Assembly: GCA_027034975.1 (NCBI GenBank)
Contig: JALVWQ010000034.1
Coordinates: 1 to 38,978, forward strand
DNA: 38,978 bases
Source of the DNA: Campylobacteraceae bacterium
GTDB taxonomy: Bacteria; Campylobacterota; Campylobacteria; Campylobacterales; Sulfurovaceae
Direction: 5' to 3'
A program made the position numbers and the translations under genes. Below, piece by piece: positions 1 to 38,978 of this stretch. Below the pieces are notes generated by a model. The model saw only the letters and a list, made by a program, of their open reading frames with translations, was not told the origin of the DNA and did no database searches. Within the stretch, counting starts at the first letter, position 1. The number at the start of each line of letters is the position of its first letter.

Positions 1-1
1 T

Positions 2-172
2 GGCGGAACAGCACTTATTAAGACTCTTGGCTGGTCTAAAGAGGCATTTAATGGATACAGCGTAGGATTTATGATATTCGCAGGCGTAGTTGTATTGGCA
101 ATTATTGGTATAAGCTTAGTAAAAACCCGCTGGAGAACAACTTGGGGTGTTAGTGCTGGAGGAAGAATTTAA
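2..172 (+). CDS. C-terminal end of a NarK-like MFS nitrate/nitrite transporter (partial)
   Basis: The reading frame is open from the window edge to a TAA at 170-172 and encodes the last 56 residues of a membrane protein. One hydrophobic helix (about GFMIFAGVVVLAIIGISLV) is followed by a basic, Trp-containing tail, KTRWRTTWGVSAGGRI. That last-helix plus tail pattern resembles the C-termini of NarK-family nitrate/nitrite transporters. The neighbour fits: PP2C/kinase fusion genes like the next one are often found beside nitrate-assimilation transporters. The start and most of the protein lie outside the window, so the family call rests on the tail and the context. Another MFS carrier cannot be excluded. 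Confidence 0.5.
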   Translation, partial: GGTALIKTLGWSKEAFNGYSVGFMIFAGVVVLAIIGISLVKTRWRTTWGVSAGGRI

Positions 173-184
173 TCTTTCCAGCAC
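153..184 (+). terminator. Hairpin overlapping the transporter stop codon
   Basis: GTGCTGGA at 153-160 is the exact reverse complement of TCCAGCAC at 177-184, and two further G-U pairs can extend the stem. It spans the last codons and the stop of the transporter. There is no strong T-run after it, so it could be a terminator or a 3'-stabilising hairpin. Confidence 0.45.
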
Positions 185-247
185 AAAAGCTAATTTTCTC
201 TATTAAAACTGCCTACATTTTAACCACAAGACCCTCACAAATTTTGT

Positions 248-253
248 TATGAT
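248..253 (+). promoter_or_regulatory. Candidate -10 box for the phosphatase/kinase gene
   Basis: TATGAT lies 22 bp upstream of the ATG at 275, with an AAGGAG Shine-Dalgarno at 263-268 in between. No convincing -35 box is seen. The leader would be short, and the upstream hairpin supports a separate promoter here. Confidence 0.3.
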
Positions 254-274
254 AAAGCAATCAAGGAGTTTTGT

Positions 275-1903
275 ATGTCTAAAAAGAATTTAGAAATTTC
301 AGCATTTAACTTAGCCAAAGGTAAAGAGTTAAAGGGTGATGACTATTTTGCTTACAAGCAGTTAGATGATATTACAATTGCAGTAGTTTGCGACGGGGTA
401 GGTAGTGCAAAGGCTGGAGCAAAGGCGGCTCAGAGGACAGTAGAGTTTTTAATAAATTCGCTTAAGAATCGCCCTATCTCTTGGAGTATGGAGAAGTCTA
501 TACTCCATTTTATTGAGAATATTAACCATATTTTGTATATGGAGTCACAGCAAGAATATGAGAGTGTCGAGTATGTAACAACTTTAGCTCTTGTTGTAAT
601 AGAGGGAAATCGCCTCTATGGGGCAAATGTTGGCGATAGCCGCATCTACCTAAAAAGAGATGGTAAGCTGACACAACTCTCTAACGACCACTCAATGAGC
701 GAAGAGAATATGGAGCATATCTTAACTGCCGCAATTGGCTTAGAGGAGAGTGTAACGCCCTACTATTTTGAGAATAACATAAGTTGCAATGATAGATTAC
801 TTCTATGTAGCGATGGGCTCTATAATGAGCTGAACGAAGATGAACTCAAAGAGGGTATCGATATAAATGCCTCTTTTTTGGTTAAAAAAGCAAGCAAAAA
901 ACATAACGATCTCCTGCCAGATGATACAACCGCAATTGTTATAAAAGTTAAAGAGTTAGACCCAAGACTCCACTACAAGCAAAAAAGTTTAAAGATTCAA
1001 GAGAGCTACAAAAAAGGCGAAGTGATAGATGGCTACATGCTCCTTAAACCCCTAGCACAGCACAAAAGAGTCTGGCTCTGTAGCAAAAGAGGACAAAACT
1101 ATGTAATTAAATTTGCACCTGCAGAAGCAACTGATGATCCAAAACTTTTAGATCTCTTTGTAAAAGAGGTATGGAATGCGAAACGACTCAAAGCTGGATT
1201 TTTTGTAAAAGCGGTTGTGCCAAACAATAGAACACACCGCTACTATATAATGCAATATATAGATGGAGTTGAATTAAAAGAGAAAATCAAAAAGCGACCA
1301 ATCAGTGTAGATAGCGGGATAGAGTTGGCAAAATTTATGCTAAAGATGGCACAGTTTTTAATTCGCCAAGATTTAGTACATGGTGATATAAAGCCCGAGA
1401 ATATTATGATTTATGAGCGAAAAGAGAAAGAGGCATTTAAATTTGTAGATTTTGGCTCAATTACCGAAGCGTATAGCGATGTTAGCCGTGCAGGAACACC
1501 TAGCTACTTAGCACCCGAACGATTTAGTGGCGAACCTATAACCGAGCAGAGCGAAATATTTGCAATAGGAGTTACACTCTACGAAGCACTTACAGGCAAA
1601 CTACCTTATGGCGAAACAGAGCCTTTCCAAACCCCAACATTTAAACCAGCCAAAAGACCTAGCAGCCTTAACCCTAAGGTACCAAAGTGGCTCGATAGTA
1701 TTATAATGAAAGCGATAGAGATAGACCCAAAACGAAGATATACCCACTACTCAAATATGCTCTATGAACTCAATAATCCGCAAAAGGTAGCCCCATACTT
1801 TGCCAAAGAGGAGACGCTCCTAACTAAAAACCCTTTAACAGTTTGTAGAGTTGCTCTTGTTCTTTCGCTGCTTGCTAACTTTGCATTTTTAGTTTTTGGA
1901 TAG
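275..1903 (+). CDS. Fused PP2C-type protein phosphatase / Ser-Thr protein kinase, membrane-anchored
   Basis: A bifunctional signalling protein of 542 residues. The N-terminal half (about 1-226) is a PP2C phosphatase: metal-binding DGVG at 40-43, GDSRIYL from 120, SDGL at 179-182 and DDTT at 216-219. After a linker comes a Hanks-type kinase (about 250-500) with the ATP lysine K279, HGDIKPEN at 369-376, DFG at 392-394 and APE at 413-415. The glycine-rich loop is degenerate (PLAQHKRVWL, about 259-268). The C-terminus ends in one hydrophobic segment (about 520-541), which implies a tail anchor with both catalytic domains in the cytoplasm. Such fusions accompany nitrate-assimilation genes in other proteobacteria; here a NarK-like gene precedes it and amtB/glnB follow. 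A role in nitrogen signalling is inferred and no substrate is known. The ATG has AAGGAG six bases before it. Confidence 0.93.
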   Translation: MSKKNLEISAFNLAKGKELKGDDYFAYKQLDDITIAVVCDGVGSAKAGAKAAQRTVEFLINSLKNRPISWSMEKSILHFIENINHILYMESQQEYESVEYVTTLALVVIEGNRLYGANVGDSRIYLKRDGKLTQLSNDHSMSEENMEHILTAAIGLEESVTPYYFENNISCNDRLLLCSDGLYNELNEDELKEGIDINASFLVKKASKKHNDLLPDDTTAIVIKVKELDPRLHYKQKSLKIQESYKKGEVIDGYMLLKPLAQHKRVWLCSKRGQNYVIKFAPAEATDDPKLLDLFVKEVWNAKRLKAGFFVKAVVPNNRTHRYYIMQYIDGVELKEKIKKRPISVDSGIELAKFMLKMAQFLIRQDLVHGDIKPENIMIYERKEKEAFKFVDFGSITEAYSDVSRAGTPSYLAPERFSGEPITEQSEIFAIGVTLYEALTGKLPYGETEPFQTPTFKPAKRPSSLNPKVPKWLDSIIMKAIEIDPKRRYTHYSNMLYELNNPQKVAPYFAKEETLLTKNPLTVCRVALVLSLLANFAFLVFG

Positions 1904-1931
1904 TAAAACCCTTACTACGAGGGACTTTACT
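1902..1931 (+). terminator. Imperfect hairpin after the phosphatase/kinase gene
   Basis: AGTAAA at 1902-1907 pairs with TTTACT at 1926-1931, and CCC at 1909-1911 with GGG at 1921-1923, across a small internal loop. A T-rich stretch follows. It starts inside the stop codon, so it is a plausible terminator. Confidence 0.45.
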
Positions 1932-1979
1932 TAATATTTTATCTTTAATATAAGAAAAAACTATCTTTAAAAATCGAAA

Positions 1980-1998
1980 TTGCTTAATTTTTAAGCAA
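1980..1998. promoter_or_regulatory. Perfect inverted repeat upstream of amtB (candidate operator)
   Basis: TTGCTTAA at 1980-1987 and TTAAGCAA at 1991-1998 form a perfect 8-bp inverted repeat with a 3-bp spacer. It lies 22 bp before the TATAAT at 2020 and 60 bp before the amtB ATG. No T-run follows, so it looks more like a protein-binding site than a terminator. The regulator is unknown. Confidence 0.45.
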
Positions 1999-2019
1999 TA
2001 ATATCTGTTGACCTTACTA

Positions 2020-2029
2020 TATAATTATA
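2020..2029 (+). promoter_or_regulatory. Candidate amtB promoter (-10 TATAATTATA)
   Basis: TATAATTATA occurs 29 bp before the amtB start codon. Exactly the same decamer is found at 3391-3400 upstream of glnB, which suggests the two nitrogen genes share promoter architecture. A TTGACC at 2008-2013 is too close to be its -35. It could instead serve a TGTAAA hexamer at 2031-2036 with a 17-bp spacer. No sigma-54 (GG-N10-GC) site was recognised. Confidence 0.4.
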
Positions 2030-2057
2030 GTGTAAAATTTTATTTTAAGGATGAGAC

Positions 2058-3371
2058 ATGAAGATGAAACTTCTTGCACTTTTAGCGTTACTGCTTCCAG
2101 CTCTAGCATTTGCTGGTGAAGCTCCAAAATTAGATAGCGGTGATACTGCATGGATGATGGTATCTACTGCTTTTGTACTTTTAATGACTCCAGCAGGTCT
2201 TGCACTGTTCTATGCTGGTATGACTAGAAGTAAAAACTCACTCAACACTTATGCAATGGTTGTTGGTGCATTTGTTGTAGCGATGATTGTATGGATTGTT
2301 GCAGGTTACTCAATTGCATTTAGTACAAATGCCGATGCAACTATGCAAAAATTCTTTGGTGGCTTAAGCAATGTAATGCTTAACGGTATTAAGTGGACTG
2401 AGCTAAGTGGTAGCTACCCAACTTATGTATTTATTGCTTTCCAAGGTACATTTGCAGCAATTACAGTTGCAATTGCGAGTGGTTCTGTTATTGAGAGAAT
2501 TAAATTTTCAACTTGGTTAGTCATTGTAATTCTTTGGGGATTAATTGTATATGCTCCAGTTGCTCACATGGTATGGGGCGGTGAAGGTGCCTTGCTTTTC
2601 GATTTAGGTGCGTTAGACTTTGCGGGCGGTACAGTTGTCCATATGAATGGTGGTCTTGCTGGTTTAGTACTTGCTATTTTAGTTGGGAAAAGAACAAATT
2701 ACCCAAAAATTGCTGTTAAACCTATGAGTGTAATGCTCACTGCCCTTGGTGCTGCTCTCCTTTGGTTTGGCTGGTATGGGTTTAATGCTGGTTCTGCGTT
2801 TGGTGCAAATGCAATTGCTGGTTTAGCACTTCTTACTACAACTGTAGCAACTGCTCTTGCTGGTATCGTATGGATGCTTTTAGAGTGGATTATCTATAAA
2901 AAGCCTACACTTCTTGGTTTAGCGTCTGGTATCGTTGCAGGTCTTGTAGCTATTACTCCAGCAGCTGGTTTTGTAAATGTAAGTGGTGCTATGATTGTTG
3001 GTGCTGTTGGTTCACTACTTGGATTCTTTGGTGTTGTTAGTCTTAAGAAGATGTTTAAGTACGATGATAGCTTAGATGCATTCGGTATCCACTTTATTGC
3101 TGGTTTATGGGGTGCATTGGCAACTGGTCTACTTGCTCTTAACGATAAAGATCTTCTATGGGATGGTCCTTTAAAAGAGAGTGGCGATAGAATGGGACAA
3201 TTTATAGTTCAGTTAGAGTCTGTTGGCGTTACAATTGCTTGGGTACTTGTTGGTACAGTAATTGTTTACTTTATCGCAGCTGCAGTAACTGGTGGCGGAA
3301 GAGTAGATAGCGAAACAGAAGAGATGGGTCTTGATGAGGCAACTCACGGAGAGAAAAGTTTTTATCTATAA
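2058..3371 (+). CDS. amtB: Ammonium transporter (Amt family)
   Basis: An ammonium channel of the Amt/Mep/Rh family, 437 residues, in the inner membrane. A cleavable signal peptide (about 1-19, ending AFAG) precedes some eleven hydrophobic helices, as in other proteobacterial AmtB proteins. The paired pore histidines are H195 (in VVHMNGG) and H345 (in GIHFIAG), and the TPAGLALFYAGM motif lies at 44-55. The soluble C-terminal tail is where PII binds in the family. It directly precedes glnB, its usual partner, which blocks the channel when nitrogen is plentiful. AAGGA at 2047-2051 is the ribosome-binding site. A private promoter region with an inverted repeat lies upstream. Confidence 0.97.
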   Translation: MKMKLLALLALLLPALAFAGEAPKLDSGDTAWMMVSTAFVLLMTPAGLALFYAGMTRSKNSLNTYAMVVGAFVVAMIVWIVAGYSIAFSTNADATMQKFFGGLSNVMLNGIKWTELSGSYPTYVFIAFQGTFAAITVAIASGSVIERIKFSTWLVIVILWGLIVYAPVAHMVWGGEGALLFDLGALDFAGGTVVHMNGGLAGLVLAILVGKRTNYPKIAVKPMSVMLTALGAALLWFGWYGFNAGSAFGANAIAGLALLTTTVATALAGIVWMLLEWIIYKKPTLLGLASGIVAGLVAITPAAGFVNVSGAMIVGAVGSLLGFFGVVSLKKMFKYDDSLDAFGIHFIAGLWGALATGLLALNDKDLLWDGPLKESGDRMGQFIVQLESVGVTIAWVLVGTVIVYFIAAAVTGGGRVDSETEEMGLDEATHGEKSFYL

Positions 3372-3390
3372 TTTATTGTTTAGATTTGGA

Positions 3391-3400
3391 TATAATTATA
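3391..3400 (+). promoter_or_regulatory. Candidate glnB promoter (-10 TATAATTATA)
   Basis: The decamer is identical to that upstream of amtB. It lies in the 76-bp amtB-glnB gap, and initiation about 7 bp downstream would place the hairpin at 3408-3426 at the very 5' end of the transcript. That would give glnB its own mRNA besides read-through from amtB. Confidence 0.35.
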
Positions 3401-3407
3401 AATAAAA

Positions 3408-3426
3408 AGCTAGGCTTGCCCTAGCT
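3408..3426 (+). promoter_or_regulatory. Hairpin in the amtB-glnB leader
   Basis: AGCTAGG at 3408-3414 pairs perfectly with CCTAGCT at 3420-3426 around a 5-nt loop. It ends 8 nt before the AAGGAG ribosome-binding site of glnB and has no T-run. It may set relative amtB/glnB dosage by stabilising a processed or separately initiated glnB mRNA. Confidence 0.5.
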
Positions 3427-3435
3427 AAGATTTAA

Positions 3436-3789
<354 letters not shown>

Positions 3790-3790
3790 T

Positions 3791-3825
3791 TTAAGCCTAG
3801 AGCGAAGAGCACAGAGCTTATTGCT
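3791..3825. repeat. Degenerate heptad repeat array (GC-core class), 5 units
   Basis: GC dinucleotides recur exactly every 7 bp at 3795, 3802, 3809, 3816 and 3823, with mostly A/G before them. Read on + the unit is about RAGCNNA. The array starts 2 bp after the glnB stop. It belongs to the same class as the arrays at 5601 and 29500. Confidence 0.6.
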
Positions 3826-3829
3826 TTTG

Positions 3830-3844
3830 TGTGGCTTCGCCACA
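3830..3844 (+). terminator. Candidate glnB terminator hairpin
   Basis: TGTGGC and GCCACA form a 6-bp GC-rich stem around a TTC loop, 41 bp after the glnB stop. The bases after it are not a T-run (ATTCTAAATAAG). A second hairpin, CTTAAG-CAA-CTTAAG at 3864-3878, follows before the next gene. Confidence 0.45.
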
Positions 3845-3920
3845 TTCTAAATAAGAACTCCCCCTTAAGCAACTTAAGAGTAAAATAGCAGCTCAAAATA
3901 TATAACTTGAGAGCAATTTA

Positions 3921-5537
3921 GTGAAAAAAAACTCTACACTTTTAAATTATCTAAAATTTATTCTAATTACCTTTGTTATACTCTATCTCTATAATGTAAT
4001 TTCCCACTTTATTACACAGATGCCAATCGTTGCAGGCAAGAGAGTCTTTTTAATTGAATTTCCAATCTACTTAGCACTTGCTACCCCTTTTTACTTTGCA
4101 AGAGCCCAGAGCCCTTTTTATAAATATACTCTTCCAAATATCTTTGGGCTCACCCTCTATGCTATTTTCGATACCGTTTACGCTTTTTTACTTCGCTCCC
4201 CTCGAATCTCTGATCTAAAAAATATAGATACCATATTCGACTTCTACCCCTTAGCTGTAGTAGGCATTGTTATCTCTACGGCACTGCTTATTTTCTTAGC
4301 TCTCTTACTACTTAAACATACAAAAAAATTTTACACAAAAGCAGAGTTTAAAAAAACAATTCTACTACGCTCTACAGCCCTGATTACCCTACTCTTCCTA
4401 CTACAAAGCAGTGCTTTCTTAAAGCTAAACGAAAGACTCTTTATCTATATGCCATGGGCAGAGAAATCTACAATAAAAAAGAATGGGAGAATCTCTAGTT
4501 TTCTCTACTTCTCCTACCAAGAGCAGAAAAACAGAGCGAAACTTTTACAACAAACCAATAATAGAATCGATATTACAGATACCCTCTACCAAGGCAAACT
4601 ACTTACAAAGCCAAATATCTACTTTATAGTGCTTGAGAGCTTTATAAATCCAAACTATCTACAAAATATAGAGTATAGTCCAAATCCGCTTGCAAAAGAG
4701 ATGTTGCCGTACTTACATAATGGCAACTTCTCTCATATCATCTCGCCTGTCTATGGTGGCAATACCGCACAAGCAGAGTTTGAGCTACTTACAGGCATTC
4801 CAGCCCTTGCAAAAATTGATACAATCGAATTTAACCTCTTTAAAGGGGGAAAAATCGATAGTTTCGTAACGCAGCTACAAAAAAATAGCTACCAAACATT
4901 TGCAACTATCGCAACAGGTGCAAACTTTTTTAACTCTAGGGTAGCCTACAAAAGCCTTGGATTTCAAAATGTGCGTTTTCTCAAAGAAGAAGAGGATTTC
5001 CACCAAAATCCAAACGACAAAAAGATATTTGACGGCGATCTCTTTAACTACAATCTCAAAGTTATCAAAGAGCATCTCCAACACCACAAAGAACCATTTA
5101 TCAGTTACACACTTGGAATGTATGGGCATATCCCATATGAACGCAACAAAAAAGAGCGATCCGATGTTATAGAAGTAAAAAATAGTAAAAACCGTGCTGT
5201 AAAAAGAATAGCCAACCAATTCTACTACCGCACCAAAGCTTTAGCAAGCTATATTCAAAATATTTTAGCACTCGATCCAAAGAGTCTTATTTTTATCTCG
5301 AGCGACCATATCCCAGCACTCTTAAATCGCCAAATCCACTATAAATATGAGAAACACACCAATATCGCCCTGCTCCTCTACAAGGGGAAGTTTATTAACC
5401 TTAAAACAATGCACCAATATGAAGTACCTCATCTCCTATGGAGTCTACTTACGAAACAAAAGATGCCAAAACTCACAAAAGAGAAATTAGAGCAGCTCTA
5501 CTTCAAAGCCCTCTACCAAGGGGTACAAGAGCCATAA
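3921..5537 (+). CDS. LTA synthase-like / sulfatase-fold membrane phosphotransferase
   Basis: A 538-residue protein of the alkaline-phosphatase superfamily, LTA-synthase/MdoB branch. These enzymes move phosphoglycerol or similar head groups onto envelope glycans outside the membrane. Several hydrophobic helices lie in the first 170 residues. The catalytic domain from about residue 230 has metal-site E239 (VLES), nucleophile T282 in YGGNTAQAEFE, H403 (MYGH) and SSDH with D462/H463. The substrate is unknown; this phylum has no teichoic acids, so an envelope glycan or lipid is inferred. The start is GTG with GAGAG six bases upstream; no better start exists. The flanks have their own hairpins, so it is probably a single-gene transcript. 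Confidence 0.85.
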   Translation: MKKNSTLLNYLKFILITFVILYLYNVISHFITQMPIVAGKRVFLIEFPIYLALATPFYFARAQSPFYKYTLPNIFGLTLYAIFDTVYAFLLRSPRISDLKNIDTIFDFYPLAVVGIVISTALLIFLALLLLKHTKKFYTKAEFKKTILLRSTALITLLFLLQSSAFLKLNERLFIYMPWAEKSTIKKNGRISSFLYFSYQEQKNRAKLLQQTNNRIDITDTLYQGKLLTKPNIYFIVLESFINPNYLQNIEYSPNPLAKEMLPYLHNGNFSHIISPVYGGNTAQAEFELLTGIPALAKIDTIEFNLFKGGKIDSFVTQLQKNSYQTFATIATGANFFNSRVAYKSLGFQNVRFLKEEEDFHQNPNDKKIFDGDLFNYNLKVIKEHLQHHKEPFISYTLGMYGHIPYERNKKERSDVIEVKNSKNRAVKRIANQFYYRTKALASYIQNILALDPKSLIFISSDHIPALLNRQIHYKYEKHTNIALLLYKGKFINLKTMHQYEVPHLLWSLLTKQKMPKLTKEKLEQLYFKALYQGVQEP

Positions 5538-5538
5538 A

Positions 5539-5572
5539 CCCAAAATTTGCATTAGCCGATACAAAATTTGGG
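5539..5572 (+). terminator. Imperfect inverted repeat after the LTA synthase-like gene
   Basis: CCCAAAATTTG at 5539-5549 and CAAAATTTGGG at 5562-5572 pair at 10 of 11 positions around a 12-nt loop, beginning just past the stop codon. It resembles the CCCAAAT/ATTTGGG hairpin at 8921-8941. A terminator or a small dispersed palindrome are both possible. Confidence 0.45.
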
Positions 5573-5600
5573 ATAAAGAGATGCAATATAAAAACTCCTT

Positions 5601-5635
5601 TAGCTTACAGCTTTTTGCTTAAAGCTTTATGCTTA
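5601..5635. repeat. Degenerate heptad repeat array (GC-core class), 5 units
   Basis: GC dinucleotides recur exactly every 7 bp at 5603, 5610, 5617, 5624 and 5631. Read on the - strand from the adjacent gene the unit is about AAGCNNA. The last unit contains the stop codon (5633-5635) of the - strand hydrolase, so the array overlaps coding sequence by the stop. Confidence 0.65.
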
Positions 5636-6241
5636 CAAAGCTACCCACTCTACCCTTAAAAGCTCTTTCTCGTTTTCAAAAATTGTAGCCTCGAATTTGT
5701 CGCCAACTCTGTAGTTCCCTACCCCTTTTGGTGTGCCACTCATTATAATGTCGTTATCTTCCAAAGACATGAAACTCTCTATCTCTTTGAGGATCACATC
5801 TGGCTTATAGATCATCAACTCATAGTTCGCCTCTTGCTGGAGTTTGCCGTTTATCTTTAGCTCAAACGAGAGATCTTTCAAATCGCCATGAAACTCTATA
5901 AAATCACTCAATACTGCTGAGTTATCAAAAGCCTTTGCACGCTCCCACGGAAGCCCCTTTTCTTTAGCATACTCTTGTGCCTCTTTATTAGTCAAATCTA
6001 AGCCAATCCCGACCCCAACAATCTTAGAAGAGGCAACAATATAGCAGAGCTCACACTCAAAACGGTGTTTATTACTAAAGAAGCATAACTCATTTGTAAT
6101 TGCAGAGTTTGGCTTATTAAAAAGCACCATTTGGCTTGGCATCTCATTGCCTAACTCTTGAATATGCTCTACATAGTTTCGCCCCACACAGACTACTTTA
6201 CTTGGAGTAACACTCTCGCCTCTAAAATTTATACTATTCAT
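5633..6241 (-). CDS. Fumarylacetoacetate hydrolase (FAH) family protein
   Basis: A 202-residue member of the FAH fold family, which includes acylpyruvate hydrolases, oxaloacetate decarboxylases and tautomerases. Visible family marks are KVVCVGRNY at 15-23, the metal ligands E62 and E64 in HRFECELCYIV, D82 in GLDLT, the AKAFDNSAVLSDF stretch near 103-115 and MSGTPKGVG near 168. The length matches single-domain YcgM-like enzymes. It ends inside a heptad repeat array and starts 54 bp from the divergent luxS. The exact substrate cannot be told from sequence; acylpyruvate hydrolysis or oxaloacetate housekeeping are the usual roles. Confidence 0.88.
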   Translation of the reverse strand: MNSINFRGESVTPSKVVCVGRNYVEHIQELGNEMPSQMVLFNKPNSAITNELCFFSNKHRFECELCYIVASSKIVGVGIGLDLTNKEAQEYAKEKGLPWERAKAFDNSAVLSDFIEFHGDLKDLSFELKINGKLQQEANYELMIYKPDVILKEIESFMSLEDNDIIMSGTPKGVGNYRVGDKFEATIFENEKELLRVEWVAL

Positions 6242-6295
6242 AGCTTCCCTTTAGCTTTTTTGTGTATTATAACCAAAAAGTAAAAAGGATAACCA
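6242..6295. promoter_or_regulatory. Divergent promoter region, FAH gene (-) and luxS (+)
   Basis: Only 54 bp separate the two start codons, so both promoters must overlap. On the - strand TATAAT lies at 6266-6271, 25 bp from the hydrolase ATG. On + a TATTAT at 6265-6270 lies in the same place, followed by AAGGA at 6285-6289 before the luxS ATG. Both -10 boxes use the same base pairs, so transcription in the two directions is probably mutually exclusive. Confidence 0.45.
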
Positions 6296-6802
6296 ATGCC
6301 ACTTCTTGATAGTTTTATGGTAGACCATACAAAAATGCCAGCTCCGGCAGTGAGAGTTGCAAAAACAATGCAAACACCTTGCGGAGATACAATAACCGTT
6401 TTCGACCTCCGATTCTGCAAACCTAATAAAGAGATTATGGGAGAAAAGGGTATCCACACTCTCGAGCACCTCTTTGCAGGCTTTATGCGAGAGCACCTAA
6501 ATAGCGATAGTGTAGAGATTATCGACATCTCTCCAATGGGGTGTAGAACAGGCTTCTATATGAGCCTCCTAGGAACCCCAAGCGAAGAGGAGGTTGCTCA
6601 AGCGTGGAGAGCTTCGATGCAAGATGTGCTAAATGTTAAAAGCCAAAGCGATATTCCAGAGCTCAATATCTACCAATGCGGTACCTACACAATGCACTCT
6701 CTTAAAGAGGCACAAGAGATTGCACAAAGTGTTCTCGACAAAGGCATAGGCGTTATGAACAACGAAGAGCTCAAACTCGATTTAGCAAAACTAGAAGGGT
6801 AA
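6296..6802 (+). CDS. luxS: S-ribosylhomocysteine lyase
   Basis: A cytoplasmic enzyme that cleaves S-ribosylhomocysteine to homocysteine and DPD, the precursor of autoinducer-2; it is part of the activated methyl cycle. The 168 residues carry the whole LuxS signature: the zinc site HTLEH with H54 and H58, zinc ligand C128 in QCGTY, and GCRTGFY near 82-88 with the catalytic cysteine C83. Length and numbering match enterobacterial LuxS. It heads a tight operon with the next two genes (3-bp gap, then a 1-nt overlap). The last of these is a SAM-dependent tRNA methyltransferase, so a methyl-cycle link is plausible but inferred. Confidence 0.97.
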
Positions 6803-6805
6803 CAG

Positions 6806-7114
6806 ATGCATATAGCAATACCAGTAGATAATCAAGAGCTTAACGAAGCAAAAATAGCTCCCATTGCAAATGCCACAAATTGGGCAATTATCAATTTTGA
6901 TGAGGGCGAAGTAAAATCGATCCACTCAGCCCCAAGCTGGCAAGAGAGCGGAGTCGATTGGCTCGACTTTATTGTACTCGAAAACAAGTTCGAAAACATC
7001 CTTGACTTCATGAACGAAGGCATTATGGTACTAGTAAGAAGAGAGGGGCAAGATAGCATCGAAGATATTATAGAAGCCTTCAAATTCAAAGAGCTAGACG
7101 AAGCAGGATTTTAA
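6806..7114 (+). CDS. Small NifX/NifB-C-like (RNase H-fold) protein, function unknown
   Basis: A 102-residue acidic protein. The opening MHIAIPVD, the IAPIANATNWAIINFDEGEV stretch and the run of short strands and helices resemble the dinitrogenase-cofactor-binding fold (NifX / C-terminal NifB / NafY). The usual cofactor-ligating residues are not evident. It lies 3 bp after luxS, and its TAA overlaps the ATG of mnmD (TAATG), so all three are translationally coupled. It is not accompanied by nif genes here. I do not recognise a specific function. The coupling suggests either a partner of the methyltransferase or a small conserved protein of this lineage. Confidence 0.6.
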   Translation: MHIAIPVDNQELNEAKIAPIANATNWAIINFDEGEVKSIHSAPSWQESGVDWLDFIVLENKFENILDFMNEGIMVLVRREGQDSIEDIIEAFKFKELDEAGF

Positions 7115-7893
7115 TGTTCGAAAAACTCTACAACCCAAATCTACGAGAGCAAAAAAGAGAGGTTCTTACCCAAGATGGCACAACAACTCTCTACTCTGCC
7201 GAGTTTGACGAGTGCTACCACTCTACAAAAGATGGTGCCCTGCAAGAGAGCCTCAAAAAACATATTATCCCTGCTTCTAAGCTAACAGATAAAGAGTACT
7301 TAACAATACTAGATATCTGCTTTGGTTTGGGTTACAATACACTAACAACGCTTTACTACTACAAGCAAAACTACCCCAATAAAAAGCTACATATCATCTC
7401 ACCTGAACTCGATAGATCGTTAATAGAGTCTCTGCAAAATTTTAACTACCCAAAAGAGTTCGAGCAATTTAGAGATATTATTAAAGCCATTAGCCAAAAC
7501 TTCTTTTACGAAGACAAAAATATTAAAATAGAGGTACTCATTGGCGATGCAAGAGAGGCAATTAAAAGTATAGAGTCAAAAATAGACATCCTCTACCAAG
7601 ACGCCTTTAGCCCCAAAAAAAACCCTGCCCTCTGGAGCAAAGAGTACTTTGCCGATATAAAAAACATAGCAAGTAGCGATATAATAATAACAACCTACTC
7701 AAGTGCCACCCCAGTACGCCTAGCAATGTACGAAAACGGCTTTAAAATCTACAACCCACCAAAAAGCGAAGTAAGAAGCGGAACCATAGCCTCCCTAAAA
7801 GAGCTAAAGCTAGAAGAGATAGATATGGAGCTAAAGAAGCAGAGGAATCCGAATGCTAAAGCATTAAGTGATGGGGTTATTGGTGATTGGTAA
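7114..7893 (+). CDS. mnmD: tRNA (mnm5s2U34) methyltransferase, MnmC N-domain type (DUF752)
   Basis: A 259-residue SAM-dependent methyltransferase matching the N-terminal domain of MnmC without the FAD oxidase domain, as in stand-alone MnmD/MnmC2. It would methylate nm5(s2)U34 to mnm5(s2)U34 in tRNA wobble positions. Visible marks are the TQDGTTTLYSAEFDECYHS opening (family: DG..TL.S..FdD.YfS), the SAM-binding strand-loop ILDICFGLGYNTL near 65-77, and DAFSPKKNPALWS with its aspartate and proline, followed by TYSSATPVR. It is coupled to the upstream gene by TAATG. The last codons (GVIGDW and stop) are made of heptad repeat units that run on into the gap. Confidence 0.88.
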   Translation: MFEKLYNPNLREQKREVLTQDGTTTLYSAEFDECYHSTKDGALQESLKKHIIPASKLTDKEYLTILDICFGLGYNTLTTLYYYKQNYPNKKLHIISPELDRSLIESLQNFNYPKEFEQFRDIIKAISQNFFYEDKNIKIEVLIGDAREAIKSIESKIDILYQDAFSPKKNPALWSKEYFADIKNIASSDIIITTYSSATPVRLAMYENGFKIYNPPKSEVRSGTIASLKELKLEEIDMELKKQRNPNAKALSDGVIGDW

Positions 7894-7923
7894 TTAGTGT
7901 ATTGGTTTATTGATTATTCAATT
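7875..7923. repeat. Degenerate heptad repeat array (GGTNATT class) across the mnmD stop
   Basis: GGTTATT, GGTGATT and GGTAATT follow each other at 7875, 7882 and 7889, then AGTGTAT at 7896. After a 1-bp phase slip come further GGTTTATT/GATTATT-like units. The first three units encode the last residues and stop codon of mnmD. The sequence class matches the array at 38668 when that one is read on the - strand. Confidence 0.55.
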
Positions 7924-7951
7924 TCCATAAATAATAGAACAAAATTCAACA

Positions 7952-8007
7952 AAATGTCCATTAATGTCAGGATTTTACAAATCAAGGAACATTAAATGTC
8001 CATTAAT
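7952..8007. repeat. 14-bp direct repeat, two copies 42 bp apart
   Basis: AAATGTCCATTAAT occurs identically at 7952-7965 and 7994-8007, a spacing of about four DNA turns. A partial third copy (CATTAATGTC) overlaps the first. This could be a pair of regulator sites of a lost gene or recombination scars. Confidence 0.6.
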
Positions 8008-8035
8008 AATGGTATAGACACTTAAAAGGACATAA

Positions 8036-8170
8036 GCAAGAGAATTTGCAAAGCAATCATTAAGTCAAAATAAACCTCTTGATTGGTTTGAAAAACTTTA
8101 CATACAAGCAAAAGAGGGAATGGCAATTATTCCTTGGGCTGATTTTTTCCCTGCTCCTAAAAAGAGCTAG
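8036..8170 (+). pseudogene. ORF remnant, 44 codons, no start
   Basis: Between an in-frame TAA at 8033-8035 and the TAG at 8168-8170 the frame reads like the end or middle of a real protein: PLDWFEKLYIQAKEGMAIIP followed by WADFFPAPKKS. The composition (W, F, P, charged residues) is protein-like, yet there is no ATG/GTG/TTG before residue 29 and no SD. I suspect a decayed gene but do not recognise the family with confidence. It sits directly before the toxin-antitoxin promoter, which is compatible with an old integration or deletion. Confidence 0.4.
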
Positions 8171-8227
8171 TTTTTACAGTCTCACAACCTACAAGCGAAT
8201 AGCAAACTTTAGAAGAACTATATTTTA

Positions 8228-8252
8228 TACCAAATTAAGTTTAAATTTGGTA
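8228..8252. promoter_or_regulatory. Palindromic operator of the toxin-antitoxin operon
   Basis: TACCAAATT at 8228-8236 and AATTTGGTA at 8244-8252 form a perfect 9-bp inverted repeat with a 7-bp spacer, ending 24 bp before the antitoxin ATG. TACAATATAA directly after it (8251-8260) can serve as a -10 region. Its position fits autorepression by antitoxin-toxin complexes, the rule for Phd/YefM modules. Confidence 0.6.
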
Positions 8253-8276
8253 CAATATAAAAAAGTAAGGATTGTT

Positions 8277-8549
8277 ATGAAACTTAGTGAAACTATAAAG
8301 CCTATAAGTTATTTAAAATCCAAAACAGCTGATGTTATAAACAGTGTAAATGAAAACAGACAGCCTATTATAATAACACAAAATGGTGAAGCAAAAGCTA
8401 TTATCCAAGATATAAAAAGTTATGAAAGTTTGAGAAATTCTTTATCGTTGTTAAAATTGATAATCCAAAGTGAAGAAGATATACAAAATGGAGATGTAAT
8501 CCCTCAAGATGAAATGTTTGAAAACTTAGAAAAAAACCTTTTTGGATAG
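8277..8549 (+). CDS. Phd/YefM-family antitoxin
   Basis: A 90-residue antitoxin. The N-terminal part (MKLSETIKPISYLKSKTADV) and the following strand PIIITQNGEAKAIIQDIKSYESL match the Phd/YefM DNA-binding fold, in which dimers bind a palindromic operator. The C-terminal acidic part would wrap the toxin. The frame is open for 66 more codons upstream. I place the start at 8277 because AAGG lies six bases before it, the family begins there, and the upstream codons would run through the operator and promoter. The toxin gene starts 4 bp after its stop. It is AT-richer than the flanking housekeeping genes, consistent with horizontal transfer. Confidence 0.88.
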   Translation: MKLSETIKPISYLKSKTADVINSVNENRQPIIITQNGEAKAIIQDIKSYESLRNSLSLLKLIIQSEEDIQNGDVIPQDEMFENLEKNLFG

Positions 8550-8552
8550 TTA

Positions 8553-8909
8553 GTGAAAGATTTTAAAGTTATATGGACAAAAAACGCAGAGTTTGATTTA
8601 GAGTCAATCATAGAGTATATAAAAACCGATAGTATCAAAACAGCTAAAGAAATTTTCTTTGAAATCAAAAGTAGGTGTGATAATTTATCAATCTTTCCTG
8701 CTAGCAGACGAGTAGTTCCTGAACTTGAACAGATAGGAATTTTAAAATATAGAGAACTTATATACCAAAGGTGGAGAATTATTTACAAGATTGACAACGA
8801 TAAAATTTTTATTGTTGCAGTTGTTGATTCTAGCAGAAATATTGAAGATATACTCTTTCAAAGGCTATTAAAAGATAATAACAAGCAAAAGAGAGTGAAA
8901 GGAGTGTAA
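8553..8909 (+). CDS. RelE/ParE-superfamily toxin
   Basis: A 118-residue toxin partner. The opening VIWTKNAEFDLESIIEYI, the central FPASRRVVPEL and the terminal strands YRELIYQRWRIIYKI and IFIVAVVDSSRN follow the ParE/RelE fold. The family's closing strand is usually V.(H/D).RR; here it reads VVDSSRN, so the terminal arginine pair is reduced to one. ParE-like proteins act on gyrase and RelE-like ones on ribosome-bound mRNA; the sequence does not settle which. The start is GTG 3 bp after the antitoxin stop, with only a weak GGA upstream, so translation is probably coupled to the antitoxin. Its stop codon lies inside a strong hairpin. Confidence 0.85.
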   Translation: MKDFKVIWTKNAEFDLESIIEYIKTDSIKTAKEIFFEIKSRCDNLSIFPASRRVVPELEQIGILKYRELIYQRWRIIYKIDNDKIFIVAVVDSSRNIEDILFQRLLKDNNKQKRVKGV

Positions 8910-8941
8910 TAAATTACACTCTCCCAAATGCAATTTGGGAG
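8902..8941. terminator. Two abutting hairpins after the toxin gene
   Basis: GAGTGTAA (8902-8909, including the toxin stop) pairs with TTACACTC (8914-8921) around a 4-nt loop. CTCCCAAAT (8921-8929) pairs with ATTTGGGAG (8933-8941) around a 3-nt loop. The stems are perfect, 8 and 9 bp, and share base 8921. Neither has a T-run. Being symmetrical, they can end transcription from both the toxin (+) and dnaE (-). Confidence 0.6.
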
Positions 8942-8952
8942 CGAGGGTGGAG

Positions 8953-8971
8953 GGTTTAAAGTTATTAAACC
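8953..8971. terminator. Hairpin containing the dnaE stop codon
   Basis: GGTTTAA at 8953-8959 pairs perfectly with TTAAACC at 8965-8971 around a 5-nt loop. The right arm is the dnaE stop codon and the codon before it. It is the third hairpin in 70 bp between convergent genes. Confidence 0.45.
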
Positions 8972-11900
8972 GCCTCTTCGATATCGAAGCCTAGTTCTAT
9001 TGCCTCTTTTATAAACTCTTGAGAGACTCTGATTTTTGACTCTATTACGACATCTGCTAATTTAGAGCGTACCTTTAGCACTAGTGGGTGGCTTCCGGGA
9101 TGGCGGCTAGCTAGGCACATGAGCTCTTCGGCTATGCGGCTCTCTGGCATGAGGTTAATCGCAATACTAATTGGTGGGGCATCTGGCTCTTTGGTGTATG
9201 CTTTCTCTTTTTTGAGTTTTACCTTCTCTTTTGCTGCTTCATCTAGGCTTTCTATTTTTACTATCGAAGTTCTTGTAAAGTCATCGGTTTTGCTAATTTT
9301 TACCTTAAAGGCTATCGGCTCTTCCATATTAAAGTTATCTTCGAGCATCTTGATATGCTTCTCAAAAAGCATCAGTTCGATGTTTCCATGCAGGTCTAAG
9401 AGGGTTGCAATACCAAATTTGTTCCCTTTTTTAGAGATCTTCTCTTTTATCTCTTCGATCTTTCCAATAAAAAGTGCCTCTGAACCGTCGCTCAGTTCGT
9501 CTAGCTCTGAACTGAGTGTATATTTAATCTTATCGAGCTTCTCTCTATACTTATCGAGTGGATGCCCTGAGACATAGAAGCCTAGTGTCTCCTTCTCAAG
9601 TGTGAGTATCTCCATCGGCTCAAACTCGTCATAGTTTTTCAGCTCAATCTCTATATGGGTCATCTCTTCGCCATCACCAAAGAGAGAGTTCTCTGCCATC
9701 TTTCGAGCAGCTGTAACCTTTTGAGATGCCTCTATAATCTCTTCGATCTGCATAAGCATTGCTCGTCTTGTTAGCCCAAAGCAGTCAAGTGCTCCAGCTT
9801 TTATAAGCGATTCTATAACCTTTTTATTCACTTTAGTGCCATCGATTCTAGAGATAAAGTCGCTTAAATCTCTAAACGGCTCATCGCCTCTTGCCTCTAA
9901 AATAGAAGCGATCGCAATATCCCCTGCACCCTTAATTGCACCAAGCCCAAAGAGAATTGTCTCTTCGCCATTATCGTTATGGGCAATAAACTTAAGATCT
10001 GAAAGGTTTACATCTGGCGGGAGGAGCTTAATGTTCATATGCTTTATCTCATCGACATAGCGAACAACTTTTGTTGTATTATCTTTCTCTAGCGTTAATT
10101 GTGCCGCCATAAAGTCTGTTGGATAGTAGCACTTAAGGTAGCTTGTATAAAAGGTAACCATCGCATAGGCTGCCGAGTGCGATTTGTTAAATCCATACCC
10201 TGCAAACTTTACAATCAAATCGAAGAGTTCGGCTGCTTTTGCCTTATCGAAGCCCTTTTTGGCTGCCCCATTGGCGAAGTCCTCTTTAAGCTTATCCATC
10301 TCCTCTTTAATCTTTTTCCCCATCGCACGACGCACTAAGTCTGCCCCACCAAGGCTAAAGCCACCGATTGTCTGCACAATCTGCATAACCTGCTCTTGGT
10401 ATACGATAACTCCGTAAGTTGGCTCTAGTATAGGTTTTAACTCTGGGAACATATAGGTAATTTCAGCTCTTCCATGCTTTCGCTCGACAAAGTCTACAAG
10501 CATCCCAGAATCCATTGGCCCAGGACGGTAGAGTGCCAACATCGCAATAATATCTTCGAAACCACTTGGTTTGAGCTTCTTTGCTAAATCCTGCATACCG
10601 GCAGACTCTATCTGGAAGAGTCCTAAAGTATTTCCTGTGCTAATAAACTCATACACCTTTGGATCTTGAATATCTACCGCCTTAAAGTCTATCTCGACAC
10701 CATGCCGCTCTTTTACAAGTTTTAAGGCTTCATCGACAACCGTAAGGGTCTTAAGCCCCAAGAAGTCGAACTTAATTAAATCGACATCTTCGACATATTT
10801 ACCATTATATTGGGTTGCGAGCGTATCTTGCCCACTTGGTTTAAAGAGTGGTGTTTTATGCCACAACTCTTCGTTGCTAATAACAACACCTGCTGCATGG
10901 ATACCAGCATTTCTATTTAAGCCCTCGAGTGCCTTGGCATACTCCCAAACGCGAGCTGCTTGTGGGTCGCTCTCTATCAGCTCAGCAATCTTTGGCTCTT
11001 TTTCGTACGCCTTCTCAAGGGTAATACCCAACTCATCTGGAATAAGCTTTGCCATTGCATCAGCCTTGGCATAAGGCATATCAAGAACCCTTGCGACATC
11101 ACGAATTACCCCTTTCGCAAGCAGCTTACCAAAGGTGATAATTTGAGCCACATTGTACCGCCCATACTTTTTGACAACATAATCGATAATCTCTTGTCGC
11201 CTACTTTGGCAAAAGTCCATATCGATATCGGGCATACTTACACGCTCTGGGTTCAAGAATCGCTCAAAGAGAAGATCGTACGGTATTGGGTCGATATCGG
11301 TAATTTTAAGAGCATAGGCAACCAAACTCCCCGCTGCCGAGCCACGCCCTGGTCCTACCGGAATACCCATCTCTTTTGCCTCTCGCACAAAATCCCAAAC
11401 AATTAGCATATAGCCTGGGAACTTCATATTATTAATAATATCTATCTCAGTTTGGAGTCGATCTTTATACTCTTGGTGGCGGCTTGCATCCACATACTTT
11501 AATCGCTCTTCAAGCCCTTTGCGTGCCTCATATTCAAAAAGAACTATATCGTTTGCCAAAGAGTACTCTACTTCAGGTTCCGGCAACTCCAATCCTACCT
11601 TTTGTGCACGCTCTCTTGTAAATTTAAAGTTTGGTGGAGTTGGGTTCCCTAATTTTATCTCTAAGTTACACTTTTCGACTATCTCTTGTGTTGCCTCTAT
11701 CGCCTCTGGAATATCGGCATAGAGCTTTGCAATCTCCTCTGGCGACTTTACATAAAACTCATGCACCGAGTGGCGAAGACGGTTTGGATCGTCATAGAGT
11801 TTGTTCATCGCAATACACATAAACGCCTCGTGTGCATCGGCATCCTCTTTGTAGGTATAGTGGGTATCATTAGTAGCGACTATCTTTATCCCTGTCTCTT

Positions 11901-12507
11901 TTGAAAGCCTTATAATATCATCATCAATTCTCAACTGATCGCCTATACCATGCCGCATTATCTCTAAATAAAAATCGTCGCCAAAGATCTCTTTATACTC
12001 AAGAGCAACTGCTTTTGCACCTTCATACCCCTTTGCACCAAACTTAAGATTTCGCTCACTTGTGTTTAAGTGCCAGTTTACCTCGCCTTGCAAGCAAGCG
12101 GCACTGCACACTAAGCCTTCGCTATGTTCTCTTAAGAGCTTTTTATTGATTCTTGGATAGTAGTAAAAACCGTTAATATAGGCTTGTGAACTGAGATACA
12201 TTAAGTTTTTATACCCAACCTCATTTTTTGCATAGAGGCAGAGGTGGTAGCGTTGCCGTACCGTTTTATCGCCTAAATCATCGCTATTGTGAAGATAGGC
12301 TTCCATACCAATAATTGGCTTTATACCCTCTTTTTTCATTGCATTATAAAAGGCAATCGCTCCAAACATATTGCCATGGTCTGTCATTGCCACGGCATCC
12401 ATTCCAAGCTCTTTAACCCGTTTTGCAAGTACATTTATCTTATTCGCTCCATCAAGTAAAGAGAACTCAGTATGCAGATGAAGATGGGTAAACTTAGGTG
12501 TAGACAT
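8965..12507 (-). CDS. dnaE: DNA polymerase III alpha subunit
   Basis: The replicative polymerase catalytic subunit, 1180 residues, full length for a DnaE1-type protein. The N-terminal PHP domain begins HLHLHTEFSLLDG at residue 8 and continues with AMTDHGN. The C-family polymerase active site is seen as GPGRGSAAGS and PDIDMDF at 426-432, with catalytic D427 and D429 by comparison with E. coli D401/D403. The helix-hairpin-helix and OB-fold part follows (about 850-1100). It acts with beta clamp and clamp loader at the fork. The ATG at 12507 gives the standard short N-terminus. It is probably monocistronic, as a hairpin separates it from the upstream winged-helix gene. Confidence 0.98.
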   Translation of the reverse strand: MSTPKFTHLHLHTEFSLLDGANKINVLAKRVKELGMDAVAMTDHGNMFGAIAFYNAMKKEGIKPIIGMEAYLHNSDDLGDKTVRQRYHLCLYAKNEVGYKNLMYLSSQAYINGFYYYPRINKKLLREHSEGLVCSAACLQGEVNWHLNTSERNLKFGAKGYEGAKAVALEYKEIFGDDFYLEIMRHGIGDQLRIDDDIIRLSKETGIKIVATNDTHYTYKEDADAHEAFMCIAMNKLYDDPNRLRHSVHEFYVKSPEEIAKLYADIPEAIEATQEIVEKCNLEIKLGNPTPPNFKFTRERAQKVGLELPEPEVEYSLANDIVLFEYEARKGLEERLKYVDASRHQEYKDRLQTEIDIINNMKFPGYMLIVWDFVREAKEMGIPVGPGRGSAAGSLVAYALKITDIDPIPYDLLFERFLNPERVSMPDIDMDFCQSRRQEIIDYVVKKYGRYNVAQIITFGKLLAKGVIRDVARVLDMPYAKADAMAKLIPDELGITLEKAYEKEPKIAELIESDPQAARVWEYAKALEGLNRNAGIHAAGVVISNEELWHKTPLFKPSGQDTLATQYNGKYVEDVDLIKFDFLGLKTLTVVDEALKLVKERHGVEIDFKAVDIQDPKVYEFISTGNTLGLFQIESAGMQDLAKKLKPSGFEDIIAMLALYRPGPMDSGMLVDFVERKHGRAEITYMFPELKPILEPTYGVIVYQEQVMQIVQTIGGFSLGGADLVRRAMGKKIKEEMDKLKEDFANGAAKKGFDKAKAAELFDLIVKFAGYGFNKSHSAAYAMVTFYTSYLKCYYPTDFMAAQLTLEKDNTTKVVRYVDEIKHMNIKLLPPDVNLSDLKFIAHNDNGEETILFGLGAIKGAGDIAIASILEARGDEPFRDLSDFISRIDGTKVNKKVIESLIKAGALDCFGLTRRAMLMQIEEIIEASQKVTAARKMAENSLFGDGEEMTHIEIELKNYDEFEPMEILTLEKETLGFYVSGHPLDKYREKLDKIKYTLSSELDELSDGSEALFIGKIEEIKEKISKKGNKFGIATLLDLHGNIELMLFEKHIKMLEDNFNMEEPIAFKVKISKTDDFTRTSIVKIESLDEAAKEKVKLKKEKAYTKEPDAPPISIAINLMPESRIAEELMCLASRHPGSHPLVLKVRSKLADVVIESKIRVSQEFIKEAIELGFDIEEAV

Positions 12508-12524
12508 CTATGCCCTTTTTATTT

Positions 12525-12530
12525 GATTGT
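12525..12530 (-). promoter_or_regulatory. Candidate dnaE -10 box
   Basis: On the - strand TACAAT lies 17 bp upstream of the dnaE ATG in a very A/T-rich stretch. No good -35 is present at 17 bp. It lies downstream of the hairpin at 12583-12601, as expected for an independent dnaE promoter. Confidence 0.35.
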
Positions 12531-12582
12531 AACATTTTTTTATTAAATAGAAGTTCAATTTTGAAGAATTCAAAACAGTTTT

Positions 12583-12601
12583 AAGCGACAAAGAGTCGCT
12601 T
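12583..12601 (-). terminator. Hairpin between the winged-helix gene and dnaE
   Basis: AAGCGAC and GTCGCTT form a perfect 7-bp stem with a 5-nt loop, 5 bp after the stop of the winged-helix gene. It lacks a clear T-run. It probably marks the end of the DJ-1/winged-helix transcript. Confidence 0.5.
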
Positions 12602-12605
12602 CTCT

Positions 12606-12785
12606 TTAATTACTTGCCTGATAAAAGCATCTCTTTGGAGACTCTATTTTACCTTCTGCTTTTAACTTTTTAATCGCCTTGCTCACCTCTTTAGAATCGA
12701 CATTCAGTACTTTTGCAATATCACCGCTCTTCATTGCTTCATCACTTGTTTGCAGTGCTTCTAATACCTTCCCCTCTATAGACAT
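12606..12785 (-). CDS. 59-residue winged-helix DNA-binding protein
   Basis: A gene of 59 codons. The protein begins MSIEGKVLEALQTSDEAMKS, continues GDIAKVLNVDSKEVSKAIKK and ends LKAEGKIESPKRCFYQASN. This reads as helix, helix, recognition helix and a short beta-wing with PKRCFY, a MarR/ArsR-like winged helix with nothing else attached. The start is secure: AGGAGG lies 5-10 bases upstream. It begins 9 bp after the stop of the DJ-1-family gene, so the two are an operon, and ends shortly before a hairpin. Proteins of this size and pattern occur in other anaerobes and are annotated only as regulators. A sequence-specific or architectural DNA-binding role is inferred. Confidence 0.8.
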   Translation of the reverse strand: MSIEGKVLEALQTSDEAMKSGDIAKVLNVDSKEVSKAIKKLKAEGKIESPKRCFYQASN

Positions 12786-12794
12786 CTACTCCTC

Positions 12795-13361
12795 CTACTC
12801 TTGGCAATATTTTGCTAAAGTTCCATTCTTAACCGCTTCGAAACTCTCTTGCCCAACCAATTGGCGAACAATCTCTAGTGCAAAGCAGATAGCTGTTGCT
12901 GGGCCTTGAGAGGTAATAACCTTATCCTCAACCACTACAATATCATCACTTCTATCTTCTGGACGAATCTGCTCTTCTACACTTGGGTAGCAGGTATATT
13001 TTTTACTTAAAACTCCTGCCACATGCAGTGCATACGGTGCTGCACACATTGCAGCAATCCACTTCTCTTGAGCTTTAAACTCTTTAATTGTTCTTTGGGC
13101 TAACTCATTCTCTGCTAAGCGGTTTGTACCGCCCCAACCACCAGGGAGTACCACAATATCAAACTCATCAACTGAAACAGTCTTAAGTGGTACATCCGCC
13201 TCTACAGTAACACCATTTGCACCTAAAACTAAATTTGTCTCAAACTCATCAGGCAAATAGGCACTTTGAACCTCTAAGCCACCGCGTCGTAAAATATCAA
13301 TAATTGTAACCGCCTCTATCTCTTCAAAACCCTCTGCAAGTAAAACTAACGCTTTTGCCAT
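12795..13361 (-). CDS. DJ-1/PfpI family protein, YajL-like
   Basis: A 188-residue member of the DJ-1/ThiJ/PfpI superfamily, closest to the YajL/DJ-1 branch: VLLAEGFEEIEAVTIID at the start with the conserved glutamate (E13/E14), VLPGGWGG near 71-78, the nucleophile-elbow cysteine C106 in AAMCAAPYAL, and VITSQGPATAICFALEIV near the C-terminus. Family members protect against oxidative and carbonyl stress (reported glyoxalase or deglycase activity is debated). The gene has its own upstream region with a TATAAT and is followed after 9 bp by a tiny winged-helix gene, which may be its dedicated or merely co-transcribed regulator. Confidence 0.92.
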   Translation of the reverse strand: MAKALVLLAEGFEEIEAVTIIDILRRGGLEVQSAYLPDEFETNLVLGANGVTVEADVPLKTVSVDEFDIVVLPGGWGGTNRLAENELAQRTIKEFKAQEKWIAAMCAAPYALHVAGVLSKKYTCYPSVEEQIRPEDRSDDIVVVEDKVITSQGPATAICFALEIVRQLVGQESFEAVKNGTLAKYCQE

Positions 13362-13387
13362 AGACTATCCTTTAGTTTTTTGCAAAT

Positions 13388-13393
13388 ATTATA
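13388..13393 (-). promoter_or_regulatory. Candidate -10 box of the DJ-1/winged-helix operon
   Basis: TATAAT on the - strand, 26 bp upstream of the ATG. The -35 region shows no consensus. The region up to efp is otherwise A/T-rich and non-coding. Confidence 0.4.
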
Positions 13394-13494
13394 ACACAAA
13401 AAGAAAGATTTGAATTCGAAAGTTCTAAAAAGATTTAAAAGAATTTATATCTTGAAACTTAAAATTAACTCACACTATTTACTTACACTCACAC

Positions 13495-13518
13495 TTAAAG
13501 CACCTATAGGTGCTTTAA
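13495..13518. terminator. 24-bp perfect palindrome after efp
   Basis: The 12-bp half TTAAAGCACCTA is followed immediately by its exact reverse complement. It starts 2 bp past the efp stop codon. As RNA it gives an 8-bp stem (AAAGCACC/GGTGCTTT) with a TATA loop and flanking A-U pairs, so it is the likely efp terminator. Being fully symmetric, it could also be a dimer binding site. Confidence 0.65.
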
Positions 13519-13520
13519 CA

Positions 13521-14090
13521 CTACTCTTTAACTCTCTCTAAGTATTTACCTTCTACAGTATCTACCTTGATTTTTTCACCCTCTAATACATGGAAAGGAA
13601 CTTGTACAACAGCTCCACTCTCGAGAGTTGCAGGTTTTTTACCACCTTGAGAATCACCCTTAAAGTTAGGTGGAGTCTCTACAATTTTAAGAACAACAGT
13701 TTGAGGAATCTCTACAGAGATTGCTTTGCCTTTATGGAACAGAACATCTGCTTCCATACCATCAATCATAAAATCAAATGTCTCTTTCCCTACTTGTTCA
13801 TGCGTTAAAGCAATTTGATCAAAAGTCTCTGTATCCATAAATTGCAAAAACTCACCATCATCATAGAGATACTGCATCTTTTTATACTCTAAATCTGGTA
13901 CTTCAAACTTATCGCCAGCATGCACAGTCTTTTCGATTACTTTACCATTTTGTAGATTTTTAATCTTCATTCTTACAAATGCCGCACCTTTACCAGGTTT
14001 TACATGTAAAAACTCGATTACTTTATATGGGTTACCATCGATCTCTAAACGGACACCTTTTTTAATATCACCCATTCCAATTGTTGCCAT
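13521..14090 (-). CDS. efp: Elongation factor P
   Basis: A translation factor that rescues ribosomes stalled at polyproline stretches, 189 residues and three beta-barrel domains as usual. The tip loop reads [12 protein letters not shown] with K34 at the position that EpmA/EpmB beta-lysylate in enterics. The KOW-like N-domain begins [20 protein letters not shown]. The C-terminal domain contains the family signature [20 protein letters not shown]. The ATG has AGGAG upstream. It stands alone between a perfect palindrome (3') and a heptad-repeat region (5'). Whether the lysine-modifying enzymes exist in this genome cannot be seen here. Confidence 0.98.
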
Positions 14091-14116
14091 AAAATTCTCC
14101 TAAAAAAAGTTGCGAT

Positions 14117-14122
14117 ATTTTA
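14117..14122 (-). promoter_or_regulatory. Candidate efp -10 box
   Basis: TAAAAT on the - strand preceded by TG one base upstream (extended -10), 26 bp before the efp ATG. The -35 region is not consensus. Confidence 0.3.
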
Positions 14123-14153
14123 ACATAAGGTAATTTATAGGGAGGTTATTTAT

Positions 14154-14239
14154 GAGGGTGAAGGTTGAAGAGCGAAGGGTGAAGATATCTTATTAAGTTT
14201 TTATCTTTAAACTCCTCTCCTTCCCCTTCTTCCTTCAAG
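14154..14239. repeat. Heptad repeat array, purine block and facing pyrimidine block
   Basis: GAGGGTG, AAGGTTG, AAGAGCG and AAGGGTG run in exact 7-bp phase from 14154 to 14181. About 30 bp further on, a pyrimidine-rich block (14212-14239: CTCCTCT, CCTTCCC, CTTCTTC, CTTCAAG) is similar on the opposite strand, so the two can partly pair. It ends 11 bp from the stop codon of the RND pump's second ORF. It fills the 160-bp gap to efp. Confidence 0.5.
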
Positions 14240-14250
14240 CTATTTATAAT

Positions 14251-15981
14251 TTATCTCGTGATCGAGATATTTTTAGGGTCATGGTGAATTGGATTTTCAT
14301 CATCAAGCTCCATAGCTTTTGCATTATCTAAGAGTACTGGAACAAAAATAAGCGATACAAAGACCGCCGCGACTGTACCAGAGATAAGTGCAACACCAAG
14401 GCCACCAAATACTGGGTCGCTCGCAAGAAGGGCAGAACCTAAGATAATTGCAACTGCAGTTAGGGCAATTGGTTTTGCTCTAGTAGCAGAAGAGACTGCT
14501 ATGGCTCTTCTCTTTTCTAGCCCTTTACTCTCCATCAAAGACTTTGCAAAGTCGATAAGAAGTAGAGAGTTTCTTGAACTAATACCCATAAGGGCAATAA
14601 ATCCAATAAGCGATGTTGCAGTTAAGAAGAATACATCTTCTGTTACTAAATCTGCAACCCAGTGCCCAACAATTACACCAATAATTGAGAGGAAACTTCC
14701 TGCCAATACAATACCACTAAGAGCAAAGCTCTTATAGTAAATAACAAGTAGTAAGAAGATAAGTATCAATGCACCAATAAATGCACCACCTAGATCTCTA
14801 AATGTATCAAGTGATACCTTCATCTCTCCATCCCATCTAAGGAGATACCTCTTACCCTCTTTACTCGTTAAGTGCAAATCGAACATATAGGTACTCATGC
14901 CAGGCTCTTTTTCTACCTTATAACCAAGCTTTTCAAAGTGCTTTATCATTGCATCCCGTGCCTCCAGCAATGGATATACCTGAGACTCATTATCAGTCTC
15001 TGCAATAACATTAATCATTCGATTCAAATCTTTATGCATAATCATAGGAGTATTGTTTACCTCTTTAATATCCACAACTTCATTTAAAGATACAAGCATA
15101 CCTCTTTGGTTCATAAGATTCATAGATGACAGTTTTGCCTTTAAAGCCTCTAGTGATTTATTATCAAACTTCTTTGTCTTTGGATCGAGCGATAAGAATA
15201 TCTGAATTTGCCCAGCCTCATTTTTAGAGTTCTTATGAGCAACTGCCATCCCTTCAAAAGCTAGATATAAAATCTTATTTACCTGCTCAACACTTAACCC
15301 ACTTCTTGCAATCTTATCTTTGTTTGGAACAAGCTCATACTTTTTAAAAAGATCATCACTCATAATATCTACATCAACAACCTTTTTTGTTTTACTCAAC
15401 ACTTTTGCCGTCTCTGTTGATAGATAGCGAAGCTCTTTTAAGTCATCACCTGTAACCTCTACAACAATCGAAGCAAGTGTCGGAGGCCCTGCTGGTTGCT
15501 CGATAAGCTTAATTACAGTCCCTTTTACAAGCTTTTCGCAGCTCTCTTTTATTATTGGTCTTAGTCGGCTTACCATTACAAATGATTTCTCATCTCTTGT
15601 GTGCTTATCGGTTAAGTTTACAGAGATCTCAGCAACATTTTCGCTATTTTTCATCCCTGCACCCTTAACTAATCCTGCATAGTCAAGTGGAATCCCCTCG
15701 CCAATAAATTGCGACATATTTACAACTTCTTTCTCTTTTTTCAAAATATCAACTACACAAGTTGCAACCTTTTTTGTCTGCTCTTTCGAACTTCCTGTAG
15801 GTGTGTCGATATAGACAGAGAATGTATTTGCACTCTTCCCTGGAAGCATTCGTGCTTTCACTAAACCAGTAGGAATCATCAATACCGAAAGTGCTAAAGC
15901 AACGAGCGTTAAGACTATTACTAAGAACTTCCTACTTTTAGACTCTAAAATCCAATAAACTAAATTCTCTAATCTATGCAT
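14251..15981 (-). CDS. RND efflux pump, C-terminal half (separate ORF)
   Basis: 576 residues corresponding to the second half of an AcrB-like RND transporter. A transmembrane helix near residues 20-40 (equivalent to TM7) is followed by a large periplasmic loop (about 45-390) and a five-helix membrane bundle. The bundle includes SLIGFIALMGISSRNSLLLI, the usual TM10-11 signature. Proton-motive export with the adaptor and TolC-like protein is the family role. Its ATG overlaps the stop of the N-terminal half by one base (TAATG). Both halves together are 1121 residues, close to an intact RND pump, so this looks like a clean gene split rather than decay. Confidence 0.9.
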   Translation of the reverse strand: MHRLENLVYWILESKSRKFLVIVLTLVALALSVLMIPTGLVKARMLPGKSANTFSVYIDTPTGSSKEQTKKVATCVVDILKKEKEVVNMSQFIGEGIPLDYAGLVKGAGMKNSENVAEISVNLTDKHTRDEKSFVMVSRLRPIIKESCEKLVKGTVIKLIEQPAGPPTLASIVVEVTGDDLKELRYLSTETAKVLSKTKKVVDVDIMSDDLFKKYELVPNKDKIARSGLSVEQVNKILYLAFEGMAVAHKNSKNEAGQIQIFLSLDPKTKKFDNKSLEALKAKLSSMNLMNQRGMLVSLNEVVDIKEVNNTPMIMHKDLNRMINVIAETDNESQVYPLLEARDAMIKHFEKLGYKVEKEPGMSTYMFDLHLTSKEGKRYLLRWDGEMKVSLDTFRDLGGAFIGALILIFLLLVIYYKSFALSGIVLAGSFLSIIGVIVGHWVADLVTEDVFFLTATSLIGFIALMGISSRNSLLLIDFAKSLMESKGLEKRRAIAVSSATRAKPIALTAVAIILGSALLASDPVFGGLGVALISGTVAAVFVSLIFVPVLLDNAKAMELDDENPIHHDPKNISITR

Positions 15982-17618
15982 TACTTCGCCTCCTTCTCTA
16001 CAGGACAGTGCGGATGTTTATGTTCTGGTTTTTTGAGTAGTTTTCTACTTAAATATGGTGTAAATATATATGCCACAAAGAGCGACGCAATAAGTGCAAC
16101 TGGAACATTAAGCGGAATTGGCTTCATAAACGATCCCATCATCCCCCCAACAAACGCCATTGGAACCATCGTTAAGATAATTGCTAGCGTTGCAATGTTT
16201 GTTGGTGCCCCAATCTCATCAGTCGCCTCTACAAGTAACTCATCCATATCTTTACAATCTACATCGTGTGCGTGGAGGTGTCTGTGGATATTCTCGATAA
16301 CAATAATTGCAGCATCCACAAGTAATCCAAGTGAAAGCAAGAATGCAAAGAGTGTAATACGGTTAATTGTCTGCCCTGTAATATAGGCAACAAAAAGCGT
16401 AACTGCCAAAATTGCTGGTACGGTAAAGGTAACAATAATAGACTCTTTGAATCCAAGAGCAAATACAAGCATAACTGCAATAATTAAAATTGTTATAACT
16501 AAGTGATGCACGAGCTCATTAACCGCTTCGTTTGCTCTTTTACCATAATCTCTTGTTACAATATATCCTATCCCTTCTTTCTCAAGTATTGGTCTATACT
16601 CTTCTAAAAGCTTTTCAACATCTTGAGCAACAAAAACAGCATTTGTTCCAGCAAGCTTTGCAATGGTTAGAGTAACTTGCTCTTTTTCTGGTAAAAAGTC
16701 ACCATACTCTTTATGCTCCTCCTCTTCGCTCCCCTTTTTGACCTCTCGCATATCTAAGTAGGCTGTTTTAAAGTTTTGGTAATCGATTCCTCTCTCAACC
16801 TTTGCTACATCTCTTAGGTATATTGGGCTTCCCATATATTGAGCAACAATAATACTCTTTACATCCTCTACACTCTCGATAGCATTTTTAACACCAAAGA
16901 TTAAGAGTTTATTATCTTTCGTTCTTCCTTTAACATCAGGCACATCAACAGCAACCGATTGGATCGCCTTCATAATCTGCCCCAAAGAGAGGTTATATGC
17001 TGAAAGCTTATTCAGATCAACATCCACATTAAACTGCGGCTTATGGGAACCTTTCAGTGTTGTTTTTGCCACATTTTTAATAGCATTTACTTTTTGTTGA
17101 AGCTTACGGATAATTTCATACATCTTTTCATAATCTGCTTTGCTTCCCTCTTTCGGATAAAAAGCAACTGTTACAATCGGAATATCAATATCAATATCAA
17201 ATGGTTTTACAAGTGGCTGCATTGTCCCTTTTGGCATCTGGTCCATATTTTGCATAACCTTATCGTAAAGCTTTAGGTTTGCATCTTCACGCCGTTCACC
17301 AATCTTATAGACAACATTGACAATACCAACATTATCCATAGCCATACCGTAGATATGATCAATCCCTTTAATCTCTCTAAGTTTTCTCTCTAATGGCTCT
17401 ACAATAACCTTCTCTACCTCTGGTGCCTTAGCTCCAGGAAGTGGCACAATTACAGCACCCCCACTAATTGCAATTTGTGGATCCTCCTCTCTTGGCATCA
17501 CCTGCAATGAGATAAATCCAAGCAGTAAGAGTGCTATACCTAAAATTGAGGTTAAAGGATTCTTTAAAAACCCTGCTGCTAACTTACCAGCCCAATCTTT
17601 TGGTTTATAGTTTAACAT
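15981..17618 (-). CDS. RND efflux pump, N-terminal half (separate ORF)
   Basis: 545 residues: TM1 (about 23-40), the first periplasmic porter/docking loop (about 45-375), then helices TM2-TM6. The membrane part carries LLSLGLLVDAAIIVIENIHR, the TM4 signature; the aspartate pair usual for proton relay in HAE pumps is reduced to DAA, so only one acidic residue is present. The C-terminal tail is rich in His and Cys (HKHPHCPVEKEAK) and cytoplasmic, possibly metal-binding but unproven. It lies 11 bp after the adaptor gene and overlaps the C-terminal half by one base. Drug, solvent or metal export cannot be decided from sequence. Confidence 0.9.
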   Translation of the reverse strand: MLNYKPKDWAGKLAAGFLKNPLTSILGIALLLLGFISLQVMPREEDPQIAISGGAVIVPLPGAKAPEVEKVIVEPLERKLREIKGIDHIYGMAMDNVGIVNVVYKIGERREDANLKLYDKVMQNMDQMPKGTMQPLVKPFDIDIDIPIVTVAFYPKEGSKADYEKMYEIIRKLQQKVNAIKNVAKTTLKGSHKPQFNVDVDLNKLSAYNLSLGQIMKAIQSVAVDVPDVKGRTKDNKLLIFGVKNAIESVEDVKSIIVAQYMGSPIYLRDVAKVERGIDYQNFKTAYLDMREVKKGSEEEEHKEYGDFLPEKEQVTLTIAKLAGTNAVFVAQDVEKLLEEYRPILEKEGIGYIVTRDYGKRANEAVNELVHHLVITILIIAVMLVFALGFKESIIVTFTVPAILAVTLFVAYITGQTINRITLFAFLLSLGLLVDAAIIVIENIHRHLHAHDVDCKDMDELLVEATDEIGAPTNIATLAIILTMVPMAFVGGMMGSFMKPIPLNVPVALIASLFVAYIFTPYLSRKLLKKPEHKHPHCPVEKEAK

Positions 17619-17629
17619 TGGCTATACTC

Positions 17630-18427
17630 CTACTTATCATCTAAAAAGACTTTTGCATACATTCCTGGGAATACAGATTTACCCTTTTTATCAAATTTAA
17701 TTTTAATCTTAAATTTGTGTGTCATTGGATTTGAGTTTGGAATAATAGAGGTAATTTCACCCTCTCCTTTATAGCCAACAGAAGGAATTTCAATTTTTAC
17801 CTTTTTCCCAATTTTTGCATAGCGTAAATTAGACTCACTAATCTCTGTCATTATTTTTAAATCGCTCAAATCTGTTAAAACTAGTGCTGGCATACCTGGA
17901 ATTTGAATCTCTCCCTCTTTTGCTCTCTTCATTACAATTACACCATCATTTGGAGCTTTAATCTTTAAATACTTATATTGATTCAAAACACTTGTCTTTT
18001 GTGCTTGTGCTTGTGCTACCTGCTCTTTTGCTAACTTTACCATATCTTTCATATTTTTTGCAGCCAACTCTAAATTCTCTAATTGAAATTTAGAAACCAT
18101 ACCCTTCTTATAGAGTCTCTTATTTCTAGCAAGATTTGTTAATACATTATTGAGCTGGTTCTCATTCATCTGTAAAGCCAATCTTGCTTGATTGATTGCT
18201 AAATCAACCTGTCTCTCTGCCGCTTGAATCTCTTTTGAATCAATCTCATAAAGCAGATCACCCTTTTTTACTATATCTCCTTCACTCACTTTCATATTCT
18301 TAATAAAACCCATATATCTACTTGTAATCATCTTCTGATTATCTGATACTACTGAACCACTCAACTCAATTTGTGCTGCAAAGATTGAACTAATTGTTAA
18401 TAATACTCCAAATACTATCTTTCTCAT
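17630..18427 (-). CDS. RND efflux periplasmic adaptor (membrane fusion protein)
   Basis: 265 residues with a signal peptide (MRKIVFGVLLTISSIFA). The HlyD/AcrA layout follows: a first lipoyl half (GFIKNMKVSEGDIVKKGDLL near 40-59), an alpha-helical hairpin rich in Q, N and A (about 65-150), a second lipoyl half (LKIKAPNDGVIVMKRAKEG) and beta-barrel strands. It is shorter than AcrA (about 370 residues) and lacks much of the membrane-proximal domain, like compact adaptors of this phylum. It should bridge the RND pump and the TolC-like channel. It begins 9 bp after the channel gene and ends 11 bp before the pump. Confidence 0.92.
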   Translation of the reverse strand: MRKIVFGVLLTISSIFAAQIELSGSVVSDNQKMITSRYMGFIKNMKVSEGDIVKKGDLLYEIDSKEIQAAERQVDLAINQARLALQMNENQLNNVLTNLARNKRLYKKGMVSKFQLENLELAAKNMKDMVKLAKEQVAQAQAQKTSVLNQYKYLKIKAPNDGVIVMKRAKEGEIQIPGMPALVLTDLSDLKIMTEISESNLRYAKIGKKVKIEIPSVGYKGEGEITSIIPNSNPMTHKFKIKIKFDKKGKSVFPGMYAKVFLDDK

Positions 18428-18436
18428 TCTTACTCC

Positions 18437-19867
18437 TTATCCATTAATTAATTTTTGTAATGCTAAAATTTTCTCGTTTCTCTCATTTTTCACTTTTAAG
18501 AGCTTCAGTAGCATCTCTATCTCTTTTGACTGCTTAATTAAAAGATCGGTAATAGTTGTGATCCCCTCTCTATACTTCTCTCTATAAGTTAAAAATACCT
18601 TATGTGCAAACTTATACTGTTTCGCAAAGCTTCTTACTCTCGCAGAGAGACTACGAATTTCAGATTGCAACTTTTGAGCCTTAAGCCACATACCCTTTTT
18701 TGCAAGTTTCACTTGAGCTGCAACCTTTAATCTATTCAATTTGGCTTTCTCTAAACTCGCCTTATCTGCACCCCCATTAAAGAGATTCCAAGTTGCTTGT
18801 ACACCAACTGTATAGAAATCTTTTTTCGCGATACTTTCAGGAACCAACTTATTATCAGCATATCCATACTCAGCAAATGCTCCAACCTTAGGCAAAAACT
18901 TAGACTTCTCAACAGCTACAGCATCTTTTGTAATCTCTAATCCTAACTTTGCCTTTGCAACATCTAAACTTCTCTCCTCTACTATCTCTTTTGTTACAGT
19001 TGGTTGATGTGGTGCCTTTCTTGGTGCTCTTACAGAATCTACTTCTCTATTCAGCAAGAAAGAGAGAAATTGATACGCAAGCTTCTTATTTAATCTTGCC
19101 TGATCAAGCATCGCTTCAACTTCAGCTAATTTAGCATCAACCTCTAAATAGTCTGTCTCAATAGCATAACCCTCTTTTTGCATCTCTTTAATAATCTTTT
19201 TTAATTTTCGAATATTCTTTTTTATATTGTAGAGATTTGAGATATAGTTATTTACTAAGCCAATATTATAAAATGTCTTTTTAAGCTCAAATCGTTTAAG
19301 ACTACGCACCTTTGCTGTATCAAGTTTACTCATCTCATAGAGCTTTGTTGTGATCTTTTTATAGTTTGTGAGCATACCACCTGTAAAGAGAGGGATCTTA
19401 AAAGTCGCCTTGGTAATATAGTGGTTACGAGCTTTTGGGTAGTTTAAGGCTTTTGGCTCTATAGCTAAGATCTTTGCACCATTTTGAGCCAATCCTTGCG
19501 AAAATGTAGCGAAGTTTGGAACACCCCCATTCATCATAGCCGACTGCTGCACACCTTGACCAAGAGCACCCATAAAGTCTGCAAAACCAAAATCTGCAAA
19601 AGATGCCTCTCTACTTTGTACCTTAAAGCCAAAGACATTCCCTGCATCATTTGATCGTAATGCACTCACCGAGATATCAAGTGTACCATAGTTTTTGGCA
19701 TTTACTACTGCAATATCTAACTTTTTCATCATCTCTTCATAGCGAGCTACCTCTATCTCTAGGTTACTACGATCTAGAAGATCAAGTGCCTCTACAAGTG
19801 TTAAGTTTTTAATACCTGCACTGAGCTCTAGTGTCGCTAGAATCAATAGTGTAAATATAATCTTCAT
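18437..19867 (-). CDS. TolC-family outer membrane efflux protein
   Basis: 476 residues with a signal peptide (about 1-17, ending LELSAG). TolC-type internal duplication is visible: LTLVEALDLLDRSNLEIEVARYEEMMKK near the start, and a second copy around 300-330 (VEERSLDVAKAKLGLEITK). Both halves are long amphipathic helices with LAKKGMWLKAQKL-type heptads, and AFAEYGYADN and ATWNLFNGG mark the barrel strands. It forms the outer-membrane exit duct of the efflux system and is the first gene of a TolC-adaptor-pump operon. The region upstream is A/T-rich and holds a Fur-like inverted repeat. Confidence 0.92.
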   Translation of the reverse strand: MKIIFTLLILATLELSAGIKNLTLVEALDLLDRSNLEIEVARYEEMMKKLDIAVVNAKNYGTLDISVSALRSNDAGNVFGFKVQSREASFADFGFADFMGALGQGVQQSAMMNGGVPNFATFSQGLAQNGAKILAIEPKALNYPKARNHYITKATFKIPLFTGGMLTNYKKITTKLYEMSKLDTAKVRSLKRFELKKTFYNIGLVNNYISNLYNIKKNIRKLKKIIKEMQKEGYAIETDYLEVDAKLAEVEAMLDQARLNKKLAYQFLSFLLNREVDSVRAPRKAPHQPTVTKEIVEERSLDVAKAKLGLEITKDAVAVEKSKFLPKVGAFAEYGYADNKLVPESIAKKDFYTVGVQATWNLFNGGADKASLEKAKLNRLKVAAQVKLAKKGMWLKAQKLQSEIRSLSARVRSFAKQYKFAHKVFLTYREKYREGITTITDLLIKQSKEIEMLLKLLKVKNERNEKILALQKLING

Positions 19868-19945
19868 CTACAACCCTTATCTTAAAATTTAAAAGCAATA
19901 TTAACATAAAATAAATATTTTTCAATTAAAACAGCTATATTATGC

Positions 19946-19964
19946 AATAATATTGATAATTATT
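19946..19964. promoter_or_regulatory. Fur-box-like inverted repeat upstream of the efflux operon
   Basis: AATAAT at 19946-19951 and ATTATT at 19959-19964 flank ATTGATA, a 19-bp near-palindrome similar in length and base order to Fur sites (GATAAT/ATTATC). It lies about 80 bp upstream of the TolC-like gene. The surrounding 207-bp gap is so A/T-rich that chance occurrence is quite possible. Confidence 0.25.
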
Positions 19965-20045
19965 TACACACTATCTATTTTACTTAAAAAGTATATAAAT
20001 AACTAATAATATTATGCTATAAAATTCTATAATAGCTAGAAGACT

Positions 20046-20068
20046 AAAAGAAGCATATAGCTTCTCTT
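20046..20068 (-). terminator. serA rho-independent terminator
   Basis: Read on the - strand after the serA stop, AGAAGC-TATAT-GCTTCT forms a 6-bp perfect stem, extendable by further A-U and G-U pairs, followed by TTTT. Its position 10 bp past the stop fits the end of the pheS-to-serA gene string. Confidence 0.65.
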
Positions 20069-20074
20069 ATAGTA

Positions 20075-21667
20075 TTAAAGTGTTGCTGTTCTTACGCTTA
20101 AACAGGCTGGAAGTTCAGAAAGCTCTTTGAGTAAATCTTTACTAATTGGCTGATCAACCTTAATAACGGCTAATGCTTCACCTTTCTCATTTCTGCCTAA
20201 TCTAAAGTCAGAGATATTTATATTATATTTTGCAATAATAGTACCAACTGAACCTATTACTCCAGGCTCATCACTATTTTTAAAGAGAATTAATCTCCCT
20301 TTTGGCTCAAGATCAAGCGTGTGTCCGTCGATCTCCACAACTCTTTGGATAGTATTCTCTAAAACAGTTGCACTAATTTTAATGACTGATCCACTTTTTG
20401 TAGTTAGTTTAAGAGTTACTAAATTCTCAAAGCCACTCTTACTTTTTGACTTTTCACTCTCTATAGTAATCCCACGCTCTTTTGCGATATACTCAGCATT
20501 TACATAGTTTATCTGATCAGCTAACGACTCTTTTAATACGCCAACCGTTGCAAAAGTAGTAAGTGAATCACGCAGTTCATCTATCGGACCATCAGTAATC
20601 ACTTGAATAGCTTGAATACCACTCTTTGTTACTTGTGCTGCCATATTTCCTATCTTTTGTACGAGCTCAAGATATGGTCGTGCAAATTCAGGTAGTTCAT
20701 TCTCTTTAATTGGTAAATTAAGGGCATTTGGATACGAAATACCTCTTGCAGCTGCTATTGCATTCTCTGCAGCTTGAATAGCAATATTTCTTTGCGACTC
20801 TCTTGTATTTGCACCTAAGTGTGGTGTAACGGTTACATTATCTAAATCAAGAAGTGGATGATCAGTTGCTGGCTCTTTATTGAATACATCAATACCAGCC
20901 ATAGCAATCTTTCCACTCTTTAACCCTTCGACAAGTGCCTCTTCGTTATAGAGTCCACCACGAGCACAGTTAATTAAGATAACTCCATCTTTCATCTTGG
21001 CAATCTCTTCTTTGCCAATCATATCGATTGTCTCTTCTGTTTTTGGTGTATGGATAGTTATAATATCACACGCTAAAATATCTTCGAAATTTTGCGTATA
21101 CTCAATATCTAAAGATGTAGCCTTACTTGGATCAATATATGGGTCGTAAGTTACCACATCCATTTCAAACGCTTTTGCTCTCACTGCAACTCGAGATCCA
21201 ATATTTCCAAAACCAATGACACCAAGTCGCTTACCTTTCAACTCAGTACCATACCAATCTTGGCGTCTCCAGATTCTATCGAGCTTTAAATTGTTATGAG
21301 CATATGGGAATTGCCGCACACAAGAGAGCATATGGGTCATTGTAAGCTCAACTGCAGCAATTGTATTTGCAGTTGGAACATTCATTACAACAATTCCTTT
21401 TTTACTACAGCCATCAATATCTACATTATCAACACCAACACCTGCTCTTACAATCGCTTTTAAATTCTTCGCATGCTCTAAAAGATAGCTATCAACATCT
21501 GTTGAGCTTCGAGTAATAATTACATCAGCATCAACAATTACCTCTTCTACTAGCCTATCTTTCGGTTCATCTGCAGCATTAATATACTCTATATCGTGAG
21601 CAGACTCCAATATATCGAGTCCACTCTGATGGATATGGTCGCAAACTACAATTTTATGCTTCGTCAT
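20075..21667 (-). CDS. serA: D-3-phosphoglycerate dehydrogenase
   Basis: The first committed enzyme of serine synthesis (3-phosphoglycerate to phosphohydroxypyruvate, NAD-linked), 530 residues. This is the long form. The substrate- and NAD-binding domains carry GFGNIG at 152-157 and the catalytic triad R236, E265 and H283 (TPHLGANT). An intervening ASB domain (about 320-450) is followed by a C-terminal ACT domain (about 455-530, GRLILFKNSDEPGVIGSVGT), where serine feedback acts in relatives. It starts 12 bp after rpsA and is followed by a good terminator, so it is the last gene of the pheS-pheT-aroA-ispH-rpsA-serA series. Confidence 0.97.
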   Translation of the reverse strand: MTKHKIVVCDHIHQSGLDILESAHDIEYINAADEPKDRLVEEVIVDADVIITRSSTDVDSYLLEHAKNLKAIVRAGVGVDNVDIDGCSKKGIVVMNVPTANTIAAVELTMTHMLSCVRQFPYAHNNLKLDRIWRRQDWYGTELKGKRLGVIGFGNIGSRVAVRAKAFEMDVVTYDPYIDPSKATSLDIEYTQNFEDILACDIITIHTPKTEETIDMIGKEEIAKMKDGVILINCARGGLYNEEALVEGLKSGKIAMAGIDVFNKEPATDHPLLDLDNVTVTPHLGANTRESQRNIAIQAAENAIAAARGISYPNALNLPIKENELPEFARPYLELVQKIGNMAAQVTKSGIQAIQVITDGPIDELRDSLTTFATVGVLKESLADQINYVNAEYIAKERGITIESEKSKSKSGFENLVTLKLTTKSGSVIKISATVLENTIQRVVEIDGHTLDLEPKGRLILFKNSDEPGVIGSVGTIIAKYNINISDFRLGRNEKGEALAVIKVDQPISKDLLKELSELPACLSVRTATL

Positions 21668-21679
21668 TGACTATCCTAA

Positions 21680-23335
21680 TTACTTAAGTTCATCTTTAAG
21701 AAGATCACCTAACTTCATAGAGCTATCATCACTATACTTTGCAAGTGCCTCTTTCTCTTTTTGACGCTCTAGTCTCTTCACAGAAGCTCTAATTCTATCT
21801 TTCTTCGCATCGATAAACACCAATACGGCAGTAATCTTTTGCCCCTTCTCAATCTCTTCCTCTTTTAACGGAGCTAAATCTTCTGTTCTAATCAGTGCGT
21901 CTACACCCTCATCTAAAGAGATAAAGACACCAAAATCTTTTTTATCTTTTACAGTTCCTTCTACAATATCACCTACTTTATGGTTAGCTGCAAAGAGTTC
22001 CGCTGGAGACTGCTCTAGCTCTTTTTTACTTAAAGATACCTTTCCATTCTCAGTATCAATACCGATAATCTTTACCTCTACTTCATCACCAACACTTACA
22101 ATATCTTTACACTTTTTACTCTTATCCCAAGAGCACTCTTGGTTATGAAGCAACCCTTCTATCTCTCCAAGCTTTACAAAAGCTCCAAAATCAGTTACCG
22201 ATGATACAGTCCCTTTTACTGTATCACCAACTTTGTGTGATGCTGCAAAGTTCTCAATAGGCTTTGGCAAAAGGTTTTTCAAACTTACACGCAGTCTCTT
22301 ATTCTCTTTATCGATCTCAATAATCTCAACATCAACCTCTTGACCAACCTCTAAATAATCCTTAGGGTGTTTTACATTTTTATCCCAAGAGATCTCAGAA
22401 ACATGCAAGAATGCCTCTAAATCTTCTCCAAGATCAACAAAGGCACCATATGGTTCGATATTGCTTACATTTACTTTAATTGCATCACCAACTTCGATAA
22501 TTTCATCAATCTTATCCCATGGATTAGATGTTGCAGCCTTAATAGAGAGTGAAAGGTGTCTCTTCTTCTTATCGTAATCTAACATTACTACATCTACTTC
22601 ATCACCCTCACTATAGTATTTTGCTGGGTTTACAGGCCCCTTATGTGAGATTTCAGAATAGTGTACTAGACCATCAACTCCACCCACATCTACAAACATA
22701 CCATAACTAGTAATTTTCTTCACAACTCCTTTTACAGGCTCCTTCGCATTAGCAATCTTATCGATCACCTCTTGCACTTTACCCTTCTCTCGTTCAATCA
22801 ACTCTTTACGAGAGACAACAACAGAACCGCTCTCTTTATCAACTTTTACAATTAGAGCTTTTACTTTCTTCCCAATTGGGTTTGTTTTATTGCTAATATA
22901 AGAGAGTGTTCTTGGCATAAAGAACTCTAAGCCATCACAATCTACAATAAAGCCACCCTTATTTTTTCTAACAATAGTACCCTCTACAATGTACTCTTGA
23001 GAGTCATCATACTCTGCAATAAATTCATCCATTGCAGCACGCTTTTTTGCGAGTTCATACGATACTATTGGTCTCTCACCTTTATGCCCAGTGATAACTA
23101 CATCGATCTCGTCACCCTCTTTAAAGCTAACATTCCCATCTTCATCTTTTAACTGATCAAGATTGATAATTGCCTCATTCTTACGCCCAATATCGATAAT
23201 CGCTTGATTATCCTCTTCACTAATACGTACAATTGTACCTTTTACTAAGTCGCTTCCGCTCTCCTCTTTTTTAAAAGACTCTTCGAGCATTGCTCCAAAA
23301 TCTACATCTTCAATTTCGATATCTTCGAATTTCAT
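21680..23335 (-). CDS. rpsA: Ribosomal protein S1
   Basis: 30S protein S1, which unfolds mRNA and helps initiation. With the start chosen here it has 551 residues and six S1/OB repeats: the first two divergent and ribosome-binding (from about 35 and 115), and the next four canonical, opening with G.V..I..YG.FVDVG-type strands. The frame is open 33 bases further to an ATG at 23368. That ATG coincides with a TATAAT, so its transcript would begin inside the supposed coding region. I therefore start at 23335 (MKFEDIEIEDVDFGAMLEES), where AGG lies upstream and homologues begin similarly. Confidence 0.96.
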   Translation of the reverse strand: MKFEDIEIEDVDFGAMLEESFKKEESGSDLVKGTIVRISEEDNQAIIDIGRKNEAIINLDQLKDEDGNVSFKEGDEIDVVITGHKGERPIVSYELAKKRAAMDEFIAEYDDSQEYIVEGTIVRKNKGGFIVDCDGLEFFMPRTLSYISNKTNPIGKKVKALIVKVDKESGSVVVSRKELIEREKGKVQEVIDKIANAKEPVKGVVKKITSYGMFVDVGGVDGLVHYSEISHKGPVNPAKYYSEGDEVDVVMLDYDKKKRHLSLSIKAATSNPWDKIDEIIEVGDAIKVNVSNIEPYGAFVDLGEDLEAFLHVSEISWDKNVKHPKDYLEVGQEVDVEIIEIDKENKRLRVSLKNLLPKPIENFAASHKVGDTVKGTVSSVTDFGAFVKLGEIEGLLHNQECSWDKSKKCKDIVSVGDEVEVKIIGIDTENGKVSLSKKELEQSPAELFAANHKVGDIVEGTVKDKKDFGVFISLDEGVDALIRTEDLAPLKEEEIEKGQKITAVLVFIDAKKDRIRASVKRLERQKEKEALAKYSDDSSMKLGDLLKDELK

Positions 23336-23366
23336 ATACCTATCCCTTTTACCAAATATGCCTAGC

Positions 23367-23372
23367 ATTATA
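23367..23372 (-). promoter_or_regulatory. rpsA -10 box
   Basis: A perfect TATAAT on the - strand, 32 bp upstream of the chosen rpsA start, within the 140-bp gap to ispH. It would give rpsA-serA its own high-level promoter inside the longer gene series. No TTGACA-like -35 is seen. Confidence 0.5.
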
Positions 23373-23475
23373 CTCTTTTTTGTTTAAATTGGATAGAAAT
23401 ATTCTAAAATAGAGAGAAATATCTTCGCTTCACATTCAAATGGTAATATCTTACAGAGTTTTTATTCTAGTTACA

Positions 23476-24333
23476 CTATCTCAGAAGAGATTGGCTCTTC
23501 TTAGTTAACTCCTCAATTTTTGCAATTACCTCCTCGATAATCCAATCAGGAGTTGAAGCCCCAGCAGTCACACCACAATGCTCTTTTCCATCAAACCAAG
23601 AAGCATCAATCTCCCTAGCATTCTCAATATGATAGCAATCACTAAGATGGTTTTGGCAGATAAAGAAGAGCTGCTTCGTATTTGAGGAGTTTTTTCCGCC
23701 AACTACAATCATTATATCACTCTTTTGTGCCAACTCTTCAGTTGCTGCTTGATTCTCAAATGTTGCATTACAGATTGTATTAAATACTCTTAGCTCCTGC
23801 ACTCGTGCTACAAGCTTTGCCGCTATCTTTTGGTACGCCTCTGGTTTTCTTGTTGTCTGTGCTACAAGAGCCACTCTTGGACCAAGAGGGAGTCCAATTA
23901 TCTCATCCTCACTCAAGATTATAAATGTTTTTTCTGGTTCGACACTATAACTCGCTACCCCTTGTATCTCTGGATGATTTTTATCTCCAAAAATAACAAT
24001 TGCATACCCCTCCTTGCTCATCTTCTCGACAATCTGCTGTGGTGTCGTTACATAGGGGCAAGTTGCATTGATAATCTTTTTCCCTTCAGATTTAAGTATC
24101 TTAAGCCGCTCTTTTGTAATGCCGTGAGTTCGTATAATAACAGTATCATGTTTTTTTGCATCCTCAAGCGTCTCAACAAGTCCAACTTGGTGCTTCTTCT
24201 CTAACCGCTCTATCTCATCTTTATTATGGATCAGAGGGCCAAATGTGACACTATTTGGGTGTTTCTCAGCAATATTGATTGCCCTCTTTACGCCATAGCA
24301 GAACCCATATGACTTTGCTAACTCAATCTTCAA
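23476..24333 (-). CDS. ispH: 4-hydroxy-3-methylbut-2-enyl diphosphate reductase
   Basis: The last enzyme of the MEP isoprenoid pathway, making IPP and DMAPP with a [4Fe-4S] cluster. 285 residues. Cluster cysteines are C12 (GFCYGV), C92 (NATCPYV) and C188 (NTICNAT); substrate histidines are H36, H70 and H120. GGKNSSNT and [16 protein letters not shown] are further signatures. The start codon is TTG at 24333. It overlaps the aroA 3' end by 11 nt and has AGGGG six bases upstream, inside aroA. No ATG fits the family N-terminus. Its 3' end is followed by a 140-bp gap to rpsA. Confidence 0.97.
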
Positions 24334-25627
24334 TTTGCACCCCTGTAATCTGCTTTAAGATATCAAAGAAATTAGGGAAAGAGGTATCTACACACCCAAT
24401 ATCTTCTATCTCCATACCACTTAAGAGCCCAGCAATCGCAAAACTCATAGCAATTCTATGGTCACCATGGCTATTGACTACAGCTCTTTGAAGCTGACCG
24501 CCAATAATTGTGTAACCATCTTCATGCTCCTCAACCTCTATTCCGCATCTTCGTAATCCATCTACAACAACAGCAATACGATCACTCTCTTTTACTCGCA
24601 ACTCTTTTGCATTGCAAACCTTGCTGCTTCCCTCAGCAACACTCATAGCAACTGCAAGTGCTGGAAGCTCATCTATAAGCCATGCTATTTTCGAATCTAC
24701 TATAACTCCCTTAAGCTTCCCACTATTTGCAATACGAATATCACCAATTGGCTCATACTTATCCTCTGTCAATAGGTACTCAACAGAGGCTCCCATCTGC
24801 TCTAACACTTTGTAGGACTCTATACGAGTAGGATTCAAACTTAAGTTTTTCAAAACAACCTCTGCTCCAGGCGTTATTGCAGCAGCAACAGCAAAAAAGA
24901 ATCCACTCGAAGGGTCTGATGGCACAGTAATCTCTAAAGGCTCAAGCGGCTTCTCTAAAGAAGTTATCTCTATCCACTCTTTGCCATCTTTTACAACACT
25001 CTCTATCTTTGCACCCATTCCACGAAGCATCCGCTCACTGTGGTCTCGACTTAAAAAGTTCTCTCTATAGAGACTCTTTCCATCTGCATTGAGGGCTGCT
25101 AAGATAAGAGCCGACTTCACTTGGGCAGAGTCGATAAGGGACTCATACACAAAGCTTTTAAGTTTCCCACCACGAATATGCAGTGGAGCCTTATTCCCAT
25201 CTTCTCTCCCATCTACCTTTGCACCAATGGCTCTAAGAGGATTTGCAACCCTAGCCATTGGTCGCTCGCGTAAGTACTTATCTCCAGTAAGGACAAAACT
25301 CCCATCTATCCCACTTAAAAGTCCGCAATAGAGACGCATTCCTGTTCCAGCATTCCCACAATCTAAAATATCTGCTGGCTCAACAATCTCTTTTGGCGAC
25401 TCTATCGTTACACTGCTTCCTTCTCGTGTTACCTTTGCACCTAGAAGCTTGGCAATATGTAAAGAGGCAAGTGTATCCTCTGCCGTTAAGAAGTTCTCTA
25501 TCTTCGAAGTACCTTCACTCAGTAGCGAAAACATCGCACAGCGGTGCGAAATAGACTTATCGGCTGCAATATCAGCACACTCTAAGTTAAATGGCTTCTC
25601 TACTTTCGAGATAACAGCTTTTTTCAT
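24323..25627 (-). CDS. aroA: 3-phosphoshikimate 1-carboxyvinyltransferase (EPSP synthase)
   Basis: The shikimate-pathway enzyme joining PEP and shikimate-3-phosphate, 434 residues. Conserved sites visible are DKSISHR near 23-29 (the K and R bind substrate), GNAGTGMRL near 92-100 (PEP loop), YLRERPM near 119-125, [13 protein letters not shown] near 166-178, [33 protein letters not shown] and [18 protein letters not shown] and [11 protein letters not shown] complete the active site. GTGMR carries a methionine after the glycine, as in class II-like bacterial forms. It overlaps pheT by 4 nt (ATGA) and ispH by 11 nt, so translation is coupled on both sides. Confidence 0.97.
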
Positions 25628-27969
25628 CGCAGTGTTGCTCCAAAACTCTCTTGCAGTCTCTGTAATATACTACTCATCACACCCTCGATTTCACTATCGC
25701 TAAGTGTTGCCACATCAGACTGGAGTGTAAAGCGAACTGTTAAGCTCTTCTTATCCTCTAAGCTTGCATCTTCATAGATATCTAACGGATAGAAATCTTT
25801 TAAAATCGCCTCACTCTCTTTAAGCTCTTGTAACTCTTTTGCCACCTGATAAAATGGTAAACGCTTCTCTACAAGCACTGAGAGATCTTTAGTTACTGCT
25901 TGGAAATTAGAGAGTGCATGGGCATTTATATGCTTTGGCATAATCTTGGCTAAAAGAACCTCTGCAATATATGTATCTTTCAAGCTAAACTCATCTGCAA
26001 CTTGAGGATGGAGCTTTGCAAGATACCCAATAGACTCTCCATCTTTTATGATTGCAGCTGCAATGTATGGATGCATTAAACCATTTTTTGCCTCGATTGG
26101 TTCTAAAGAGAAGTCACCTATTACGCTTCCAATCTTTGCAACAAAGCTCTCTAAATCAACCATCTTCGCTTTTGCACTATTGTGAACACTCGCTCTTTGC
26201 TCTTCACCACTTAAAAGAAAGCTCATAACCTCATACTCTTTGCGATCTTTCGTAAACACAGTTCCAACCTCAAAGAGCCCTATTCGCTTCTTCCCATAGT
26301 TTACATTTCGTTTTGCTGCCTCAAGAAGGTTCACAAGAATAGTTGTTCTAAGAGTGTTTAACTCTTTTACAATTGGATTAACTACATCAAGCTTCTCATC
26401 TACTAAGTCAAACCCATACTTCATCAGTAGCTCTTTGTTAGCAAATGCATAAGTGAGTGCCTCAAAGAAGTTTGCAGCTACTGCTCGCTCTCTTATATCA
26501 CGAAGTGCTCTATAGTTTAAGTAGGTCTCATTAATTCTATTGGCTTCTACAATCGTAAGTGGGACCTCTTTTATATTATCGATTCCATAGATTCGTAACA
26601 CCTCTTCTGCAAGGTCGTGACTATTTTTAATATCGTGTCTATATGGAGGGATCACAATCGCAAAGACATCGTCATCAACCTTTTGCATCTCAAAGCCTAA
26701 TCGCATTAAGATATTTACAATCTCAGCTTTTGGTAGCTCCTCTCCAATGATTCCATTAATTTCACTAATCTTTACAGATATCTTTAAGCCATCTCTATAG
26801 TCACAAGCAATCACTTCTGCACTTGAGTATTTTGCATCACTATTGACTTTTGATATCTCTGCCTGTAACTTTTTCATCCCAAAATCGATTGCAGGCTCAC
26901 TCCCTCGCGAACTATTATAGTAGAGCTCATCTGTCTCTAATTTATTAGCAGATACACCCTCTACAACAAACTCAGGATCAATATAACTCGCCTCTAGGAG
27001 CACTTTTGTAGAATTCTCATCTGCCTTATACTCACTATTTTGTTCTACTCCAACTATAGAGAGTGCCTTCTCGTCACACACAACAGTTACTGTAGAGTTA
27101 TCGTTCTCTTTAATTGTAAGTTTTACTGTCTCGCCACTTTGCGATTGCAGTTTTGCAAAGTCATACCCTCTTAAAAGTACGCCACTCTCATGGAGTGCAT
27201 ACTCCAAGAGTCTCTCAAGATCATCTTTTGCTTCACTCTTTATAAATGCTAATCGCAATCTCTGTAGAAAGTTACTCTTAAAGCCATCACTCTCAACAAT
27301 AGAGTATGAAAGTACACACTCTGTATTGCAGTTACACTCTACCTGCAACTCTTTTGCTACACCGATTACACTTCTATTTTTTACCTCAAAATCGAATGTT
27401 TTTAACTCTTTATCAAGAGCAGCTGCTAAATCTCTTGCAACCCCATAGATACTATCGCAATCTCCACGGTTTGCTGTAAGCTCTATATCAATTACTGTAT
27501 CAGCAAAACGAGGATACTCATTCAGTGGCTTCCCTACAACAAGCTCTCCGATGCTCTCATCTAAGATCATAATTCCATCTTCTAACTCTGGGAGACCAAG
27601 TTCACTACTTGAACAGATCATTCCAAAACTCTCTACACCACGAAGCTTCGCCTTTTTTATCTTAAACTCTCCAGGCAATACTGCACCCACAGTTGCAACG
27701 GCTACATACTTCGCATTGACAACATTTGCAGCACCACAAATAATCTGCACTACTTCGCTACCAGTATTGACTTCGCAGAGATTTAATTTATCAGCATCTG
27801 GATGCTTTACACAACTTACAATCTCTCCCACAACAACTTTTTCGTCAATGGTATGCTCTTTAAAAGAGTCTACCTCTAAACCAATAGCATTGAGCGTGCT
27901 ATCTAATTTACTATTATCAACATCACTTAAATCTATATACTCTTCTAACCAACTTCTTGTAACTATCAT
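25624..27969 (-). CDS. pheT: Phenylalanyl-tRNA synthetase beta subunit
   Basis: 781 residues, a normal length for bacterial PheT. The N-terminal tRNA-binding (EMAP-like) domain is seen as [23 protein letters not shown] near 45-67. The B3/B4 editing region covers the middle, the B5 DNA-binding-like domain around 390-470 ([27 protein letters not shown]), the catalytic-like core around 480-680, and a C-terminal ferredoxin-fold anticodon-binding domain ends at 781 ([20 protein letters not shown]). With PheS it forms the alpha2-beta2 enzyme. It overlaps pheS and aroA by 4 nt each. Confidence 0.97.
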
Positions 27970-28958
27970 CTAAACTGCTCCAATAAACGAATATCTCCCT
28001 CAAACATCGAACGCAAATCTGGGACTCTATGCAGTAGCATTGCAAATCGCTCTACACCCAAACCAAATGCATATCCACTCACATCTTCGTAACCAACAGC
28101 CTTAAAGACATTTGGATCAACAACACCGCTTCCTAAGACCTCTAGCCATCCTGTGTGTGAGCATACTCTACACCCTTCTCCTTCGCAGAAGATACAGCTA
28201 ATATCTACCTCTGTGCTTGGCTCCGTAAATGGGAAGAAGCTTGGTCTAAACCGCACCTCTACATCGCCAAACATATAGTGTAAAAAGTCTGTTAATATCG
28301 CTTTGAGGTTTGCAAAACTTACTACACCTCTCTTATCAACCACTAACCCCTCGACTTGGTGGAACATTGGAGTATGCGTTAAGTCATAATCGCGTCTAAA
28401 TACAGCACCTGGTGCAATCATACGAATTGGCGGTTTTCTATCCATCATTGTACGAATCTGCACTGGTGATGTATGGGTTCTCAGTAGCTGTCCATCACCT
28501 AAAAAGAAGGTATCTTGCATCTCTCTGGCTGGATGGTTTTTTGGTAGGTTAAGTGCCTCAAAGTTTGTAAAGTCATTCTCTACCAATGGTCCGCTCTCTA
28601 CACTAAAGTTAAGTGCTGTAAAGTAGTCGATAATCTTATCCATCGTCGCCTTTACAGGGTGCAAAGAGCCTTTCGTCGCCTCATACCCAAAGAGTGATAC
28701 ATCAATAACCTCTTTTGCAAGCTTCTCTTCTAAAGCCGCAGCTTCTAGCTTAGCTTTTTGCTTCTCAAAAACCTCTGTTAAAGCCGCTTTTGTCTCATTT
28801 AACTCTTTTGCAAAATCTCTCTTCTTTTCAGGTGCAATATCTTTAAGCTTCGCAAACTCAGCTGCTAACACCCCTTTTTTTCCAAAAATTGTAACCCTTA
28901 GAGTCTCTAAATCATCTAAATTGGTCGTCGACACTATTTTACTCTTTAAATCTTCCAA
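27966..28958 (-). CDS. pheS: Phenylalanyl-tRNA synthetase alpha subunit
   Basis: 330 residues, the catalytic subunit charging tRNA-Phe. A coiled-coil N-terminus (about 1-85) is followed by class II motifs: [12 protein letters not shown], the motif 2 region [19 protein letters not shown], and the motif 3 [20 protein letters not shown] near the end. Four cysteines in [19 protein letters not shown] are an insert often seen in this subfamily. The start is TTG at 28958, chosen for GAGG six bases upstream and the family length; no in-frame ATG lies nearby. It is the first gene of the series and is divergent from the HIT-family gene across 158 bp. Confidence 0.96.
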
Positions 28959-29116
28959 TTTGACCTCTTTATTTGTTTTTCTTTTCTATAGAGTTGCTCT
29001 ACAGATATAATTTGCAATTGTATCGAAAAGCTTCTAAGAGTGTCGTTATATTCTTTGCCCCACACAATAAGAAAAAAATATGCTATACTTTGAAAAATAA
29101 AAAATAAGGAGAATCG
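28959..29116. promoter_or_regulatory. Divergent promoter region, pheS (-) and HIT gene (+)
   Basis: On + an extended -10 (TGCTATACT, with TATACT at 29084-29089) lies before the HIT-family gene, with AAGGAG at 29106-29111. On the - strand, TACAAT-like and TATATC-like boxes lie in the stretch 29006-29024, and a small TAGAG-TTG-CTCTA hairpin (28988-29000) falls in the pheS leader. No leader peptide rich in Phe codons was found, so pheST attenuation is not supported. Confidence 0.4.
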
Positions 29117-29473
29117 ATGTGTATATTTTGCAAAATTGTTGATGGAGAAATACCAAGTAACAAAGTCTTAGAGAATGAGAAGTTTTTAGCATTTCACGAT
29201 ATTAATCCTGCAGCTCCAATCCATATTTTAGTGATTCCAAAAGAGCATATAGAGTCATTTCAAGAGGCAGATAGCCAAACTATAGCAGAGATGACACCAT
29301 TTATCCAAGAGCTCTGTAGCAAGATAGGCTTAGATAAAAACGGCTATAGATTAATTACAAATATCGGAGAAGATGGTGGACAAGAGGTAAAACATCTCCA
29401 TATTCATGTGCTAGGTGGTGGAAAACTCATCTGGAAACACTACCAAGAGAGTGATCCACACAAAAATATCTAA
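29117..29473 (+). CDS. HIT-family nucleotide hydrolase/transferase
   Basis: 118 residues of the histidine triad superfamily, HINT branch, which usually hydrolyses AMP-lysine or AMP-NH2-type phosphoramidates. The triad reads HLHIHVLGG, with H93, H95 and H97, H95 being the nucleophile by family rule. The opening MCIFCKIVDGEIPSNKVLEN, with C2/C5, and HDINPAAPIHILVIPK match HinT proteins closely. It has its own extended -10 promoter and AAGGAG. A HIT gene next to pheS is also, as I recall, the arrangement in C. jejuni. The physiological substrate is unknown in most bacteria. Confidence 0.95.
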   Translation: MCIFCKIVDGEIPSNKVLENEKFLAFHDINPAAPIHILVIPKEHIESFQEADSQTIAEMTPFIQELCSKIGLDKNGYRLITNIGEDGGQEVKHLHIHVLGGGKLIWKHYQESDPHKNI

Positions 29474-29499
29474 CTATTTAGTAAGAACCAAAATCTAAT

Positions 29500-29547
29500 T
29501 AGCTCTGAGCTCTATGCTCTTAGCTTTTCGCTGTAAGCTTTAAGCCT
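29500..29547. repeat. Degenerate heptad repeat array (GC-core class), 7 units
   Basis: GC dinucleotides occur at 29502, 29509, 29516, 29523, 29530, 29537 and 29544, exactly 7 bp apart seven times, while the other positions vary. Read on the - strand from the rimP stop (29553) the unit is about RAGCNNA. It fills the gap between the convergent HIT gene and rimP. This is the clearest array of the family. Confidence 0.75.
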
Positions 29548-29552
29548 CTCCC

Positions 29553-29981
29553 TTACCACTCAAAATAGGTCTTAACAGTTCCTAACTCATTATAGTTATA
29601 ACTCTCTACACCCTCCTTGGTCTCAATAGAGATCCCCTCGTCAGTAGCTTCGATAAGTTTACCTTTACTCTTTTTACCGCCAAGAATTTTGAGCTTTACC
29701 TTTTCGCCTACAGAGTTTTTAAAGTGCTCTGGCTTTGTTAGTTTTCTCTCTATTCCTGGCGAACTTACTTCAAACCGGTACTCACCACTCACGGGAGGAG
29801 TAATATCTAACAGCGGCGAAATATCTCGCGAAATATCGGTACAAAGATCAATATCGACCCCACCATCTTTGACAATAGAGACACGGTAGATCGTTTCGCC
29901 ATTCTCTTGCACAATTTCGCTATCATACAATTTTGCTCCATGTGACTTTACAATCTTTTCAATAGAGTCAATAAGTGCCAC
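29553..29981 (-). CDS. rimP: Ribosome maturation factor RimP
   Basis: 142 residues; assists late assembly of the 30S subunit. The N-terminal alpha-beta domain contains VDIDLCTDISRDISPLLD and the hallmark SGEYRFEVSSPGIERKLTKP (family: YxLEVSSPGxxRPL) near 65-83. The C-terminal SH3-like barrel covers about 88-142. The start is GTG at 29981, overlapping the TAG stop of rbfA by one base (TAGTG), so it is coupled. It is the last gene of the lpxC-to-rimP string and ends 6 bp from a heptad array. The order infB-rbfA-rimP is reversed relative to E. coli (rimP first) and normal for Campylobacterota. Confidence 0.95.
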   Translation of the reverse strand: MALIDSIEKIVKSHGAKLYDSEIVQENGETIYRVSIVKDGGVDIDLCTDISRDISPLLDITPPVSGEYRFEVSSPGIERKLTKPEHFKNSVGEKVKLKILGGKKSKGKLIEATDEGISIETKEGVESYNYNELGTVKTYFEW

Positions 29982-30334
29982 TACTTCTCCTTCTTAATCT
30001 GCTCAAAGAGCTTATCAATCGAAGCAATCTTCTCAAGATGGTCATCAAACTCAAATGTAAAATTAGGTGAGCGGAACCACCCCTCACTCTCTCGAACATA
30101 GTTTTTTAAAAACCCTTGTACTTTCCGTAACTTTTTTAAGATCTCTGCTTGCTCATGCTCTTCGATACCACTCTTATCAAGATAGACTTTAGAGTCATAA
30201 CGACCTCTTGAGCAGACCACCTCTGTAACAATTAAATTTTGTAATTGAGTATCATCGAGCATCGAGAGTGCTTCTGGAAGTACCTCTTTTAAGAGAGCCT
30301 CTGTCCGCTTTCGCTTTATCTCTGCTTGATTCAT
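29981..30334 (-). CDS. rbfA: Ribosome-binding factor A
   Basis: 117 residues with the single KH-like domain of RbfA, which binds the 16S helix 1 region during 30S maturation. Recognisable parts are the opening [20 protein letters not shown], the strand [40 protein letters not shown] (family: L.....lR..l...l.lR..P.l.F) and [20 protein letters not shown]. The ATG overlaps the infB stop (ATGA), and its own stop overlaps the rimP start, so the three maturation genes are translated in series. Confidence 0.94.
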
Positions 30335-32910
30335 AGAGTCGCTTGCTCCTCAACCTCTTTAAAGACTTCAATTATATCGCCCTCTTTAATATCGTTAAAG
30401 TTCTCAAGCATAATACCACACTCATACCCTTTACCAACCTCTTTAACATCATCGTTAAATCGCTTGAGTGAACTCAATTTCGTAGTATAGACAACCACAC
30501 CATTTCGAATAAGACGAGCACCTAAATGTCTCTCTATCTTTCCATCAATTACCATACAACCAGCAATTGTACCAACTTTTGCAACTGCAAATGTCTGTCG
30601 AACCTCCGCTTGACCTACAACTTCCTCTTTTACAACTGGACTCATCAATCCACCAAGAAGAGCTTTTGCATCATCGAGTAGATCGTAGATAATACTGTAT
30701 GTCTTAATCTCGACACCAAGCTCTTTTGCTTTATTCTTTACCGCTCCTGTAGGGCGAACATTAAAGCCAATAATATAGCAGTGCTCACTTGCATCAGCTA
30801 AAAGTACATCACTCTCTGTAATTCCACCGATACCACTATGGATAATCTGGATCTGCACTTCATCATTCTTAAGCTCTTCGAGTGCCTTTTTAATCGCCTC
30901 TAACGATCCTTGAACATCTGCTTTCACAAGTACTGGAAGCTTCTTCACCTTTCCTTCTGCGATTAAGTCGCTAAGCTCATCAAGAGAGACTTTTGTCGAT
31001 TTAGAGAGCTCTTTTACACGAGCTAACTCTTTTCTCTTCTGTGCAATCTCTCTTGCCTCTTTCTCACTATCTACAGCCACAATCACATCTCCAGCTTGAG
31101 GCACCTCGTTTAATCCTACTACTGCTGCAGGTGTACTTGGACCAATCTTTTTTGCACGACTTCCATCATCTAAGATCATCGTTCTTACACGCCCATAAGT
31201 AGTACCAGCAATTACATTATCTCCAACACTTAAGCTACCATTTTTCACAATAATATTAGCAACTGCACCTAAACCTTTTTCGAGGGAACTCTCAATAACA
31301 ATCGCCTTAGCTTTTCTATTTGGATCAGCTTTAAGCTCCATAATCTCAGCTTGTAAGAGGATCGTATCAAGAAGGTCATCAATCCCCTCTCCACTATGTG
31401 CTGAGACTGGAACAAACTCATACTCTCCACCCCAATCTACAGGCATGATACCAATCTCAGAGAGTTGCGACTTTACATTATCAATATTCGCCTCTGGCTT
31501 ATCGATTTTGTTAATTGCAATAATAATCGGTACATCGGCTGCTTTTGCATGAGAGATAGACTCTTTTGTTTGTGGCATTACACCATCATCTGCAGCAACT
31601 ACAATAATAGCGATATCAGTTGCTTGTGCACCCCTTGCACGCATCTGGGTAAATGCTGAGTGCCCTGGAGTGTCAATAAAGGTTACCTTTTTCCCATCTT
31701 TCTCCACTTGATATGCACCAACATGCTGCGTAATACCACCAGCCTCTTTGGCTGCCACTTTTGTAGATCGAATCTTATCTAAAAGTGAAGTCTTCCCATG
31801 GTCAACATGTCCCATAATTGTAACAACAGGTGGTCTCTCCTCTTCTGTCTCATTAGGAATTGCATCATACTGGGCAACATAGTCTAAAAGATCTAATGGA
31901 TTAATCGTCTCTACTTTTACATCAAACTCTTCTGCCAAAATCTCTATAGAGTCTTTATCTAGGAAGTCATTCTTTGTAACCATTGTACCAAGTTCAAAGA
32001 GAACTTTTACAATCTCACCTACGCTTCGTCCGATCTTCTCAGCAAACTCATAAACCCTTACATCTTCAGGTATCTTAACCACATCAACCTTTTTGGGTTC
32101 AAGCTCTTTTTTATAATCTCTCTTCTTCTTTTTTCGTTTACTCGGAGCACGATGCTGTACACGGTTGGCAACATTCTTCTGCGAACCACCCATTACTGCC
32201 CTCTTGCGTGCCTCCTCTTTTCTGCGTAACTCTTGGCGTTGAGCCTCTTCATAGATAATCTTATCCGAGAAGTCTAAAAGCACAATTTCATCTTGTTCAT
32301 AGATCTCGTTTGTATCCCCTAAGCTTCTCTCCATCAGCTCTATCTTCTGCCCACTCTCTTTTGCCGATACTGGTGTCTTTTTCTTCTTTTTCTTTGGTGT
32401 AGGCTGCTCTTTTGGAACTTCACTTTTACTCGGTTTTGGAGCCTCCTCTTTTACAGCTGGTTTAGGATTCTTCTTCTTGACAATTGTAATACCACGACGC
32501 TTTACAGGCTCTTTTTTTGCAACCTCTTGTGGCTCTTGAGTCTCTCTCTCTACCTCTTTTGGTGTAGCAGTAATCCCCTTTCGCTTCTTTGCAACCTTTT
32601 TAGGCTCCCCTTGGTGCTCTTTTGGTGTCTCTGCTCTCTCTTGAGTACTCTCACTTTTAGGTGTGCTCTTTGTCTCTGAAGCTTTACTTGTACTCTTCTT
32701 AGCAGCCTTCTCTTTCTCTTCACTCTTCTTAACAAACCCCTCAGGGAGCTTACCAGAGATAAGATAGTTCATTAAAACTTCTGCTTGTTGCTCATCGATT
32801 GTACTATTTCTCGCTCTTACCTTAAACCCTAACTCTTTTGCTTTCTCTAATGCAACCTTATCACTTGCACCAGCCTCAAGAGCCACCTCTTCAATCTTAA
32901 TCTTTGACAT
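30331..32910 (-). CDS. infB: Translation initiation factor IF-2
   Basis: 859 residues. An IF2_N helical module opens the protein ([20 protein letters not shown]). A very charged K/E/P-rich linker follows (about 60-270). A second IF2_N comes at about 283-335. The GTPase domain has G1 GHVDHGKT at 367-374, G2-G3 [12 protein letters not shown] and DTPGHSAF, and G4 NKID. The EF-Tu-like domain II and the fMet-tRNA-binding C-terminal domain complete it. It places initiator tRNA on the 30S subunit. The ATG lies inside the ylxR 3' end (14-nt overlap) and the stop overlaps rbfA. Confidence 0.97.
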
Positions 32911-33148
32911 TACTACTTAACTCCTTCAATAGTGCTTCTACACTTTTTTTATCTATCTTCATTCTGCCAGCAACAATTTTAGCAATATGCTTGTTTCCTT
33001 GCAGGCACGCTTTACATAGGTAGAAACTTCTACCCTCACCACTGTAGAGGTACATCTTTCCCTCTCTCTTTTGTACTCTAATAAGCTCTTTTTGAAACTC
33101 CCTTTTTTGGCATGCTACACACATTCGGATAGGAACTCTTTTCATCAT
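32897..33148 (-). CDS. ylxR: YlxR/RnpM-family RNA-binding protein (DUF448)
   Basis: 83 residues. The family signature is complete: [20 protein letters not shown] near 8-27 and [12 protein letters not shown] near 39-50, with paired cysteines. YlxR (RnpM) binds RNase P RNA and affects its activity in Bacillus subtilis. Its place just before infB is conserved across bacteria. It overlaps infB by 14 nt. Two adjacent ATGs (33148 and 33145) are possible starts. No clear SD precedes them, and a TATAAT at 33153-33158 (-) lies immediately upstream, so translation may depend on read-through from thrB (20 bp away). Confidence 0.92.
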
Positions 33149-33168
33149 CGATATTATATCACAAGTTC

Positions 33169-34053
33169 CTATAGCTTGCTAGTAACACCAAAGTTGTCAA
33201 GATCACACACTAAAACTCTAAATTCACCAAATGCATTCTCAAGTGCCTCAGCGATCCCTTTTGCATCATCTTCGTAACACAAAGAGAAGAATGTCGACCC
33301 ACTCCCAGAGAGTGTGCTCATCAAAGCACCATTCTCTAATGCAATCGATTGTACTCGAAAAAGCTCTGGCATCATCGACATTCTTCTATCTTGGTGGATA
33401 CGATCGCGTGCCGCAATTCGCAGTTGATCCCACGACTCATTCATAAAGAGGGCTGTCATATAGGCCGCATGCGAAAGCGAAAAGATAACCTCATCTTTAT
33501 GGTAACTTGTTGGGAGTACAGTTCTTGATCTATTTGTCGAGATTGTCTTATTAGGAATGACCAAAACAGCCTTAAGATAGTTTGGTAATCTATGCTTCTT
33601 ACTGTAGACTCGCCCTTCATGCAAACAGGCAACATTAAAACCACCCATCACAGCTGGAGTAATATTATCTGGATGGTGCTCATACTTAAGTGCTAAGTTT
33701 AAAATCTTTCGTTTATTATACTTTACACCTGCTGCCACATGGGCTGCTGTTAAAGCTGCTACAATCACTGCCGACGAACTCCCAAGCCCCCTAGATATAG
33801 GTATCCTGTTGGTAAACTCAAAACGGAATGTATTGTACTTTCCACCACTTAGTCGCTTATAGTGCTCATTAAAGATATTTAGAAACATTGAGTTTCTCTT
33901 AATCTTTGGATTCTTTGAGCCCTCGCCCTTTGTCGAAACACTTAAAAATCGAGATGGCTTGATAACTATCTCATTGCGCAAATTTATCGAAAGACCAAGC
34001 GTATCAAATCCTGGTCCTAAATTTGCACTTGTTGCCGGTACCGAAACTAACAC
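33169..34053 (-). CDS. thrB: Homoserine kinase
   Basis: 294 residues of the GHMP kinase family, phosphorylating homoserine for threonine synthesis. It opens VSVPATSANLGPGFDTLGLS, the motif 1 typical of ThrB. The ATP loop PISRGLGSSSAVIVAALTAA lies near 88-107, and the third GHMP motif near the C-terminus is STLSGSGSTFFSL. The start is GTG at 34053, with AGGGG five bases before it; no ATG is available. It lies between tsaB and ylxR, an order I recall from Campylobacter jejuni too, with 31 and 20 bp gaps. Confidence 0.96.
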   Translation of the reverse strand: MLVSVPATSANLGPGFDTLGLSINLRNEIVIKPSRFLSVSTKGEGSKNPKIKRNSMFLNIFNEHYKRLSGGKYNTFRFEFTNRIPISRGLGSSSAVIVAALTAAHVAAGVKYNKRKILNLALKYEHHPDNITPAVMGGFNVACLHEGRVYSKKHRLPNYLKAVLVIPNKTISTNRSRTVLPTSYHKDEVIFSLSHAAYMTALFMNESWDQLRIAARDRIHQDRRMSMMPELFRVQSIALENGALMSTLSGSGSTFFSLCYEDDAKGIAEALENAFGEFRVLVCDLDNFGVTSKL

Positions 34054-34084
34054 AAAACCCCTTTACTCTCTTGCCAAACTACTC

Positions 34085-34537
34085 TTAATAAGCTACTACC
34101 GCATCGATATGGTAATCTGGCTCATTACTCTCTAAAAACTCTAACTGCTCTAAATGCTCAGGCATATAAAAAGAGCTCACTTGATGCTCATCAAACTTTT
34201 TTGTTATTATATTCTCTTTTTCTTTGACAAAATAGAGTTTTCCTAACGCTTTAATAGGTTTATTGCCATTAAGCTCAAATGCACTTATTGCATCAAAAGG
34301 GATCCCTTTGATAACCTCTACACTCTTTAAGAGTGTGTAGCAAATCTTTGTAGCCATATGACTACCAGGTCCACTAGTATAGATAAACCGCTCTACACCC
34401 AAACCTAAAAGCTCTTCAACTAAAGGCAATAGAATATCCGAAGCCAATCCATCATACTTCTGTACCATAACAACTTTTCCATCTTTATAGAGTCCTACCT
34501 CAATAGGCGAGGCTATAGAGTTTATAATTGCAACTAT
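34085..34537 (-). CDS. tsaB: TsaB-like t6A pathway protein, probably with a non-standard start codon
   Basis: TsaB activates TsaD in tRNA t6A37 synthesis. The clear family part is LLPLVEELLGLGVERFIYTS, then GPGSHMATKICYTLLKSVEV and a short C-terminal tail typical of compact Campylobacterota TsaB proteins. The first ATG (34468) gives only 127 residues and cuts off the first ASKHA-fold strand. The same frame continues upstream as IVAIINSIASPIEVGLYKDG, which fits the missing strand, but there is no ATG, GTG or TTG before the TAA at 34559-34561. The best start is ATA at 34537 (150 residues), 8 bases after AAGG; an ATT at 34528 is another choice. The gap to lpxC is 46 bp. Confidence 0.75.
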   Translation of the reverse strand: MVAIINSIASPIEVGLYKDGKVVMVQKYDGLASDILLPLVEELLGLGVERFIYTSGPGSHMATKICYTLLKSVEVIKGIPFDAISAFELNGNKPIKALGKLYFVKEKENIITKKFDEHQVSSFYMPEHLEQLEFLESNEPDYHIDAVVAY

Positions 34538-34583
34538 TTTGAATACCTTATGATTTTTTTAGAAGATCTCTTTAAATGAAGAG

Positions 34584-35471
34584 CTACGCAAAGACCTTTG
34601 CCAATTCGTAACTCTCCTCTTTTTGCCCAAAGCGGACAATCTCATATGCATCGCTACTCTCTAGGAGTTTCATTGTTAAGAGGTGGTTTAACTCATGGCT
34701 ACTTGCTACAGCACTATACTCACCAATAACTGTTGCTCCAAGTACCATCATATCACCCATAGCATCTAATATCTTATGGCGAACAAACTCATTATCAAAC
34801 CGTAACCCTTCAGGGTTTAAGACAGAGTGTTCATCTAAACCAATTGCGTTCTCCAAACTCGCACCAAGGGCAAGATTTATACTCTGTAGATACTGAATAT
34901 CGCGTAAAAATCCAAATGTTCTTGCTCGTGCAATCTCTTTAATAAAACTACTCTTTGTAAATTGATACTCAAAGTTTTGCTCCCCAATCACTGGGTGATC
35001 AAAGCGAATAGTAAAATTAAATCGAGGGCGTTTTGCAGGTCTTAAGAGAGCCATCTTTCCATCTTGCTCAACTCGAACCTCTTTTTTAATAACAAGCAGC
35101 GACTTCTGTGCTTGCTGTTTTGCAATACCAGCCTCATCTAAAAGCATACAAAATGATATTGCACTTCCATCCATTACTGGCATCTCATTTCCATAAACCG
35201 TAACGCGTAGATTATCGATACCATATGCATAGACTGCAGCCAAAAAGTGCTCTATAGTCGAAATCGAGTTTGGGCGTTTCCCTAATACTGTAGCAAGTCT
35301 TGTCTCTGTCACACTCTTTGGATTTAACGCAATCTCTGTACCACTTTGGGCATGGATAAATGTGATACCACTATCGCTAGGAGCTGGCTCTAGTTCTAAA
35401 CGAATTGGCTCGCCACTATGTAAACCAATCCCTGTAACCTCTACTGCTTTTTGAATAGTCTGCTGCAACAT
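34584..35471 (-). CDS. lpxC: UDP-3-O-acyl-N-acetylglucosamine deacetylase
   Basis: The zinc enzyme for the committed step of lipid A synthesis, 295 residues. Zinc ligands are H75 (STIEHFLAA), H231 and D235 (FVRHKILDAMGD); the catalytic base is the glutamate in the NEMPVMDGSA loop, and H258 (SSHELNH) corresponds to the general acid H265 of E. coli. It opens MLQQTIQKAVEVTGIGLHSG, as in all LpxC. It starts 26 bp after the M23 peptidase gene and is followed by tsaB. Grouping with a peptidoglycan peptidase puts envelope genes together at the head of the translation-factor string. Confidence 0.97.
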   Translation of the reverse strand: MLQQTIQKAVEVTGIGLHSGEPIRLELEPAPSDSGITFIHAQSGTEIALNPKSVTETRLATVLGKRPNSISTIEHFLAAVYAYGIDNLRVTVYGNEMPVMDGSAISFCMLLDEAGIAKQQAQKSLLVIKKEVRVEQDGKMALLRPAKRPRFNFTIRFDHPVIGEQNFEYQFTKSSFIKEIARARTFGFLRDIQYLQSINLALGASLENAIGLDEHSVLNPEGLRFDNEFVRHKILDAMGDMMVLGATVIGEYSAVASSHELNHLLTMKLLESSDAYEIVRFGQKEESYELAKVFA

Positions 35472-35497
35472 ACTTATCCGCCCCTTTACAAACTTTC

Positions 35498-36889
35498 CTA
35501 ATTATACCCTAATTTTGTGTTAGCTTTTTGAAAAATAGACAAAATAAAATCATTTATCCACTTTTTTTTCATCCATTCAAGTGGATAGACCTCTACTCCT
35601 TGCACTAAAACACCAAAATGAAGGTGATCACCTAGTGCTAAACCTGTCTTTCCTGTTAAACCAATCACTTCCCCAGCAGTAACCTTCTGCCCTACTTTTA
35701 CTTTCAACTGCGAAATATGACCATAGAGTGTATAGAGCCCTAAGCCATGATCAATAATAACCATATTCCCATAAATCCCATTTGGTGCTGCAAAAACAAC
35801 CTTTCCAGGAATAGTAGTATATATCTTATCATGCTTCACACTTGCAAAATCGTACCCAACATGGTATGAAGTTGAAACAATATTCTCTCGCTTCTTATAG
35901 TAGTAATACCGCTTTACCCCAAAATCAGAAACTCTTTTAGCACCATGGAGTGGATAGAATGGTTTCAAACTCCATTTTTTGTCAATTGGTGTTGCTTTTT
36001 TACTAACTTTGTGAATAAGTTTTTCATTCTCTAATCGCATTGTCTCATTCACCGCTTTAAGTTTTTGCAATCTATCGCTAATCTGTGCAAACTTTTTCTC
36101 TTGCGAGGCTAGCTCAGCTATCTTCCCATCGATAAAGCTATCTCTTGCTGCAATATACGAAACTCTATAGCGTTTTTTATAGCGTCGAATCGAGAGTGCC
36201 ACCTCTGCCCTATTCCCAGCTTTATCAACGGCTACAATCTTTGGAACAAACTCCTCTTGGTTAAATGGCCATACAATAAGTGTTGCATAGACACCCTCTT
36301 TTTTATAAGGGATACCTTTAAAGTGTATGCCTTGGCCAATATCGATATAGCTCTCTAGCAAATTATCTTCATTAATTTGGTAGATAACAAGAGCTGTTCC
36401 ACCCTTTAAAATTCCTGGACTACTAGCTACTATATTAATTTGTGGAGCTACACTATCGATAAATATTTCACCCTTTAGATGACTACTATTCCCCATAAAG
36501 AAGTTCCAAAAACTCCTATCAGTTGCGATAATCTCATAACTCCAATTGCTCTTTTTGCTCGCTAAAACACCCTTAGGCAGTAAAACCTGAAATTCCTTCT
36601 CTTTTACCCCTTTTGGAAAACGCTCATCCAAGACAGTGCTTCTCTTCTCTCCATCGCCTACAATCAACTCTACCTTTTTAAGTGCATAGTTATCTAAGAC
36701 TTTAAAGTTAATCTTTCCATCCTCTCCAACAACAATTTTAGAGCTTGCCTCTATCTTTGGAGGGGTCTGTTCAAACTGAGGTGCTGTATAAAGAAAAACT
36801 GCTCCACCAACAAGAAGTAGAAGTATAATGAGTCCTAAAAATAGACCACCTCCCTTTTTTCTTTTTGCTCGAACTCTAGCTCTTCTCAT
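35498..36889 (-). CDS. M23-family metallopeptidase (membrane-anchored peptidoglycan endopeptidase)
   Basis: 463 residues. A basic N-terminus and one transmembrane helix (GGLFLGLIILLLLVGGAVFL, about 13-32) anchor it in the inner membrane. A long beta-rich periplasmic part (about 45-240) and a short coiled-coil (about 255-300) precede a LytM/M23 domain. Zinc and active-site residues are H343 and D347 (HVGYD), IIDHGLGLYTLYGHIS, and H422/H424 (GDHLHFG). The full set of ligands suggests an active DD-endopeptidase rather than a degenerate activator. Such proteins shape cells in this phylum (Csd/Pgp-type), though the exact relative is not assigned. It overlaps the upstream DHH gene by 14 nt. Confidence 0.92.
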   Translation of the reverse strand: MRRARVRAKRKKGGGLFLGLIILLLLVGGAVFLYTAPQFEQTPPKIEASSKIVVGEDGKINFKVLDNYALKKVELIVGDGEKRSTVLDERFPKGVKEKEFQVLLPKGVLASKKSNWSYEIIATDRSFWNFFMGNSSHLKGEIFIDSVAPQINIVASSPGILKGGTALVIYQINEDNLLESYIDIGQGIHFKGIPYKKEGVYATLIVWPFNQEEFVPKIVAVDKAGNRAEVALSIRRYKKRYRVSYIAARDSFIDGKIAELASQEKKFAQISDRLQKLKAVNETMRLENEKLIHKVSKKATPIDKKWSLKPFYPLHGAKRVSDFGVKRYYYYKKRENIVSTSYHVGYDFASVKHDKIYTTIPGKVVFAAPNGIYGNMVIIDHGLGLYTLYGHISQLKVKVGQKVTAGEVIGLTGKTGLALGDHLHFGVLVQGVEVYPLEWMKKKWINDFILSIFQKANTKLGYN

Positions 36890-37835
36890 ACTCTACCTCT
36901 TCCTTTATCTTTTCTATAATCTTAATTTTTAACTCCTCTATTGTAACATTTTTTGCTTCAAATCCGGCTGCATTTTCGTGCCCACCTCCCCCAAAACTTC
37001 TAGCTACTCTTGCCACATTTTTACCCTTGGATCGAAGTGAAACTTTTAACCTATCATCAAGCTCTACAATTAAAAGAGCTATCTCTACTGTCACTAAATT
37101 AAGAGCAAAATTGACTATTCCATCAATATCACTTACCTTCGCACCAGTTGCTAAGCGATCCTCTTTGGTTATTACCATCACTGCTACCGTTGCATCAACT
37201 AGTAACTCTAAAGAGTCGATTGCACGGGCAATTAACCTTGTATGAGCCAAACTCTCTCTTCGATTCACCATCTGGGCAATATAGCTTGGATCTAATCCAT
37301 ACCCCAAAAGCTCACTTGCTATATCAAATGTATTTCGATTAACAAGTGTAGAGGTAAAATTTAAACTATCACTCAACAAAGCACTATAGAGAGCTTCAGC
37401 TACATCTTTATTCATTGCAAAACCCTCTTTTAAGAGCTTAAAAAGTACAGCTGCCGTTGCCACCTCTACCTCTACAATATTTAAAACTCCAAATTGACTA
37501 TTACTTATATGGTGATCAATATTAACAACGACTCTGCCATGCAGAGAAAAACCTGCCCGTTTACTCTCACCACAATCGAGTGTTACAACTAAAGAGTCGC
37601 TATAATCAATTTTGCTTTTATACCTTTTAAAACCATCTAAGAAGTTAAGCTTTAGAGGCAAATCACTATCTTGACAAACTAGCTCTGCTTGATACCCCAT
37701 AAGCTTTAAACTATTAAAAAGAGCTATGCTACTGCCAACAGTATCCCCATCAGGACGAATATGCGAAACTACTGTAACTTTTCTATGACTTTCTAAAAGC
37801 TCTCTAAACCTATCTGCTAACTCTTTATAATCCAA
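36876..37835 (-). CDS. DHH-family phosphoesterase, NrnA-like
   Basis: 319 residues with both domains of DHH/DHHA1 nano-RNase or pAp phosphatase proteins. The metal site is built from H25, D29 and D31 (SHIRPDGDTVGS), D87 (LDCGE) and the name-giving D107-H108-H109. The C-terminal DHHA1 part contains RSKGKNVARVARSFGGGGHE and NAAGF, where the glycines bind the nucleotide. Likely roles are degradation of short oligoribonucleotides or of pAp. The start is TTG at 37835, with GGAG five bases upstream. It overlaps the M23 peptidase gene by 14 nt, so they are co-translated. Confidence 0.92.
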   Translation of the reverse strand: MDYKELADRFRELLESHRKVTVVSHIRPDGDTVGSSIALFNSLKLMGYQAELVCQDSDLPLKLNFLDGFKRYKSKIDYSDSLVVTLDCGESKRAGFSLHGRVVVNIDHHISNSQFGVLNIVEVEVATAAVLFKLLKEGFAMNKDVAEALYSALLSDSLNFTSTLVNRNTFDIASELLGYGLDPSYIAQMVNRRESLAHTRLIARAIDSLELLVDATVAVMVITKEDRLATGAKVSDIDGIVNFALNLVTVEIALLIVELDDRLKVSLRSKGKNVARVARSFGGGGHENAAGFEAKNVTIEELKIKIIEKIKEEVEYEKS

Positions 37836-37866
37836 CTACTCTCCATTTAATAAAAATTAATTCGGG

Positions 37867-38646
37867 TTAAACTTCTATCACACCTTCTAAATATTTTATA
37901 GCATAACCTGAGATTTCTACTCTATTATTTTCTATTCTACAAAAAACTTCTCCAGCTCTTTTTGAAACTTGTTTAGCTTTAAAATTATCTTTCTTTAAAA
38001 CTCTATTCCAATAAGGCACCAATTGTGTAAATGCCGACCCTGTAACTGGGTCTTCATCTATGCCGTACTTTGGTGCAAAAAACCTATTGATAAAATCATA
38101 CTCTTTACTCTGTGAAGTTATTATAACTCCTCTGGCATCAATATCTTTTAGTAATTCTAAATTTGGACTAGCATTTATAATATTTTCTTCCTCTTCAAAT
38201 ATTAATAGGTAATCCATAGATTTATAACACTCAATAGGTTTGGTTTCAAATGCTTTTAATATATTATCTGGAATATTACATTTTTCAATCTCTTGAATTG
38301 GAAAATTCATTTTAAATCTATCGTTCTCTTTACTAACTTTTAAAATGCCACTTTTAGAGTTAAATACAATTTCACTCTCTTGATAATTTAGAATATCAAA
38401 AATCACATAAGCACTTGCCAATGTTGCATGTCCACACATATCTACCTCTTTAGATGGGGTAAACCATCTAATATAAAACTGATTCTTATCTTTAACAAAA
38501 AAAGCAGTTTCAGAGAGATTGTTTTCATTAGCAATTTTTTGCATTATACTCTCATCAATCCAATTATCAAGTGGGCAAACTGCTGCTGGATTACCTTCAA
38601 ATGTATTTTTAGCAAAGGCATCTATTTGGTATAATTTTAATTTCAA
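37867..38646 (-). CDS. PhzF-family epimerase/isomerase-like protein
   Basis: 259 residues of the PhzF/diaminopimelate-epimerase-like fold. Signatures are IDAFAKNTFEGNPAAV near 8-23, NNLSETAFF with the likely acid/base E46, WFTPSKEVDMCGHATLASAY near 61-80, and RFFAPKYGIDEDPVTGSAFT near 189-208. The substrate of most such stand-alone proteins is unknown; there are no phenazine genes here. The coding sequence is visibly AT-richer than the housekeeping genes on both sides, and it sits between the DHH gene and nadC next to a heptad array, so later insertion is possible. It ends 31 bp before the DHH start. Confidence 0.9.
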   Translation of the reverse strand: MKLKLYQIDAFAKNTFEGNPAAVCPLDNWIDESIMQKIANENNLSETAFFVKDKNQFYIRWFTPSKEVDMCGHATLASAYVIFDILNYQESEIVFNSKSGILKVSKENDRFKMNFPIQEIEKCNIPDNILKAFETKPIECYKSMDYLLIFEEEENIINASPNLELLKDIDARGVIITSQSKEYDFINRFFAPKYGIDEDPVTGSAFTQLVPYWNRVLKKDNFKAKQVSKRAGEVFCRIENNRVEISGYAIKYLEGVIEV

Positions 38647-38667
38647 TATTCATCCTCTTTATCATCA

Positions 38668-38700
38668 ACTATTCACTATTGACTAATTACTATTCACTAA
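38668..38700. repeat. Degenerate heptad repeat array (ACTATTC class), 5 units
   Basis: ACT recurs exactly every 7 bp at 38668, 38675, 38682, 38689 and 38696, as ACTATTC, ACTATTG, ACTAATT, ACTATTC and ACTAA. Read on the - strand from the nadC stop (38703) the unit is AGTNAAT, the class also seen at 7875. It fills the 56-bp gap between nadC and the PhzF-like gene. Confidence 0.65.
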
Positions 38701-38702
38701 AA

Positions 38703-38978
38703 TCACCCCTCTAACTTCATCGACAAATCTATCCAGCTAGATTGATGTATGGTACTTCCACTACTAATAGCGTCTACGCCTGTTTTTGCTATCTCTTCAA
38801 TAGTCTCTAGCGTTACATTTCCGCTAGCTTCTAGTAGAATGTGTGGATAGTTTTCATCTCTAAAGGCTACCACCTCTTTTATTTGGCTTGGGGTCATATT
38901 ATCGCACATTACAATATCAGCTCCAGCTTCCATTGCATTTTTTACACCTGCTAAATCTTCGCACTCTATCTCTACTTT
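38703..38978 (-). CDS. nadC: Nicotinate-nucleotide pyrophosphorylase (quinolinate phosphoribosyltransferase), C-terminal part
   Basis: The frame is open from the window edge to its stop, giving the last 91 residues. KVEIECEDLAGVKNAMEAGA then DIVMCDNMTPSQI, HILLEASGNVTLETIEEIAK and TGVDAISSGSTIHQSSWIDL follow the C-terminal half of the QAPRTase barrel with its phosphate- and quinolinate-binding loops. It makes nicotinate mononucleotide from quinolinate and PRPP in de novo NAD synthesis. The N-terminal two thirds lie beyond the window. The heptad array begins right after its stop, and the PhzF-like gene follows 56 bp later. Confidence 0.93.
   Translation of the reverse strand, partial: KVEIECEDLAGVKNAMEAGADIVMCDNMTPSQIKEVVAFRDENYPHILLEASGNVTLETIEEIAKTGVDAISSGSTIHQSSWIDLSMKLEG

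Follow-up and report, generated by a model that had tools for sequence, protein, structure and literature searches.

A dispersed family of palindromic elements with heptad arms, candidate intercistronic stem-loops, in a genus of Campylobacterota

The heptad array that lies beside rimP in the stretch of Campylobacteraceae DNA analyzed here (38,978 nucleotides, hereafter the window) is best read as a relic solo arm belonging to a dispersed family of palindromic elements. We give about an even chance to the explanation that a formerly mobile family is today maintained as mRNA stem-loops between cistrons. The heptad-ladder element seems to be undescribed; a limited literature search of open-access full text found no earlier description of it.

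As the original prediction had noticed, GC recurs beside rimP in exact steps of 7 bp, at 29502, 29509, 29516, 29523, 29530, 29537, and 29544, giving seven occurrences and six steps, and TRF reported the array as 29501-29545 with a period of 7, 6.4 copies, and 73% matches. Its predicted location between two convergent stop codons was confirmed by the ORF ends: the HIT gene stops at 29473 and rimP at 29553, and the array takes up about 45 of the 79 bp of the region between them (29474-29552). The sequence, the TRF result, and an ortholog in a relative define a solo right-type arm on the forward strand at 29501-29549, with seven GCs at lag 7 and the letters TTA GCTCTGA GCTCTAT GCTCTTA GCTTTTC GCTGTAA GCTTTAA GCC; read on the rimP strand, its unit is (NNAGAGC). 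The HIT-rimP gene order is common to the genome carrying this array (G000) and its closest relative (G001), and G001 has the same array exactly one 7-bp unit shorter. G011 is without a rimP array.

Runs of seven GCs at a given lag are expected only about 2e-5 times in the window. A pattern of five GCs at lag 7 matched five times in the window versus never in 100 dinucleotide-preserving shuffles, and runs of at least five GCs numbered three at lag 7 versus a single one over the remaining lags between 3 and 15 taken together. Pattern searches across the genome counted 72 five-GC matches per strand at lag 7, three at lag 8, and none for the reversed lag-7 pattern, so the lag-7 signal is genome-wide. 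The genome scan that had been suggested as a check thus came out in favor of phasing, and the proposed 7-base constraint, which is neither codon-phased nor that of a plain microsatellite, was supported as a property of a whole family and not a local accident. Most of the heptad arrays are intergenic.

Many of the arrays are inverted pairs made up of a left arm, a core, and a right arm. A complete element of about 130 bp has the form GC(NNAGAGC)4 - core - (GCTCTNN)4GC; a second unit type has AAAGC/GCTTT (NNAAAGC / GCTTTNN), and shorter complete versions span about 73-110 bp. Left arms are built from NNA[G/A]AGC and right arms from GCT[C/T]TNN; an arm has about four heptads, and most have four or five units. 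The cores align well and contain up to three small perfect hairpins, which are 97.7% paired in the alignment and show 24 double-change cells versus 8.9 after shuffling (0/500). The median z-score of the fold energy of 40 elements was -6.7. The unit type was equal in both arms for 322 of 347 paired units, compared to 193 expected, and matching was also found at the level of whole arms (Fisher p = 4.5e-9). Inside mixed arms, 34 of 35 units matched, but most of this is due to the outermost AAAGC/GCTTT pair, which is conserved, and the count was therefore left out of the evidence. Complementarity of NN between arms was at chance over 356 unit pairs (0.369 versus 0.364 +/- 0.016 after shuffling), and no covariation was detected in the NN columns of the element alignment. 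In their pairing potential and covariation, the folded arms form a ladder whose 5-bp rungs alternate with 2x2 gaps free of constraint. Since unit types match and NN is at chance, selection appears to maintain the rungs and to leave the gaps between them free. Palindrome repair by template switching was rejected for the arms, because copying one arm would also have made NN match.

Omega-type repressors bind heptads at 7-bp steps, and the elements might likewise be inverted arrays of binding sites in double-stranded DNA, with a protein sitting on AGAGC at 7-bp steps and the pairing of the arms incidental. The free NN beside a constrained 5-bp motif is consistent with this, as are the existence of solo arms and the presence of the same type in both arms, which is expected of a single type-specific protein. 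Duplex binding nevertheless leaves unexplained the covarying core hairpins and the fact that elements favor intercistronic gaps rather than promoter regions, and we consider it improbable. A separate indication of whether the structure acts as RNA came from non-Watson-Crick pairs. The sense-strand arms had 28 G-U versus 13 A-C pairs (p = 0.028), or 23:12 when counted by locus (p = 0.09), and the core hairpins showed no such asymmetry (9 G-U versus 8 A-C). The wobble test for an RNA role is thus suggestive for the arms and negative for the core, and with the arm signal weak by locus and that of the core absent, a DNA-level structure may hold instead.

The positions of the elements were compared to those of neighboring genes, with gene calls based on a simple ORF rule. 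Complete elements with clear neighbors were between codirectional genes in 27 of 32 cases, between divergent genes in 5, and between convergent genes in none (versus the surrounding intergenic background, p = 0.012 for the codirectional count and p = 0.014 for the convergent one). In 64 of 91 elements, exactly one end had a start codon and its SD-like site at a distance of 14-48 nt, and in 55 of those 64 the distance was 14-28 nt; only 17% of random 130-bp intergenic placements had a start codon so positioned. On the other side of the element, the upstream stop usually lay at a distance of 0-24 bp. Neighbors include gltX, hemB, and trpD (identified by eye from their sequences), and the asymmetric core showed no preferred direction with respect to the flanking genes (13:8). 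In G000, the arrays found at convergent sites, that of rimP among them, were solo arms. A terminator reading was rejected for complete elements, most of which precede starts and none of which, among the 32 scored, is convergent. The earlier suggestion that the array is an RNA-binding repeat of the rimP 3' untranslated region in particular found no support, as the rimP site holds only a solo arm and complete elements lie upstream of start codons.

From these results, we infer past mobility, transcription, and an effect on mRNA decay or processing. The family would have spread like a miniature mobile element into short operon gaps, and the transcribed stem-loop would end just before the ribosome-binding site of the next gene and would be kept for that reason. 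Its most likely role would be cistron separation in the mRNA, through an exonuclease block or defined processing ends, which would allow independent decay or translation of the neighboring genes. At convergent sites such as HIT-rimP, pairing would not be maintained, and a solo arm would be left, subject to whole-heptad slippage.

Position near starts could also reflect insertion into short operon gaps plus SD avoidance. A purely selfish, MITE-like family would explain it in this way, with removal of the copies that hit a ribosome-binding site; its heptad arms would be terminal inverted repeats bound by a transposase, and arms would match because each subfamily (AGAGC or AAAGC) has its own enzyme. 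Like MITEs, the elements have terminal inverted repeats and are small, non-coding, and present in many copies. The dispersed copies fall into fixed size classes with a fixed arm length, their outermost AAAGC/GCTTT ends are conserved, and copy number ranges from none to many inside one genus. In one clean presence/absence case, a site holds a complete element in G001 and its G000 ortholog lacks it; as a possible target-site duplication, an AAACAC..GTGTTT hairpin flanks the G001 element on each side and occurs a single time in G000, but the loops differ. Counting against a selfish family, no gene was seen inside the arms, and no transposase among the Y1 and IntI families searched tracks the elements: Y1_Tnp occurs in G008 and G011, which have no elements, and the search did not find it in G001 (71% complete). 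In addition, NN is free in every copy, unlike in recently copied elements, none of the 32 complete elements scored has convergent neighbors, and AGAGC positions are constrained at fixed loci. We regard a purely selfish family as rather unlikely.

The constraint was seen by comparing G000 to G001, between which elements are mostly inherited in place, with differences that consist of whole 7-bp units, altered NN, and loss of a core hairpin. Orthologs differed at 2.1% of AGAGC positions, 8.1% of NN positions, and 7.5% of flanking positions (Fisher p = 0.006 and 7e-5), at loci that were picked by motif in both genomes, which biases the AGAGC value downward. Orthologs picked without the motif were more diverged, often with GC spacing kept. 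In some sister species, AGAGC-type elements occupy the sites before gltX, trpD, and hemB, and in others AAAGC-type elements with different cores do; these type switches could be independent insertions. In G003, G008, G011, and other species, at least one of these sites is just a short gap. Before gltX in G009 (L217), a heptad element has a TCATTCCCGCGAAAGCGGGAATCCA palindrome in place of its core, which may be another repeat nested in the arms. A GGGCACCTCTAATAAT-type repeat, possibly a MITE, was also observed within or near heptad elements (L036 5565-5722, L041, and L167).

The family could alternatively consist of plain heptamer simple-sequence repeats shaped by slippage and then drift, as had been suggested for the rimP array. 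The slippage part of that suggestion was borne out in part by the G001 array, one 7-bp unit shorter, and whole-heptad gains and losses between orthologs are of the same kind; heptamer repeats are also over-represented in many bacteria (PMC4692102). Drift does not fit the family: NN changes about 4 times as fast as AGAGC, and the two arms agree in unit type. Nor do simple repeats agree with arms of mostly four or five units, NN that varies within every array, a conserved core, and a fixed position before start codons. Slippage alone was rejected for complete elements, and as an account of the family we consider simple repeats very improbable. The simple-repeat reading may apply to solo arrays such as the GCTTT-type array GCTTACA GCTTTTT GCTTAAA GCTTTAT GC, found by TRF and pattern match between convergent ORFs at 5599-5635 of the window. 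The window also holds a half element, whose left-type arm GCCTAGA GCGAAGA GCACAGA GCTTATT GCTTTTG (3795-3829, forward strand, by pattern match) directly follows the stop of a P-II-like gene and is continued by the core mini-hairpin TGTGGCTTCGCCACA (3830-3844, forward strand), which belongs to a hairpin class defined by the alignment; no right arm was found for 3795-3844. Further period-7 tandem arrays with the units ACTATTC and GGTGATT lie at 38668-38699 and 7875-7906 of the window. A long array, (GCAGAAA)4(GCTTAAT)7, at L032 12328-12399 (G000:C10) is a nearly exact simple-sequence repeat, unlike the other arrays. On contig G000:C47, four solo right-type arms (L024 225-254, 3143-3172, 4632-4654, and 5882-5911) each lie directly upstream of a repeated TGGTATAATAG promoter-like stretch that starts an RHS-core-like C-terminal cassette, in the cassette array of a polymorphic-toxin-like locus.

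The strict AGAGC pattern was present in 7 of the 12 genomes of the genus sample, and a short-loop pattern was present in 10 of 150 genomes of the family, 8 of these 10 in the same genus. The same element occurs in public MAGs whose deposited names are Campylobacteraceae and Nitratifractor. Other phyla also have heptad arrays, but these were mostly near-exact tandem repeats without this element. In another genus, G014 has an apparently separate family of heptad-arm hairpins with the core AAATGATAGAATTCGTACAT (C1:20970, C16:98149, C52:8863, and C61:5171), and G039, from a different family of the order, has many nearly exact, STRR-like heptamer arrays (GCATTGG, GCAGTGA, and GCCCAAT).

ERIC/IRU and BIME/REP sequences of gammaproteobacteria are non-coding intergenic palindromes that are transcribed, occur in many copies, have no gene of their own, and can form stem-loops in mRNA, and ERIC resembles the heptad elements in length and location. 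The heptad elements are likewise non-coding, palindromic, multicopy, intergenic, and able to fold but differ in their heptad-array arms, free NN, two interchangeable unit types, and lack of a GTAG/CGTC tag; no transposase association was found for them among the Y1 and IntI families searched. The roles of REPs are covered in PMC3733652, which also reports GTAG- and CGTC-tagged REPs together in Sulfurovum sp. NBC37-1. Those are also small hairpins dispersed in an epsilonproteobacterial genome, but they measure 20-40 bp with an unpaired tag, compared to about 130 bp, heptad arms, and no tag here. GTAG at some H1 hairpins is a covarying stem base (GC:12, AU:6, columns 33/41) and not an invariant unpaired tag. 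A search of Rfam with 121 kb that included several elements gave no match above the gathering score.

That the elements are integron attC sites or REP/RAYT palindromes is scarcely credible. The core hairpins are superficially similar, Y1 transposases occur in several genomes, and intact integron integrases (TIGR02249, E about 1e-125) are present in G005 (G005:C121:11688-12632), G004 (G004:C45:490-1446), and G008 (G008:C159:2811-3758), with fragments in G003. Yet the element-bearing G000, G001, G006, and G009 have no intact integrase, the integrase-bearing G008 has no elements, no attC-type box pairs (RYYYAAC/GTTRRRY) were found near intI contigs, and the unpaired REP tag is lacking, and both readings were rejected by distribution and anatomy.

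STRRs are heptamers of cyanobacteria, and the original comparison with them held for unit length, dispersal, and intergenic position only. Head-to-tail near-identical units were not found, NN differing from unit to unit with only A[GA]AGC in common. TAACTGA heptamers of Beggiatoaceae (PMC4679880) and GGGAATC heptamers of Xanthomonas (PMC4692102) share with STRRs and the heptad elements 7-base units that are intergenic and dispersed and whose number varies by 7 bp. All three are near-identical direct repeats, whereas the heptad elements constrain only 5 of 7 bases and have inverted arm pairs around a structured core, with type matching between arms. On the features tested, the heptad elements are neither REP, attC, nor STRR.

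Intercistronic stem-loops set the stability of mRNA segments in operons, as at malE-malF (PMC5927463) and in the SRPS of clostridia (PMC8219983). The heptad elements similarly place a stable structure between codirectional operon genes and may work in the same way; malE-malF and SRPS are individual structures, whereas the heptad elements are one repeated family over many operons, with a putative role in decay. In their probable way of working, they would resemble both intercistronic stabilizing stem-loops and ERIC/BIME-like repeats. A bolder and doubtful extension, to which we attach little likelihood, is a genus-specific, genome-wide RNA "ladder" code of 5-bp rungs in a strict 7-nt register that would control many housekeeping operons segment by segment, with a dedicated protein reading the rung type (AGAGC or AAAGC) and ignoring the two spacer bases.

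These results add an intergenic repeat family of unusual architecture, in which five of every seven arm positions are paired and two are free. It offers a natural test of two questions: whether the structures formed by such repeats act in DNA or in RNA, and how, where genomes are compact, a once mobile element can be built into the architecture of operons.
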